A DNA stretch of 64,000 nucleotides from Arenimonas sp. (lineage in GTDB: Bacteria > Pseudomonadota > Gammaproteobacteria > Xanthomonadales > Xanthomonadaceae): contig NZ_JALHQI010000006.1 of the NCBI RefSeq assembly GCF_022842045.1, positions 1-64,000 of the forward strand, read 5' to 3'. How positions within the stretch are numbered: the stretch's first letter is position 1; every line of letters starts with the position of its first letter. Of the stretch, positions 1 through 64,000 are shown one piece after another. A model generated the notes under the pieces. The model made no database searches. It was given only the letters and a program-made list of their open reading frames with translations, and had not been told where the DNA came from. The translations under genes were made by a program, and so were the position numbers.

Positions 1-1661
1 CGTGGTCGCCGGCCGAGGTCGCCGATGCGCGCCTGGAGACGGTGGTCGCGCGCCAACTGCAGCCGCCGATGTCGGCCGCCCTGCTGGCGCGGCGGCTGCG
101 CGTCGCCGATCCCGGCGCCACGCGCATCCGCAGCACGCTCGACGCGGGGCTGCAGCGCGTGCTCGAGGAGCGCGTGGCGGCGTACTTCGCGCGCCTGCCG
201 GAACGTACCTCGGCGGCGCTGCTGGTGGTCGAGAACGACACGCTGGAGGCGCGCGCGTACGTCGGCTCGCTGGCCTTCGGCGACGCGCGCCGGCTCGGCC
301 ACGTGGACATGGTGCGGGCCACGCGCTCGCCGGGTTCCACGCTCAAGCCCTTCCTGTACGGGCTGGCGATCGACGACGGGCTGGTGCACTCGGCCAGCCT
401 GCTGGTGGACGCGCCGCAGAGTTTCGGCGACTACCGGCCGGCGAACTTCGACCCGACCTTCAATGGCCCGGTGACGGTCGCCGAGGCGCTGCGGTTGTCG
501 CTGAACGTGCCGGCCGTGGACCTGCTCGACCGCGTCGGGCCGGAGCGGTTCGCCGCCCGGCTGGCGCACGCGGGCCTGGTGCTGCAGCTGCCGCGCGGCG
601 CGCAGCCGAACCTGTCGATGGTGCTGGGCGGCACCGGCACGCGGCTCGAGGATCTGGTCGGGGCCTACCGCGCGCTCAACCACGAAGGCCTCGCCGGCAC
701 GGTGCGCTACCGGCCGGACGCGCCGCGCCAGGAGCGCCGGCTGCTGTCGCCGGAGGCGGCCTGGATCATCCGCGAGATCCTCGAGCAGCACGGCCGCCCA
801 GGCCAGCGCGACGACGCCTTCGACACCGGGGGCCGCCCGCGCGTGGCCTGGAAGACCGGCACCAGCTACGGCTTCCGCGACGCCTGGGCGCTGGGTGGCA
901 CGGCGCGCTACACGGTCGGCGTGTGGGTCGGCCGCCCCGATGGCACGCCGCTGCCGGGGCAGTACGGCGCGATCACTGCGCTGCCGCTGCTGTTCGAAGT
1001 GGTGGACAGCCTGCCCCGGCGCGGCGCCGACGTCGCGCGGCGCGGCATGCCCGCCAACGTGCGAATGATCGACATCTGCTGGCCGCTGGGTCTGCCGCCG
1101 GATCCGGCCGCGCCGTCGCTATGCCATGAAACGCATGAGGCCTTCACGCTGGCCGGCACCCTGCCGCCCACCCTGCCCGAGCGCGACGCGCGCCTGTGGG
1201 GCGCCGGGCGCGTGCCACTGGACGTGGATCCGCGCACCGGGCAGCGCCTCTCCGCGGGCTGCAGCGGCGCACACGCCCGCCAACGCATCGAGGTGGCGCG
1301 TTGGCCCGTGCTGGCCTATCCGTGGCTTTCTGCGTCCACCCGGCGCGCCAGCGCGATTCCGCCGCTGGCGCGGGACTGCACGCCGGATGCCCTCGAGGCG
1401 ATGGAGTCGCTGCGGATCGACGGCCCGGGGCAGGGCGCGCGCCTGGCGCGTGCGCCCGGCAGCACCCAGCCGGCCACCTTGCGACTGCGCGCGTTCGGCA
1501 CGCAGGCGCGCGTGCGCTGGCTGGTCAATGGTCGCCTGGCCGGCGAAACCCTGGGCCCGCGCCCATGGACACACGCCTTCGACACGACGGGCACGCAGCG
1601 CATCACCGCACTGGCGGATACCGGTGCCTTCGACGAGCTCACCGTTCACGTCGTGCGCTGA
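1..1661 (+). CDS. pbpC: Penicillin-binding protein 1C, C-terminal part (5' end outside window)
   Basis: This is the transpeptidase half of a class A penicillin-binding protein that would polymerise and cross-link peptidoglycan at the periplasmic face of the inner membrane. The frame is open from base 3, so the glycosyltransferase domain and start lie upstream of the window. The acyl-enzyme serine is in GSTLKP, the SxN motif is in LSLNVPAV, and the KTG motif is in AWKTGTSYG. The last ~90 residues match the BiPBP_C domain of the PBP1C family (RWLVNGRLAGE region). In related genomes pbpC usually follows an alpha-2-macroglobulin gene, which cannot be checked here. The family call is secure from motif order and the C-terminal domain. 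Confidence 0.93.
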   Translation, partial: WSPAEVADARLETVVARQLQPPMSAALLARRLRVADPGATRIRSTLDAGLQRVLEERVAAYFARLPERTSAALLVVENDTLEARAYVGSLAFGDARRLGHVDMVRATRSPGSTLKPFLYGLAIDDGLVHSASLLVDAPQSFGDYRPANFDPTFNGPVTVAEALRLSLNVPAVDLLDRVGPERFAARLAHAGLVLQLPRGAQPNLSMVLGGTGTRLEDLVGAYRALNHEGLAGTVRYRPDAPRQERRLLSPEAAWIIREILEQHGRPGQRDDAFDTGGRPRVAWKTGTSYGFRDAWALGGTARYTVGVWVGRPDGTPLPGQYGAITALPLLFEVVDSLPRRGADVARRGMPANVRMIDICWPLGLPPDPAAPSLCHETHEAFTLAGTLPPTLPERDARLWGAGRVPLDVDPRTGQRLSAGCSGAHARQRIEVARWPVLAYPWLSASTRRASAIPPLARDCTPDALEAMESLRIDGPGQGARLARAPGSTQPATLRLRAFGTQARVRWLVNGRLAGETLGPRPWTHAFDTTGTQRITALADTGAFDELTVHVVR

Positions 1662-1775
1662 GCCGGATGGTGCATGCGCGAAGTGGTTGCCGGGCCGCCA
1701 GCGGCCGTTCCCGGCGGGCTTTGGCTTTGGTTTTTCGTCGTAAGATGGGACCTTCGAGGGGTAGGGCCGATCACC

Positions 1776-3737
1776 ATGTCCAGCGATGACGCAGGCAGCG
1801 CGGGGACGCCGCCACCGACCGTTTTCCTGAGTTACGCCCGCGCCGACCAGGCCCAGGCCAGGCAGTTGGCTCAGGCGCTGGAGCAGGCGGGACTGCGGGT
1901 CTGGTGGGACACGCTGATCGAGGCCGGCGCCGCCTTCGCCAAGACCATCGAGACGGCGCTGGCCGCCAGCGATGCGGTGATCGTCCTGTGGTCCCGGCAA
2001 TCGGTTGACTCGGACTGGGTGCTGGACGAGGCCGCCCGCGGCCGCGACCTCAAGAAGCTCGTGCCGCTGTCGATCGATGGGACCGAGCCGCCCCTGGGCT
2101 TCCGCCAATACCAGTCGATCAGGCTGGACCACGGCCAGGGGGCCGTCGCTCCGGCGTCCCTGCAGGCGGTGCTCCGTGCGGTGTCCCTGGTTGCCGGGCG
2201 CGAGCCCTTGCCGCGGCCGCCGGCGGCAGGGGGCGCCCCCTTGCCGGTGGATGCCTCGCGCCGCGGCTTGCTGATCGGTGGCGGTGCCGCTGCGATCGCC
2301 GTGGCCGTGGTCGGCGTGGTGGGCTGGTCGCGCGGCTGGTTCGCCGCGCCGGGCGGCGCGGAGGGCCTGCGCCGCATCGCGGTGCTGCCCTTCGAGAATC
2401 TCAGCGGTGATCCCGAGCAGCGCTACTTCTCCGATGGCCTGACCTCGGAAATCCGGGTGCGGTTGTCGCGCAATGCGCTGCTGCAGATCGCCGGGCAGAC
2501 GTCTTCGGAACTGGTGGCCAACGGGCAGCTGGATAGCCGCGCGATCGCGCGCGCACTCGGCGTTGATTTCCTGCTGGGCGGCAACGTCCAGAAGGCGGGT
2601 GGCCGGGTCAAGGTCGCTGCCGAGCTCGTGGACGGCAGCACCGGCCTGAGTCGCTGGGCCGACAGCTGGGAGCGCCCGCTGGCCGATGTCTTCGCCGTGC
2701 AGTCGGAGATCGGCGCCGCCGTCGCCGGCGCGCTGTCGGCGGCGGTCGAGGGTCCCGACGCCGGCGGCGCGAAGATGCCCGGTGGCACCGACGACGTCGC
2801 GGCGTTCGACGCCTACCTCCACGGGCGCGCGCTGTACGAAGCCGGTATCGACGAGGCCAGCGATCGCCGCGCCCTGCGGTACTTCGAACGTGCGATCGAG
2901 ATCGACGAGCGATACGCGGGTGCACATGCGGCACGGGCCCGTGCGCTGGTGGTGATCGGCAACCTCTACGCGGCCCACGACGAACGCGTGCAGGCCTACG
3001 ATGCCGCGGAAGTCGCCGCGCGCGCCGCGGCGACCCTGGCGCCGGACTTCGCGGAAGCCTTTTCCGCGCTGGGCTTCGCCCTGGCCAGCGGCAAGCTCGA
3101 CATGCGGGGCGCCCGCGAGCCGTTCGATCGGTCCTACGCACTGGCGCCCGGCAACGCGGACATCCTGGCCCGCTACGCGACCTTCCGCTCCAACCTGCGC
3201 GACCACGCCCGCGCGGCCGAGGTGATCCAGCGCGCGGCCACGCTCGATCCCCTGAACGCGCGCGCGTTCCGATCGCAGGGCGACATCCGCCACAACGCGG
3301 GCGACCCTGCCGGTGCGATCACGGCCTATCGCCGGGCCATTGAACTCAACCCGACCCTGGCCGGCGTGCACGCCTCGATGGGTTTCGCGCAGCTGATGGC
3401 CGGCGCCGACGACGATGCCCGCGCCTCTTTCTCGAAGGAGCGGGGCGCCGTGCGCCGGCTTCCCGGGCTCGCCATCCTGGCCCACCGCGCCGGCGACCGC
3501 GCGGCGGCGGAGGCCGCACTGGCGGAGTTGGTCGCCGAGCAGGGCGACAAGAGCCACTACCAGTACGCGCAGGTTTACGCCCAATGGGGTGACGCGGCGA
3601 AGGCGCTGGCGTCGCTGCAGGCGGCGTGGGACCTTCGCGACGGCGGCATCATGTTGATGTACGCTGACCCGCTGTTGGCAGGGCTTCACGGTACCGACGG
3701 GTACCTCGCGCTTGCGAAATCCGTCGGCTTCGCATGA
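1776..3737 (+). CDS. TIR domain - transmembrane - TolB-like - TPR protein
   Basis: This 653-residue protein has four parts. A TIR domain (~14-135) starts with VFLSYARAD and keeps the W-x3-E position of the TIR NADase glutamate (W81, E85). One transmembrane segment lies at ~165-184. A TolB-N/FlgO-like domain (~199-320) starts at IAVLPFENLSGDPEQRYF. A tetratricopeptide array (~370-640) ends the chain. The TIR part should be cytosolic and the TolB/TPR part periplasmic. Similar TolB-TPR proteins in this lineage carry adenylate cyclase or HTH modules at the N terminus instead, so TIR may act as an output or adaptor module. I chose ATG 1776 because the TIR fold begins just after it and GAGGGG lies upstream. 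A possible -10 (TAAGAT) is at 1741. Its substrate and role are unknown. Confidence 0.85.
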   Translation: MSSDDAGSAGTPPPTVFLSYARADQAQARQLAQALEQAGLRVWWDTLIEAGAAFAKTIETALAASDAVIVLWSRQSVDSDWVLDEAARGRDLKKLVPLSIDGTEPPLGFRQYQSIRLDHGQGAVAPASLQAVLRAVSLVAGREPLPRPPAAGGAPLPVDASRRGLLIGGGAAAIAVAVVGVVGWSRGWFAAPGGAEGLRRIAVLPFENLSGDPEQRYFSDGLTSEIRVRLSRNALLQIAGQTSSELVANGQLDSRAIARALGVDFLLGGNVQKAGGRVKVAAELVDGSTGLSRWADSWERPLADVFAVQSEIGAAVAGALSAAVEGPDAGGAKMPGGTDDVAAFDAYLHGRALYEAGIDEASDRRALRYFERAIEIDERYAGAHAARARALVVIGNLYAAHDERVQAYDAAEVAARAAATLAPDFAEAFSALGFALASGKLDMRGAREPFDRSYALAPGNADILARYATFRSNLRDHARAAEVIQRAATLDPLNARAFRSQGDIRHNAGDPAGAITAYRRAIELNPTLAGVHASMGFAQLMAGADDDARASFSKERGAVRRLPGLAILAHRAGDRAAAEAALAELVAEQGDKSHYQYAQVYAQWGDAAKALASLQAAWDLRDGGIMLMYADPLLAGLHGTDGYLALAKSVGFA

Positions 3738-3764
3738 TCCACGGGGGAACAGAGGAGAAGCACC

Positions 3765-4052
3765 ATGCGTAACGTTTTCGCCACCTGCCTGGTGGTTGGT
3801 CTTGGCCTGGGCCTGGCGGCCTGCAAGCGGCCGGCGGAGCCGGCGGCGGACGTCGCGCCCGACCCGCAAACCGGCACGGTCGAGCGCAGCGCGCCCGAAG
3901 AGCAGACCGGTACCGTCGAACGCACGACGCCCGAAGAACAGACCGGTACGGTCGAGCGCACCGCGCCCGAGGAGCAGACCGGCACGGTCGAACGCACCGC
4001 GCCGGAAGAGCAGACCGGCACGGTCGAGCGCACCACGCCCGACGAACAGTAA
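3765..4052 (+). CDS. Small lipoprotein with five tandem 12-residue repeats
   Basis: This 95-residue protein has a signal peptide with a lipobox ending at Cys20 (GLAAC). No Asp follows the Cys, which suggests outer-membrane sorting. From residue ~35 the mature chain is five near-identical repeats of the type QTGTVERTAPEE, encoded by a 36-bp tandem repeat. The repeats are acidic, Pro/Thr-rich and hydrophilic, probably disordered, with one Arg per unit. The gene lies 27 bp after the TIR-TolB-TPR gene, with GAGGAGAAG as ribosome binding site, so the two may be co-transcribed. It converges on the protease operon. No family was recognised. Repeat number could vary between strains by slippage or recombination. 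Confidence 0.8.
   Translation: MRNVFATCLVVGLGLGLAACKRPAEPAADVAPDPQTGTVERSAPEEQTGTVERTTPEEQTGTVERTAPEEQTGTVERTAPEEQTGTVERTTPDEQ
3894..4052 (+). repeat. 36-bp tandem repeat in coding sequence
   Basis: Five consecutive units, each coding for QTGTVER + two variable residues + PE/DE, make up most of the lipoprotein reading frame. Units differ mainly at third-codon positions and in the Ser/Thr-Ala/Thr dipeptide. This means amplification followed by synonymous drift rather than a very recent expansion. The first unit begins slightly before the coordinate given. Confidence 0.8.
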
Positions 4053-4072
4053 CCGCGCGTCGGTCCGCGCAG

Positions 4073-4098
4073 CCCGGGTCGCGTCAGCGCGATCCGGG
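4073..4098. terminator. Hairpin between convergent genes, stop codon in loop
   Basis: CCCGGGTCGCG (4073-4083) pairs with CGCGATCCGGG (4088-4098), with a single G-U pair. The 4-base loop begins with the TGA stop complement (4084-4086) of the serine protease gene. There is no T-tract, so this may be a bidirectional transcript-end hairpin rather than a classical intrinsic terminator. Confidence 0.5.
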
Positions 4099-5220
4099 CG
4101 CTGCGGCCGGGACCGGTACGCGCACCACCTCGCCGGACTTGGCCGCGGCCTTCGCCTCGGCCACCCAGGCTTCGTAGTGCGACACGCGGGTGTACACCGC
4201 CGGCTTGCCCGCACCGCAGCCCTTGCCGCCCGAGACGATGCCCACCAGGCTGCGCCGGCCTCCGTCTTCCTCGCGGGTCAGCGGCCCGCCGCTGTCGCCC
4301 TGGCAGCTGTCCTTGCCGACTTCGATGCTGCCGTCCGCCGCCAGGCTACCGGCGCAAAGCGCGCCCGGGCCGTAGAAGGCCCCGTATTCGGCCTCGCACA
4401 GCGCATCGGGCAGGTAGTGCAGGGTCAGCTGCTGCAGCTCCGCCGGATTGCGCTGCAGTCGCTGCGCGCTGTCCAGGCGCGTCACCACCGCGCGCGCACT
4501 GCGCTTCCCCATCCAGCCCCATCCGGTGACGCGCAAGGCCTCGCCCGCGTCGAAGTCGCGGTCGGCGGCACCCATCAAGGGCACCGCGGCCAGCCGCCCG
4601 CTGGCCTCGAATTCGGCAATGCGCGGATCGGTGGCCACCCGGACCAGGGCGATGTCGTCGAGCTTCGTCGCCTTGGAATAGCCGCCGTGGATGACCACGG
4701 CATCAATCGCGAACAGACCATCATCCACGCTGATGTTCTGGGTCCCCAGGCGCAGCCGGCGGTCGGTGAGCACATTGCCCTCGCGTCCGTCGAAGCCGGG
4801 GATATTGTCCACGCAGTGCGCTGCGGTCGCGATCCAGCCGTCACCGATCCAGGAGCCGCCGCACTTGTGCGCCAGCTCCCAGGGCGCGCGCTCGGCCAGG
4901 TGGATCTTGCACGGATCCTGGTGGTCCAGGGTCGCATCGTAGGCGCGGTCGGCGTCGTCGTAGGCGGGCGTGGACAGGATCTCGACCTGCCATGGCGCGG
5001 AGCCCGGGCGCGCCGGTTGGCCACCGACGATTCGTGTGCCGGCGTCGTCGTGGCGTGCGCGCCGGATTCCGCAGTCTTCGGCGGTGACCAGGGGCTGCGC
5101 CGGCAAGGGCGCCGCGACCGGAGCGGCGGCCTGCGGCGCCTGGCCGCGATCGCCGCACGCCGCCAGCAGCACGGTAACCAGAAGGCCGGTGAACAGGGTG
5201 GGGCAGGTGGCATGGCTCAT
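4084..5220 (-). CDS. Trypsin-like (S1) serine protease lipoprotein with zymogen-type activation site
   Basis: This 378-residue protein has a lipoprotein signal (LLAAC, Cys22, Gly at +2), which suggests outer-membrane anchoring. After a ~40-residue linker the S1 protease domain begins at R63-IVGG, the classical trypsinogen activation sequence. The catalytic triad is visible: His135 in TAAHC, Asp189 in LDDIALV, Ser310 in GDSGGPL. Asp304 sits six residues before the serine, the S1-pocket position that gives Arg/Lys specificity. ATG 5220 overlaps the stop of the upstream caspase gene as ATGA, so translation is coupled. It is the last gene of the three-gene operon. Substrates are unknown; activation by the partner caspases is inference. 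Confidence 0.92.
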   Translation of the reverse strand: MSHATCPTLFTGLLVTVLLAACGDRGQAPQAAAPVAAPLPAQPLVTAEDCGIRRARHDDAGTRIVGGQPARPGSAPWQVEILSTPAYDDADRAYDATLDHQDPCKIHLAERAPWELAHKCGGSWIGDGWIATAAHCVDNIPGFDGREGNVLTDRRLRLGTQNISVDDGLFAIDAVVIHGGYSKATKLDDIALVRVATDPRIAEFEASGRLAAVPLMGAADRDFDAGEALRVTGWGWMGKRSARAVVTRLDSAQRLQRNPAELQQLTLHYLPDALCEAEYGAFYGPGALCAGSLAADGSIEVGKDSCQGDSGGPLTREEDGGRRSLVGIVSGGKGCGAGKPAVYTRVSHYEAWVAEAKAAAKSGEVVRVPVPAAAPGSR

Positions 5221-7235
5221 GGCAGTTCCTCGGGGGTGGCGAGTACGGTGGACACCTGGGCAGACCAGTCGCCGACCGCGGCGACCCCCAGGTCGCGCCG
5301 GCCCTCGCTGCTCGCGCACAGCAGGCGCTCGAGTGGCGAGGTGCAGGCGGCGAGGTCGCGCGTGCCGGTCCCGGCTTGCTGGAAGGCATCGGCGCGGATC
5401 GGGCGGGCGCTGGCAAGCACGACGAATCGATAAGCCCCCGGGGTGTCGAAGGACATCGCCGAGCGCCGGTACGGCTGGTTGGGCGGCAGCGGCTGGTCGA
5501 ACTCGCCCGGCTTGGGCAGCACCAGGTCGACGGCGTTGAACGGGTCGATCGCGAGCACGTAGACATAGGCGGGGCGCGTCCCGCGATTGATCACGGTCGC
5601 GGTGATCCGCTCGCCGACGCCGATCCGGCGCACGCCGCCGGCCTCCAGCGCCGGGCAGGCGGTGGGGCGATAGCCGTCGGCCGCGATGCAGGCCGCGACC
5701 GGGAACGGATCGGCGTCGGTGCCGCCGGCGCTGGTGCGCAGCGAGAGCAGCTGCTGCACGCGCGCGATCTTGCGCAGGGCATCGGCCAGGCGGTCCGCGA
5801 ATCCGGGGTCGTCGGCGCGCCCCAGCGTGGCCGCCAGCAGCGTGCCGTCATCGGCGCGCAGCGCGATCGCATCCGCATCGCCTTCGGCCGGGAGAAGGCG
5901 GGTCGCGCCGTTCGCCGCCACTTCGGCGAAGCCGGTCGCGCGCAGCGCGGCCTCCGCGGCGTCCCGGGCCGGGCCTGCGGGCAGGTCGATGGCCACCGCG
6001 AGGGTGTCCGCCGGGAGGAAGTGGGCGACCTGTTCCGCGACCAGACGGTCCGGGAGCGGACCCTGCGGCGGGGTGTCGAGCGCCAGCGTGGCGGTGGTGG
6101 CGTCGACGGCAGCGACCGTCGCGGTGGAAACGCTGGCCCGCCGCGCCACGGCATCGGCCTGGCTGGCGTAGAGAGCGAAGCGCGAACCCCGTGTGATGCC
6201 GCCGGTCACGCCCGCCTGGAGCGTCGCCTTGCCGCCGGCCTGCGTGACGTCGTAGAGCACCGCGGTGCGCGAGCGCGCGCCGAACACGGCCGTCAGCGCA
6301 CCTTCGGCCGACGGGGTCTGCGCGACGTGGCCGCGGGCGGCGACGCGCAGGCGCACTTCGTGGATCAGGTCGCCGAACGTCGCGTCGCGCATGCCGGGCA
6401 TGCGCAGGGTGTCGAGCAGCGCGGTGGTGAACACGCCGGCGCGCGCACCAACCGCACCGCCGCCGGTTTCCTGGGCCTCCTCGCCGTCCTGTGCGGCGGC
6501 CAGGTGCACCCAGTAGCCGCCGCCGCTGGCGGCGCCGCGCGGCATGGCCTCCGGCACCGGCGGCGTGGCCCCGGCGAGTGCGGGTGCGCTGCGGGACAGG
6601 CCCGCGGCGCCGGCCCGCGTGGCGGTGGCCGAGTTGCAGGAGTCGAACACGCTGACGAAATAAAGGCCGGCCACGGTCACGCGGTCCTTGAGGACCTTGA
6701 GCTCGACGTCGAAGATATCGCCCGGTGCCCCGTCCGGACTGCGGGCGTCGGCCGGCAGCAGGGTGCCGTTGTAGCCGGTGTCCTGGTCGCGGGCCTCGTC
6801 GTCGCTGTAGCGCGAACCGTGGCCTGCGAAATAGAACAGCAGCGTGTCGCCGGGGCGAAGCGTGTCGATCCGCTGCCCCAGCGCCTCCAGGATCCGGGCC
6901 CGGGTCGCGCAGTCGTTGGTCAGCGTGGTGGTGAATGCGTTGGAGGAATCACAGGCGCCGGCCGCGGGCACGTCCACGTCGACGCCGTACAGCTCGGCCA
7001 GCGCCTGCTTGAAGCGCAAGGCGTCGCCAACCGCGCCGCGCAGGTCGGAAAACACGGCGCCCGGGACCCGCGCATCCGAATAGCGGTAGCGGTCGATGCC
7101 GACGATCAGGGCATGGATTCGGCGGGTGTCCTGCGCGGGGGGCGCGGCCGGCGACTCCGCGCCGCCCTCCGGTGCCCCGCTGCAGCCGCACAGCAACACC
7201 GCGAGAAGACCGGTGACCAAGGCAAGGCGCGTCAT
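5217..7235 (-). CDS. Caspase-like (C14) lipoprotein with C-terminal DUF4384-like domain
   Basis: This 672-residue protein starts with a signal peptide and lipobox ending at Cys18 (LLCGC). The caspase-like domain begins at ALIVGIDRY (~42). Its catalytic His139 is in FYFAGHGS and Cys200 is in FVSVFDSCNS. The family norm is DSCHS, so the residue after the Cys is Asn. A long middle region lacks clear motifs. The last ~170 residues (IGVGERITATVINRG onward) resemble DUF4384 beta-sandwich domains that commonly follow bacterial caspases. GCAAGGAGG precedes ATG 7235, which overlaps the upstream caspase stop as ATGA. Metacaspase relatives usually cleave after Arg or Lys; specificity here is not tested. 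Confidence 0.88.
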   Translation of the reverse strand: MTRLALVTGLLAVLLCGCSGAPEGGAESPAAPPAQDTRRIHALIVGIDRYRYSDARVPGAVFSDLRGAVGDALRFKQALAELYGVDVDVPAAGACDSSNAFTTTLTNDCATRARILEALGQRIDTLRPGDTLLFYFAGHGSRYSDDEARDQDTGYNGTLLPADARSPDGAPGDIFDVELKVLKDRVTVAGLYFVSVFDSCNSATATRAGAAGLSRSAPALAGATPPVPEAMPRGAASGGGYWVHLAAAQDGEEAQETGGGAVGARAGVFTTALLDTLRMPGMRDATFGDLIHEVRLRVAARGHVAQTPSAEGALTAVFGARSRTAVLYDVTQAGGKATLQAGVTGGITRGSRFALYASQADAVARRASVSTATVAAVDATTATLALDTPPQGPLPDRLVAEQVAHFLPADTLAVAIDLPAGPARDAAEAALRATGFAEVAANGATRLLPAEGDADAIALRADDGTLLAATLGRADDPGFADRLADALRKIARVQQLLSLRTSAGGTDADPFPVAACIAADGYRPTACPALEAGGVRRIGVGERITATVINRGTRPAYVYVLAIDPFNAVDLVLPKPGEFDQPLPPNQPYRRSAMSFDTPGAYRFVVLASARPIRADAFQQAGTGTRDLAACTSPLERLLCASSEGRRDLGVAAVGDWSAQVSTVLATPEELP

Positions 7236-10200
7236 CTTGCCTCCTTGCGCAGCACCAGCGTGCTGGGACGCGGGTTGAAGTCGAACAGGGCAGGCTGCTG
7301 GACGCGTCGCGCCGGGGCATCGGCCGGCAGGTCGTGGAAGGTGATCGCGCGCGCACCTTCGCCGGTCGGGGCCAGGCGTCCGACCCGGGCATCGTTGGCC
7401 AGGCCCGGCATGCGCCGGATCGAATACGCCAGCCATTCGTCGACGCGGATCTCGCGATCCCCATCCAGGTCGGCCTGGCCGGCGCCCAGCCCGTCGACCG
7501 CCAGTGCATAGGTCAGCAGGCCCTGCCCCAGGCGCGCGTCCTCCAGCGCGACGTCGTCGGCCTGGGTCGCGGCGAGGATGCGGATGCCTTTGTCGTAGGC
7601 CAGCTGGCCCAGCCCGCTGTCGCCCATCGGCCCCGGCTTGAAGCGGCCATCGGACACGCTGGCCGCCGAATGGCAGGCGTCGATCACCAGCGCGATCTCG
7701 CCCGCCTGCATCCGCTGGAACGGCGCCACGAGGTCCGCCGTGGAGAACACCGTGGACAGGTCCGGGGTCGCCGAGCCCTCCGGCCAGCGGCCGTCGCCGG
7801 GGATCAGGTAGAAGTCGCCGCGCGGACTGGCCCAGCCGTGGCCGGAGAAGCTGACGATCACCGCGTCGTCGGGCGTCGCCGGCTGCAGCATCCCCGCCTC
7901 GATGCCTTCCGCGCGCAGGGCGGCGAGCGTGGCGTCCCGGCCCTCATCGCCGGCCAGCAGCGAAAGCACGCGGCCCAACGTCGCCCTATCCACGCGCGCA
8001 CGCGCGCCATTGGCCTGGCGCTCGGCGGTGAGCACCAGCGAGTGGGTTTCGTAGCCGGGAATGGCGGCCAGCTGCGAGGCCATCAGCCGCGCATCGGCCG
8101 CGGCGAAGTTCAGCCGGAAGCGCGGGGTGTCGTAGTCATCGATGCCGATGGCCAGCACGTAGGCGCGACGCGGGCGCGGCACGACGGCCGGGCGAGTCCA
8201 GGCCAGGGTGGTGGTTTCACCCTTGATGCGGTCCTCGTTGAAGGCATAGGCCGAGAACACCTGGGCCGCATCGGCCTGCGTCGGCAAAGGCACGGTGAAC
8301 TCAAGCGTGTGCATGCCATCGGCCGAGGGCACGACGTTGCGCGCGCGCCAGTCGGTGATGTCGGCGCCTGCGGCGTCCTGCTGGCGAGGCTCCATCGCGA
8401 CCAGCCGGCCGTTGCGGAACAGCCGGGGGTTGTAGAGGCCCGAGCGGGTCTTGCCATTGGCCGCGTCGGTATCCACGCCTTCGCTCAGCTCGACGGTCAC
8501 CACCGCCTCGCTGGCGTCCTGGCCCGGCCGCACGCCGGTGATGCGCGCCTGCGGCAGCACGCGGTTGAGGCTGGCGATCGACGGTAGTGGCTTGAACGCG
8601 TCCGCGCAGGTGCTGGCGGCACGGCAGTCCAGCAGCCGGCGGTACAAGCCAGGTTCGTAGTAGTCGCGCATGAACGTCTGCGATGCCAGGCTCTGCCACG
8701 GCGCATCCGGGACGAGCCAGCGCACCAGCCGGGTGTCGGCCTCCAGGTTGGTGTCGTAGCGGCCATCGGGTGCCACCGCGAAGTAGCGCCCATCCGGGAA
8801 GACGAAAAGCGTGAGCTGTAGGCTGCCGTCCTCGTTGTCGTGGAAGCGGATGGCGCCGTCCACATTGGCGGCCCAGAGCAACCGGCTGTCCTCGATGAAG
8901 CCTGCCCGGATGATGTTGCCGTCGTTCATGTCCCGGCGGACGATCCGGCCGTCCTCGATGGCGATCAGTTCCTGGCGCTCGAGGCCGAACACCCGGGTGT
9001 TGCTGGCCGCGACGTTGTTGGCGCCGAATCCCGCGAACTTGCGGATGTCTCCCGTCGGGTCGACGTCGACGACGTAAAGCTCCGAGTCGTCCCCGCCGCG
9101 CAGATAACTGTGGGTGAACAGGAGCCTCTCGCCATCGGGCGTGAAGTCCAGCGCAGTGATTGGGTTGGACATGCCGAGGCGGTTCGCAGGTTGGTCATCC
9201 GCAATGCGCACCCGCTCCTGCTGGCCCCGGACCAGCGACTCACCGACGACATCCAGCAGCCAGACGCGAAGGATCGCCATGGCCGGCGCGTCATCCCTGG
9301 CGACCCATTCCTGCGTCGCGACCGCCAGGCGGCTCCGGTCTGGCGACAGCCTGAGCGCGGTGATCTCCTGGCCACCCCAGTCGGGCTGCTCCATCGGCTG
9401 CCAACCGCCGCCGGAAGCGCCCCCTCCGGCGCGATAGAGGGATATGGCCGCCCCTTCGTCCGCCGCGGACTCGTCGTCGACGGACATCATGGAAGGATTG
9501 ACGGCGAACTCGGGCCGGGGTCCGGTGCCCAGGAAACTGCCCTGTCCGTCGAGCGACACCATCTGCTGGTAGCTTTCGAGTCCGCTGCAATTTTCCGCGC
9601 GGGCACAGTCGGGATCCACGACCAGCACCGGGGCGCTTCCCAGCACACCGTGCGTGGGGCTGCTGCCCGGCATGTCCCAGTCGCTCAAGATCGCGAAGCG
9701 GTCGTCGTCGAGCATCAGCACTTCGATGTAATGCCGGTCAAGGACCATGGGGGGGGCCGCCGAGTTTCCGGCGATGTCGATCATTTCGACCCGGGTGCCG
9801 TTGAAGGCATTGGTTGCCTCGAGCTTGACCAGCCGGCGACCATCGGCGCTCAGGCCGAGGTCATAGAGCATGCTGCGAAGGTTTCCCTGCAATGTCCGCG
9901 GCGCCGCCGAGCCGTCGACCGCCTCGAGTTGGATGAGGTAATTGCACTGCTCGGTGCGGTCGCAATCGTAGTCCGGTGTGCTGGCCACGATGAGCGTCAT
10001 GTCCAGCGATCCCGGGCGGTACGCCACCGGGCGCAGGCGGCCGTCGGGCGACAGCGGGAAGTTCAAGGCCGCGTCCGTGCGGCCGTACGTGACCGGACTG
10101 TCGGCTCCCGGCAAGGTGCCGTCGGGCGTCACCGCCCGGGTGGCCAGGTTGAGCGAGTAGCTGCATCGCCGTCCTTCACCCAGCGCGGCCTTCGGGCAAA

Positions 10201-10591
10201 TCTCACCCTCATTCTGCGGGTTGACGGTGTACAGGAACGACAGGCGTTCGCCGTCCTCCTCGGCCCGGATGTCCTGGAACCAAAGGAACTTCGCTTCCGA
10301 CGGGTCACCCTGGACGGGAATCCGCGCCTGGTCGACGATCGCGCCGGTAGCAACGTCCCAGATCACGATCCCGCCATCTTCCCCGAGCGACAGCAGATGG
10401 CTTGAACCGTTGAGCCATTTCACCGCGACCACGGGCTGTGCGTGGCCGAACTGAAGAACGATCCTGGGTTCGAGCGCTGAATCCGCAGATGCGGTCGCCT
10501 CGGGAGCCAACGGTCCGGCCGGCTCCTGCCCGGAACACGCCGCGAGCAGCAGTGCGGCGCCGCAGCAAAGAAGCAGGCTGGCAATACGCAT
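7232..10591 (-). CDS. WD40-like / caspase (C14) lipoprotein with EF-hand-like loop
   Basis: This 1119-residue lipoprotein (LLAAC, Cys19, Ser at +2) has an N-terminal propeller-like region with WD40 features such as GIVIWDVATG. A central beta-rich part follows. The caspase domain starts at ~808 (YVLAIGIDDYD). His918 is in SFSGHGW and Cys973 is in VIDACHSAA, the canonical DACHS motif. At ~1041-1052, DLDGDREIRVDE fits the 12-residue EF-hand calcium loop (acidic at 1, 3, 5 and 12, Ile at 8). I chose ATG 10591 over one 27 bases upstream because GGAG precedes it and the signal peptide begins there. It is the first gene of the caspase-caspase-trypsin operon. The family is clear; the function is unknown. 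Confidence 0.88.
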   Translation of the reverse strand: MRIASLLLCCGAALLLAACSGQEPAGPLAPEATASADSALEPRIVLQFGHAQPVVAVKWLNGSSHLLSLGEDGGIVIWDVATGAIVDQARIPVQGDPSEAKFLWFQDIRAEEDGERLSFLYTVNPQNEGEICPKAALGEGRRCSYSLNLATRAVTPDGTLPGADSPVTYGRTDAALNFPLSPDGRLRPVAYRPGSLDMTLIVASTPDYDCDRTEQCNYLIQLEAVDGSAAPRTLQGNLRSMLYDLGLSADGRRLVKLEATNAFNGTRVEMIDIAGNSAAPPMVLDRHYIEVLMLDDDRFAILSDWDMPGSSPTHGVLGSAPVLVVDPDCARAENCSGLESYQQMVSLDGQGSFLGTGPRPEFAVNPSMMSVDDESAADEGAAISLYRAGGGASGGGWQPMEQPDWGGQEITALRLSPDRSRLAVATQEWVARDDAPAMAILRVWLLDVVGESLVRGQQERVRIADDQPANRLGMSNPITALDFTPDGERLLFTHSYLRGGDDSELYVVDVDPTGDIRKFAGFGANNVAASNTRVFGLERQELIAIEDGRIVRRDMNDGNIIRAGFIEDSRLLWAANVDGAIRFHDNEDGSLQLTLFVFPDGRYFAVAPDGRYDTNLEADTRLVRWLVPDAPWQSLASQTFMRDYYEPGLYRRLLDCRAASTCADAFKPLPSIASLNRVLPQARITGVRPGQDASEAVVTVELSEGVDTDAANGKTRSGLYNPRLFRNGRLVAMEPRQQDAAGADITDWRARNVVPSADGMHTLEFTVPLPTQADAAQVFSAYAFNEDRIKGETTTLAWTRPAVVPRPRRAYVLAIGIDDYDTPRFRLNFAAADARLMASQLAAIPGYETHSLVLTAERQANGARARVDRATLGRVLSLLAGDEGRDATLAALRAEGIEAGMLQPATPDDAVIVSFSGHGWASPRGDFYLIPGDGRWPEGSATPDLSTVFSTADLVAPFQRMQAGEIALVIDACHSAASVSDGRFKPGPMGDSGLGQLAYDKGIRILAATQADDVALEDARLGQGLLTYALAVDGLGAGQADLDGDREIRVDEWLAYSIRRMPGLANDARVGRLAPTGEGARAITFHDLPADAPARRVQQPALFDFNPRPSTLVLRKEAR

Positions 10592-10745
10592 GTTGTTGCT
10601 CCGAATCGTGCTGGCCATGCAACCGCCGGGTGCCGCCGGCCGAGGATAGCACTCCGTGCCGTGGGCCCCTGCGGCGGATGGCCTGGGCCGGCGGTCCTGT
10701 CAGCGAGGGAGACGGTAGGCCGAGGGAGCGAGGTTGGAGCGGGCC

Positions 10746-10773
10746 AAAGAAAAAGGCGGCCGAAGCCGCCTTT
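10746..10773 (-). terminator. Intrinsic terminator after peroxiredoxin gene
   Basis: On the - strand, AAAGGCGGC and GCCGCCTTT pair around a TTCG tetraloop, followed by TTCTTT. It lies ~24 bases after the peroxiredoxin stop and separates that gene from the caspase operon downstream. Confidence 0.85.
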
Positions 10774-10796
10774 CCGATCGTCCGGCGGTGGCCCGA

Positions 10797-11276
10797 TCAG
10801 GCAAGGTGCTCGAGCACGTACTCGGCCGAGGAGACCTTGAACTCGCCGGGGGCTTCGACGTGGAGCTGCTTGACGATGCCGTCCTCGGCGTAGAGGGCGA
10901 AGCGCTTGGCGCGCAGGCCCATGCCGAACGCGGTGGCGTCGAGCTGCAGGCCCATGGCCTGGGTGAAGGCGCCATTGCCGTCGGCCAGCATGTGCACGCC
11001 GGCGGGCACGTCCTGGCTCTTCGCCCAGGCGTCCATCACGAAGGCGTCGTTGACCGACAGGCAGGCGACCTCGATGCCGCGCCGGGTGAACTCGTCGAAA
11101 TGCTCGACGTAGCCCGGCAGGTGCTTGGCCGAGCAGGTCGGGGTGAACGCGCCCGGCACCGCGAACAGCACCACCTTCTTGCCGCCGAACAGTTCGGCGG
11201 TGTCCACGGCCTGCACGCCGTCCTTGAGCATGTTGAGGGTGGCCTGGGGAATCTTGTCGCCGATCTGGATGGTCAT
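10797..11276 (-). CDS. Prx5-type peroxiredoxin
   Basis: This 159-residue cytosolic thiol peroxidase reduces hydrogen peroxide and organic hydroperoxides. The peroxidatic cysteine is Cys48 in PGAFTPTCSAKHLPGY, the signature of the Prx5/AhpE-like glutaredoxin-dependent group. Cys72 (EVACLSVND) is the only other cysteine of note. The length is typical of the stand-alone enzyme, with no fused glutaredoxin. GGAG lies ahead of the ATG. The gene is divergent from hsp20 and has its own terminator, so it is a single-gene unit. Confidence 0.93.
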   Translation of the reverse strand: MTIQIGDKIPQATLNMLKDGVQAVDTAELFGGKKVVLFAVPGAFTPTCSAKHLPGYVEHFDEFTRRGIEVACLSVNDAFVMDAWAKSQDVPAGVHMLADGNGAFTQAMGLQLDATAFGMGLRAKRFALYAEDGIVKQLHVEAPGEFKVSSAEYVLEHLA

Positions 11277-11346
11277 GGCAGCTCCGAGGGATGGGGAGGG
11301 AAACGGAACGCGAGTTTAACCATCCGGCGTGACGCCCGGGTGGGGG

Positions 11347-11374
11347 CTTGAAGCCGCCCGGCCGGACCCTATGT
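11347..11374 (+). promoter_or_regulatory. Sigma-32-like heat-shock promoter of hsp20
   Basis: CTTGAAG, a 13-base spacer, then CCCTATGT resembles the sigma-32 consensus (CTTGAAA, N13-15, CCCCATNT). It lies ~50 bases before the hsp20 ATG, which is the expected promoter for a small heat-shock protein. It matches by eye only. Confidence 0.6.
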
Positions 11375-11422
11375 TCCGGGCATGGCGGCCGGGCTGGCCG
11401 CCGCTGACACGGAGAGACGAAC

Positions 11423-11863
11423 ATGAGCCTGACCCGCTACCCGACCACCGCCCCGCGCCACCTGCAGGACGAGATCAAGCAGGTGTTCGACAAGTTCTTC
11501 AACGGCGACGACACCGACGCCTCCAGCGTCGTCACCAGCCAGTGGGTGCCGCGCGTGGACATCAAGGAGGAGGCCGAGCGCTTCCTGATCCTGGCCGACC
11601 TGCCGGGCGTGGACCCGAATGCGATCGAGGTGCAGATGGACAAGGGCATCCTCTCGATCAAGGGCGAGCGCCAGACCGAGTCGGTCACCGAAGGCGACCG
11701 CTACTCGCGCATCGAGCGCGCGCATGGCGTGTTCTACCGCCGCTTCGCGCTGCCCGACAGCGCCAACCCCGAGGGCATCACCGCCACCGGCAAGCACGGC
11801 GTGCTCGAAATCAGCATCCCCAAGCGCCCGGAGACCACGCCGCGCCGCATCCAGGTGATGTAA
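11423..11863 (+). CDS. Hsp20/alpha-crystallin family small heat-shock protein
   Basis: This 146-residue ATP-independent holdase binds unfolding proteins in the cytosol. The alpha-crystallin domain spans ~38-135. It includes VPRVDIKEEAERFLILADLP at its start and the GVFYRRFALPD strand region near the middle. The C-terminal tail holds ISIPKRP, carrying the I-x-I/V-type oligomerisation motif. GGAGAGA precedes the ATG and a sigma-32-like promoter lies upstream. The next gene is the DnaJ-class co-chaperone CbpA, separated by a terminator. Function is as expected for the family. Confidence 0.95.
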   Translation: MSLTRYPTTAPRHLQDEIKQVFDKFFNGDDTDASSVVTSQWVPRVDIKEEAERFLILADLPGVDPNAIEVQMDKGILSIKGERQTESVTEGDRYSRIERAHGVFYRRFALPDSANPEGITATGKHGVLEISIPKRPETTPRRIQVM

Positions 11864-11866
11864 CCC

Positions 11867-11897
11867 CTGTGGGAGGGGCGTCAGCCCCGAACGCCCC
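11867..11897. repeat. Half REP-like element
   Basis: GTGGGAGGGGCGTCAGCCCC followed by GAACGCC resembles one arm of the REP-like hairpin seen at 23915-23982 (GTAGGAGCGACTTCAGTCCC). It sits directly after the hsp20 stop. Shorter fragments of the same type occur near 33588 and 61605. Confidence 0.45.
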
Positions 11898-11909
11898 GAA
11901 GGCATAAAC

Positions 11910-11944
11910 TGGACCCGCGGGCTCGGCCTGCGGGTCCTCTTCTT
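11910..11944 (+). terminator. Intrinsic terminator between hsp20 and cbpA
   Basis: GGACCCGCGGGC (11910-11921) pairs with GCCTGCGGGTCC (11925-11936) with one G-U pair. The loop is three bases and TCTTCTTT follows. Since cbpA starts only 16 bases later, it may act as an attenuator in readthrough transcripts. Confidence 0.75.
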
Positions 11945-11959
11945 TCGCAAGGCCAGACG

Positions 11960-12850
11960 ATGCAGTTCAAGGATTACTACGACACCCTCGGCGTGGAAGC
12001 CACCGCCGGCGAGGCCGAGATCAAGACCGCCTACCGCCGGCTGGCGCGCAAGTACCACCCCGACGTGAGCAAGGAAGCCGGCGCCGAGGAGCGCTTCAAG
12101 GCCGTCAACGAGGCCTACGAGGTGCTGCGCGACAAGGACAAGCGCGCCGAGTACGACCAGCTGCGCGCGCAGGGCTATCGCCCGGGCGAGGAGTTCCGGC
12201 CGCCGCCGGGTTTTGGCGGCGGCGGGTTCGGCGGCGGCGGGTTCCGCTACGAGCAGGATTTCGGCGGGGGCGGCGGCTTCAGCGATTTCTTCGAGTCGCT
12301 GTTCGGCGGTGGCCGCGGGCCGGGCCGGCCGCAGGCGCCGCAGGGCGACGTGCGCGCCAAGCTGGCGATCTCGCTGGAGCAGGCCTACACCGGCGGCAAG
12401 CAGCGCATCACCGTGGACGGCCGCACGTTGGACGTGAACGTGCCGGCCGGCATTGCGCCGGGCCAGGTGATCCGGCTGGCGGGGCAGGGCCGCCGCGGCG
12501 GGCCGCGCCCGAGCGACCTGCTGCTGGAAATCGACTACCGCCCGCACGCCCAGTTCGAGGTGGATGGCCGCAACGTGCTGTACACGCTGCCGCTGGCGCC
12601 CTGGCAGGCGGCGCTGGGCGCGACGCTGAGCGTGCCCACGCTGGGCGGTGCGGTGGAGCTGCGCATCCCGCCGGATTCCGACACGGGCCGCAAGCTGCGC
12701 CTGCGCGGTCGCGGCCTGCCCGGCAAGCCCGCCGCCGGCGACCAGATCGTCGAACTCGAGGTCCGCGCCCCGAAGGCCAGCACCGATGCCCAGAGGGCCC
12801 TGTACCAGCAGATGGCTGACGCCTTCGACTTCGATCCCCGCAAGGCCTGA
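11960..12850 (+). CDS. cbpA: CbpA-like DnaJ-class co-chaperone
   Basis: This 296-residue Hsp40 stimulates the DnaK ATPase. The J domain (~1-70) has the HPD motif at 33-35. A Gly/Phe-rich linker (~75-120, GFGGGGFGGGG type) follows. Two substrate-binding beta domains then occupy the rest, with no zinc finger, which distinguishes CbpA from DnaJ. The length is close to E. coli CbpA (306). No adjacent CbpM modulator gene is present. It follows hsp20, so the pair forms a small chaperone locus. Confidence 0.93.
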   Translation: MQFKDYYDTLGVEATAGEAEIKTAYRRLARKYHPDVSKEAGAEERFKAVNEAYEVLRDKDKRAEYDQLRAQGYRPGEEFRPPPGFGGGGFGGGGFRYEQDFGGGGGFSDFFESLFGGGRGPGRPQAPQGDVRAKLAISLEQAYTGGKQRITVDGRTLDVNVPAGIAPGQVIRLAGQGRRGGPRPSDLLLEIDYRPHAQFEVDGRNVLYTLPLAPWQAALGATLSVPTLGGAVELRIPPDSDTGRKLRLRGRGLPGKPAAGDQIVELEVRAPKASTDAQRALYQQMADAFDFDPRKA

Positions 12851-12862
12851 GCGGCAGGGAAT

Positions 12863-13015
12863 GAACGCGGATCAGAGCGGATGCGCGCGGATAAAAGCGG
12901 ATAGGACTTGTGATTGAAGCCTGCCAAAAGACAAAGGCCTCGCTGATGCGAGGCCTTTTTCTGTAATTCGATTGAATCAGCTTTTATCCGCGCCTATCCG
13001 CTCTGATCCGCGTTC
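12863..13015. repeat. 35-bp inverted repeats of CGGAT units flanking a terminator
   Basis: Bases 12863-12897 and 12981-13015 are inverted copies matching at 33 of 35 positions. Each arm contains CGGAT units at about 10-bp spacing. The arms bracket the cbpA terminator, so the whole 153-bp block could form one long stem. A related CGGAT-type sequence overlaps the start of the roxA gene near 22456-22490, which points to a dispersed element. No coding capacity is seen in the block. Confidence 0.75.
12933..12961 (+). terminator. Intrinsic terminator after cbpA
   Basis: AAAGGCCTCGC (12933-12943) pairs perfectly with GCGAGGCCTTT (12948-12958) around TGAT, followed by a T-tract. It is nearly symmetric (A-run before the stem), so it could also serve pilH transcripts from the opposite strand. 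Confidence 0.88.
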
Positions 13016-13032
13016 GGACACGCCAACTCCCA

Positions 13033-13401
13033 TCAACCGCCGGCGAGCAGGCCGTTGATGACTTCGATCAGCTGGTTCTCGTTGAAGGGCTTGGTGATGT
13101 AGGCCTTCGCGCCCTGGCGCATGCCCCAGACCTTGTCGGTCTCCTGGTCCTTGGTGGTGACCAGCACGATGGGGATGTGGGCCGTGGTCGCTTCCTTGGA
13201 GATGGCGCGGGTGGCCTGGAAGCCGTTGAGGTTCGGCATGACCACGTCCATCAGGATCAGGTCGGGCTTGTGCGCCTTCGCGGCTTCGACGCCGGCGGAG
13301 CCGTCCTCGGCCGTCAGGGCCTCGTGGCCGAGCTTCTCAACGATGCGCTTCATGCCCATGAGCTGGGACGGGGAATCATCAACAATCAGGATGCGTGCCA
13401 T
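13033..13401 (-). CDS. pilH: PilH-like single-domain response regulator
   Basis: This 122-residue CheY-like receiver domain has no output domain. The acidic pocket is Asp8/Asp9, the phosphoacceptor is Asp52 (LILMDVVMP), and the conserved Lys104 is in YITKPF. The segment VTTKDQETDKVWGMRQGA is characteristic of PilH, which controls twitching motility with the PilG/PilJ/ChpA chemosensory system. A good GGAGG lies before the ATG. The usual pil-chp neighbours are absent here, so the gene is isolated and another stand-alone receiver role is possible. Confidence 0.85.
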   Translation of the reverse strand: MARILIVDDSPSQLMGMKRIVEKLGHEALTAEDGSAGVEAAKAHKPDLILMDVVMPNLNGFQATRAISKEATTAHIPIVLVTTKDQETDKVWGMRQGAKAYITKPFNENQLIEVINGLLAGG

Positions 13402-13462
13402 GAATGGGCCTCCAACGGGTAGGTGATTGTATGCCGGGGGGGCGGTCAGGGTGCAACCTCGG

Positions 13463-14455
13463 TCAAATCCGGACGACCGTTCGTCCGAAGGACCGGCCGG
13501 CCAGCATGGCCGGGAAAACGTCGGGAAGCTGGTCCAGCGTGGCTTCCCGGGTGCAGATCGCGTCCAGGTGGGCGGGTTTCCAGGGCCCGGACAGGCGCTC
13601 CCAGACCTGCTCGCGCTGGCCGCGGGCGGTGCCGGCCGAGGCGATGCCGAGCAGGGACACCCCCCGGATGATGAAGGGCATCACCGTGGTGGACAGCCCG
13701 GGGCTGCCGGCCAGTCCACAGCTCGCGATGTTGCCGTAGGGCTGGATGACCCGGGTGAGGGCGGCCAGCGCGGGGTCGCCGACGTTGTCGATGGCGCCGG
13801 CCCAGCGGGCGTTCTCGAGCGGGCGGGTGGCGCTGTCGAGGGTGTCGCGGGGGAACACCTCGGTGGCGCCGAGCTTCCGGAGGAAATCGGCGTGCTCGGC
13901 CTTGCCGGAAATCGCGTGGGCCTCGTAGCCGGCGCGGGTCAGGATGTCCAGCGCCAGGCTGCCGACGCCGCCGGTGGCGCCGGTGACCACCACCGGACCC
14001 ATCGCCGGCAGCTGGCCGTTCATCTCCATGCGCAGCAGGGACAGGCCCGCGGTGAACCCGGCGGTGCCCAGGATCATCGCCTCGCGCAGCGACAGGCCGG
14101 CGGGCAGGGGGATCGTCCACTCGGCCGGCAGCCGCACGACCTCCGAATAGCCGCCGTCGCGGGTTTCCGACAGGCCGCTGCCGGTACACAGCACGGCGTC
14201 GCCTTCCTTGAAGCGCGGGTCGGTGGAAGCCAGCACGTGGCCGGCCACGTCGATGCCGCCGACCAGCGGGAAGCGGCGCAGGATCTTGCCGCTGCCGGTG
14301 CCGGCCAGCGCGTCCTTGTAGTTGACGCTCGAAAAGGCGGCGCGGACGACGACTTCGCCCGGCGACAGGCCGTCGAGCGCGATCGACTCAAGGCCGGCGC
14401 GATGGCCGCCCTCGGAATGGATGCGGAAGGCGCGGAACGTGGCGGGGACGGTCAT
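13463..14455 (-). CDS. acuI: AcuI/YhdH family acrylyl-CoA reductase (MDR superfamily)
   Basis: This 330-residue zinc-free medium-chain dehydrogenase uses NADPH. Relatives reduce acryloyl-CoA to propionyl-CoA. The N-terminal GroES-like fold holds FSSVNYKDALA and PLVGGIDVAGHV. The Rossmann part holds VVVTGATGGVGSLALDIL (~150-167), a nucleotide-binding GxGGVG-type motif. The length fits YhdH (324). AAGGAG precedes the ATG. It lies downstream of lpdA on the same strand, separated by a strong hairpin. Physiological substrate assignment is by family only. Confidence 0.85.
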   Translation of the reverse strand: MTVPATFRAFRIHSEGGHRAGLESIALDGLSPGEVVVRAAFSSVNYKDALAGTGSGKILRRFPLVGGIDVAGHVLASTDPRFKEGDAVLCTGSGLSETRDGGYSEVVRLPAEWTIPLPAGLSLREAMILGTAGFTAGLSLLRMEMNGQLPAMGPVVVTGATGGVGSLALDILTRAGYEAHAISGKAEHADFLRKLGATEVFPRDTLDSATRPLENARWAGAIDNVGDPALAALTRVIQPYGNIASCGLAGSPGLSTTVMPFIIRGVSLLGIASAGTARGQREQVWERLSGPWKPAHLDAICTREATLDQLPDVFPAMLAGRSFGRTVVRI

Positions 14456-14473
14456 GCGGGCTCCTTGAACGCA

Positions 14474-14498
14474 GAGAGGCGCCCGGGGGGCGCCTCTC
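14474..14498 (-). terminator. Perfect 11-bp hairpin between lpdA and acuI
   Basis: GAGAGGCGCCC (14474-14484) pairs with GGGCGCCTCTC (14488-14498) around GGG. No T-tract follows, so it is either a Rho-linked 3'-end stabiliser of the suc-lpd mRNA or an attenuator before acuI. Confidence 0.5.
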
Positions 14499-14517
14499 GT
14501 CGGGTGGCAACCGGAAA

Positions 14518-15942
14518 TCAGTTGGCCTTGTGGATGGCGCGCTTGTCGACCGCCATCGCCGCGTCGTGGATCGCCTCCGACAGCGTCGGGTGGGCGTGGC
14601 AGATGCGCGCCAGGTCCTCGGCCGAACCGTGGAACTCCATGGCCAGCACGCCTTCGTGCACCAGTTCGGAAACGTTGACGCCGACCAGGTGCATGCCGAG
14701 GATCCGGTCGGTTTCCTCGTGCGCGATCACCTTCACGAAGCCCGCGGGCTCGCCCATGGCGACGGCGCGGCCCACCGCGGCGAACGGGAAGCTGCCGGTC
14801 TTGTACGGGATGCCCTCGGCCTTGAGCTGCTGCTCGGTCTTGCCGACCCAGGCGATCTCCGGCTCGGTGTAGATGACCCAGGGCACGGTGTCGAGGTTGA
14901 CGTGGCCGGGCAGGCCGGCGATGAGTTCGGCCACCGCGATGCCTTCCTCGAAGCCCTTGTGCGCCAGCATCGGGCCGCGCACGCAGTCGCCGACTGCCCA
15001 GATGCCTTCGACGCCGGTGAAGCAGTGGTCATCGACCTCGACCTGGCCGCGCTCGTTGAGCTTCACGCCGGTGCCCTCGGCCAGCAGGCCCTTGGACGCC
15101 GACTTGCGGCCCACGGCGACCAGCAGCTTGTCGACGACCAGCGACTGGTCGGCCTTGCCATCGTTGTAAGTCAGGTGCACTTCGTTCTTTTTCACCTCGG
15201 CCTTGCTGACCTTGGCGCCGAGCTTGATGTCCAGGCCCTGCTTCTTGAATTCCTTGAGCGCGACCTTGGCAGCTTCCGCGTCGGCCAGGGCCAGGAAGTC
15301 GGGCATCGCCTCTAGGATGGTGACCTCGGCGCCCAGGCGCTTCCAGACGCTGCCGAGCTCGAGGCCGATCACGCCGGCGCCGATCACGCCCAGGCGCTTG
15401 GGCACCTCGGTGAAGTCGAGCGCGCCGACGTTGTCGACGACGTTCTTGCCGTCGAACTTCGCGAACGGCAGCTCGATCGAATCGGAGCCGGCGGCGAGGA
15501 TGACGTGCTTGCCCTGCAGCTCGACCTCGGTGCCGTCGTGCTGCTTCACCTTGACGACCTTGCCCGGGTGCAGCGTGCCGAAGCCGTAGTACGCGGTGAT
15601 CTTGTTGGCCTTGAACAGCTGGGCGATGCCCCCGGTGAACTGCTTGACGATCTTGTCCTTGCGGCCAACCATCGTGCCGACGTCGATCTTGCTGTCCTTG
15701 GCGGTGATGCCGTGCTCGCCGAACAGGTGCTGCAGGTTGTGCCACTGGCGCGAGCTGTCGAGCAGCGCCTTGGACGGGATGCAGCCCACGCGCAGGCAGG
15801 TGCCGCCCAGGGCCGGCTTGCCGTCCTTGCCCAGGGCCGCGTCGATGCAGGCGACCTTCATGCCCAGCTGGGCGGCGCGGATGGCGGCGTGGTAGCCGGC
15901 GGGGCCGGCTCCGATGACGACGACGTCGTATTGCTCGGACAT
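14518..15942 (-). CDS. lpdA: Dihydrolipoyl dehydrogenase (E3)
   Basis: This 474-residue FAD enzyme reoxidises the lipoyl arm of 2-oxoglutarate dehydrogenase and passes electrons to NAD. The FAD-binding motif is VVIGAGPAGYHAA. The redox disulfide is Cys49-Cys54 in GGTCLRVGCIPSKAL, where most relatives have Asn instead of Arg in CLNVGC. The NAD domain has GVIGAGVIGLELGSV and the interface has the C-terminal HAHPTLSEA with the catalytic His-Glu pair. It is the third gene of sucA-sucB-lpdA, separated from sucB by 145 bases that hold inverted repeats. Confidence 0.96.
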   Translation of the reverse strand: MSEQYDVVVIGAGPAGYHAAIRAAQLGMKVACIDAALGKDGKPALGGTCLRVGCIPSKALLDSSRQWHNLQHLFGEHGITAKDSKIDVGTMVGRKDKIVKQFTGGIAQLFKANKITAYYGFGTLHPGKVVKVKQHDGTEVELQGKHVILAAGSDSIELPFAKFDGKNVVDNVGALDFTEVPKRLGVIGAGVIGLELGSVWKRLGAEVTILEAMPDFLALADAEAAKVALKEFKKQGLDIKLGAKVSKAEVKKNEVHLTYNDGKADQSLVVDKLLVAVGRKSASKGLLAEGTGVKLNERGQVEVDDHCFTGVEGIWAVGDCVRGPMLAHKGFEEGIAVAELIAGLPGHVNLDTVPWVIYTEPEIAWVGKTEQQLKAEGIPYKTGSFPFAAVGRAVAMGEPAGFVKVIAHEETDRILGMHLVGVNVSELVHEGVLAMEFHGSAEDLARICHAHPTLSEAIHDAAMAVDKRAIHKAN

Positions 15943-15985
15943 GGGGGTGGTTTCCTTGCGTGCGTCGGGAATAGGAATAGGGGCG

Positions 15986-16084
15986 AAAAAGGAACTAATG
16001 AAGTGGAGCGGGAACTAGGAACTAGTGAATGCGGCGGGCGCCAGGCTTCTCACTAGTTCCTATTTCCTCTCTACTAGTTCCTGG
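15986..16084. repeat. GGAACTAG-type repeats with 13-bp perfect inverted repeat
   Basis: TAGGAACTAGTGA (16016-16028) is perfectly inverted at 16050-16062, with a 21-base loop. Additional GGAACTA-type copies occur at about 15990, 16011 and, inverted, 16073-16082. This AT-richer block fills the sucB-lpdA intergenic space and contains no gene. It may be a dispersed short repeat or an mRNA-processing or stability site inside the operon. Confidence 0.7.
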
Positions 16085-16087
16085 CTA

Positions 16088-17245
16088 TCAGAGCCCCAGC
16101 AGCATCCGATGCGGATTTTCCAGCTGGTTCTTGATGTCCACCAGGAACAACACCGCGTCCTTGCCATCGATGATCCGATGGTCGTAGCTCAACGCGATGT
16201 ACATCATCGGCGCGATCACGACCTGGCCGTTCTCGGCGATCGGGCGTTCCTTGATGGCGTGCATGCCGAGGATGGCCGACTGCGGCGGGTTGACGATCGG
16301 CGTGGACATCAGCGAACCGAAGGTGCCGCCGTTGGTGATGGTGAAGGTGCCGCCCTGCAGGTCCTCGAGCTTGAGGCCACCCTCGCGGGCCGCCTTGGCG
16401 TAGCCGGCGATCGAGCCTTCGATGTCGGCGAAGCTCATGTTCTCGACGTTGCGCAGCACCGGCGTGACCAGGCCCTTGTCGGTGGCGACCGCGATCGAGA
16501 TGTCGGCGTAGCCGTGGTAGATCACGTCGCTGCCGTCGACCGAGGCGTTGACCACCGGGTACTTCTGCAGCGCGTTGGCGGCGGCCTTGGCGAAGAAGCT
16601 CATGAAGCCGAGCTTGATGCCGTGCGACTTCTCGAAGCCCTCGCCGAGCTCCTTGCGCATCGCCATCACCTTCGACAGGTTCACTTCGTTGAACGAGGTG
16701 AGCATGGCGATGGAGTTCTTGGACTGCATCATGCGCTCGGCGATGCGCTGGCGGATGCGGGTCATCGGCACGCGCTGCTCGGGGCGGGCGCCGCCGCCGA
16801 CCTTGATGTGGTTGACCACGTCTTCCTTGGTGACGCGGCCGCCGCGGCCGGTGCCGGCGACGTCGGCCGGGTTCACGTCGTTGCGCGCGGCGTGCGCGGC
16901 GGCGCCGGGCGGCAGCTCGGCCGAACCGGACTTGGCGGCGGCGGGGGCGGCGGCCTTGGCGGGCGCGGCGTCGGCCTTCTTCTCCGCCTTCGGGGCCTCG
17001 GCCACCGCGCCTTCCTCGATGATCGCCACGACCTGCTGGCTGGTCACCGTGTCGCCTTCCTTGAACTTGAGCTCCTTGAGCACGCCGTCGACGGGCGAGG
17101 GCACTTCAAGCACGACCTTGTCGGTCTCGAGGTCGAGCAGGTTCTCGTCGCGGCGCACGCTGTCGCCGGCCTTCTTGTGCCAGGTGGCGATGGTGGCGTC
17201 GGACACGGATTCCGGAAGGACCGGGACTTTGACTTCGATGCTCAT
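16088..17245 (-). CDS. sucB: 2-oxoglutarate dehydrogenase E2 (dihydrolipoyl succinyltransferase)
   Basis: This 385-residue E2 core transfers succinyl groups to CoA in the TCA cycle. It has one lipoyl domain with the lipoyl-lysine Lys43 in [11 protein letters not shown]. An Ala/Pro-rich linker follows, then a peripheral subunit-binding domain ([20 protein letters not shown]). The catalytic domain ends in [13 protein letters not shown], with catalytic His356 and Asp360. It starts 28 bases after sucA on the same strand. Domain order and length match SucB. Confidence 0.97.
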
Positions 17246-17273
17246 GGACGAGGCCCTGTGGCTTGAATGGGGG

Positions 17274-20105
<2,832 letters not shown>

Positions 20106-20193
20106 GACCCTGGCCTGGCCCGCCGCAATGGCAGGTAAGTGATTGATGGAATGGGATGTCGGGCAGCCGGCGCGGGCGCCGACGAGGTCCGCG

Positions 20194-20199
20194 ATTATA
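20194..20199 (-). promoter_or_regulatory. -10 element of the sucA-sucB-lpdA promoter
   Basis: On the - strand TATAAT lies ~90 bases ahead of the sucA ATG. No good -35 is visible at 17-18 bases (TTCTAA is the best), so an activator may be involved. Confidence 0.5.
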
Positions 20200-20288
20200 G
20201 CTGGCGTGACGGGGCTTTAGAACCCGATCCGGGGCCCGGTCAGCCGCGGTTGGGCAGGACCTGGGTCGAGGGCGCGGGGTTCGCGGCC

Positions 20289-21248
20289 TCAGATGCCCAG
20301 GGCCCGGAACTCGCTGCAGGGCCGCGAACGCTCCCAGACCCGGCCGAAGTGCTCGAGCAACTGGCGCGTGCGGGCCGGGTTGGCCGGGCTCCATTCGCCT
20401 TCCCAGCGGCTGCCCAGGGCGCGGAACAAGTAGCCGTCGCGGTCGTTGGCCAGGAAGGCGGAGGCCACCTGCAGGTCGACATCGTCGACCGGCGTGCGGA
20501 ACTGGAATACCGAGGTCATGCGCTGGGCGAGGCCCAGCAGCAGGTGCGCCTGGCCCTGCACCGCGGCCGGGTCGAGCACGATTACCTGCACCACGCCGCC
20601 GCGGCCGGCGATCGCGTACTGCTTGAAGGCCTCCAGCACGGCGGGCTGGCTGTAAAGCACCGGGTCCAGGTCGCGCGTGAACAGGCGAAGCTCGCGTCGG
20701 GCCGCCCGGACCACCGCCAGGGTGGCCTCGGTGGCCTCGTGCAGCGAATCGAACTCGACCGAAGCCACCGACGGGCCGCGCGGGGCGGCCGGCCCGCGCT
20801 CGGGCGCGGCGAGGGGCTCGAGGGTCCGGCGCATGGCCTGGTGCTCGATGCCGGCCTCCATGAAGCGTTCGCCATAGGGCTGGAACCCGTGGCGGGCGTA
20901 GAAAGCCTCGGCGCTCACCTGGGCGTTGAGGCTGACCTCGGTCCAGCCCAGGCTGCGGGCCTGGTTCATCAGCGCCACCATCAGGGCGTCGCCAACGCCC
21001 TTGTTCCGCCAGGCCTTCAGCACGGCCATGCGGCCGATCTTGCGCTCCGGCGTCAGCCGGCCGGTGCCGATCGGCTGGTGGTTGGCGTCGCGGGCGATGA
21101 CGTGGTGGCAACGGGGGTCGAGCTCGTCCCATTCCTCCTCGATCGGCACGTTCTGCTCGAGCACGAAGACCGTCTCGCGCACCGAGCGCAGGTCCTGGAA
21201 GTCGGCCGTGTAGTCGGCGGGATCGATGCGGAACTCGGTCGGGATCAT
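20289..21248 (-). CDS. GNAT N-acetyltransferase fused to a PLD-like C-terminal domain
   Basis: This 319-residue protein has an N-terminal GNAT domain (~1-145). It shows the ElaA/YjcF-like signature VRETVFVLEQNVPIEEEWDE and the acetyl-CoA loop region RMAVLKAWRNKGVGDALM (R/Q-x-x-G-x-G/A type). The C-terminal half (VASVEFDSLHEATEATLAVV onward) resembles phospholipase-D-like DUF7931 domains but lacks an obvious HKD pair. ATG 21248 lies 4 bases after the roxA stop, so the two are co-translated. The acceptor substrate is unknown. Confidence 0.82.
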   Translation of the reverse strand: MIPTEFRIDPADYTADFQDLRSVRETVFVLEQNVPIEEEWDELDPRCHHVIARDANHQPIGTGRLTPERKIGRMAVLKAWRNKGVGDALMVALMNQARSLGWTEVSLNAQVSAEAFYARHGFQPYGERFMEAGIEHQAMRRTLEPLAAPERGPAAPRGPSVASVEFDSLHEATEATLAVVRAARRELRLFTRDLDPVLYSQPAVLEAFKQYAIAGRGGVVQVIVLDPAAVQGQAHLLLGLAQRMTSVFQFRTPVDDVDLQVASAFLANDRDGYLFRALGSRWEGEWSPANPARTRQLLEHFGRVWERSRPCSEFRALGI

Positions 21249-21252
21249 GGCG

Positions 21253-22458
21253 TCACCGTCGGCGTCGTGGCTTGACCAGGTGATAGTGGCCCGCCGCCAC
21301 CAGGCTTTCCAGCGCTTCACGGCCGTCGGCGTCCAGGGCGGCGAGGTCATGCGCCGACAAGGAATCGGCGCTGGCCAAGTGGCGCGCGGCGGCCACGCTC
21401 ATCGGCAGCGAAAGGCCGTTGGCGTGCAGGCAGGCGCGCCGGCCGTCGCGGGCCCAGGCGTGGCGCGCGTGCGGGTGGCGCAGCAGCTCGCCGCCTTTGG
21501 CCAGCTCGGCCTCGAGGGTCGCCAGCGAAGGTGGCCGCGCGGGGCGACCCAGTTCGCCGGCGGCGCGGTACTGGGTGATGAAGCGACCGAACCAGCGGCG
21601 CAGCGCGGCGTCATCCAGCGCCTGCAGGCCGTGCAGCGCCGCACGTACCCGCCCGAAGGCAGCCTCGTCGATCTCCCAGGGGTCGGCGGGCAGGGACAGG
21701 TCCGGATCGGCGTAGCGGGATTCCTCGGGCAGGGCGGCGGCCAGTTCCTCGGCCAGGTCCACCATCAGTTCGGCCTGCGACGGCGCGCGCATGCCCACCG
21801 AGAAAGTCAGGCAGGCGTCCTCGGCCACGCCGTGGTGGGGCACGCCGGGCGGCAGGTAGAGCATGTCGCCCGGTGCCAGCACCCAGTCGTGGTCCGGTTC
21901 GAACCGGGTGAGCAGCTTGAGTTCGACGTCCGGGCGGAAGCCGCGCGGGGCGTCGGGCCGCGAGTCGATCTGCCAGCGGCGATGGCCCTGCGCCTGCAGC
22001 AGGAACACGTCGTACTGGTCCACGTGCGCGCCGACCGAGCCACCCGGCGCCGCGAAGCTCACCATCACGTCGTCCACCCGCCAGGCCGGCAGGAACCGGA
22101 AGGCGCCGAGCAGGGCGCGGATGTCCATGTCCCACTTGTCCACGTCCTGGACCAGCAGGGTCCAGTCCTTCTTCGGCAACTTCGGGAACGATTCCTCGCT
22201 GAAGGGACCGCTGCGCAGCTCCCAGCGGTCGCGCTTGCGGTCGTGCAGTACCACCCGCGCCAGCGCGGCTTCCTCGCAGGCCAGGCCGGCCAGGTCCTCC
22301 GGCGAGATCGGCGACTCGAAGCCTGGGAAGGCCTGCCGTATCAGCAACGGCCGCTTCTGCCAGTAATCCCGCAGGAACAGCTCCGGTGCCATGCCCAGCG
22401 GCTGGCCCGGCGTGCCGGTGACTTCAATCGCAAACTGGGGGGAGGTTTTTTTGGCCAC
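21253..22458 (-). CDS. roxA: Ribosomal oxygenase RoxA (YcfD-like JmjC/cupin, L16 arginine hydroxylase)
   Basis: This Fe(II)/2-oxoglutarate oxygenase hydroxylates an arginine of ribosomal protein L16 in E. coli. The double-stranded beta-helix shows the iron ligands HxD (H145, D147 in GAHVDQYD) and His208 (PGVPHHG). DYWQKRPLLI near the N terminus and WTLLVQDVDKWD match the YcfD family. The reading frame allows a GTG start at 22458, or an ATG at 22392. The GTG is favoured because conserved beta-strand residues precede the ATG. The GTG lies inside a CGGAT-type repeat with no clear ribosome binding site. It follows purB by 42 bases. Confidence 0.9.
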   Translation of the reverse strand: MAKKTSPQFAIEVTGTPGQPLGMAPELFLRDYWQKRPLLIRQAFPGFESPISPEDLAGLACEEAALARVVLHDRKRDRWELRSGPFSEESFPKLPKKDWTLLVQDVDKWDMDIRALLGAFRFLPAWRVDDVMVSFAAPGGSVGAHVDQYDVFLLQAQGHRRWQIDSRPDAPRGFRPDVELKLLTRFEPDHDWVLAPGDMLYLPPGVPHHGVAEDACLTFSVGMRAPSQAELMVDLAEELAAALPEESRYADPDLSLPADPWEIDEAAFGRVRAALHGLQALDDAALRRWFGRFITQYRAAGELGRPARPPSLATLEAELAKGGELLRHPHARHAWARDGRRACLHANGLSLPMSVAAARHLASADSLSAHDLAALDADGREALESLVAAGHYHLVKPRRRR

Positions 22459-22490
22459 GGATGAACACGGATAAGGGCAGATAAATCACT
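22456..22490. repeat. CGGAT-type dispersed repeat overlapping the roxA start
   Basis: CCACGGATGAACACGGATAA, continuing as GGGCAGATAAA, has the same spaced CGGAT words as the inverted repeat at 12863-13015. It covers the proposed GTG start of roxA and the purB-roxA junction. Confidence 0.55.
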
Positions 22491-22500
22491 GGCGAGAAAA

Positions 22501-23982
<1,482 letters not shown>

Positions 23983-24018
23983 GGCGGTATGCTCGGGGCA
24001 TCTCGAAGGGAGACCGCC

Positions 24019-25425
<1,407 letters not shown>

Positions 25426-25440
25426 GCCGGCCCGCCGCGG

Positions 25441-26031
25441 TCACGGCGTGAACTGGCCGTCGCCGCACTTCTCGATGTCGCCTTCGTCCATGTTGGCGTA
25501 GGGCGCGAACGCAGGCACGGCCTCGGCGAAGCGCTGCTGGCGCGCGTAGAGGTCGGGCAGCATTGCGCACAGGGCCTTGGCCTCGGCTTCGATGGCGGCG
25601 GTCTTGTCCTTGAGCTGCTCCTCGACCGTCTTGCCGTCGCCGCTGAGCGCGCTGGCGGCGGCCAGCTTCAACGCGTCGCCGGCGAGCGCCGCGCCCTGCA
25701 GGCCGACCCGCGCGCCGCTTTCTGCGACGTTGGCCAGGGCGTTGCGGTAGGCGAGGGCGATCTCCCGCTGCCCGTCGTCCATCGCGACCTTCTCGCCGCC
25801 AATGATCAGGTCGCCCTGCGGGCTGAGCTTGGCGGCGGGTTCGTCGTTGCGGCCGCGGCCGAGGTCCATGTCCTCGGTGGCGATCTCCTCGCGAATCCCT
25901 TCGACGGCCTTGTCGGCCAGCCCGGCGAAACCGCCGCGCTCCGTGGGGGAGGTGGCCTCGTCGCCGCCGGAACAGGCGGCGGTGGCCAGGATGGCGGCTA
26001 GCAGGAAGGTTTGTGGAAGGAAACGGGTCAT
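25441..26031 (-). CDS. DUF2884/YggN-like lipoprotein
   Basis: This 196-residue protein has a lipobox ending at Cys20 (ATAAC, then Ser-Gly). The mature part contains LSPQGDLIIGGEKVAMDDGQ followed by a helical segment. This resembles the pattern of YggN/DUF2884 periplasmic proteins (beta hairpin, then Q-rich-type helices). Two C-terminal cysteines (ALCAML and IEKCGDG) may form a disulfide. GGAG precedes the ATG. It lies downstream of the ABC permease but after a strong hairpin, so its expression may be partly independent. The function is unknown. Confidence 0.7.
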   Translation of the reverse strand: MTRFLPQTFLLAAILATAACSGGDEATSPTERGGFAGLADKAVEGIREEIATEDMDLGRGRNDEPAAKLSPQGDLIIGGEKVAMDDGQREIALAYRNALANVAESGARVGLQGAALAGDALKLAAASALSGDGKTVEEQLKDKTAAIEAEAKALCAMLPDLYARQQRFAEAVPAFAPYANMDEGDIEKCGDGQFTP

Positions 26032-26047
26032 GGCGTTCTCCGGAATG

Positions 26048-26080
26048 GAAAACGGGCGGGAGGCCGTGGCCTCCCGCCCG
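26048..26080 (-). terminator. Terminator between ABC permease and lipoprotein genes
   Basis: CGGGCGGGAGGCC (26053-26065) and GGCCTCCCGCCCG (26068-26080) form a perfect 13-bp stem. Read on the - strand it is followed by TTTTCC. It lies 12 bases after the permease stop. Confidence 0.75.
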
Positions 26081-26091
26081 GGGTCATGGCA

Positions 26092-27045
26092 TCAGCCTTC
26101 GTCGCGGTTGCGGCGGAAGTAGACGGCGGCGTAGATCAGGAGCGCGCCCACCGCGGCGCCGATCCAGATGTCGGCATGCCCGAACGTGGCCCAGCTGCTG
26201 GTGATGTCCACGAGGCCAGCAAGGTCCTTGGGGCCATCGAACGGGCCGGTCGGTTCCTGGGCGATGGTCGGGATCCACGCACCCGGGGCGATGCTGAGCA
26301 GGCCGCGGTAAGCCACCGTGTACCAGAGGCTGTCGTGCGGGATCTCGATGCCCGGGAAGATGTCGGTGAAGCTGACCATGGCGCAGGTCAGCAGGGGGAC
26401 GGCCGTAGCCCACAGGAAGGGTAGGCGGCGGGCCCAGGCCGAGCAGAACATCAACCAGCCTATGGTCGGCAGCGACCAAATGATTTGCACGGGCAGCGCG
26501 GCGAACAGCGTGGCCAGAACTTTCAGTGGGTGGGCGGCCGTCATGACGCTGGTCGCGCCCGGTACGCCTGATGCTGCGGTGCCGAGCAATACCACCAGCC
26601 AAAGGACCACGCTGATCATCAGGCCGATGGCCACTGCACCCAGCGGGGCTAGCACCACCGCCCAAGCCGCCTTGGACATCACCATTTGGGCGTCGGTGAT
26701 GGGCATCGACTTCCAGAACAGGATGCTGCGGTCGCGGCGGTCGTCATAAAGCGAACCCAGAGCGTAGAAGAAGACTACGAAAGCCATCACCAGAAGCGCG
26801 GTGATAACGCCGCTGGCGAGCAGCACGTCGCCCAAGCCTCCGAGCTGCGCCGAGTGCTCGGCCAATTCGGCCGGGCTGCCTTCGAGTTGAATGTTGTCCC
26901 GGTTTTCGCGGGCAAAGAGCGCGCCGGCGACGACCGCGACGGTGGAGAACAGCACCGCGATGCCGCCGACGACGATGGGCGCCCAGAAGAAACCGCCCCG
27001 GTTTTCCCAGTACTCGCGCTTGAGCAGCCATTTGAAAGTGTTCAT
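26092..27045 (-). CDS. ABC-2 type transporter permease
   Basis: This 317-residue inner-membrane protein has about six hydrophobic segments. These include PIVVGGIAVLFSTVAVVAGAL (opening ~20 residues), VITALLVMAFVVFFYALGS, a paired stretch around 150-180, and a C-terminal IWIGAAVGALLIYAAVYF. YDDRRDRSILFWKSMPI after the second segment is the cytoplasmic loop typical of YtrC/D-like or ABC-2 permeases. ATG 27045 overlaps the ATPase stop as ATGA. With the upstream ATPase and GntR regulator it forms a YtrA-type regulated exporter operon. The substrate is unknown; lipid-linked or cell-envelope antibiotic export is only one possibility. Confidence 0.85.
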   Translation of the reverse strand: MNTFKWLLKREYWENRGGFFWAPIVVGGIAVLFSTVAVVAGALFARENRDNIQLEGSPAELAEHSAQLGGLGDVLLASGVITALLVMAFVVFFYALGSLYDDRRDRSILFWKSMPITDAQMVMSKAAWAVVLAPLGAVAIGLMISVVLWLVVLLGTAASGVPGATSVMTAAHPLKVLATLFAALPVQIIWSLPTIGWLMFCSAWARRLPFLWATAVPLLTCAMVSFTDIFPGIEIPHDSLWYTVAYRGLLSIAPGAWIPTIAQEPTGPFDGPKDLAGLVDITSSWATFGHADIWIGAAVGALLIYAAVYFRRNRDEG

Positions 27046-27899
27046 GCGTAGGTTCCCTTCATGGTGGCGACGAACAGGTCGGCGATGCCGGGGTTGCGGG
27101 TCTCGCCGTACTGGGCGAGCTGGCTGCGCGGGACGCCGTCGAACAGCATCACCGACTTGCCGAACACCTGTCGTTCATCGATCGGCTTGAGCGCCCGGGC
27201 GGCTTCCGCCTTGTCGGCGCCGACCATCACCTCGGTGAAGCGCTCGCCCACTTCGTCCATCGTCACCGACATCACGATCTTGCCGTCGCGGATGAACATC
27301 AGGTCGGTGAGGATGTGTTCGATCTCCTCGACCTGGTGGGTGGTGACGATGATCGTCTTCTGTTCGTCGAAATAGTCCTCGAGCAGGTTCTGGTAGAACT
27401 GCTTGCGGTAGAGGATGTCCAGGCCGAGCGTGGGCTCGTCCAGCACCAGCAGCTTGGCGTCGATCGCCATCACCAGCGCCAGGTGCAGCTGCACGATCAT
27501 GCCCTTGGACATTTCCTTGACCCGCATGTTCGGGGCCAGCTTGGTGTGCGCCAGGTAGGCCTCGGCCTTCTTGCGGTCGAAGCGCGGGTGCACGCCGGCC
27601 ACGAAGTCCACGGCGTCCTTGACCTTCAGCCAGCGCGGCAGCACCGCCACGTCGGCGATGAAGCACACTTCCTGCATCAGCGCGTCACGCTCGCCGCGCG
27701 GGTCCTTGCCCAGCACCTTGAGTTCGCCCTCGAAGGGCACCAGGCCCAGGGCCGCCTTCAGGGTGGTGGTCTTGCCGGAGCCGTTCGGGCCGATCAGGCC
27801 GACGATGCGGCCGGCCGGGATGTCGAAACTGATGCCGTCGACGGCCGGCTTGCCTTTGTAGCGCTTGCTGAGGTTGCGGGCGGAAATCACGGCGCTCAT
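27042..27899 (-). CDS. ABC transporter ATP-binding protein
   Basis: This 285-residue ATPase energises the downstream permease. Walker A is GPNGSGKTT (~36-44). Walker B is KLLVLDEPTLGLD. The signature loop is MSKGM in place of LSGGQ, as seen in YtrB-like exporters. The switch His is in IIVTTHQVEEIE. ATG 27899 overlaps the GntR stop by one base (TGATG). An in-frame upstream extension lies inside the GntR gene and is rejected. Confidence 0.93.
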   Translation of the reverse strand: MSAVISARNLSKRYKGKPAVDGISFDIPAGRIVGLIGPNGSGKTTTLKAALGLVPFEGELKVLGKDPRGERDALMQEVCFIADVAVLPRWLKVKDAVDFVAGVHPRFDRKKAEAYLAHTKLAPNMRVKEMSKGMIVQLHLALVMAIDAKLLVLDEPTLGLDILYRKQFYQNLLEDYFDEQKTIIVTTHQVEEIEHILTDLMFIRDGKIVMSVTMDEVGERFTEVMVGADKAEAARALKPIDERQVFGKSVMLFDGVPRSQLAQYGETRNPGIADLFVATMKGTYA

Positions 27900-28264
27900 C
27901 ACTTGTTCTCCTTGTCGGCGCGTTCCACCAGCTTCTGGAGGTCCAGCCCCAGACGCTGGATGCGCTCCAGCACCAGCGGCCACTCTTCCTTCAGGAAGCG
28001 GTCCCGCTCGGAAGCCAGGAGTTTCTCGCGCGCCCCTTCGGTCACGTACATGCCAAGTCCCCTTCGTTTTTCCACGAGTTCTTCGTCCGCCAGCTCCTGG
28101 TAGGCGCGGGAGACGGTGATCGGATTGAGCTGGTACTCGGCGGCGATCTGGCGGACCGAGGGCAGGGCCTCGCCCGGCTTGAGGTCGCCATCGAGCATCA
28201 TGGCCACCACCTTGTCCTTGAGCTGCCGGTAGATCGGCGCGCTGTCATTCCAGGCGATATTCAT
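27899..28264 (-). CDS. GntR family regulator, YtrA subfamily
   Basis: This 121-residue repressor has an N-terminal winged helix (~8-75: APIYRQLKDKVVAMMLDGDL, then PSVRQIAAEYQLNPITVSRA). The C-terminal dimerisation helix pair is short, as is typical of the YtrA subgroup that regulates ABC transporter operons. It sits between a small membrane-peptide gene (1-base gap) and the ATPase (1-base overlap). The operator is probably the AT-rich inverted sequence overlapping the -10 element at 28561-28586. Confidence 0.92.
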   Translation of the reverse strand: MNIAWNDSAPIYRQLKDKVVAMMLDGDLKPGEALPSVRQIAAEYQLNPITVSRAYQELADEELVEKRRGLGMYVTEGAREKLLASERDRFLKEEWPLVLERIQRLGLDLQKLVERADKENK

Positions 28265-28265
28265 C

Positions 28266-28526
28266 TCAGGACTCCCGGCGCGGCAGCAGCGAGGGCAGCG
28301 ACACGTAGGGCATGGCCAGGTGGCGCTTGAGGGCGCCGCGGCGGGCCTTGCCGGCGTCGTCGTCGGCTTGGGCCAGGCCGGCGTCGGGGGACGCCAGGGC
28401 CAGGTCGGCCTTCTGGGACGCCACGGTCTGGCTGGCCATCGGCGGCTCGCCGAGGGCGTAGCCGGCCACGACGAAGGCCAGGGCGACGGACAGTCCGATC
28501 AGGTTGGTCTTGAATTTGGCGTACAT
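28266..28526 (-). CDS. Small protein with N-terminal membrane/signal segment, first gene of the ABC operon
   Basis: This 86-residue protein has an N-terminal hydrophobic stretch (IGLSVALAFVVAGYALG) after MYAKFKTN, probably a signal anchor or signal peptide. The remainder is Ala/Asp/Arg-rich and hydrophilic (ASPDAGLAQADDDAGKARRG). A good GGGAGG precedes the ATG. It is the promoter-proximal gene of the operon with gntR, ATPase and permease. No family was recognised. It could be a small accessory subunit of the transporter. Confidence 0.7.
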   Translation of the reverse strand: MYAKFKTNLIGLSVALAFVVAGYALGEPPMASQTVASQKADLALASPDAGLAQADDDAGKARRGALKRHLAMPYVSLPSLLPRRES

Positions 28527-28560
28527 GGCGCCTCCCGTCTTGGTGACGTATTGGATAGGT

Positions 28561-28598
28561 GTTGTAGGTAACTATAACACTACAAAAAGACCTGTCAA
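28561..28598 (-). promoter_or_regulatory. Sigma-70 promoter and probable GntR/YtrA operator of the ABC operon
   Basis: On the - strand TTGACA (28593-28598), a 16-base spacer and TATAGT (28571-28576) form a strong promoter ~45 bases before the first gene. TGTAG...CTACA half sites at about 28563-28586 flank the -10 element, as expected for an autorepressor. This is the most AT-rich stretch of the neighbourhood. Confidence 0.72.
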
Positions 28599-28667
28599 CA
28601 CCTCCTGCACGGGAAAGCGCCCAAACTGATGGCATAGACCCGGGGTGGCCCCGGGGGAGGGCGTCAA

Positions 28668-29240
28668 ATGAAGATCTGGGCAAGTGTCGCGATGGCGGGC
28701 CTGCTGGCCGCCGCCCCCGTGCTGGCGGCTGACAAGCTGCTGGACCGCAGCTTCCGGCAGCTGGCGGGCAAGGAAACGGTGAACCTGCAGGAAACCTACG
28801 GCGGCCAGGTGCTGCTGGTGGTCAACACTGCCAGCAAGTGCGGTTTCACGCCGCAGTACGAAGGCCTCGAGGCCATGTACGCGAAGTACAAGGACCAGGG
28901 CTTCGCGGTGCTGGGCTTCCCGTCCAACGATTTCATGGGCCAGGAGCCGGGCAGCGAGGAGGAGATCCAGGAGTTCTGCACGCTGACCTACGGCGTGAAG
29001 TTCCCGATGTTCGAGAAGGTGCAGGTGCGCGGCAGCGGTGCCACGCCGCTGTATGCGGAGCTTGCCGAAGCGACCGGCGAAGCGCCGGGCTGGAACTTCC
29101 ACAAGTACCTGATCGATCGCGACGGCAAGGTCGTGGCCAGCTTCGGCAGCCGCACCAAGCCCGATGATCCGAAGCTGGTGGCCGAGATCGAGAAGCTGCT
29201 GGCGGCGCCTTCGCCCGCGAAGCCGGTGCCCAAGGCCTGA
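28668..29240 (+). CDS. Periplasmic glutathione peroxidase family protein
   Basis: This 190-residue peroxidase has a cleavable signal peptide (AGLLAAAPVLAADK), so it acts in the periplasm. The active-site Cys58 lies in VVNTASKCGFTPQY, a cysteine rather than selenocysteine. The Gln (SNDFMGQEPG) and Trp (GWNFHKYLID) of the catalytic tetrad are present. Since glutathione is mainly cytosolic, a thioredoxin-like reductant is likely. GGGGGAGG lies before the ATG. It is divergent from the ABC operon. Confidence 0.92.
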   Translation: MKIWASVAMAGLLAAAPVLAADKLLDRSFRQLAGKETVNLQETYGGQVLLVVNTASKCGFTPQYEGLEAMYAKYKDQGFAVLGFPSNDFMGQEPGSEEEIQEFCTLTYGVKFPMFEKVQVRGSGATPLYAELAEATGEAPGWNFHKYLIDRDGKVVASFGSRTKPDDPKLVAEIEKLLAAPSPAKPVPKA

Positions 29241-29249
29241 AGCGCGCAG

Positions 29250-29271
29250 GCGCCGGCGTCAGAGCCGGCGC
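29250..29271. terminator. Hairpin at a convergent junction with stop codon in loop
   Basis: GCGCCGGC (29250-29257) and GCCGGCGC (29264-29271) form the stem; the 6-base loop holds the first bases of the stop (29259-29261) of the NTF2-like gene. There is no T-tract. Confidence 0.45.
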
Positions 29272-29756
29272 TTGATCGCGTTGATCAGGGTGCCCAGCAC
29301 CGGGATGTGCTGGAACAGGCCGTCCGCCGCGTTCCAGTAGTCCTGGTGGTAGACCACGCGGCCCTCGGCGTCGAAGCGAAGATGGCTCATGCCGACGGTC
29401 CAGGTGTCGACGCCGCGCCGGAATTTCTTGAAGCGGATCATCATCGACCAACGCACCAGGTGTTCGCCGTTGGCCGTGCGGGTGGTCTCGTGGATCTCGA
29501 CGCGGCATTCGTCCACGGCTTCAGCGCTCTCGCGCAGGTAGTGCGACAGCGCCTCGCGGCCTTCGATGGCCTTGAGCGTGTCGTTGAAGTACACGTCGGC
29601 GGCGTAGGTCTGCGGCACGAGCCTGTCGACCCGATCGGGCGCGAAGCTGGAGAAGAACTGCGCGAAGCGGGCCAGCGCCTGCGATTCCGCGGCGCTGCCG
29701 GCGGGTGGGGCGGGGTGGCGGGCGCGGATCTCTTTGAGTTTCTCTAGCGTTTCCAT
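29259..29756 (-). CDS. NTF2-like / SnoaL-like domain protein
   Basis: This 165-residue cytosolic protein has the NTF2-like cone fold pattern. An N-terminal helix (LARFAQFFSSFAPDRVDRLV) is followed by PQTYAADVYFNDTLKAIEGR. Strands then include HLVRWSMMIRFKK and MSHLRFDAEGRVVYHQDYW, the common HQDYWN-type end of this group. ATG 29756 has GGAGTGG upstream; the frame extends further but without a site. It is divergently arranged with the DUF3429 gene, 34 bases between starts. Substrate and role are unknown. Confidence 0.8.
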   Translation of the reverse strand: METLEKLKEIRARHPAPPAGSAAESQALARFAQFFSSFAPDRVDRLVPQTYAADVYFNDTLKAIEGREALSHYLRESAEAVDECRVEIHETTRTANGEHLVRWSMMIRFKKFRRGVDTWTVGMSHLRFDAEGRVVYHQDYWNAADGLFQHIPVLGTLINAIKRRL

Positions 29757-29790
29757 GGCGACATTCCACTCCGGGGCAGGTGAGGACAGC

Positions 29791-30249
29791 ATGACCGAAG
29801 CACGCATTGATTCGCCGCCGCCGATGGCCCCGGGCGCGCTGGTCCTGGGCTGGGCGGGCGTGCTTCCGTTCCTGGCCATGGCCCTCGCCGGCTTCTTGCC
29901 GGAATGGCGGGCGCAGGCACTGTCGGCCTTCCTCGCTTACTCGGTGGCGATCCTGTCCTTTCTGGGCGGCGTGCGCTGGGGCCGGGCGCTGGCGGCGGGC
30001 GCGGGCGCCTGGCAGTACGCGCGCGCCGTGGTTCCGAGCCTGTGGGCCTGGGTGGCCTGGTGCCTGCTGCCGCCCGAGCCGGCGCTGGTGGCGCTGGCAG
30101 CGGGTTTCGTGCTGGCGGGCGCTTGGGATGCGCGCGGCGACGCGCTGCCGGCCCCCACGGCCTTCCGGCGGCTGCGGTTGGGCCTGGGGCTGGCGGTGGT
30201 GGCTTGCCACGCGCTCGCCCTGGCGGCGCGGGTGGTGGGGCCCGGCTGA
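29791..30249 (+). CDS. DUF3429 membrane protein
   Basis: This 152-residue inner-membrane protein has four to five hydrophobic segments: ALVLGWAGVLPFLAMALAGF, AFLAYSVAILSFLGGVRWG, VVPSLWAWVAWCLLPPEPAL and LVALAAGFVLAGAW, ending in a final hydrophobic stretch. The FLGGVRWG motif in the second segment is the hallmark of DUF3429. GAGGA precedes ATG 29791. No function is known for the family. Confidence 0.85.
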   Translation: MTEARIDSPPPMAPGALVLGWAGVLPFLAMALAGFLPEWRAQALSAFLAYSVAILSFLGGVRWGRALAAGAGAWQYARAVVPSLWAWVAWCLLPPEPALVALAAGFVLAGAWDARGDALPAPTAFRRLRLGLGLAVVACHALALAARVVGPG

Positions 30250-30268
30250 ACGATTCCGGCCCGGTGCA

Positions 30269-30297
30269 TTGCCGTCCGGCCCGCGCGCCGCGACAAT
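30269..30297 (+). promoter_or_regulatory. Putative sigma-70 promoter of fkpA
   Basis: TTGCCG (30269-30274), a 17-base spacer, then GACAAT (30292-30297) lie ~49 bases before the fkpA start, in an otherwise extremely GC-rich gap. Confidence 0.5.
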
Positions 30298-30345
30298 AGC
30301 GCGCGACGCGCCGTTCCGGCCCGCCCCTTCAGGAGTCCTTCCGCA

Positions 30346-31128
30346 ATGAATTCCGTCCTGCGTTACGCCGCGCCGCTGGTCCTCGCCAGCCTGGTGCTCT
30401 CCCTCAGCGCCTGCAAGCCCGAAGCCGAAGACAAGGCCGACACCGCCGCCACCGAAGCCGCCGAAGGCGAAGCGGGCGCCGAGGCGCCGGCCGTGGTCGC
30501 CGGCATCGAAGGCCAGGAGACCGAGAAGAAGCAGGTCAGCTACATGATCGGCCTGGACATGGCGAAGTCGCTGGCGCCGATCAAGGACAGCCTCGACATC
30601 GAAGTGATGACCGAGGCGATGGTCGCCCACTTCAACGGCGATGCCCCGAAGCTCACCGACGAGCAGATGGTGCAGGTGCAGCAGGCCTTCACCACCAAGA
30701 TGCAGGAGCAGGCCGCCGCCAAGGCCGAGGCCGCCGCGGTCGAGAACCTCGCCAAGGGCGCCGAGTTCCTGGCCGCCAACAAGGACAAGCCGGGCGTGCA
30801 GACCACCGAGTCCGGCCTGCAGTACGAAGTGGTGCGCGCGGGCAACGGCGCCCAGCCGGCCGCGACCGACATCGTGAAGGTGCACTACAAGGGCACGCTG
30901 CTCGACGGCACCGTGTTCGACAGCTCCTACGATCGCGGCGAGCCGGCCGAGTTCGGCCTCAACCAGGTCATCCCGGGCTGGTCCGAGGGCGTGGCGCTGA
31001 TGAAGGTCGGCAGCAAGTACACCTTCTGGATCCCGGCCGAGCTGGCCTATGGCGAGAGCGGCGGCGGCCCGATCCCGCCGAACTCGATGCTGACCTTCGA
31101 AGTCGAGCTGCTGGAAATCGTCAAGTAA
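30346..31128 (+). CDS. fkpA: FKBP-type peptidyl-prolyl isomerase lipoprotein
   Basis: This 260-residue periplasmic foldase has a lipobox ending at Cys23 (SLSAC). An acidic Ala/Glu-rich linker follows, then the FKBP N-terminal dimerisation helix domain (VSYMIGLDMAKSLAPI) and the catalytic FKBP domain (~150-260). Key pocket residues are in KVHYKGTLLDGTVFDSSYDR, IPGWSEGVALMKVGSKY and AYGESGGGPIPPNSMLTFEV. It belongs to the FkpA/FklB/Mip group; the lipid anchor resembles Mip-type foldases. Confidence 0.9.
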   Translation: MNSVLRYAAPLVLASLVLSLSACKPEAEDKADTAATEAAEGEAGAEAPAVVAGIEGQETEKKQVSYMIGLDMAKSLAPIKDSLDIEVMTEAMVAHFNGDAPKLTDEQMVQVQQAFTTKMQEQAAAKAEAAAVENLAKGAEFLAANKDKPGVQTTESGLQYEVVRAGNGAQPAATDIVKVHYKGTLLDGTVFDSSYDRGEPAEFGLNQVIPGWSEGVALMKVGSKYTFWIPAELAYGESGGGPIPPNSMLTFEVELLEIVK

Positions 31129-31144
31129 CGATGTCCGTGGAAAA

Positions 31145-31171
31145 TCGCGCGGCCGGCCACCGGCCGCGCGA
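31145..31171. terminator. Perfect 12-bp hairpin between fkpA and ugd
   Basis: TCGCGCGGCCGG (31145-31156) pairs with CCGGCCGCGCGA (31160-31171) around CCA. No T-tract follows on the + strand. It probably marks the fkpA mRNA end or limits readthrough into ugd. Confidence 0.45.
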
Positions 31172-31211
31172 CACCCGGTCCCGGCCCCGCCGCGGACCGT
31201 AGGGGAAAGGC

Positions 31212-32552
<1,341 letters not shown>

Positions 32553-32562
32553 GAGTCCCGCC

Positions 32563-32796
32563 ATGTCCCACACGCCTGCCGCCGGTCCCGAGCTGGAGGA
32601 CCGCATCGCCGAACTGGAGTCGCGCATCGCCTTCCAGGAGCTGGCCCTGTCCGAACTCAGCGACGCGCTGGCCGAGACCCGCATGGAAACCGCGCGCGCC
32701 AGCGAACAGCTGGTCCGCGCCCTGGGCGATTTGAAGCAGCTGCGCGGCCTACTCTACGCCGACCCTGGCGCCGAGCCGCCGCCGCCCCACTATTGA
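32563..32796 (+). CDS. slyX: SlyX family protein
   Basis: This 77-residue protein is almost entirely one coiled coil (LEDRIAELESRIAFQELALS with heptad hydrophobics) and ends in PPPHY, the conserved C-terminal tail of SlyX. E. coli SlyX is of similar size and its role is not established. ATG 32563 has GAGAG upstream. It is followed 13 bases later by the YaiL-like gene. Confidence 0.9.
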   Translation: MSHTPAAGPELEDRIAELESRIAFQELALSELSDALAETRMETARASEQLVRALGDLKQLRGLLYADPGAEPPPPHY

Positions 32797-32809
32797 GCAC
32801 GATCCAAGC

Positions 32810-33577
32810 ATGAGCAATTCGCTGCGCGAGAAACTGATGGGCCTGGGCTTCAAGGCCCCCGAACCCGAGGCCAAGCCCGAGCGCAAGCCTGACGGCGCGC
32901 GCCCAGGCGATGGCGGCCGGGACCGGCACGCGGGCAAGCCCGGCGAGCGTCGCGGCGGCAAGGCGGGCGAGCACCGCGGTCCGCGTCCGCCGGGCAAGCC
33001 GGGTGAGGCGCGCGGCCCGCGTCCCGACGGCAAGCCGGGTGAATCCCGCGGCCCGCGTCCGGCCGGTGCGCCGGGCGAGAAGCGCGCCGACGGGCGCCGT
33101 GGCCCGGGCAAGCCGGGCGAAGGCCGCCGCGGCGGCAAGCCGCGCAGCCAGGAGGAGATCGACCTGGCCAAGGCCTACGCGATCCGCGCCCAGAAGGAAA
33201 AGGAAGAGCGCATCGAGGCCGAGCGCGTGAAGCAGGAGGAGGCCCGCCTGCGTCGCGAGGCCAAGGCCAGGCTCGCCGAGCTGGTGAAGGACCAGGGCTT
33301 GAACGACAAGGACGCCGACATCGCGCGGCACTTCCCCTATGGCGGCAAGATCAAGCGCATCCACGTCACCGCCGCCCAGCTCAAGCAGCTCAATGCCGGC
33401 GAGCTCGGCGTGCTGCAGCTCGACGGCCGCTACCTGCTGGTCACCGCCGCGCTGTTGGACGAGGCCGAGAAGGTGTTCGCGCCGGCGGTCGCGCTGCGCG
33501 TCGATCCGAATGCGCCGGCCGGCGACGATCCCTACGCCGACCCGCAATACCAGGTCCCCGACGACCTCGTCTGGTAA
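32810..33577 (+). CDS. yaiL: YaiL-like (DUF2058) protein with Gly/Pro/Arg repeat insertion
   Basis: This 255-residue protein matches E. coli YaiL (179) at both ends. The N-terminal NSLREKLMGLGF is like LQEQLLKAGL, and the C-terminal DDPYADPQYQVPDDLVW is nearly identical to the family end. Residues ~25-115 are an insertion rich in G, P, R, K with repeated GPRPxGKPGExR units. It may be disordered and nucleic-acid-binding. A Lys/Glu/Arg helix follows, then the DUF2058 beta region (KRIHVTAAQLKQLNAGELGV). The family is described as nucleoprotein/polynucleotide-associated; the function is not established. Confidence 0.88.
   Translation: MSNSLREKLMGLGFKAPEPEAKPERKPDGARPGDGGRDRHAGKPGERRGGKAGEHRGPRPPGKPGEARGPRPDGKPGESRGPRPAGAPGEKRADGRRGPGKPGEGRRGGKPRSQEEIDLAKAYAIRAQKEKEERIEAERVKQEEARLRREAKARLAELVKDQGLNDKDADIARHFPYGGKIKRIHVTAAQLKQLNAGELGVLQLDGRYLLVTAALLDEAEKVFAPAVALRVDPNAPAGDDPYADPQYQVPDDLVW
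32921..33150 (+). repeat. Degenerate in-frame Gly/Pro/Arg repeats in the yaiL-like gene
   Basis: Roughly 12-codon units of the form GPRPxGKPGEx-R recur four to five times with variation (GEHRGPRPPGKPGEARGPRP and similar). The very high GC of the segment reflects these codons. It is probably low-complexity coding sequence rather than a regulatory repeat. Confidence 0.65.
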
Positions 33578-33599
33578 CCACTTCCTGTAGGAGGCGCGG

Positions 33600-37357
<3,758 letters not shown>

Positions 37358-37361
<4 letters not shown>

Positions 37362-38287
37362 GGTTTGCGGGCCAGCAGGGTCAGGACTTCGAAATGGGGC
37401 GGGCGCTTCTCTCGGGTCACCGCCTCGCAGACCGTCACTTCAAGCCCGGCCTTCTCGGCATAGCGGCGCAGGTCCTTCACGGTGAAGCCGAGGTTGACGT
37501 GGCCGTACGGGGTGACGGCCGCCTGGTGCTCGTGCTTTCCGAGGCAGGTGGCGACCAGGCGCCCGCCGCGGCGCAGCACGCGCGCGGCCTCGGCGATGGC
37601 CAGGCCGGGCTTGGTGGCGTAGGTGAGGGCGTGCATCAGCAAGACCAGGTCGAACTGCGAGGCCCCGAAATCCAGGGCCTGCATGTCGCCCTCGAGCACC
37701 TCGACGTGGCGGTACTTGCGCAAGCGTTCCCGGGCCGCGCCGACCACGCGGGCGCTGGAGTCGACGCAGACGTAGCGGCGTGCGTGCGGGGCCAGCAGCT
37801 CGCCCAGCACGCCGTCGCCCGAGGCCACGTCGAGCACGTCACCGGGTTCGAGCAGGGGCAGGGTGGAGCGGGCCAGCGCTTCCCAGGTGCGGCCGGGCGA
37901 ATAATGGCGCTCCATGTCGCCGGCCACCGAGTCGGCCCAGTTCTGGTCGGCGGCGCGGGCGGCCAGGATGGCGGGCAGGCGGTCGGCGTCCTGGCGCAAC
38001 AGCGGGTCGTCGGTGCTGTCGCGCAGGGCTTCCCACAGGCGGCCCTCGGCCGGGTCCAGCGATTCGGCGTTGAAGCGGTAGTAGGCCGACACCCCGGCGC
38101 GGCGGTCGCGCACCAGGTCAGCCTCCTTGAGCCGGGCCAGGTGGGTCGAGACCCGCGGCTGGGCCAGCCGGGTGATGCCGGAGAGCTCGGCCACGGTGAG
38201 CTCCTCGCGTTCAAGCAGGGCCAGCAGCCGGACCCGGGTCGGATCGGCCAGGACCTTGAGGCAGGCCGACCACGCGTCGAGATCCAT
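37358..38287 (-). CDS. ArsR-family HTH fused to a SAM-dependent methyltransferase domain (SahR-like)
   Basis: This 309-residue protein has an ArsR winged helix (~1-90: [39 protein letters not shown]) followed by a class I methyltransferase fold (~140-305) with the SAM motif [13 protein letters not shown]. SahR regulators of methionine and SAH recycling in Proteobacteria are known to have this architecture. The coupling to metH by an ATGA overlap supports that role. A quasi-palindrome just before the ATG could be the operator and overlaps the AAAGGA ribosome binding site. Whether the domain only senses SAH or SAM, or also catalyses methylation, cannot be told here. Confidence 0.85.
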
Positions 38288-38292
38288 GGCTT

Positions 38293-38318
38293 TATCCTTT
38301 CATCCGGATTCAAAGATA
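38293..38318 (-). promoter_or_regulatory. 26-bp quasi-palindrome, probable operator of the sahR-like/metH operon
   Basis: The symmetric halves TATCCTTTCATCC and GGATTCAAAGATA match at 10 of 13 positions around a central CCGG. It ends 5-6 bases before the regulator ATG and covers its ribosome binding site region. This suggests autoregulation; the true operator motif is not known. Confidence 0.55.
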
Positions 38319-38407
38319 TGGAAGGTTAGGCCGGCTCACCGGGGGCGTCAAGGCGATCCGCGTCGCGCTTCACGCGCCGTGGACCTGTGCGGGGCGGCGC
38401 CAGCCGC

Positions 38408-38413
38408 TACAAT
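38408..38413 (+). promoter_or_regulatory. Putative -10 element of the acyl-CoA dehydrogenase gene
   Basis: TACAAT lies 35 bases before the GTG start of the acyl-CoA dehydrogenase gene. No convincing -35 is visible. The same hexamer precedes gdh2 at 39700. Confidence 0.4.
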
Positions 38414-38447
38414 TGGCGTCTTTCCGCACAACCACCGAGGAACCGCC

Positions 38448-39608
<1,161 letters not shown>

Positions 39609-39633
39609 GCGGCACCCGTACCCCGGCGTATCC

Positions 39634-39663
39634 GAAGCCCCGCTGAAGCGGGGCTTCTTTTTG
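39634..39663 (+). terminator. Intrinsic terminator after acyl-CoA dehydrogenase gene
   Basis: GAAGCCCCGC (39634-39643), TGAA loop, GCGGGGCTTC (39648-39657), then TTTTT. Confidence 0.9.
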
Positions 39664-39676
39664 CCTGTGTTCCGGC

Positions 39677-39705
39677 TGGCCGGAACCGTGGGGCAGGGCT
39701 ACAAT
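39677..39705 (+). promoter_or_regulatory. Putative promoter of gdh2
   Basis: TGGCCG (39677-39682), a 17-base spacer and TACAAT (39700-39705), 37 bases before the gdh2 ATG. Confidence 0.45.
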
Positions 39706-39741
39706 TTCGCACTTTAATCACGCCCTGCGAGAACGCGGTCA

Positions 39742-42700
39742 ATGAACGCCCACGCCCTGGCTTCCGCCGACACCCTCGACGCCGTCATCGCGGCCCTTCC
39801 GGCGGGCCTGCCGGCGGCCGAGAAGAACCTGCTGGAGCGTTTCACCCGCGGCTTCTTCGCCCGGCTGCCGGAGGACGAGCTGGCGGCCCGCCCGGGGGCC
39901 GACTGGGCCCGGGTGGCGCAGTCCTTCCTCGGCTTCTGCCGCCAGCGCGCGGCCGGCGCGCCGAAGCTGCAGGTGTTCAACCCGGGCCTGGCCACGGATG
40001 GCTTCGAAAGCACCCACACCGTGGTGCGCATCGTCAACGACGACATGCCCTTCCTGGTCGATTCGGTGCGGATGGCGCTGGCGCAGTTCGGCACGTCGCT
40101 GCACCAGATCGCGCACCCGGTGTTCAACATCGCGCGCGATGCCGCCGGCCAGCTGCAGGACGTGGGCCAGGGCCTGCCCGAATCGATGATGTACCTCGAG
40201 ATCGACCGCCAGGCCGACGCCGACACCCTGCAGGCGATCGAGAAGGCCCTGCTGGCCGCGCTGTCCGACGTGCGCGAGGCGGTGACCGACTGGCAGGTGA
40301 TGCGCGAGACGATGGTGCGCATCGCCGACGGCCTCGAGGCCAGCCCGATGCCGGTGGACGCCGCCGGCCGCGCCGAGGCGCAGGCCTTCCTGCGCTGGGC
40401 CGCCGACAACCATTTCACCTTCCTCGGTTACCGCGAGTACGAAGTCACCGACCGCAAGCTGGCGGCGGTGCAGGGCAGCGGCCTGGGCCTGCTGCGCGGC
40501 AAGGACCACCTGGTGCAGCCGCGCCCGGTCGAAGGCCTTGCGGCCGCCGACCTGGCCCCGGGCCAGCGCCTCGACGCGCTGATCCTGACCAAGACCAACG
40601 CCCGCGCCACCGTGCACCGCCCGGGCTACATGGACTACATCGGCGTGCTGGTGTTCGACGACAGCGGCCGCGCCGTGCGCGAGCACCGTTTCCTTGGCCT
40701 CTACACCTCCAGCGCCTACAACCGCCGCCCGTGGGAAATCCCGCTGGTGCGCCAGCGCCACGAATTCGTGATGGCCTCGTCCGGCCTGGCGCCCAACAGC
40801 CACAGCGGCAAGGCCCTGCGCCACATCCTCGAGACCCTGCCGCGCGACGAGCTGTTCCAGTCCAGCGCCGAGGAACTCCAGCGCACCGCGATGGGCATCC
40901 TGGGCCTGCAGGAGCGCGCGCGCACCCGCCTGTTCCTGCGCCGCGACCGCTACGGCCGCTTCTTCTCGGCCCTGGTCTACATCCCGCGCGACCGCTTCAA
41001 CACCGGCATCCGCCAGCGCATCGAAGCGCTGCTGATGGCCGAGCTGCAGGGCGAACGCCTCGACCACAGCGTGCAGATCGGCGAATCGCCGCTGGCCCAG
41101 CTGCACCTGGTGATCCGTCCGAAGGCCGGCTGCAAGGTCGCCTTCGAGCAGGACAAGCTCGAGGCCGAGCTGGCCCGCATCGTCCGCGACTGGCACGACG
41201 AACTGCGCGAGACGCTGGTGCGCCAGCTGGGCGAGGAGCAGGGCCTGCGCCTGTTCCAGCGCTACGGCCGCAGCCTGCCCGCCGGCTACGTCGAGAAGGT
41301 CAGCCCGCAGATCGCCGCCGCCGACGTGGTGCAGGCCGCCGAGCTGGCCGGCCCCGACGACCAGCGCGTGTCCTTCTACCGCGTGGGCGAACGGCTGGGC
41401 TTCAAGCTGATCCGCCGCAGCTCCGACATCGCCCTCTCCGACGTGCTGCCGGTGATGGAGAACCTCGGCCTGCGCATCCTCACCGAGCATCCCTACGTCA
41501 TCGACGTGGACGGCGAGCGCCTGTCCATCCAGGACTTCGAGGTGCAGCCGCTCAACGGCGAGATCGACGTCGAGGCCGCCCGCAAGCCCTTCGAGGAAGC
41601 CTTCGCCGAGGTCTGGCGCGGCGCCGCCGAGAACGACGGCTTCAACCGCCTGCTGCCCAGCGCCCGCCTGGAGTGGCGCGACATCGCCATGCTGCGCGGC
41701 TACACCAAGTACGCGCTGCAGACCGGCGTGCCGTTCTCGCAGCCGTACATGGAAGAGACGCTGCAGCGCTACCCGGTGATCGCGCGCCTGCTGTACGAAC
41801 TCTTCGCCGCGCGCTTCGAGCCTGGTCGCGAGCACCCGCTCGACGCCGCCGGCCAGCAGGCCCTGCACGACCAGATCGCCTGGCTGCTGCCGAGGGAGCG
41901 CCGCCAGGCGCTCGACACGATCCCGCAGGAAATCGCCTCTTCGCGTGCGCTCGACCGCGCCGCCCAGATCGACGCCTGCACCGACGCGCTCGAGATACTG
42001 CTCGACACCGCGGTCTCCAGCATCGACGACGACCGCATCCTGCGCGGCTACATGAGCCTGATCAACGCCACGCTGCGCACCAACTTCTACCAGAAGAAGG
42101 GCGGCACGCACCGCGACTACATCAGCTTCAAGTTCGATCCGGCGTTGGTGCCCGACCTGCCGAAGCCGCGGCCTTACCGCGAGATCTTCGTCTACTCGCC
42201 GTTCGTGGAGGGCGTGCACCTGCGCTTCGGGCCGGTGGCCCGCGGCGGCCTGCGCTGGTCCGACCGTCGCGAGGACTTCCGCACCGAGGTGCTGGGCCTG
42301 GTGAAGGCGCAGATGGTGAAGAACACCGTCATCGTGCCCGTGGGCTCGAAGGGCGGCTTCGTGGTCAAGCGCCCGCCGGTGGGCGGCGACCGCGATGCGC
42401 AGCTGGCCGAGGGCATCGCCTGCTACAAGCGCTTCATCAACGGCCTGCTCGACATCACCGACAACCTGGTGGACGGCGAGGTGGTGCACCCGGTCGACGT
42501 GGTGCGCCACGACGGCGACGACCCCTACCTGGTGGTCGCGGCCGACAAGGGCACCGCCACCTTCTCCGACATCGCCAACGGCATCTCGGCCGAGCACGGC
42601 TTCTGGCTGGGCGACGCGTTTGCGTCCGGCGGCTCGGTCGGCTACGACCACAAGGGCATGGGCATCACCGCCAAGGGCGCCTGGGAATCGGTCAAGCGCC

Positions 42701-44652
42701 ACTTCCGCGCGCTGGGCATCGACAGCCAGTCGCAGGACTTCACCTGCGTCGGCATCGGCGACATGTCGGGCGACGTGTTCGGCAACGGCATGCTGCTGTC
42801 GAAGCACATCCGCCTGGTGGCGGCCTTCGACCACCGCCACATCTTCCTCGACCCGAACCCGGATGCGGCGCGCAGCTACGTCGAGCGCGAGCGCATGTTC
42901 AAGCTGCCGCGTTCGAGCTGGGACGATTACGACCGCTCGCTGATCTCCGAGGGCGGCGGCATCCACCCGCGCTCGGTGAAGTCGATCGCGATCACGCCGC
43001 AGGTGCGCGAGGCGCTCGACCTGCCGGCCGGCACCGAGCAGCTCAGCCCGAACGAGCTGATGAACGCCATCCTCAAGGCGCCGGTGGACCTGCTGTGGAA
43101 CGGCGGCATCGGCACCTACGTCAAGGCCGCGTCCGAGTCGCACGCCGACGCCGGCGACCGCGCCAACAACGGCCTGCGCGTCAACGGCGGCGAGCTGCGG
43201 TGCAAGGCGGTGGGCGAGGGCGGCAACCTGGGCATGACCCAGAAGGGCCGCATCGAGGCGGCCTTCGCGGGCGTGCTGGTGAACACCGACTTCATCGACA
43301 ACTCGGCCGGCGTGGACACCTCCGACCACGAGGTCAACATCAAGATCCTGCTGTCGGCGCCGGTCCTGCGCGGCGAGCTGAGCCAGGAACAGCGCAACGC
43401 GCTGCTGGCCAGCATGACCGACGAGGTCGGCGAGCTGGTGCTCAACGACAACTACCGCCAGAACCAGGCCATCAGCCTGATGGAGCGGATGAGCGCGGCG
43501 CGCCTGGGCTCGTTCGGCCACTTCATCCGCACGCTCGAGGGCGAAGGCCTGCTCGACCGCGCCATCGAGTTCCTCCCCAGCGACGGCGAGCTCAACGACC
43601 GCAAGGCGCGCGGCCAGGGCCTGACCCGCCCCGAGCTGTCGGTGCTGCTGAGCTACGACAAGATCGTCGTGTTCAACCAGATGCTCGAGTCCGACGTGCC
43701 CGAGGACCCGTACCTCTCGAAGGAACTGGTGCGCTACTTCCCCAACGCCCTGCAGGAAAAGTATGCGCAGGACATGGAGAACCACCGCCTGCGCCGCGAG
43801 ATCATCGCCACCGCGGTCACCAACTCCACCGTCAACCGCATGGGCGCGACCTTCATCCTGCGCATGCAGGAGGACACGGGCCAGACCCCGGCGCAGATCG
43901 CCAAGGCCTTCACCATCAGCCGCGAGGTGCTGGAGGCGCGCGAGCTGTGGGCGCGCATCGACGCGCTCGACCTGAAGGTGCCCGAGAGCGCCCAGCTCGA
44001 CGCCCTCACCAGCATCTGGCACCTGCAGCGCAACATGACGCGATGGCTGCTCAACCGGCCCGGCGAGAACCTCAACATCGCCGAGAAGGTCGAGCGTTAC
44101 GCCGGCGGCGTGGCCGCGCTACGTGCGTCGCTGGCCGGCTTGCTGCCGGCCGAGGCCCGCGCCGAGCTGCTGGCCGACGTCGCCCACTGGCAGCAGCTGG
44201 GTTACCCGGAAGACCTGGCCCAGGCCTTCGCCAGCCTGCCGTTCCTGGCCTACGCGCTGGACATCGTCGAAGTGGCGATCGAGCGCGGCCTGCCGGTGGC
44301 CGACGTGGCCGCGGCCTACTTCAACCTGTCCGATGCCCTGCACACCAAGTGGCTGATGGACAGCGTGGAAGCGCTGCCGGTCGAGGGCCGCTGGCACGCC
44401 CAGGCCCGCGGCGTGCTGCGCGACGAGCTGCAGGCGCAGCAGCGCGCGCTGGTGGCGCAGGTGCTCGGCGCGGCGGGTGCAGGCACCTCGCCGCAGGCGC
44501 TGGTCGAGGCCTGGCTGGCCCGCGACGACGCCACGCTGAAGTACACCATGGCCATGTTCGCCGACATGCGTAACCTGCGCGGCCTCGACTACCCGACGCT
44601 GTCGGTGGCCGTCCGCCGCCTCGCCCAGGTCGTCGCCGCCGGCGCCCGCTGA
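39742..44652 (+). CDS. gdh2: NAD-specific glutamate dehydrogenase, large (GDH-180) type
   Basis: This 1636-residue enzyme deaminates glutamate to 2-oxoglutarate with NAD, a catabolic amino-acid route into the TCA cycle. The length and single-chain layout match the ~1600-residue class known from Streptomyces and Pseudomonas: an N-terminal ACT-like regulatory half (~1-700), the catalytic core around GPVARGGLRWSDRREDFRTE and VPVGSKGGFVVK, and a long C-terminal segment. The core Lys and GGLRWSDR substrate loop are visible. It has its own promoter and is followed 54 bases later by nadK, which makes NADP. Confidence 0.95.
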   Translation: MNAHALASADTLDAVIAALPAGLPAAEKNLLERFTRGFFARLPEDELAARPGADWARVAQSFLGFCRQRAAGAPKLQVFNPGLATDGFESTHTVVRIVNDDMPFLVDSVRMALAQFGTSLHQIAHPVFNIARDAAGQLQDVGQGLPESMMYLEIDRQADADTLQAIEKALLAALSDVREAVTDWQVMRETMVRIADGLEASPMPVDAAGRAEAQAFLRWAADNHFTFLGYREYEVTDRKLAAVQGSGLGLLRGKDHLVQPRPVEGLAAADLAPGQRLDALILTKTNARATVHRPGYMDYIGVLVFDDSGRAVREHRFLGLYTSSAYNRRPWEIPLVRQRHEFVMASSGLAPNSHSGKALRHILETLPRDELFQSSAEELQRTAMGILGLQERARTRLFLRRDRYGRFFSALVYIPRDRFNTGIRQRIEALLMAELQGERLDHSVQIGESPLAQLHLVIRPKAGCKVAFEQDKLEAELARIVRDWHDELRETLVRQLGEEQGLRLFQRYGRSLPAGYVEKVSPQIAAADVVQAAELAGPDDQRVSFYRVGERLGFKLIRRSSDIALSDVLPVMENLGLRILTEHPYVIDVDGERLSIQDFEVQPLNGEIDVEAARKPFEEAFAEVWRGAAENDGFNRLLPSARLEWRDIAMLRGYTKYALQTGVPFSQPYMEETLQRYPVIARLLYELFAARFEPGREHPLDAAGQQALHDQIAWLLPRERRQALDTIPQEIASSRALDRAAQIDACTDALEILLDTAVSSIDDDRILRGYMSLINATLRTNFYQKKGGTHRDYISFKFDPALVPDLPKPRPYREIFVYSPFVEGVHLRFGPVARGGLRWSDRREDFRTEVLGLVKAQMVKNTVIVPVGSKGGFVVKRPPVGGDRDAQLAEGIACYKRFINGLLDITDNLVDGEVVHPVDVVRHDGDDPYLVVAADKGTATFSDIANGISAEHGFWLGDAFASGGSVGYDHKGMGITAKGAWESVKRHFRALGIDSQSQDFTCVGIGDMSGDVFGNGMLLSKHIRLVAAFDHRHIFLDPNPDAARSYVERERMFKLPRSSWDDYDRSLISEGGGIHPRSVKSIAITPQVREALDLPAGTEQLSPNELMNAILKAPVDLLWNGGIGTYVKAASESHADAGDRANNGLRVNGGELRCKAVGEGGNLGMTQKGRIEAAFAGVLVNTDFIDNSAGVDTSDHEVNIKILLSAPVLRGELSQEQRNALLASMTDEVGELVLNDNYRQNQAISLMERMSAARLGSFGHFIRTLEGEGLLDRAIEFLPSDGELNDRKARGQGLTRPELSVLLSYDKIVVFNQMLESDVPEDPYLSKELVRYFPNALQEKYAQDMENHRLRREIIATAVTNSTVNRMGATFILRMQEDTGQTPAQIAKAFTISREVLEARELWARIDALDLKVPESAQLDALTSIWHLQRNMTRWLLNRPGENLNIAEKVERYAGGVAALRASLAGLLPAEARAELLADVAHWQQLGYPEDLAQAFASLPFLAYALDIVEVAIERGLPVADVAAAYFNLSDALHTKWLMDSVEALPVEGRWHAQARGVLRDELQAQQRALVAQVLGAAGAGTSPQALVEAWLARDDATLKYTMAMFADMRNLRGLDYPTLSVAVRRLAQVVAAGAR

Positions 44653-44706
44653 CCGCGTTTCTTGCCCTGAACCCCTCCCACAACGGACTTGTCGTAAGCT
44701 TCGGGC

Positions 44707-45483
44707 ATGTCCTTGCCCGCCCATCCGCGCATCGCCTTCCTGGCCAGCCCGTCGCCGGAAGCCCAGGCCGCCCTGGCCAAGCTCACCGCCGCGCACGGCC
44801 AGGTGGTGCCCGGCGAGGCCGACGTCATCTGTGCCCTCGGCGGCGACGGCTTCATGCTGCAGACCCTGCACCGGCACGGCCCGCTGGGCCGCCCGGTTTA
44901 CGGCATGAAGCTGGGTACGGTCGGTTTCCTGATGAACCAGCACCGGCCCGAAAGCCTGGTCGAGCGCCTGCATGCGGCCGAGACCACCGTGCTGCATCCG
45001 CTCGAGATGCGCGCCACCACCGAATCCGGCGCCACCGTGAATTCGCTGGCCTACAACGAGGTTTCGCTGCTGCGCCAGACGCGCCAGGCGGCGCACCTGC
45101 GCGTGCACCTCAACGGCCAGGTGCGGCTGGAGGAACTGGTTTGCGACGGCGCCCTGGTGGCCACGCCCGCGGGCAGCACCGCCTACAACTTCTCCGCGCA
45201 CGGCCCGATCCTGCCGCTGGGCTCGCAGGTCATCGCGCTGACGCCGATCGCGGCGTTCCGGCCGCGGCGCTGGCGCGGCGCGCTGCTGCGGGCCGACACC
45301 GAGGTGCGGCTGGAGGTGCTCGATGGCTACAAGCGCCCGGTCAGTGCCACCGCCGACTCGCACGAAGTGCGCGACGTGGCCGAGGTCAGCATCCGCGAGT
45401 CGCGCCAGCACCAGGTGACGCTGCTGTTCGACCGCGAGCACAACCTCGAGGAGCGCATCCTCAACGAGCAGTTCCTCACCTGA
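44707..45483 (+). CDS. nadK: NAD kinase
   Basis: This 258-residue enzyme phosphorylates NAD to NADP. The catalytic GGDG motif lies in [15 protein letters not shown] and the NE/D motif in [12 protein letters not shown]. The conserved [20 protein letters not shown] glycine-rich segment forms the nucleotide site. The protein is slightly shorter than E. coli NadK (292), as in other Xanthomonadales. It starts 54 bases after gdh2 and 45 bases before the 5'-nucleotidase gene, so it may be in one transcript with them. Confidence 0.94.
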
Positions 45484-45528
45484 GGCGGCGTCTCGTTCCC
45501 TGAGACCCCGGCAGCGCATACTTCCGCC

Positions 45529-46455
45529 ATGAGCCCTCTGTCCCAGCCGCCCGTCCGTCCCGCCGACCGCCTGGTCGTGGCCATCACCGCGCGGGCGCTG
45601 TTCGACCTCGAGGACAGCCACGCGCTGTTCCAGGCCAGCGGGCTCGAGGCCTACGCCGAGTTCCAGCGCAGCCGCGAGAAGGACGTGCTGGCCCCGGGCA
45701 TCGCCTTCCCGCTGGTGCAGAAGCTGCTGGCGCTGAATGTCGGTGCCGCGCCCGAAGCGCCGCGGGTCGAGGTGGTGCTGCTCTCGCGCAACTCGTCCGA
45801 CACCGGCCTGCGCATCTTCAACTCGATCCGGCACTACGGGCTGGGCATCGTCCGCGCCGTGTTCACCAGTGGCGCCGAGACCTGGCCCTACATCAAGCCC
45901 TTCGGCGCCCAGTTGTTCCTGTCGGCCAACCCGGCCTCGGTGCGCAGCGCGCTCGAGCACGGCTTCGCCGCCGCCACCATCCTGCCGGCCAAGGCCTACG
46001 AGCCCGCGCACCCGCAGCTGCGCATCGCCTTCGACGGCGACGCGGTGATCTTCGGCGACGAGTCCGAGCGCGTGTCGCAGACCTCGGGCCTGGCCGCTTT
46101 CCACGACAACGAATCGACGCGGGTGAACGAGCCGCTGTCCGGCGGCCCCTTCCGCGGCTTCCTCGCCGCCCTGCACGAACTGCAGCTGGCCTTCCCGCCG
46201 GGCGAGGATTCGCCCATCCGCACCGCCCTGGTCACCGCCCGCTCGGCCCCGGCCCACGAGCGCGTGATCCTGACCCTGCGCGAGTGGGGCGTGCGCCTGG
46301 ACGAAGCGATGTTCCTCGGGGGCCGCAACAAGGGCCCGTTCCTCCAGGCCTTCGGCGCCGACATCTTCTTCGATGATTCCCGGCACAACATCGAGAACGC
46401 CAGCCAGCACGTGGCCACCGGGCACGTGCCGTTCGGTGTCACCAACGAAGGCTAG
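45529..46455 (+). CDS. Cytosolic 5'-nucleotidase family protein (NT5C1-like)
   Basis: This 308-residue protein belongs to the 5'-nucleotidase family related to animal cytosolic NT5C1. Features are VVAITARALFDLEDS at the N terminus (family nucleophile region), VEVVLLSRNSSDTGLRIF, RIAFDGDAVIFGDESE and the C-terminal FFDDSRHNIENAS. A haloacid-dehalogenase-type fold with acidic metal ligands is likely. It would hydrolyse nucleoside monophosphates. Placement next to NAD kinase suggests nucleotide pool control but is not proof. Confidence 0.9.
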   Translation: MSPLSQPPVRPADRLVVAITARALFDLEDSHALFQASGLEAYAEFQRSREKDVLAPGIAFPLVQKLLALNVGAAPEAPRVEVVLLSRNSSDTGLRIFNSIRHYGLGIVRAVFTSGAETWPYIKPFGAQLFLSANPASVRSALEHGFAAATILPAKAYEPAHPQLRIAFDGDAVIFGDESERVSQTSGLAAFHDNESTRVNEPLSGGPFRGFLAALHELQLAFPPGEDSPIRTALVTARSAPAHERVILTLREWGVRLDEAMFLGGRNKGPFLQAFGADIFFDDSRHNIENASQHVATGHVPFGVTNEG

Positions 46456-46463
46456 GAGGTCGT

Positions 46464-46775
46464 ATGCAGCCCGCCCTCAGGGTGCTGGACGATATCTGCT
46501 ACGTCCTGGAGTGCGCGGCAACCAACTGCATGGGCGAGGGAAGGTCGGAGCTCAGTGCGCTCTGTGGCCGGTTGGAGGAGGGTGGCGAGGCCTATGCAGT
46601 TCCCGGTCGCGAGCAACTCGCCGCGAGGCTGCGGGTGATCCTGGGCTTGTACCGTTCCGACCAGCGGCAGGATGCCTCCGTCAGGCTCGGCGGAATCAGC
46701 CGTGAGCTCTGGGCGACGGTGGACGTCGCGAGGTACAGTCAGGCCGGCAACCACCCCCCTGGAGAAGCCCCATGA
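46464..46775 (+). CDS. Hypothetical small protein
   Basis: This 103-residue protein of unknown family has an excellent AGGAGG before its ATG. It has several cysteines near the start (ICYVLECAATNCMG) and a helical, amphipathic appearance. It begins 8 bases after the 5'-nucleotidase gene and its stop overlaps the next start as ATGA. This argues for a real gene translated in the same operon. No function is assigned. Confidence 0.72.
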   Translation: MQPALRVLDDICYVLECAATNCMGEGRSELSALCGRLEEGGEAYAVPGREQLAARLRVILGLYRSDQRQDASVRLGGISRELWATVDVARYSQAGNHPPGEAP

Positions 46776-47134
46776 TTCCCGCCCTGCTGCTCGCACTCCA
46801 GCTTGCGGCCGCACCGTCCGGTTTCTCCGAGGCCAAGGCCCTGGCGGATGCCAACGAGGCGGCACTGAGTAGCGAGATGATGTCTCGACTGATGGCGGCG
46901 CAGGGCGAGCTGCTCGGCGAGGCCGTGGGGAAATGTGCGGGTCCCGGCATGGACTTTTCGCCCCTGGCGATCGTGTTCGTGCTCAACGAGGACGGCTCGG
47001 TGGCCCGGACCTGGCGGCAAGGCGACACGCCCTTGGCGACATGCCTGGAGCGCGAGTTTGCCGCGGCCACCTTCTCAGGCCGCTGGCCAGCGCCGTTCTA
47101 CACCTCGATCGAGCTCAGCCTGGCCGGCCACTGA
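46772..47134 (+). CDS. Hypothetical secreted small protein
   Basis: This 120-residue protein has a short N-terminal signal-like stretch (PALLLALQLAAAPSG). The mature part has two cysteines (VGKCAGPG and ATCLERE) that could form a disulfide in the periplasm, and a VFVLNEDGSVARTW strand pair. It overlaps the preceding gene by 4 bases (ATGA) and the convergent MFS gene by 20 bases at its 3' end. The family was not recognised. Confidence 0.7.
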   Translation: MIPALLLALQLAAAPSGFSEAKALADANEAALSSEMMSRLMAAQGELLGEAVGKCAGPGMDFSPLAIVFVLNEDGSVARTWRQGDTPLATCLEREFAAATFSGRWPAPFYTSIELSLAGH

Positions 47135-48287
47135 TCGAACCGTCCGCGGGCGCAATGGCCCGGCGTCGCAGTGCGTAGAGAAGCCACGCCATGGCCGCCA
47201 CGCCGGCGCCCGCGAGGAACGCGAGTTCACCCCCGCTGCGCTCCCAAGCCACCGCGGCCAGCCCGGCGCCCAGTACGCCGCCCACGCCCTGGCTGAAGCC
47301 GAAGAACAGGCTCTGCCCGGCACCGGCGCGGCGGCCCGGGAAGAAATCGGCCATCAGGCGCATGCAGCACGCGTAGAAGGTGGCGAAGCTCAGCGCGTGC
47401 GTGGCCTGGGCCAGCGCCATGATTGGCAGTGATTCGGCGTACAGCGCGGTCACGACCCAGCGCAGCACGGTCACGGCCAAGCACACCATCAGCAAACGGC
47501 TGGCGCCGAAGCGGGCGATCAGCTTCGGCGCTTTCCAGAACATCGCGATCTCGATCAGCACGCCCAGCGCCCACAGCCCGCCCACCGTCGCGCCGCTGTG
47601 ACCGGCCGCCTGCAGGTGCAGGGTGTAGAACACGTAGAACGGCCCGAAGCTGGCCTGCATCAGCAGCGCTACCAGCAGGAAACGGCGCACGCCGGGGCGC
47701 TTCCACAGGTGGCCGGCGTCGGCGGCGGTGGGCGCGTGCTCCACCTGGCGGTCGTGGCGGTGCGGCCAAGCCGCGGCCAGCATCAGCACGAACAGGGGCA
47801 GCGTCACCCACGCGAAGTGCTCGGCGCCGACGCGGTCGAGCAGGGCACCGTAGGTGCCGGCCACGATCAGGAAGCCGATCGAGCCCCACACGCGCAGGCG
47901 GCCGTACATATCCGCGCGCGGACCCAGTGCGGTCAGCGTCATCGCTTCGAACTGCGGCATCACCGCGTTGTAGAACAGGCCGAACACCGCCATCACCGCC
48001 AGCAGCGCCCAGGCGCTGCCGGTGAAAACGAAGGCCGAGAAACACAGCAGCGTCAGCCCACAGCCGGCGACGAACCAGTGGCCGGGGCGTTCGCTGCGGT
48101 GGGTCAGTGCGGCCCAGGCCGGCGGCGCGACGATCCGCGTGCCGTACCACAGCCCCAGCATGCCGCCGACCACGTAGCCGCCGTGGCCCAGCGCGTCCAC
48201 CCAGCGACCGACGTAGGGCGTGTAGGCGCCCAGCGCGGCGTAGTAGCAGAAATAGAAGATCGAAAAGCGACGAAGACTCGCGTCCAT
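47115..48287 (-). CDS. HcaT-like MFS transporter
   Basis: This 390-residue inner-membrane transporter has 12 predicted segments. The N-terminal FYFCYYAALGAYTPYVGRWVD and the motif LSFATFYACCMRLM resemble the MFS_1-like/3-phenylpropionate transporter (HcaT) group. Substrate prediction is not possible. The protein ends with a polar tail (RRRAIAPADGSISGRPG). It is converged upon by the hypothetical secreted gene, and the upstream side holds the DUF4785 terminator. Confidence 0.85.
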   Translation of the reverse strand: MDASLRRFSIFYFCYYAALGAYTPYVGRWVDALGHGGYVVGGMLGLWYGTRIVAPPAWAALTHRSERPGHWFVAGCGLTLLCFSAFVFTGSAWALLAVMAVFGLFYNAVMPQFEAMTLTALGPRADMYGRLRVWGSIGFLIVAGTYGALLDRVGAEHFAWVTLPLFVLMLAAAWPHRHDRQVEHAPTAADAGHLWKRPGVRRFLLVALLMQASFGPFYVFYTLHLQAAGHSGATVGGLWALGVLIEIAMFWKAPKLIARFGASRLLMVCLAVTVLRWVVTALYAESLPIMALAQATHALSFATFYACCMRLMADFFPGRRAGAGQSLFFGFSQGVGGVLGAGLAAVAWERSGGELAFLAGAGVAAMAWLLYALRRRAIAPADGSISGRPG

Positions 48288-48305
48288 GCAGGGCGGTGCC
48301 AGGAT

Positions 48306-48336
48306 AGAAAACGGCCGGACCCCAGGGTCCGGCCGT
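48306..48336 (-). terminator. Intrinsic terminator after the DUF4785 gene
   Basis: On the - strand ACGGCCGGACC and GGTCCGGCCGT (48311-48321 and 48326-48336) form an 11-bp stem followed by TTTTC. It lies just upstream of the MFS gene start. Confidence 0.8.
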
Positions 48337-48366
48337 CATCATCGCCGCTTTGGTGCAGTCGCGGAA

Positions 48367-49626
48367 CTAGCGGATGCTGGCCTCGCGGCCCACCACGCCA
48401 CGCCCCGGCGCCACCGTCTCCCGTGGGCCGGTCGCGCGAGGTGCCGGGCTGCTGCCCGCGCCGCGCACGGCCAGCTCGCGGGTTTCCAGCGTGCCCATCC
48501 GGGCCTGGTCCTTGAGCTCGACGAAGCGCAGCTCGTAGGGCGCGCCGAAGCCGCTGGGCACGTTGCCGCGACCAAAGGCCAGCGACAGCTGGCGCGCACC
48601 CGGCTCGAACCAGTTCGCCGAATGCGCTTGCGCCACCGGCCGGGCCACGCCGTCCGGGCCGGTCGCGAACAGCGTGCCGCGGAGCTCGTAGCGACCTGCC
48701 GCGGCTACCTGTACCGGCAGCTCGAAGCGCACCGCCGCCGCGTCGAAGCGGTAGCCGCCGCCCAGGCGCGCGGTCGGCCGCGTCACTTCGACCGCGGTGC
48801 GGGCATCGCGCTGGATGCTGGCGCCCTGGTCGAAGCTGGCCGACGAGAGATGCACTTCCCACAGGCCGGGTGCGGTACCGGCTTCGTCGGGCACCTGGAT
48901 CTGCGCCTTGCCGTTGCGGAAGGCGAGGTCATAGCTGCGTCCCGACGGCGAAATGAGCGAACCGCCGACCTGGCCGCCCGGCATTTTCGACGCGCCGTTG
49001 GCCATGTCTGCCGACACCTCCAGGGTGTCGCCGGCCAGTACGCTGCGACGACCGGCCTGGGCCTTGAACACGTACTCGCTGTTGGGCTCGAACACGTGCA
49101 CGAGGTAGCGGCCCTTGGCCTGGGCCAGCTGCACCTGGAAGCGGCCCTTGCCCTGCTCGGGGGCGAGCTGGACGATGGCGGAGCCGTCTGGCACCTCCAT
49201 GCCCGCGGCCTTGAGCTGGGCGGCGTTGGCGCGGCGCGCGAACGACTCCGGCTCGGCGATGGCCTTGCCGTTGCGCAGCATGCGCAGCTGGCCGGGCTCG
49301 ACCGCCTCGCTGCCCGCGGCGGGGCTGACGCGGATCAGGGCGCCCGGGGCCGTGGTGTCGATGCTCAGGCCGGCCTGCATTTCGGCGGCCTCGGCCAGGG
49401 CCCAGTACTCGCGGCTCTCGGCCACGAAGGGCGCGGGCGCCTCGAGCTCGGCCCAGGGGTCCAACGCCCAGGCGAAGGTCACCGGCTTGCGTTCGAAGTC
49501 GCCGGTCGGCGCGGGCGCCGACACCAGGCGCGACGGTGCCTGGTCGCGGCTGCCCGGCGGCAGCAGGTTCGCGGCCTGGGCCGAGAGGGAAAGGGACATC
49601 AGGCAGAACAACAGGGTCTTCTTCAT
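48367..49626 (-). CDS. DUF4785-like secreted protein
   Basis: This 419-residue protein has a signal peptide (FCLMSLSLSAQAANLLPPG). The mature part is beta-rich with repeated Ig-like strands (e.g. GRSVLAGDTLEVSADMA-type, PGLWEVHLSSASFDQGAS, YELRGTLFATGPDGVARPV). It fits the DUF4785 family, seen mostly in Xanthomonadales and relatives. It lies 3 bases after a secreted hydrolase gene and ends at its own terminator, so they form a two-gene operon. It may be a partner or adhesin-like accessory of the hydrolase. Function is unknown. Confidence 0.75.
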   Translation of the reverse strand: MKKTLLFCLMSLSLSAQAANLLPPGSRDQAPSRLVSAPAPTGDFERKPVTFAWALDPWAELEAPAPFVAESREYWALAEAAEMQAGLSIDTTAPGALIRVSPAAGSEAVEPGQLRMLRNGKAIAEPESFARRANAAQLKAAGMEVPDGSAIVQLAPEQGKGRFQVQLAQAKGRYLVHVFEPNSEYVFKAQAGRRSVLAGDTLEVSADMANGASKMPGGQVGGSLISPSGRSYDLAFRNGKAQIQVPDEAGTAPGLWEVHLSSASFDQGASIQRDARTAVEVTRPTARLGGGYRFDAAAVRFELPVQVAAAGRYELRGTLFATGPDGVARPVAQAHSANWFEPGARQLSLAFGRGNVPSGFGAPYELRFVELKDQARMGTLETRELAVRGAGSSPAPRATGPRETVAPGRGVVGREASIR

Positions 49627-49629
49627 GGC

Positions 49630-50484
49630 TCAGGACCTCATGTCGCTGCGCAGGACGGTGTCGAGGCCAAAGCAGGCGCGGCGGCTCTGGTTGTGCGACA
49701 GCGGTTCAGAGCCGCGCATGCGGCTCTTGTCCTGGAACCAGACGTAGCCGGCGGCCGACTGGCTGGAGCAGTTCAGGAAGCCGTCCGAGCAGGAATTGAG
49801 CCAGTTCTGGGTCGTTTCCAGCCCCACGTTCTCGAAGTAGCCGCCGCAGTAGCTGTCCGAGTCCCAGATCGCCGAATCCACGTCGGTGCCCACCACGCTG
49901 CGGAAGGTCTTGGGCAGGGCGGGGCGGCCGGCGGTGCCCAGCAGCCAGTTGGCGTTGTAGCTCGCCATCCAGCTGGTCTGCTGCATGCGCACGGCGTCGT
50001 TCTTGTAGCCCAGCAGCCAGCCCAGCGCGCTCTCGAACACGTTGCCGGCGATCACCGCATCGGCCAGCGGCGTGCCGGCGGACGAGGGCGCCAGCGCATT
50101 CACGCGCACGGTCTTGGCGATGATGTTCGGGTAGCGGCTGTCCCAGGTCGGGTTCGACAGGATCCAGCGCATCACGTTGCCGCCGTTGCTGTGCGTGATC
50201 ACGATCAGGCGGGTGATGCCGCGGTTGTTGATGAAGGTGGTCAGCTGGCCGGCCAGGCACCCCGCAGCCGCGTTGTCCCACATGTACTTCTCGAAGTCGC
50301 AGTTGATGACGACGTAGTTGTTCGGATCCACCAGCCCGCCGCGGACGTTGTTGATGAAGGGCGACTGCCAGTAATCAGCGGCGGCATTGGTCTGCTTGCC
50401 GGTGCCATGGACGAAGGCGACGCCGGTATTGGCCTCGCACAGGCTTGAAGCGGCCGCCAGGGCAGCCAAGAGTAGATAGCGCAC
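49630..50484 (-). CDS. Secreted alpha/beta hydrolase (lipase-like)
   Basis: This 284-residue protein has a signal peptide and an alpha/beta hydrolase core. FVHGTGKQT (HG oxyanion loop) precedes the nucleophile Ser99 in VITHSNGGN, an H-S-x-G-G variant of GxSxG. It has many cysteines (CLAGQ, CGGYF, CSDGF, NCSSQS, RACFG), which suggests disulfides in an extracellular enzyme. GTG 50484 preceded by GGGGAGGGATC is the start. The downstream gene encodes a DUF4785 protein. The substrate is not known; a lipase, esterase or PHB depolymerase-like role is possible. Confidence 0.8.
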   Translation of the reverse strand: MRYLLLAALAAASSLCEANTGVAFVHGTGKQTNAAADYWQSPFINNVRGGLVDPNNYVVINCDFEKYMWDNAAAGCLAGQLTTFINNRGITRLIVITHSNGGNVMRWILSNPTWDSRYPNIIAKTVRVNALAPSSAGTPLADAVIAGNVFESALGWLLGYKNDAVRMQQTSWMASYNANWLLGTAGRPALPKTFRSVVGTDVDSAIWDSDSYCGGYFENVGLETTQNWLNSCSDGFLNCSSQSAAGYVWFQDKSRMRGSEPLSHNQSRRACFGLDTVLRSDMRS

Positions 50485-50731
50485 GATCCCTCCCCAGGAA
50501 CTCGATGCGAAACGCGATTGCCCCTTCCCTGAGTGGCCACGTCCGGTTGAACCGGTGCTCCCCTGCGCCGGCGTATGGGGACCGACCTTGCCTGCCCAAA
50601 AGCGTGATGGTCAACACATTTCGATGCTGCAATGCGGCACCGTACGGCAACCGCGCCGCAAGAATTTCAGGTAGTTGGCCCGATCCTGGTAGCCGGGCAT
50701 TCAGGCTCGGTGCCCTTAGGCGCCCCGGCGC
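50485..50731. other. Intergenic stretch with no recognised gene
   Basis: About 247 bases between the hydrolase gene and the DUF2461 gene. Both neighbours are on the - strand, and the DUF2461 operon ends here. No terminator, RNA or promoter stands out. It presumably contains the promoter of the hydrolase/DUF4785 operon. Confidence 0.4.
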
Positions 50732-51415
50732 TCAGAACTCCAGGTCGAGGGAAGCGCAGAGATAGTCGACCAGTGGCGCCACGCCGGTGAAGCCGGAGAC
50801 GACGGCCTGGCGCAGGCGCGGGCCAAGCACCACGGCATCCTCGAGCGCTTCCCCGGCGGTGAAGTCCTTGCGCTTGAGGTCTTCGATCAGCGGGTGGTCG
50901 GCGGGGAAGCCGCGCGGCGGGCGGGTCAGGGCGTCGCCCCACATCGTGAAGCGGCGCTTGAACGCGGGCTTGTGCAACACCGCCTGCCAGCCGGCCGGGT
51001 TGTCGACCAGGAAATTGCGGATCTTGCGCTGGATGTCCGGCTCCGGATGCCAGATGCCGCCGCCCAGGAAGCAGTCGCCCGGCTGGATGTGCAGGTAGAA
51101 CGAGGGCGCCGCCACCTGCTTGCTGCGCGCGTGGAAGAAGCGCGCGCCGCCCCAGGTCTTGTAGGGCGTCTTGTCGTTGGAGAAGCGCGTGTCGCGGTGG
51201 ATGCGGAACAGCGAGCCGCCGTTGCCGCGCGGGTCGGCGCGGTAGTGCAGGCTGATCGTCAGCAGGTCCGGCGCAATGTCCGTTATCAGCGCCTGGAAGG
51301 GTTCCTTCAGGTACTGCTCGTAGTCCTTGCGGTGGTCGTTGAACCACTCGCGGCTGTTGTTGCGCGCCAGGGCGCGCAGGAACTTGAAGGTCTTGTCGCT
51401 GAAGTAGGTGCTCAT
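50732..51415 (-). CDS. DUF2461 (TIGR02453) family protein
   Basis: This 227-residue cytosolic protein fits DUF2461. It has the N-terminal FLRALARNNSREWFNDHRKD and the central RDTRFSNDKTPYKTWGGARF and FYLHIQPGDCFLGGGIWHPE, all conserved in the family. Its role is unknown in bacteria. ATG 51415 overlaps the sbcB stop as ATGA. It is the last gene of the kynurenine-region operon. Confidence 0.9.
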   Translation of the reverse strand: MSTYFSDKTFKFLRALARNNSREWFNDHRKDYEQYLKEPFQALITDIAPDLLTISLHYRADPRGNGGSLFRIHRDTRFSNDKTPYKTWGGARFFHARSKQVAAPSFYLHIQPGDCFLGGGIWHPEPDIQRKIRNFLVDNPAGWQAVLHKPAFKRRFTMWGDALTRPPRGFPADHPLIEDLKRKDFTAGEALEDAVVLGPRLRQAVVSGFTGVAPLVDYLCASLDLEF

Positions 51416-52848
51416 GCCAGTTCGCGTTCCAGGGCTTGCCCCCAGTCTTGCAGGGCATCGAGCCAGGCCTGCTTCGGGCCGGGCTCCGTGGTGGCGCGCA
51501 GTGTCTCGATTTCGGCGTAATAACTCGTGAAATCGTATTCCGACAGGCCGCTGGGCCCGCCGAGGCGGGTGCGGCGGTAGGCGATCCAGCGTTCGCGGCC
51601 GGCGGCGTCGAGCGTGTCGGGCCAGTTGCGGGCCTGGTAGCGGAACAGCAGCTCGGCGTAGCGCGGGTCGTCGAAGCGCGGGCCCAGGTCGGGCAATTCA
51701 GAAGGCGAGGCGCTGCGCACGCGCGGGAACAGGCGCTTGTCGGCGTCGCTGGGGAAGCCGTCGTAGAGCGCGGCATCCGCATCGGCCGGCTCGCGCGCGG
51801 TCTCGATGGCGAACACGCGGCGCACCTTCTCGGCCAGGCCGGGCGCGGCGCGCAGGCGCTCGGCGCGGGCCAGGCAAGCGTCGCGGTCGATGCCCAGGCG
51901 CTCGAAATCCGCGTCGCGCAGGTGCTCCAGCGGCAGCAGGATCGGGCACTTGTTGGTGTGCACTTCCTTCAGCGGGATGCGGCGCTCGCCCTCGGGCAGG
52001 TCGGCGGCGGGCGTGTACAGGCGGTCCGCGATCTCGTCGGGTTCGAGGGCCAGCAGCGCGTCGGGCTCTTCTTCCAGCCCGCACACCAGGATGCGCGACT
52101 CGATCTTCGGGTGCCGCGCGATCGGCGCCACCAGCGCCGCGCAGTGCCGGCTGGCCGGGTAGCGCGAGGAGATGTGCAGCAGCGGCGTCATGTTCGCCAC
52201 GTCCATCAGCGCGGCCACCTTGCGCTTGTCGCGCAGGGCGAAGGCGTAGTCCCAGAGCTTGGGCTGGGCCGCCTTGAACTTGCGGGCGAGGCCGATCAGC
52301 GCACGCACGTCGCTCAGCGCCTCGTGGGCGTCGCCCTCGCGCACACCATTGGCGGCGGCCAGGTGCTCGAGCTTGAAGCTGGGCGCACCATCCTCGCGAA
52401 GCGGCCATGCGAGGCCTTCAGGGCGCAGCGCCTCGGCCAGGCGCAGCACGTCCAGCAGGTCCCAGCGCGAATTGCCGTTGCGCCACTCGCGCTCGTAGGC
52501 GTCGTGGAAGTTGCGGTACAGCCCGAAGCGCACGAACTCGTCGTCGAAGCGGATCGAGTTGTAGCCCACCGCGCAGGTCTGCGGCTGCATGAACTCCTCG
52601 GCCAGCCTGGCCATGAACGCCGCTTCCGGCAGCCCGTCGGCCTTCGCCTGCTGCGGCGTGATGCCGGTGATCATCGTCGCGCCCGGCGAGGGCAGCAGGT
52701 CGTCGGCGGGCTGGCAGAACAGGCTGATCGGCTCGCCGACCGGATTGAGATCCAGGTCGGTGCGGATCGCCGCGAACTGGGCGATGCGCGTGCGCCGCGG
52801 GTCGCGCCCGAACGTCTCGAGGTCGTACCAGAGGAAGCTCGCGGCCAT
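51412..52848 (-). CDS. sbcB: Exodeoxyribonuclease I
   Basis: This 478-residue 3'-5' single-strand DNA exonuclease serves repair and recombination. The DEDDh motifs are visible: FLWYDLETFGRDP, NSIRFDDEFVRF and the final HEALSDVRALIGLA. The SH3-like and C-terminal helical domains that follow match ExoI (E. coli 475). ATG 52848 overlaps the kmo stop by one base (TGATG), so this repair gene is co-translated with the kynurenine genes. Confidence 0.95.
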   Translation of the reverse strand: MAASFLWYDLETFGRDPRRTRIAQFAAIRTDLDLNPVGEPISLFCQPADDLLPSPGATMITGITPQQAKADGLPEAAFMARLAEEFMQPQTCAVGYNSIRFDDEFVRFGLYRNFHDAYEREWRNGNSRWDLLDVLRLAEALRPEGLAWPLREDGAPSFKLEHLAAANGVREGDAHEALSDVRALIGLARKFKAAQPKLWDYAFALRDKRKVAALMDVANMTPLLHISSRYPASRHCAALVAPIARHPKIESRILVCGLEEEPDALLALEPDEIADRLYTPAADLPEGERRIPLKEVHTNKCPILLPLEHLRDADFERLGIDRDACLARAERLRAAPGLAEKVRRVFAIETAREPADADAALYDGFPSDADKRLFPRVRSASPSELPDLGPRFDDPRYAELLFRYQARNWPDTLDAAGRERWIAYRRTRLGGPSGLSEYDFTSYYAEIETLRATTEPGPKQAWLDALQDWGQALERELA

Positions 52849-54203
52849 CAGAGCGGCGCCAGCCTTTCGCGCACCAGCGCATCGACGGCGTCGATATCCA
52901 CGTCGTCCAGCGACGCCCGGCCGCGCGTGGCCTCGACCAGGATCTGCCGCTGCACCTTGCCGCGCTCGAACGCCGTGGCGTAGGGAATCGTGGTGAAGCT
53001 CACCATCGAATAGCGCGGCATGAAGTGGCCCGGATGCCGCTCGGCCAGCTCCACTTCCAGCTGCCGCTGCAGCAGGTAATCGGCGTCGTCCACCCTGTCG
53101 CGCATCTCGACGTAGTTCTCCAGCGCCATCGCCTGGATCGCATCGGCATTGGGCCGGCGCTCGGCCTCGAACCCCGCGAACGCCGTCTCGAAGTCGGTCG
53201 ACGCGGCGATATGCCGGTCAAGCGCGATGCAGTCCTCGAAGGCGCAGTTCATCCCCTGCCCGTGGAAGGGCACCATCGCGTGCGCGGCGTCACCCAGCAG
53301 CACTGCACGGCCGTCGAGGTGCCAGCGCTGCAGGCTCAGCGTGCCCAGGCCGCTGACCGGGTTGTCGGTCCAGTCGGCGTCGAAGTCCGGCAGCAGTGGC
53401 AGCGCATCGGCGAAATCGCGGGCGAAGAACTCGCGCGCGGCGGCCAGGTCGGGCAGGGTGGCGAAGCTGGGATCGCCCTGCATCGGCAGGAACAGCGTCA
53501 CCGTGAAGGTCTTCTCGGTATTGGGCAGCGCGATGCACATGTAGCCGCCGCGCGGCCAGATGTGCAGCGCATGGGGTTCGATGCGGAAGCCACCGTCGGC
53601 CGCCGGCGGGATCTCCAGCTCCTTGTAGCCGTGGCGCAGCGGCTCGAAGTGCTCGCCCAGCCCCATGCGCGGGCGCATCGCCTCGCGCAGCCCGGAGCCG
53701 GCACCGTCCGCGCCCAGCATCGTCTCGAACGGCTGCGGCCGCGCCGTGCGGTCGTGGTCGTTGACGAACAGCGCGACACGTCGATCGAAATCGACGCTGT
53801 CCAGGCGCTGGTGGAAATGGATGCGCGCACCCGCCGCCTCGGCCGCCTGCAGCAGCGCGATGTTGAGCCGCCCGCGGTGCACCGACCAGATCACCTCGCT
53901 GTCGTCGCGGCCGTAGCGCTGCAGCTGCTCGCCGCCCCCCAGCGGGTGCACCATGCGCCCGCGCATCATCACCGCTTGCGCCATCACCACGTCCTGCAGC
54001 CCGGCCTGGCGCAGCGCGTCGAGGCCACGTTCCGCCAGCGCGAGGTTGATCGAGCGCCCGCCTTCGTAGCCCTTGCGGCGGGGGTCGGGGCGCTTCTCGA
54101 AGACATCCACGGACCAGCCGCGGCGGGCGAGCAGGGTGGCCAGCAGGGCGCCGGCGAGGCCGGCGCCGGCGATCGTGATCGGAGAATCTGACTTTGGCTG
54201 CAC
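52848..54203 (-). CDS. kmo: Kynurenine 3-monooxygenase
   Basis: This 451-residue FAD/NADPH hydroxylase converts kynurenine to 3-hydroxykynurenine. The FAD motif is ITIAGAGLAGALLATLLARR. The KMO-like segments are GRSINLALAERGLDALRQAG, LLGDAAHAMVPFHGQGMNC and FTVTLFLPMQG, and RRGW precedes SVDVFEKR. The C-terminal PRYSMVSFTTIPYATAF region is the family membrane-associated end. GTG 54203 is the best start since the fold begins just after it; the ribosome binding site is weak. The protein lies 17 bases after the GGDEF gene. Confidence 0.94.
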   Translation of the reverse strand: MQPKSDSPITIAGAGLAGALLATLLARRGWSVDVFEKRPDPRRKGYEGGRSINLALAERGLDALRQAGLQDVVMAQAVMMRGRMVHPLGGGEQLQRYGRDDSEVIWSVHRGRLNIALLQAAEAAGARIHFHQRLDSVDFDRRVALFVNDHDRTARPQPFETMLGADGAGSGLREAMRPRMGLGEHFEPLRHGYKELEIPPAADGGFRIEPHALHIWPRGGYMCIALPNTEKTFTVTLFLPMQGDPSFATLPDLAAAREFFARDFADALPLLPDFDADWTDNPVSGLGTLSLQRWHLDGRAVLLGDAAHAMVPFHGQGMNCAFEDCIALDRHIAASTDFETAFAGFEAERRPNADAIQAMALENYVEMRDRVDDADYLLQRQLEVELAERHPGHFMPRYSMVSFTTIPYATAFERGKVQRQILVEATRGRASLDDVDIDAVDALVRERLAPL

Positions 54204-54220
54204 GGGGGGTATCCGGAAAT

Positions 54221-55228
54221 TCAGGGGGACGGGGCGTCGGCGACGACGCGGTTGCGGCCGCCGCGCTTGGCTTCGTAAAGGGCGCGGTCGGCACGGTCGA
54301 GCGCAGCGGTGATGCTGCCGTCGCCGCGGCGCCAGGCGGCCAGGCCGATGCTGATGGTCACCGGCACGCCCTGGAAATCGGCGGCGGCCACTGCGGCGCG
54401 CAGCCGCTCGGCGATGGCGCGCGCGGCGTCCAGGTCGTGGTCGGCCAGCAGCACCGAGAACTCCTCGCCACCGTAGCGGAACAGCGGCATGTCGGCCTCC
54501 AGCGCCCGGCCCAGCTCGGCGGCGACCAGGGTGATGATGCGGTCGCCGGCGAGGTGGCCATGGCGGTCGTTGATGGCCTTGAAATGGTCGATGTCGATCA
54601 GCAGGAAAACGCAGCCCGCCGCGGGGTTGCGCCCGTTGGCCAGCTGCTGCACGGCCTCGTTGAAGGTGCGGCGGTTGAGACAGTTGCTGAGCGCATCGTG
54701 GTCGGAGTGGTAGCGCAGCATGACCGCCGCGCGCTCCTGCAGCAGTGCGTAGGTGAACATGAAGCACACCAGCAGCCCGTAGCCGCTGGCGAATCGCACC
54801 ACGTCGATCCCCGGGACCAGCGGCGCCAGCATCGCGGTGGCGTAGATCCCGAAAGCGAGCATCCCGGCCAGCGCCAGGCGCGACGACACCAGGAACACCA
54901 GCACCGGCGGGAAGATGTAGGCCCAGTGCTGCATGGACCGTTCATGGTAAAGGCCGAACACCATCACGCCCACCAGCAGCGCCGCGATGCTGACGAAGAA
55001 CACCGTGCCGCCCAGGTGCTTCGGGAGCGCCAGCAGCGCCGCGATGCAGCCGCCGGCGACCGCCAGCGTGATCCAGGCCAGCAGCGCCGTGTCTGCCAGC
55101 CCCAGCCGCGTGTTGATGGTACCCAGCACGACCATCAGCACGAAGATCAGCACCGACAGCACCATCGCCACCCGCCAGCGCATCAGCTCGCGCAGCAGGG
55201 TGAACGAGTCGCGGCGCAGGTGGGGCAC
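54221..55228 (-). CDS. Membrane diguanylate cyclase (GGDEF) inside the kynurenine operon
   Basis: This ~335-residue protein has six hydrophobic segments (~17-165: MVLSVLIFVLMVVLGT, LAWITLAVAGGCIAALLALP, VFFVSIAALLVGVMVFGLY, and others) followed by a GGDEF domain. The catalytic loop is RYGGEEFSVLL (GGEEF at 253-257). The nucleotide-binding FLLIDIDHFKAINDRHGH is present. It is probably active in making cyclic di-GMP, sensing a membrane or ligand signal. GTG 55228 starts two bases after the kynU stop; ATG 55183 is an alternative. The family is clear; what it senses is unknown. Confidence 0.85.
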   Translation of the reverse strand: MPHLRRDSFTLLRELMRWRVAMVLSVLIFVLMVVLGTINTRLGLADTALLAWITLAVAGGCIAALLALPKHLGGTVFFVSIAALLVGVMVFGLYHERSMQHWAYIFPPVLVFLVSSRLALAGMLAFGIYATAMLAPLVPGIDVVRFASGYGLLVCFMFTYALLQERAAVMLRYHSDHDALSNCLNRRTFNEAVQQLANGRNPAAGCVFLLIDIDHFKAINDRHGHLAGDRIITLVAAELGRALEADMPLFRYGGEEFSVLLADHDLDAARAIAERLRAAVAAADFQGVPVTISIGLAAWRRGDGSITAALDRADRALYEAKRGGRNRVVADAPSP

Positions 55229-55230
55229 GG

Positions 55231-56499
55231 TCAGCCGCCGTCGCGCCAGCTTTCCACCGCGTCCACGAAGCGGTGCAGGTCGGTGAAGCGGTTGTAGAGC
55301 GGCACCGGCGAGATGCGGATGACGTCGGGCTCGCGCCAGTCGCCGACGATGCCGCGGGCCTCGAGGTATTCGAACAGCACGCGGCCGCGTTCGCGCCCGC
55401 CCCGGACCCGCAGCGATAGCTGGCAACCGCGGCGCGCCGGGTCGGCCGGCGTCACCACCTCGAGCACGTTGGCAATGCGGGCGGCGATCAGCGCCTCGAG
55501 GTGGCCGGTGAGCCGCTCGGATTTCGCACGCAGCCGCTCCATGCCGGCCTCGGCGAACAATTCCAGCGATACCCGCAGCGGCGCCAGCGCCAGAATTGGC
55601 GGGTTGCTGAGCTGCCAGCCCTCGGCGCCCGGCGTGGGCCGGAACTCGGGCCCCATCTTGAAGCGCGTGGCCTGGTCGTGGCCCCACCAGCCCGCGAAGC
55701 GCGGCCGGTCGGACACGGCGTGGCGCTCGTGCACGAAGGCACCCGCGACGGCGCCGGGGCCGGCGTTGCAGTACTTGTAGTGGCACCACGCGGCGAAATC
55801 GACGCCGCTGTCGTGCAGTGCCAGCTTGAGGTTGCCGGCGCCGTGCGCCAGGTCGAACCCGACCATGCAGCCGCGCGCATGCGCCAGCTCCACGATGCGC
55901 TTGAGGTCGAAAGCCTGCCCGGTGCGGTACTGCACGCCCGGCCACAGCACCAGCGCGATGCGGTGGCCGTGCTCGGCCAGCGTGCGTTCGATCGCTTCCA
56001 TCGAGATCGTGCCGCCCGGTTCATCGGCGGCCAGCTCGATCAGGTCGGTGGCCGGGTCGAAGCCGTGGAAACGGATCTGCGACTCCACGCCGTAGCGGTC
56101 GGACGGGAAGGCGCCGGCCTCGATCAGGATCGCCGGCCGCTCGCGCTTCGGCCGGTAGAAGCTGACCATCAAGAAATGCAGGTTGGCGGTCAGCGAATTC
56201 ATCGCCACCACTTCCGACGGCAGCGCACCGACCAGCGACGCCAGGCCTTCGCGCACCTCGGCGTGGTAGGGCATCCACGGGTGTTTGCCGCGGAAATGCG
56301 CCTCGACGCCGAGCGCGGCCCAGTCGTCGAGTTCCTGCACCAGCGCCTCGCGCACGGCCTTGGGCTGCAGGCCCAGGGAGTTGCCGCAGAAATACGCCTG
56401 GTCCACGCCCTCATGCTGCGGGATGTGGAAGCGCGCGCGGAAATCGCGCAGCGGATCGGCGGCGTCCAGTGCCTGCGCGGCGGCCAGTTCCATCGTCAT
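55231..56499 (-). CDS. kynU: Kynureninase
   Basis: This 422-residue PLP enzyme cleaves 3-hydroxykynurenine to 3-hydroxyanthranilate and alanine. The PLP lysine lies in WCHYKYCNAGPG. The N-terminal YFCGNSLGLQPKAVREAL and SLTANLHFLMVSFYRP are conserved kynureninase segments. ATG 56499 overlaps the stop of the ACMS decarboxylase gene as ATGA, so the two are co-translated. The length is typical (~420). The GGDEF gene follows. Confidence 0.97.
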   Translation of the reverse strand: MTMELAAAQALDAADPLRDFRARFHIPQHEGVDQAYFCGNSLGLQPKAVREALVQELDDWAALGVEAHFRGKHPWMPYHAEVREGLASLVGALPSEVVAMNSLTANLHFLMVSFYRPKRERPAILIEAGAFPSDRYGVESQIRFHGFDPATDLIELAADEPGGTISMEAIERTLAEHGHRIALVLWPGVQYRTGQAFDLKRIVELAHARGCMVGFDLAHGAGNLKLALHDSGVDFAAWCHYKYCNAGPGAVAGAFVHERHAVSDRPRFAGWWGHDQATRFKMGPEFRPTPGAEGWQLSNPPILALAPLRVSLELFAEAGMERLRAKSERLTGHLEALIAARIANVLEVVTPADPARRGCQLSLRVRGGRERGRVLFEYLEARGIVGDWREPDVIRISPVPLYNRFTDLHRFVDAVESWRDGG

Positions 56500-57503
56500 T
56501 CGAACCTCGACAGCGGCAGGCCCAGCCATTCCAGCGCGGTGCCGTGGTAGAGCCGCGCTTCGTCGGCCTCGCCCAGTCCGAGCGCGGCGATGCCGGCGCC
56601 CGGCACCTGTTCGCCCAGCGGGAACGGGTAGTCGGTGCCCAGCATCACCCGCGGCACGCCCACGGTGTCGAGCAGGTAGCGCAGCGCGCGGTTGTCGGCC
56701 ACCCACGAATCAAAGTAGAGCCTGGGCAGGTAGCTGCGCGGATTGTGCGGGTTGTCGGTGGCCACCAGGTCGGGCCGCATGTTGAAACCATGCTCGATGC
56801 GCCCGATGGTGTAAGGGAAACTGCCGCCGCCGTGGGCCAGGCAGACCTTCAGGCGCGGGAAGCGCTCGAGCACGCCGCCGAAGATCAGTGCGCAGGCCGC
56901 GCGCGACTGTTCGGCCGGCATGCCCACCAGCCAGGGCATCCAGTACTTGGGCATGGACTCGCTGCCCATCATGTCCCAGGGGTGCACCAGGATCGCCGCA
57001 CCCAGGTCTTGCGCCGCCTCGAAGAAGGGCAGCAGCTCGGGCGCGTCCAGGTTCCAGTCGCCGATGTGCGAGCCGATCTGCACGCCCTGCAGGCCGAGCT
57101 GGTCGACGCAGCGCTCAAGCTCCTGCACGGCGAGGCGCGGCGACTGCATCGGCACCGTGCCGATGCCCGCGCAGTGACGGCGGTGGTCGCGGCAGGCCTC
57201 GGCCATGTGGTCGTTCAGCGCCTGGTGCAGCTCGAGCGCGTGTTGCGGCTTGGCCCAGTAGCTGAACATCACCGGCACCGTGCTCAGCACCTGCACCTGC
57301 ACGCCGAACCGGGCGTAGTCGGCGATGCGTTCCGCCGGATCCCAGGTCTTGGACCAGATCTCGCGGAAGAACTTGCCGTCCTTGTAGATGCGCGCGCGCC
57401 CGTCCTCGTGGTGGATCACCGGGAAGCGGGGGTCGCCGTACTTCTCGGCCAGGTTGGGCCAGGTGCGGGGCAGGTAGTGGGCGTGGGTGTCGATCTTGAG
57501 CAT
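56496..57503 (-). CDS. nbaD: 2-amino-3-carboxymuconate-6-semialdehyde decarboxylase (ACMSD)
   Basis: This 335-residue zinc-dependent amidohydrolase-fold enzyme removes CO2 from ACMS in the 2-nitrobenzoate/kynurenine pathway. The metal motif HxH (H7, H9) is in IDTHAHYLP. Further ligands are in ILVHPWD and LAHGGGSFPYTIGR, and the catalytic Asp is in MLGTDYPFPLGE. The length matches NbaD/ACMSD. It lies between the transporter gene and kynU. Confidence 0.96.
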   Translation of the reverse strand: MLKIDTHAHYLPRTWPNLAEKYGDPRFPVIHHEDGRARIYKDGKFFREIWSKTWDPAERIADYARFGVQVQVLSTVPVMFSYWAKPQHALELHQALNDHMAEACRDHRRHCAGIGTVPMQSPRLAVQELERCVDQLGLQGVQIGSHIGDWNLDAPELLPFFEAAQDLGAAILVHPWDMMGSESMPKYWMPWLVGMPAEQSRAACALIFGGVLERFPRLKVCLAHGGGSFPYTIGRIEHGFNMRPDLVATDNPHNPRSYLPRLYFDSWVADNRALRYLLDTVGVPRVMLGTDYPFPLGEQVPGAGIAALGLGEADEARLYHGTALEWLGLPLSRFE

Positions 57504-57527
57504 GGCGGCGATTCTATCCCGCCGGGC

Positions 57528-58487
57528 TCAGGCGCCGAGCCAGCGCGCGAACCCGGCGTAGGTCGGGATGCCCAGCGCCAGGTTGAAGGGGAAGGTCAGG
57601 CCCAGCGAGGCGGTGATGCAGCGGCCCGCGTCGGCTTCCGGCAGCGAGGCCCGCACCGAGGCCGGCGCGGCGATGTACGAGGCGCTGGCCAGCATGGCGC
57701 CGAACACCGTGGCGCCGGCCACGCCGAGCCCGACCGCGTGCCCGATGGCCGTGCCGGCCAGGCCGTGGGCTAGCGGCAGCACGGTGGCGAACACCACCAG
57801 CCGCCCGACGCCGCGGGTGAGCTGGCGCAGCTGGCTGGCGGCGACCAGGCCCATGTCGAGCATGAACAGCATCAGCATGCCCTGGAACAGCTGGAAGTAC
57901 ATCGCGTCCACCGCCTGCACGCCGTCCTTGCCGGCGATGGCGCCGATGGCCAGGCCGCCGATCAGCAGCACGGCGGTGCGGCCGGTCAGCACTTCACGCA
58001 CCTGGTGCCAGCTGGGGCGGCCGCCGCCGCGGGCCAGGCCGATGCCGAGCAGGATGGCCGGGATCTCCAGCGCCACCACCAGCGCCACCAGCACCGCCGG
58101 CGACGTATCGCCGGTGCGCTCGACGAACTGCTGGGCGGCGATGAAGGTCACTGCCGAGACGGAGCCGTAGTGGGCGGCAATGGCGCCGGCCTGCAGCGCG
58201 TTGTCGCGCAGCCAGGTGCGCGCCAGCAGGTAGGCGCTGGCCGCGGTGGCGATGCCGGCGACGATGGTCACGCCCAGCAGCAGCCACAGGTTGTCGGGCG
58301 CGCCCTGGTGCAGGGCGACGCCGCCCTTCAGGCCGATCGCCAGCAGCAGGAAGATCGAGAGGTAGGACTGGATTGCCGACGGGATTTCCAGGTCGCTGCG
58401 CAGGCCGCGGGCGATCATGCCCAGCGCGAAGGCCAGGACCACGGGCGAAAGCAGGTTGGCGGTCAGCAGGTCGAGCGAGGGGGCCAT
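57528..58487 (-). CDS. SbtA-like sodium-dependent bicarbonate transporter family protein
   Basis: This 319-residue membrane protein has ~10 segments. It shows the SbtA-type features FLLLAIGLKGGVALH, AHYGSVSAVTFIAAQQF, LFQGMLMLFMLDMGLVAASQL and VFGAMLASASYIAAPASVRA; the cyanobacterial SbtA counterparts are AIGLTGGMAIR-like and IAASSSDISGPPTLRAG. Bacterial homologues outside cyanobacteria are largely uncharacterised. It sits between ACMSD and HaaO genes in the kynurenine operon, together with a carbonic anhydrase. Transport of bicarbonate is inference from family. Confidence 0.85.
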   Translation of the reverse strand: MAPSLDLLTANLLSPVVLAFALGMIARGLRSDLEIPSAIQSYLSIFLLLAIGLKGGVALHQGAPDNLWLLLGVTIVAGIATAASAYLLARTWLRDNALQAGAIAAHYGSVSAVTFIAAQQFVERTGDTSPAVLVALVVALEIPAILLGIGLARGGGRPSWHQVREVLTGRTAVLLIGGLAIGAIAGKDGVQAVDAMYFQLFQGMLMLFMLDMGLVAASQLRQLTRGVGRLVVFATVLPLAHGLAGTAIGHAVGLGVAGATVFGAMLASASYIAAPASVRASLPEADAGRCITASLGLTFPFNLALGIPTYAGFARWLGA

Positions 58488-58490
58488 GGT

Positions 58491-59018
58491 TCAGGCCTCC
58501 GCGTCGTAGCGCGCCGGCGCCGGGTTGAGGTGGCCGCAGGCGCCGCAGGTGCGGTGCGCGCGCGAGCCGTAGAAACGGTCGAACACGGCGCCGAACTGGG
58601 TCTCGATGTTGTCCAGCAAGAAGAATTCCTCGTAGAGCTTGTGGTTGCACTGCTCGCAGAACCACAGCAAGCCATCCTTCTCGTGCGGCAGCCGCTTGCG
58701 CTCGATCACCAGGCCGATGCCGCCGGCGCTGCGCTGCGGCGAATGCGGCACCCGCGGCGGCAGGTAGAAGACCTCGCCGGCCTTGATCGGGATGTCGCGG
58801 GACCGGCCGTCTTCCTGCACCTTCAGCACCATCTCGCCCTCGAGCTGGTAGAAGAACTCCGGGCCTTCGTCCCAGTGGTAGTCGGTGCGCGCATTCGGCC
58901 CGCCGACGATCATGATGATGAAGTCGCCGTCGACGATGCACTTGTTGGCCACCGGCGGCTTGAGCAGGTGCCGGTGCTTGTCGATCCACTGCTGCAGGTT
59001 GAAGGCCGGCGCGAGCAT
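58491..59018 (-). CDS. nbaC: 3-hydroxyanthranilate 3,4-dioxygenase
   Basis: This 175-residue Fe(II) cupin opens 3-hydroxyanthranilate to ACMS. The iron ligands are His48 and Glu54 ([10 protein letters not shown]) and His92 (PRVPHSPQ). Two CxxC pairs (WFCEQCNHK and RTCGACGHL) form the rubredoxin-like second iron site of the bacterial enzyme. It starts one base from the RidA-like gene and is followed by the SbtA-like gene. Confidence 0.97.
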
Positions 59019-59019
59019 G

Positions 59020-59451
59020 TCAGCGGGGCTCCGGGAAGGCCGCCACGCACTTGAGTTCGATCGCGATCGGCGTCGGCAGCGCGGTGATGCCCAGCGTGGT
59101 GCGGCAGGGCGCCTTGTCCACGTTCGGGAAGTACTCGGCCCATACGCCGTTGTAGGCGTTGAAGTCGCGCTGGATGTTGGTCAGGTACACGGTGATGTCC
59201 ACCAGCCAGTCCCAGCGGCAGTGGCTCGCTTCCAGCACCGCGCGCACGTTGGCGAACACCGAGTGGCACTGGGTGACGATGTCGTAGTCCACCAGCTCGC
59301 CCTTGGCGCCGTAGACGTTGCCCGGCACCGCGTTGGTGCCCGGCGTGCGCGGGCCGATGCCCGAGAGGAAGAGCAGGTTGCCGACGCGGCGGGCGTGCGG
59401 GTAGCGGCCGACCGGGTGCGGCGCGGAGGTGGCGTGGATGATCTCGCTCAT
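59020..59451 (-). CDS. amnD: 2-aminomuconate deaminase (RidA family)
   Basis: This 143-residue RidA/YjgF fold protein deaminates 2-aminomuconate. It has the RidA residues [12 protein letters not shown] and [20 protein letters not shown], and the [19 protein letters not shown] end common to aminomuconate deaminases. ATG 59451 overlaps the carbonic anhydrase stop as ATGA. Its place between the semialdehyde dehydrogenase/CA and HaaO genes supports the pathway call over a generic RidA. Confidence 0.92.
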
Positions 59452-60110
59452 GAGGCGTCCTGCAGTTTGCCGCGGATGTGCTGCATCGCCATCTGGTAGG
59501 CGACGGGGAGTTCCTCGTTGCCGTCCACGCCCATGCCCAGCTCGCGCACGCGGCCATCGAGCAGGGAGTACACCCAGCCGTGGACGCTCAGCTTCTGGTC
59601 GCGGGCCCAGGCGTCCTGGACGATGGTGGTCTGGCAGACGTTGACCACCTGCTCGACCACGTTGAGTTCGCACAGGCGGGCGTGGCGCAGCGATTCCAGG
59701 TCGACCTCGGCCAGCATCGACGCGTGCTTGTTCGCGACGTCGCCGACATGCCGCAGCCAGTTGTCGGCCAGGCCGACCCGGGCGCCGGTCAGCGCCGCGT
59801 GCACGCCGCCGCAGCCGTAGTGGCCGACCACCAGGATGTGTTCGACCTTGAGCACGTCCACGGCGAACTGGATCGTGCTCAGGCAATTGAGGTCGGTGTG
59901 CACCACCACGTTGGCGATGTTGCGGTGGACGAAGACCTCGCCCGGCTGCAGCCCGGTGATCTGGTTGGCGGGCACGCGCGAATCCGAGCAGCCGATCCAC
60001 AGGTACTTCGGCGCCTGCAGCTGCGAGAGGCGCTTGAAGAACTGCGGGTCCTCGGCGCGCACCTTCGCGGCCCATTCCCGGTTGCGGTCGAGCAGTTCCT
60101 TCAAAGGCAT
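59448..60110 (-). CDS. Beta-carbonic anhydrase
   Basis: This 220-residue zinc enzyme interconverts CO2 and bicarbonate. Zinc ligands are Cys41 (IGCSDSRVP), His97 and Cys100 (VVGHYGCGGV), and Asp43 is the catalytic Asp of the CSDSR motif. It is of the Can/CynT type. It lies in the kynurenine operon directly before the deaminase (ATGA overlap) and a few bases after the dehydrogenase, near the SbtA-like transporter gene. Confidence 0.96.
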   Translation of the reverse strand: MPLKELLDRNREWAAKVRAEDPQFFKRLSQLQAPKYLWIGCSDSRVPANQITGLQPGEVFVHRNIANVVVHTDLNCLSTIQFAVDVLKVEHILVVGHYGCGGVHAALTGARVGLADNWLRHVGDVANKHASMLAEVDLESLRHARLCELNVVEQVVNVCQTTIVQDAWARDQKLSVHGWVYSLLDGRVRELGMGVDGNEELPVAYQMAMQHIRGKLQDAS

Positions 60111-60114
60111 CGTG

Positions 60115-61560
60115 TCATCCCAGGTCGATCGTGACGTTCTTGGCTTCGGTGAAGAAGCGCAGCGCTTCCCAACCGCCTTCGCGGCCGATGCCGGACTGCT
60201 TCACGCCGCCGAAGGGGGTGCGCAGGTCGCGGTTCATCCACGTGTTCACCCACACCACGCCGGCCTCCAGCGCCGCGGCCAGGCGGTGCGCACGGCCAAG
60301 GTCGCGGGTCCAGACGCTGGCCGAGAGGCCGTACGGCGTGGCGTTGGCAAGCGCCAAGGCCTCCTCGTCGGTATCGAAGGGCTGCAGCGTCACCACCGGG
60401 CCGAAGATCTCCTCGGTGTTGGTGCGGCAGTGCGGGCCCAGGCCTTCGATCACCGTGGGCGCGATGAACCAGCCGTCGGCGCAGCGGCCCGCGGGCCGCA
60501 CGGCCTCGCCGCCGCACAGGATCGTGCCGCCTTCCTCGCGGGCCAGGGCCAGGCAGCCCAGCACCTTGTCGTAGTGCGCGCGCGAGACCACCGGGCCGAT
60601 ATTGGTTTCAGCGAGGTCCGGGTCGCCGATCGCCAGCGCCTGCGCGCGGGCGACCAGCGCGTCGCGGAATTCCGCGTAGTAGCGGCGTTCGACCAGCAGG
60701 CGCGAGCCGCACAGGCAGATCTGGCCGGAGTTGAGGAAGGCCGAGCGCACCACGGTGTCGAGCAGTTTTTCCCTCGGCGCGTCGGCGAAGACCAGGGTGG
60801 CGTTCTTGCCGCCCAGCTCCAGCGAGGTCTTCTTCAGCGAGCGCGCGCAGCTCTCGGCGATGCGCACGCCGACCGCGGTGCTGCCGGTGAAGCTGATGGC
60901 CTTGACGTCGGGGTGGTCCACCAGCGCCTGGCCGGCAATCGCGCCGCGGCCCTGCACGATGTTGAACACGCCGGCCGGGAAGCCGATGTCGCGCGCCAAT
61001 TCGCCCAGCATCCACGCCGTCACCGGCGTCACTTCGGACGGCTTGCCGACCACGCAGTTGCCCGCGGCCAGCGCCGGCGCGAACTTCCACGTGAACAGGT
61101 ACAGCGGCAGGTTCCAGGGGCTGATGACGCCGACCACGCCCAGCGGCTGGCGCAGGGTGTAGTTCACGACGCCCGGGGTGGAGTGCGATTCGCTGGCGAA
61201 CTGGGTGGCGGCGGCCGCGAAGAAGCGCAGGTTGCTGACCGCGCGCGGGATGTCGAGGTTGCGGGCCAGCGCCAGCGGCTTGCCGACGTCGCGCGATTCG
61301 GCGGCGGCGAATTCGTCCAGCCGGGCTTCGAGCGCGTCGGCGAGCCGGTTGATCCAGGCGGCGCGCTCGGCGGCGGGCAGGGCGGACCAGGCCGGGAAGG
61401 CGCGCCGCGCCGCGGCCACGGCGGCGTCCACGTCGGCGGCGGTGCCATCGGGGCAGTGCGCGTAGACCCGCCCGGTGGCCGGTTCGAAAACGTCGATGGC
61501 CGTGCCCCCCGCGGTGCCGCGGGCTTCGCCGTCGATCAGGTGGGTCAGCGGCATTTCCAT
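60115..61560 (-). CDS. amnC: 2-aminomuconate-6-semialdehyde dehydrogenase
   Basis: This 481-residue NAD-dependent aldehyde dehydrogenase has the catalytic Cys in FLNSGQICLCGSR and the base Glu in SLELGGKNATL. The cofactor segment is VGVISPWNLPLYLFTWK and the Rossmann ISFTGSTAVG. The enzyme would oxidise 2-aminomuconate semialdehyde, following the ACMSD step. It is the first gene of the operon and no clear promoter was recognised in the 67 bases before it. Assignment among related hydroxymuconic semialdehyde dehydrogenases rests on the operon. Confidence 0.94.
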   Translation of the reverse strand: MEMPLTHLIDGEARGTAGGTAIDVFEPATGRVYAHCPDGTAADVDAAVAAARRAFPAWSALPAAERAAWINRLADALEARLDEFAAAESRDVGKPLALARNLDIPRAVSNLRFFAAAATQFASESHSTPGVVNYTLRQPLGVVGVISPWNLPLYLFTWKFAPALAAGNCVVGKPSEVTPVTAWMLGELARDIGFPAGVFNIVQGRGAIAGQALVDHPDVKAISFTGSTAVGVRIAESCARSLKKTSLELGGKNATLVFADAPREKLLDTVVRSAFLNSGQICLCGSRLLVERRYYAEFRDALVARAQALAIGDPDLAETNIGPVVSRAHYDKVLGCLALAREEGGTILCGGEAVRPAGRCADGWFIAPTVIEGLGPHCRTNTEEIFGPVVTLQPFDTDEEALALANATPYGLSASVWTRDLGRAHRLAAALEAGVVWVNTWMNRDLRTPFGGVKQSGIGREGGWEALRFFTEAKNVTIDLG

Positions 61561-61627
61561 GCCCGCAAGCTTACCCGCGCAGGTGCCGATACGGACAGGT
61601 ACAGAACCCCCTCCTACAGGGCGCGGG

Positions 61628-62440
61628 TCAGGATTGGCAGACCTTGCACCAGTACAGGCGGCGGCCGCCGAGCTCGTGGCGGACGATGACGTCGCCGCAC
61701 TGGCGGCAAGGTTCGCCCTCGCGGTCGAAGACCTCGAAGCGGAAGCCGCGCGGGGTGTCGGTGAGGTAGTCCTCGGCCATGCCCTTGGCGCGGCGGATGC
61801 CGCGGGTGGCGTAGCTGGCGCGCGGCACCGCCAACAGGGCGCGGGCCAGGGCCAGGGTCTCGTCGTCGTCGAGGTCGCGCGGCCGCCGGTTGGGGGCGAT
61901 GCCGGCCATGAACAGCACTTCCGAGCGCAGGTAGTTGCCCATGCCGGCCAGGAAGGCCTGGTCCAGCAGCAGCGCCACCAGTGCGCGGCCGGCGAAGCGC
62001 GGGTCGCGCAGGCGGGCGGCCACGGTGGCTTCGTCCAGCGACAGGTCCAGCACGTCGGGGCCGAGCTTGGCCAGGAAGGGATGGCGCGGCAGCTCGGCGG
62101 TCTTCCACATCTCCACCTCGGAGGCCGAGTAGAGCAGGATCGCCTTCTTCGCCGTCTCCAGTGCCACCCGCAGCGAGCGCGTGGTGTCCGGGCGCTCGCC
62201 GGCCCTCGCGACTTTCCAGACGCCGTAGAGCTGGTTGTGCGAGTACAGCGTCAGCCCGTGGTCGAAGTGGGTGAGCAGGGCCTTGCCGTGCGGCTCGATC
62301 GCGGTGATGCGGTGGTCCACCAGCGAGCGCTGGTAGCGCTTGAGTGCGGGGAATGCGAAGAACGCATCGGTGAGCGGCTGGCCGACCACGGCCTTGGCGA
62401 GTTGGTCGGCGGCACGGCGGATTTCAGGACCTTCGGGCAT
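61628..62440 (-). CDS. nei: Endonuclease VIII
   Basis: This 270-residue DNA glycosylase/AP lyase removes oxidised pyrimidines. It starts with MPEGPEIRRAADQL, where Pro2 is the nucleophile after Met removal and Glu3 the acid. Close identity to E. coli Nei runs through GKALLTHF, LTLYSHNQLYGVW and LLDQAFLAGMGNYLRSE. The zinc finger at the end is CRQCG...YWCKVCQS. It lies just downstream of the PilZ gene. Confidence 0.96.
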   Translation of the reverse strand: MPEGPEIRRAADQLAKAVVGQPLTDAFFAFPALKRYQRSLVDHRITAIEPHGKALLTHFDHGLTLYSHNQLYGVWKVARAGERPDTTRSLRVALETAKKAILLYSASEVEMWKTAELPRHPFLAKLGPDVLDLSLDEATVAARLRDPRFAGRALVALLLDQAFLAGMGNYLRSEVLFMAGIAPNRRPRDLDDDETLALARALLAVPRASYATRGIRRAKGMAEDYLTDTPRGFRFEVFDREGEPCRQCGDVIVRHELGGRRLYWCKVCQS

Positions 62441-62482
62441 CGCGCAAGGCTGCCGGCGCGCCCGTGCAGGCCGCGTGTGGGC

Positions 62483-62773
62483 TCAGCGCTTGAGCACCGG
62501 CGGCACGGCCTGCACTTCGTGGTACTCGAAGCCCAGCGAGCCGTTCTCGACCCGCGCCACCCTGGCATCCACCACCACGCCGGGGCCGGAGACATCGAAG
62601 AACACCAGCCGCACGATCGCCGCGACTTCGAGCTGGCAAGTGGCCGGGCGGAACAGGCCGCAGCCGCCTTCGGACAGGTCCTTGACCTCGCCGACCCAGG
62701 CCTGGTCCTCGTGCAGCACCATCACCCGGGCAGCGAAGGGAACGCGGTCGGACCAGCGGTTGTTGGCGTCCAT
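62483..62773 (-). CDS. PilZ domain protein
   Basis: This 96-residue single PilZ domain protein can bind cyclic di-GMP. The RxxxR motif is at 6-10 (RWSDR) and the D/NxSxxG motif is DLSEGG (32-37). No extra domain is present, so it would be an adaptor-type receptor. It sits 11 bases after the SDR gene and 42 bases before nei. A membrane GGDEF protein is encoded 7 kb away. Confidence 0.92.
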   Translation of the reverse strand: MDANNRWSDRVPFAARVMVLHEDQAWVGEVKDLSEGGCGLFRPATCQLEVAAIVRLVFFDVSGPGVVVDARVARVENGSLGFEYHEVQAVPPVLKR

Positions 62774-62784
62774 GCTCGGTTGCC

Positions 62785-63570
62785 TCAGAGGGAACGGGTG
62801 CGCCCGCCGTCGACCGGCAGGTTGATGCCATTAACGTAGCCGGCCGCGTTTCCGGCCAGGAAGGCGATGGCCGCGGCCACTTCGGCCGGCTCGGCGAAGC
62901 GGCCCGCCGGCACGGTGGCCAGCATGCCGCGCGCGATCTCTTCCGCGGGCTTGCCGGTGGCGGCGGCGCGCTCGGCCAGGATCTGGTCCAGGCGCTGGGT
63001 GCGGGTGTAGCCGGGCAGCACGTTGTTGACGGTGATGCCGTGCGGGCCGAGTTCGCTGGCCAGGGTCTTGGCCCAGGACGCGACCGCGCCGCGGATGGTG
63101 TTGGAGACGCCTAGGTTGGCGATCGGCTCCTTCACCGAGGTGGAGATGACGTTGACGATGCGGCCCCAGCCGGCGGCGCGCATGCCCGGCAGCACGGCCT
63201 GCACCAGCACCTGGTTGGCGACGAGGTGCTGGCGGAACACCGCGAGGTAATCCTCGGGCGCGGCCGCGTGCGCGGGACCGCCCGGCGGGCCGGCGGTGTT
63301 GTTGACCAGGATGTGCACCGGGTACTTCGCGCACAGCGCGGCCACCGAGGCGGACAGGCCGGCGCTGTCGGAGGAGTCCGCGGCGACGTGGCGATGCTGC
63401 TGGCCCTCGGCGCGGGGCAGGGCGGCCACCACCTCGGCCAGCCGGCCGGGGCGGCGCGCCAACACGGTGACGTCGGCGCCGAGCGCGGCCAGCGCCTGCG
63501 CGGTGGCCAGGCCGATGCCTTCCGAACCGCCGCAGACCAGGGCGTGGCGGCCACGCAGGGACGCGCTCAC
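62785..63570 (-). CDS. Atypical short-chain dehydrogenase/reductase
   Basis: This 261-residue Rossmann-fold SDR has the cofactor motif CGGSEGIGLATAQAL, the NNTAG-type LVNNTAGPPGG and the C-terminal GYVNGINLPVDGG. The canonical YxxxK pair is missing: the expected position reads SNTIRGAV, with Ser for Tyr and Arg for Lys. It resembles the BKR_like_SDR_like group, described as not fully matching the SDR catalytic tetrad. Its stop and the next gene's position (ATGA) place it after a short acidic protein gene. The substrate is unknown. Confidence 0.85.
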   Translation of the reverse strand: MSASLRGRHALVCGGSEGIGLATAQALAALGADVTVLARRPGRLAEVVAALPRAEGQQHRHVAADSSDSAGLSASVAALCAKYPVHILVNNTAGPPGGPAHAAAPEDYLAVFRQHLVANQVLVQAVLPGMRAAGWGRIVNVISTSVKEPIANLGVSNTIRGAVASWAKTLASELGPHGITVNNVLPGYTRTQRLDQILAERAAATGKPAEEIARGMLATVPAGRFAEPAEVAAAIAFLAGNAAGYVNGINLPVDGGRTRSL

Positions 63571-63914
63571 CGGTCTTCCCCGGTCAGCGGGTTCTTCAGC
63601 GGCTGCACCATCAGCTCGCGCAGGGTCTCATCGTCCTCGGCCCGCGGCGGCTCGATCTCCTCGAGGTCAAGGCCCCAGGCCTCGGCGTCATCGGCGTCCA
63701 TGCCGTCGAGGGCGCGGAACTCGGCGTCCATCAGGGCGGCGCGGGCGACGTCCTCGCTCTCGTAGATGTTGATGCGGCCATCGCAGTCGAAGACCTCGGC
63801 CACGCCGCTCTCGAGCACCCGCAGCCGCGACCACACCAGCATGCGCGGCAGCGCCGCCAGCCACCACTGGTCGGAATCGCGCGGGCCGTTGTCGAGCTCG
63901 TTTTCCTGGGACAT
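63567..63914 (-). CDS. Hypothetical acidic protein
   Basis: This 115-residue protein is strongly acidic (DGMDADDAEAWGLDLEEIEPP), with an aromatic start (SDQWWLAALPRMLVW). It contains FDCDGRINIYESEDVARAALM, a short motif seen in uncharacterised Xanthomonadales proteins, but I could not name a family. It overlaps the SDR start as ATGA. A possible site AAGGAAA lies before the ATG. Confidence 0.72.
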   Translation of the reverse strand: MSQENELDNGPRDSDQWWLAALPRMLVWSRLRVLESGVAEVFDCDGRINIYESEDVARAALMDAEFRALDGMDADDAEAWGLDLEEIEPPRAEDDETLRELMVQPLKNPLTGEDR

Positions 63915-63929
63915 GCGGGGTTTCCTTGG

Positions 63930-64000
63930 TTACTGCAGGGCGATCAGCGCGACGACGCCCACGGCGCCGACCAGGCTGAGCCAGCCGCTGCCGGCGGTGA
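63930..64000 (-). CDS. C-terminal end of a probable membrane protein (start outside window)
   Basis: The frame closes with TAA at 63930-63932 and reads leftwards from the edge. The visible 22 residues are hydrophobic (LSLVGAVGVVALIALQ-type), consistent with the last transmembrane segment of a membrane protein. It would be just upstream of the acidic protein gene, 15 bases away. Only the tail is seen, so identity is unknown. Confidence 0.45.
   Translation of the reverse strand, partial: TAGSGWLSLVGAVGVVALIALQ

Follow-up and report, generated by a model that had tools for sequence, protein, structure and literature searches.

The three protease genes that the original prediction had treated as a stand-alone operon at positions 4084-10591 belong to a larger unit. 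In the window, a stretch of 64,000 nucleotides from Arenimonas sp. (contig NZ_JALHQI010000006.1), a TIR gene, a repeat lipoprotein gene and the three protease genes form one mobile block of about 9 kb (1662-10796, both strands) that lies between pbpC, which ends at 1661, and prx, whose stop is at 10797, and that is seen present, absent and inverted. The borders of the predicted operon were too narrow, as a convergent TIR-TM-TPR gene and the repeat lipoprotein gene reside in the same block. Gene content, lipoboxes, catalytic residues and linkage are read directly from the DNA, and the assembled parts would suit a cassette that signals from the envelope to the cytoplasm, likeliest for defence against phage or rival bacteria, a reading to which we give an even chance.

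The proteases are encoded in tandem on the minus strand and comprise a WD40 propeller-caspase lipoprotein (7232-10591; Pfam WD40 2.7e-6 for one repeat, Peptidase_C14 2.1e-5), a caspase lipoprotein with a DUF4384 region (5217-7235; Peptidase_C14 1.2e-15; DUF4384 5.9e-5, which at 23.5 bits is below the Pfam cut-off of 27) and a trypsin-like lipoprotein zymogen (4084-5220; Trypsin 2.7e-39). As predicted, each carries a lipobox without Asp at +2, with the lipobox Cys at C19 in the WD40-caspase (LAAC/S), C18 in the caspase (LCGC/S) and C22 in the trypsin (LAAC/G), giving Ser, Ser and Gly at +2; the trypsin has an Asp at +3. According to our own hydropathy calculation a hydrophobic stretch precedes each lipobox, and the assignment as bacterial lipoproteins (lipobox plus N-terminal signal peptide) is made by motif and hydropathy only. 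Lipoboxes were also found, by regular expression or by eye, in the examined orthologs of the three proteases; four WD40-caspase orthologs (L038, L032, L037 and L039) have boxes of the form A-[AL]-G-C, which a strict expression does not flag. By the +2 rule only, the lipoproteins may be placed in the outer membrane or at the surface. Both junctions in the window are the ATGA overlaps of 4 bp that had been described; this overlap joins the WD40-caspase and caspase genes in 7/7 genomes with a caspase ortholog, and the caspase and trypsin genes overlap in six of the seven, with the caspase stop of G278 positioned 38 bp ahead of the trypsin start.

The identification of two caspase-like proteins and a trypsin-like zymogen is borne out by the Pfam matches and by intact catalytic residues. 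Both caspases score above the Pfam cut-off for Peptidase C14 and have invariant His-Cys dyads: H918/C973 (DACHS) in all seven aligned WD40-caspases, one of which is a partial sequence, and H139/C200 (DSCNS) in all four aligned caspases. The trypsin, a member of peptidase family S1, has an intact H135/D189/S310 triad and a zymogen site, R63/IVGG, that predicts activation cleavage between Arg63 and Ile64 (5029-5034, minus strand). Catalytic residues are kept across 12 aligned trypsins, and the triad, R63/IVGG and the pocket Asp304 (KDSCQGDSGG) are present in all six window-type sequences that cover these sites; a seventh (L056) is cut before the activation site and has the pocket Asp. PADLOC assigned its generic model 'caspase' to both caspases and nothing to the trypsin, and the NCBIfam EACC1-associated caspase model gave the two caspases 34.8 and 29.6 bits against a cut-off of 140. 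The predicted structure of the WD40-caspase is poor (pLDDT 52), too low for use. A DUF4384-trypsin fusion in L050 has a moderate signal (blastp 1e-5; hhalign E 1.6e-4, probability 50%), and Pfam made no DUF4384 call there.

The TIR-TM-TPR membrane protein is encoded on the plus strand (1776-3737; Pfam TIR_2 1.4e-23, TPR_17 4.4e-14) by a gene whose reading frame is open from 1674. It is composed of a TIR domain at about residues 13-138, an invariant RR pair with a single TM helix, and a TolB_N-like and TPR region at residues 198-653, where TolB_N scores 0.068 only, below the Pfam cut-off. We aligned 20 full-length members of its clade, the window included and the other 19 being 45-84% identical to it. 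Of 294 family genomes, 14 contributed 15 of these loci; the others are L035, L037 and one each from G681, G682 and G708, which represent two further families in the order. The RR pair ahead of the TM helix is invariant in 20/20 of the aligned proteins and has the look of a Tat motif, which would put the TPR half outside; from this RR-TM pattern we infer that the TPR half is periplasmic. Equally invariant is Glu85, the putative catalytic Glu of the TIR domain, which lies four residues past Trp81, the spacing of AbTIR. Weak matches of the TIR region to solved bacterial TIR proteins (E 1.5e-4 to 4.9e-4) include one to AbTIR, an NAD+ hydrolase, in which the alignment ends before the Glu. The TIR region also matched several TIR-containing PADLOC models (best SAVED_TIR, 1.1e-11; ThsB, 5.5e-5), and NCBIfam Thoeris_type3_ThcB4 gave it 33 bits against a cut-off of 220. 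The AF2 model has a mean pLDDT of 77, with the linker at 143-196 under 50; Foldseek matches listed among the best 50 were all TPR or like helical-repeat proteins, including Tom71 bound to chaperone tails, and are therefore uninformative on the TIR part.

Co-directional with the TIR gene and 27 bp behind it is the gene for a small lipoprotein of 95 aa (3765-4052, plus strand; lipobox LAAC at C20), which contains five 12-aa repeats, QTGTVERxxPxE, with one Arg each (3867-4046, plus strand). Beyond its first three residues, the mature lipoprotein of the window has Arg or Lys only as the repeat Arg. A pattern that required QTGTV and allowed R or L at the Arg position found 31 repeat units in seven loci, with QTGTVE in 31/31 and Arg thereafter in 30/31; for these units, which are not independent, pS is 0.493, pN 0.074 and pN/pS 0.15. 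Orthocaspases, the caspases of prokaryotes, are described in the excerpted text of PMC6426788 as cutting after positively charged residues. An Asp-pocket trypsin and prokaryotic caspases would thus both be expected to cut after the Arg of QTGTVER, and the evenly spaced, conserved single Arg sites look like those of a substrate.

The same gene order, which the original prediction had proposed to seek in other genomes, is present in all seven distinct genomes with a caspase ortholog: the window, G278, G110, G129, Lysobacter prati (L037), an Arenimonas MAG (L035) and UBA2363 (L039); the block is not known from pathogens. For this count L036 was taken to be G278, L038 to be G110 and L035 to be L098 (G832), each pair being counted once; a scan of genome contigs with the caspase alignment gave five loci. 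The WD40-caspase precedes and the trypsin succeeds the caspase in 7/7 genomes; the repeat lipoprotein comes next after the trypsin in the six genomes whose contig runs on, and the TIR gene follows in the five of those that extend to it, while in G278 trypsin, lipoprotein and TIR genes are on a second contig. In the family, the caspase query matched 29 of 297 genomes at E <= 0.001, near full length in four only (its own, G278, G110 and G129; next best E 7.7e-21). The WD40-caspase was found in 5/294 at 1e-15, namely the same four and a contig-end piece in G023, and the trypsin in 10/294 at 1e-20, with the window type confined to the four caspase genomes. Orthologs of all three thus co-occur in the same four of 294-297 family genomes, consistent with the unnamed, exported and tightly packed protease set that had been envisaged. 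A caspase beside a TPR protein in L034 (G033), considered as a second example, was dropped: judged by eye, the caspase has no signal peptide, and the TPR protein there is of a different kind.

Mobility of the block is evident at its insertion site. The gap between pbpC and prx is about 100 bp or less in seven same-genus genomes (L099-L105), representing the empty site, and the same site in L098 contains all five genes in the opposite orientation. In L051 the site holds the TIR gene alone, with an unrelated ORF beginning at the expected start of the lipoprotein, and in G278 pbpC adjoins the TIR, lipoprotein and trypsin genes on one contig. A pbpC match was obtained in 12 of 21 same-genus genomes, and the comparison covers eight of these regions plus the window, L051 and L056, with G826 left out. 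Neither pbpC nor prx flanks the block in the stretches of G110, G129, L. prati and UBA2363 that were examined. Chance adjacency is ruled out, since the gene order is conserved across genomes and the block behaves as a unit, whether retained, inverted or missing. In the window its neighbours resemble house-keeping genes rather than a defence island, as judged by eye and by blast, with Pfam applied to prx alone. A phage or plasmid origin was also considered and rejected, no close relative of the caspase being found in phages (one match, 28%), plasmids (82 records, all below 60% identity, one covering at least 80% of the query) or viral contigs (five distant matches, 25-26%); PHROG gave four weak matches for the TIR protein and none for any of the proteases or for the small lipoprotein.

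In the wider TIR clade, 16 of the 18 assessable loci have a trypsin gene converging on the TIR gene (15 in the window's family, and G708); the trypsin is absent beside TIR in L051 and L052, and L079 and L081 end too soon to be assessed. In each of the ten family genomes where a trypsin was matched at 1e-20, that trypsin is next to a TIR gene of this clade. Vertical synteny cannot by itself account for the pairing, because the pairs occupy different neighbourhoods (pbpC/prx, purA-like and others, by eye), although the loci within L046/L047 and within L054/L055 have common neighbourhoods and are not independent of each other. A small lipobox protein is encoded behind the TIR gene in 19/20 loci (one cut by a contig end), L051 being the locus without, and falls into types with TGTVER in eight loci, GGDK[VI] in ten and TDHGN repeats in one (L050). 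These types match those of the trypsins: TGTVER/QTGTVER lipoproteins pair with the operon-type trypsin (R/IVGG, pocket Asp), the TDHGN lipoprotein pairs with the L050 trypsin, and trypsins of the GGDK loci have a Sec-like start, a long acidic stretch, no R/IVGG and Ser replacing the pocket Asp. Among the trypsin-less loci, L051 has lost the lipoprotein and L052 keeps one TGTVER. For ten of the 16 trypsin-TIR pairs, the stretch read has no caspase of this type, and all ten of these trypsins are without R/IVGG, so that a caspase-to-trypsin step cannot be general; the caspases would then be an addition to a core that may consist of trypsin, lipoprotein and TIR.

The original prediction had seen no gasdermin-like or other pore gene. 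The SLATT-type gene of L037 indeed found no match in the genome of the window, but a stand-alone protease operon free of any possible death effector is not supported, as the convergent TIR gene, a possible effector, is part of the block. Of the related TIR loci, 9/20, the window not among them, contain a DUF4231/SLATT-type gene upstream of TIR or, in L080, upstream of the trypsin. Pfam was applied to three of these nine, with only L037 over the cut-off (DUF4231 26.1 vs 24.7), and the others were called by blast. A motif would suggest a SLOG label for the SLATT-type gene of relatives, for which Pfam gave none. SLATT domains are predicted pore-forming effectors in the consulted portion of PMC7159879. 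Three more distant TIR-TPR proteins (L082-L084, 32-36%), with no neighbour matching the trypsin queries, were left out of the clade. The order-wide TIR search gave 19 of 200 genomes at 1e-50, of which five are clade members (the window's own, G010, G681, G682 and G708) and the rest more distant, most matching by the TPR part; class-wide, 3/369 genomes matched, one of them outside the order and by the TPR part only.

Comparison of the protein halves revealed a mosaic. For the TIR domain of the window, identity is 82% with L049 versus 47-51% with L032, L035, L037, L038, L052 and L079, whereas for the periplasmic half it is 79-86% with these same six versus 43-51% with L049; L051 and L056 have both halves in common with the window (83-87%). 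The AU test rejects trees in which the groups are kept together contrary to these identities (TIR domain, p 0.011; periplasmic part, p 6.9e-5), with p values that are optimistic because the groups were picked after the identities were seen, and branches inside the operon group have weak support in the periplasmic tree. The identity pattern and AU tests indicate an exchange of the cytoplasmic half, with the periplasmic half remaining linked to the repeat lipoprotein and to the proteases in loci that have them. Residues 25-600 of the WD40-caspase are of two types (68% identity within window/L038, 52-82% within L032/L035/L037/L039 and 32-37% between them), and residues 601-1119, the caspase half, are 73-89% identical throughout and 73-85% between the two types. 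The sequence comparisons suggest that sensor and effector halves were exchanged around a constant core.

Several known systems share features with the block. The conflict systems of Kaur et al. 2020 (PMC7159879) have the same parts list as the relatives of the block (caspase, trypsin, TIR and SLATT); in the excerpts of that paper they are centred on MoxR-vWA, iSTAND or GTPase genes, caspase and trypsin are mutually exclusive in the vWA effector position, and no lipoprotein protease operon is named. In contrast, all three block proteases carry lipoboxes, and Pfam found no MoxR-vWA, STAND or GTPase core gene in the block, its flanks being assessed by sequence and blast only. Thoeris, as outlined in the consulted part of PMC7272460, joins a TIR protein to a partner effector with SLOG or TM domains, a likeness to the SLATT-carrying relatives; here, however, the TIR protein sits in the membrane and has a TPR half, its partners are proteases and a lipoprotein, and no SIR2-SLOG, macro or TM ThsA gene is present among the window neighbours called. 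In the nuclease-protease pairs and Canu (PMC12799240, in part) a trypsin or caspase activates a partner proenzyme and TPR domains occur in some loci, but the block contains no MBL-type nuclease gene and its proteases carry lipoboxes. The Xanthomonas-type metacaspase is, in the excerpted PMC3501461, a caspase-fold protein of the same order that combines TPRs with a polysaccharide deacetylase domain and has trmE as a neighbour; none of these features was found in or beside the window caspases. Searches of the open-licence literature yielded no system in which a TIR-TPR membrane protein is coupled to exported lipoproteins of caspase and trypsin type. We would place the block within the caspase/trypsin/TIR toolkit of known conflict systems, its new element being the outside-in layout.

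For the signalling cassette, we infer cleavage, activation and phenotype as follows. The WD40 propeller of the first caspase would sense an envelope insult, the caspases and/or the trypsin itself would open the trypsin zymogen at R/IVGG, and the active proteases would cut the repeat lipoprotein after each QTGTVER, freeing short peptides or altering the state of the lipoprotein. The periplasmic TPR domain would read this cleavage and turn on the cytoplasmic TIR domain, which would consume NAD or make a nucleotide signal, leading the cell to die, stall or give warning; where a relative has a SLATT-type gene, the TIR signal would open a membrane pore. In insects, Spaetzle-Toll signalling uses an extracellular cascade of zymogen serine proteases, a cleaved ligand and a single-pass receptor with a cytosolic TIR domain. 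Tentatively, the block might be an outside-in immune pathway laid out like insect Toll, in which a protease cascade cleaves a lipid-anchored repeat ligand whose fragments activate a single-pass TIR receptor, with exchangeable WD40 sensor and TIR effector halves. This is an analogy, with no homology claimed: the sensor half is TPR rather than LRR, and caspases are added.

We count in favour of the signalling cassette the block with its empty site and inversion, the trypsin-TIR pairing, the matching lipoprotein and trypsin types, the lost or reduced lipoprotein of the trypsin-less loci, the swapping of halves, the repeat pN/pS, the weak AbTIR match and the cleavage preference of orthocaspases, and against it the TIR gene without proteases in L051, the ten trypsin-TIR pairs without a caspase, the house-keeping-like neighbours, the poor WD40-caspase model, the weakly supported periplasmic branches and the lack of a match to the L037 SLATT-type gene in the window genome. 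An unlikely alternative is that the proteases attack foreign or damaged envelope proteins directly (phage tail proteins, rival toxins or misfolded proteins), with TIR as a back-up suicide device and the lipoprotein as a decoy or inhibitor rather than a messenger. Three lipobox proteases with intact sites, a mobile block and a TIR gene that can stand alone would all fit such a role, but the convergence of trypsin and TIR genes in nearly every assessable locus and the tracking of protease and lipoprotein type by the TIR periplasmic half argue for a direct link, and the regular Arg sites are substrate-like.

Quite unlikely, too, is envelope-stress or cell-to-cell signalling through a lipoprotein peptide, in which TIR would make a regulatory nucleotide or act as a scaffold rather than a killer. 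Released 12-mer repeats would resemble pheromone precursors in layout, and TPR folds bind peptides, as in the Tom71 structures among the Foldseek matches listed; against this, the putative catalytic Glu is kept throughout the TIR clade, and the swapping of sensor and effector halves would be typical of conflict systems. Surface proteases for nutrition or predation in Lysobacter-like bacteria, without a signalling role, are highly improbable: the order of these bacteria contains predators and the lipoproteins may be located in the outer membrane, yet a patchy mobile block, a zymogen and caspase architecture and linkage to TIR are unexpected for feeding enzymes.

Bacterial caspase, trypsin and TIR defence systems are described, in the portions of the literature consulted, as centring on cytoplasmic sensing. 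If the signalling cassette operates as proposed, bacteria could start a death or defence program before the genome or toxin of an intruder enters the cytoplasm, and the origin of extracellular protease-to-TIR wiring would become a testable question.

At a TIR-clade locus with a TDHGN-repeat lipoprotein, a 705-aa protein (L050:6393-8510) joins an N-terminal part, similar to the DUF4384-like region at the C-terminus of the window caspase, to a C-terminal trypsin, and on its sequence this protein is possibly a fusion of operon neighbours. At a locus with the TIR gene but without the protease operon, the repeat lipoprotein is replaced by a 132-aa ORF of lower GC3 (L051:7703-8101), the start of which is preceded by a similar ribosome-binding stretch. 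Genes of the DUF4231/SLATT type, a predicted pore class, adjoin the TIR or trypsin gene at L037:15539-17500 (Lysobacter prati), L032:3573-5540, L053:3473-5245 and L080:2047-3882; they form two divergent families, and their proteins carry a GITGHR/GVTAHR-like motif at the N-terminus.

A caspase-like gene pair different from the window pair (L033:6897-11689, genome G033) encodes two exported-looking proteins, one of 392 aa with a Sec-like start and one of 1205 aa with a lipobox-like start, and exported caspase pairs may have more than one origin. The window's genome also has a third caspase-domain gene (G000:C5:59639-60316; Pfam PF00656, E 1.6e-19), which is unlinked.

Just upstream of the intact WD40-caspase gene of an Arenimonas MAG lies a 30-codon ORF (L098:3949-4041, equivalent to L035:5887-5979) whose start, MRIADCLLMGC, resembles the WD40-caspase signal peptide and whose end, PSSLVLRKGRP, resembles the WD40-caspase C-terminus. 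Judged by these likenesses, the ORF is apparently the collapsed leftover of a second WD40-caspase gene, which would fit turnover of the proposed envelope-sensor gene.
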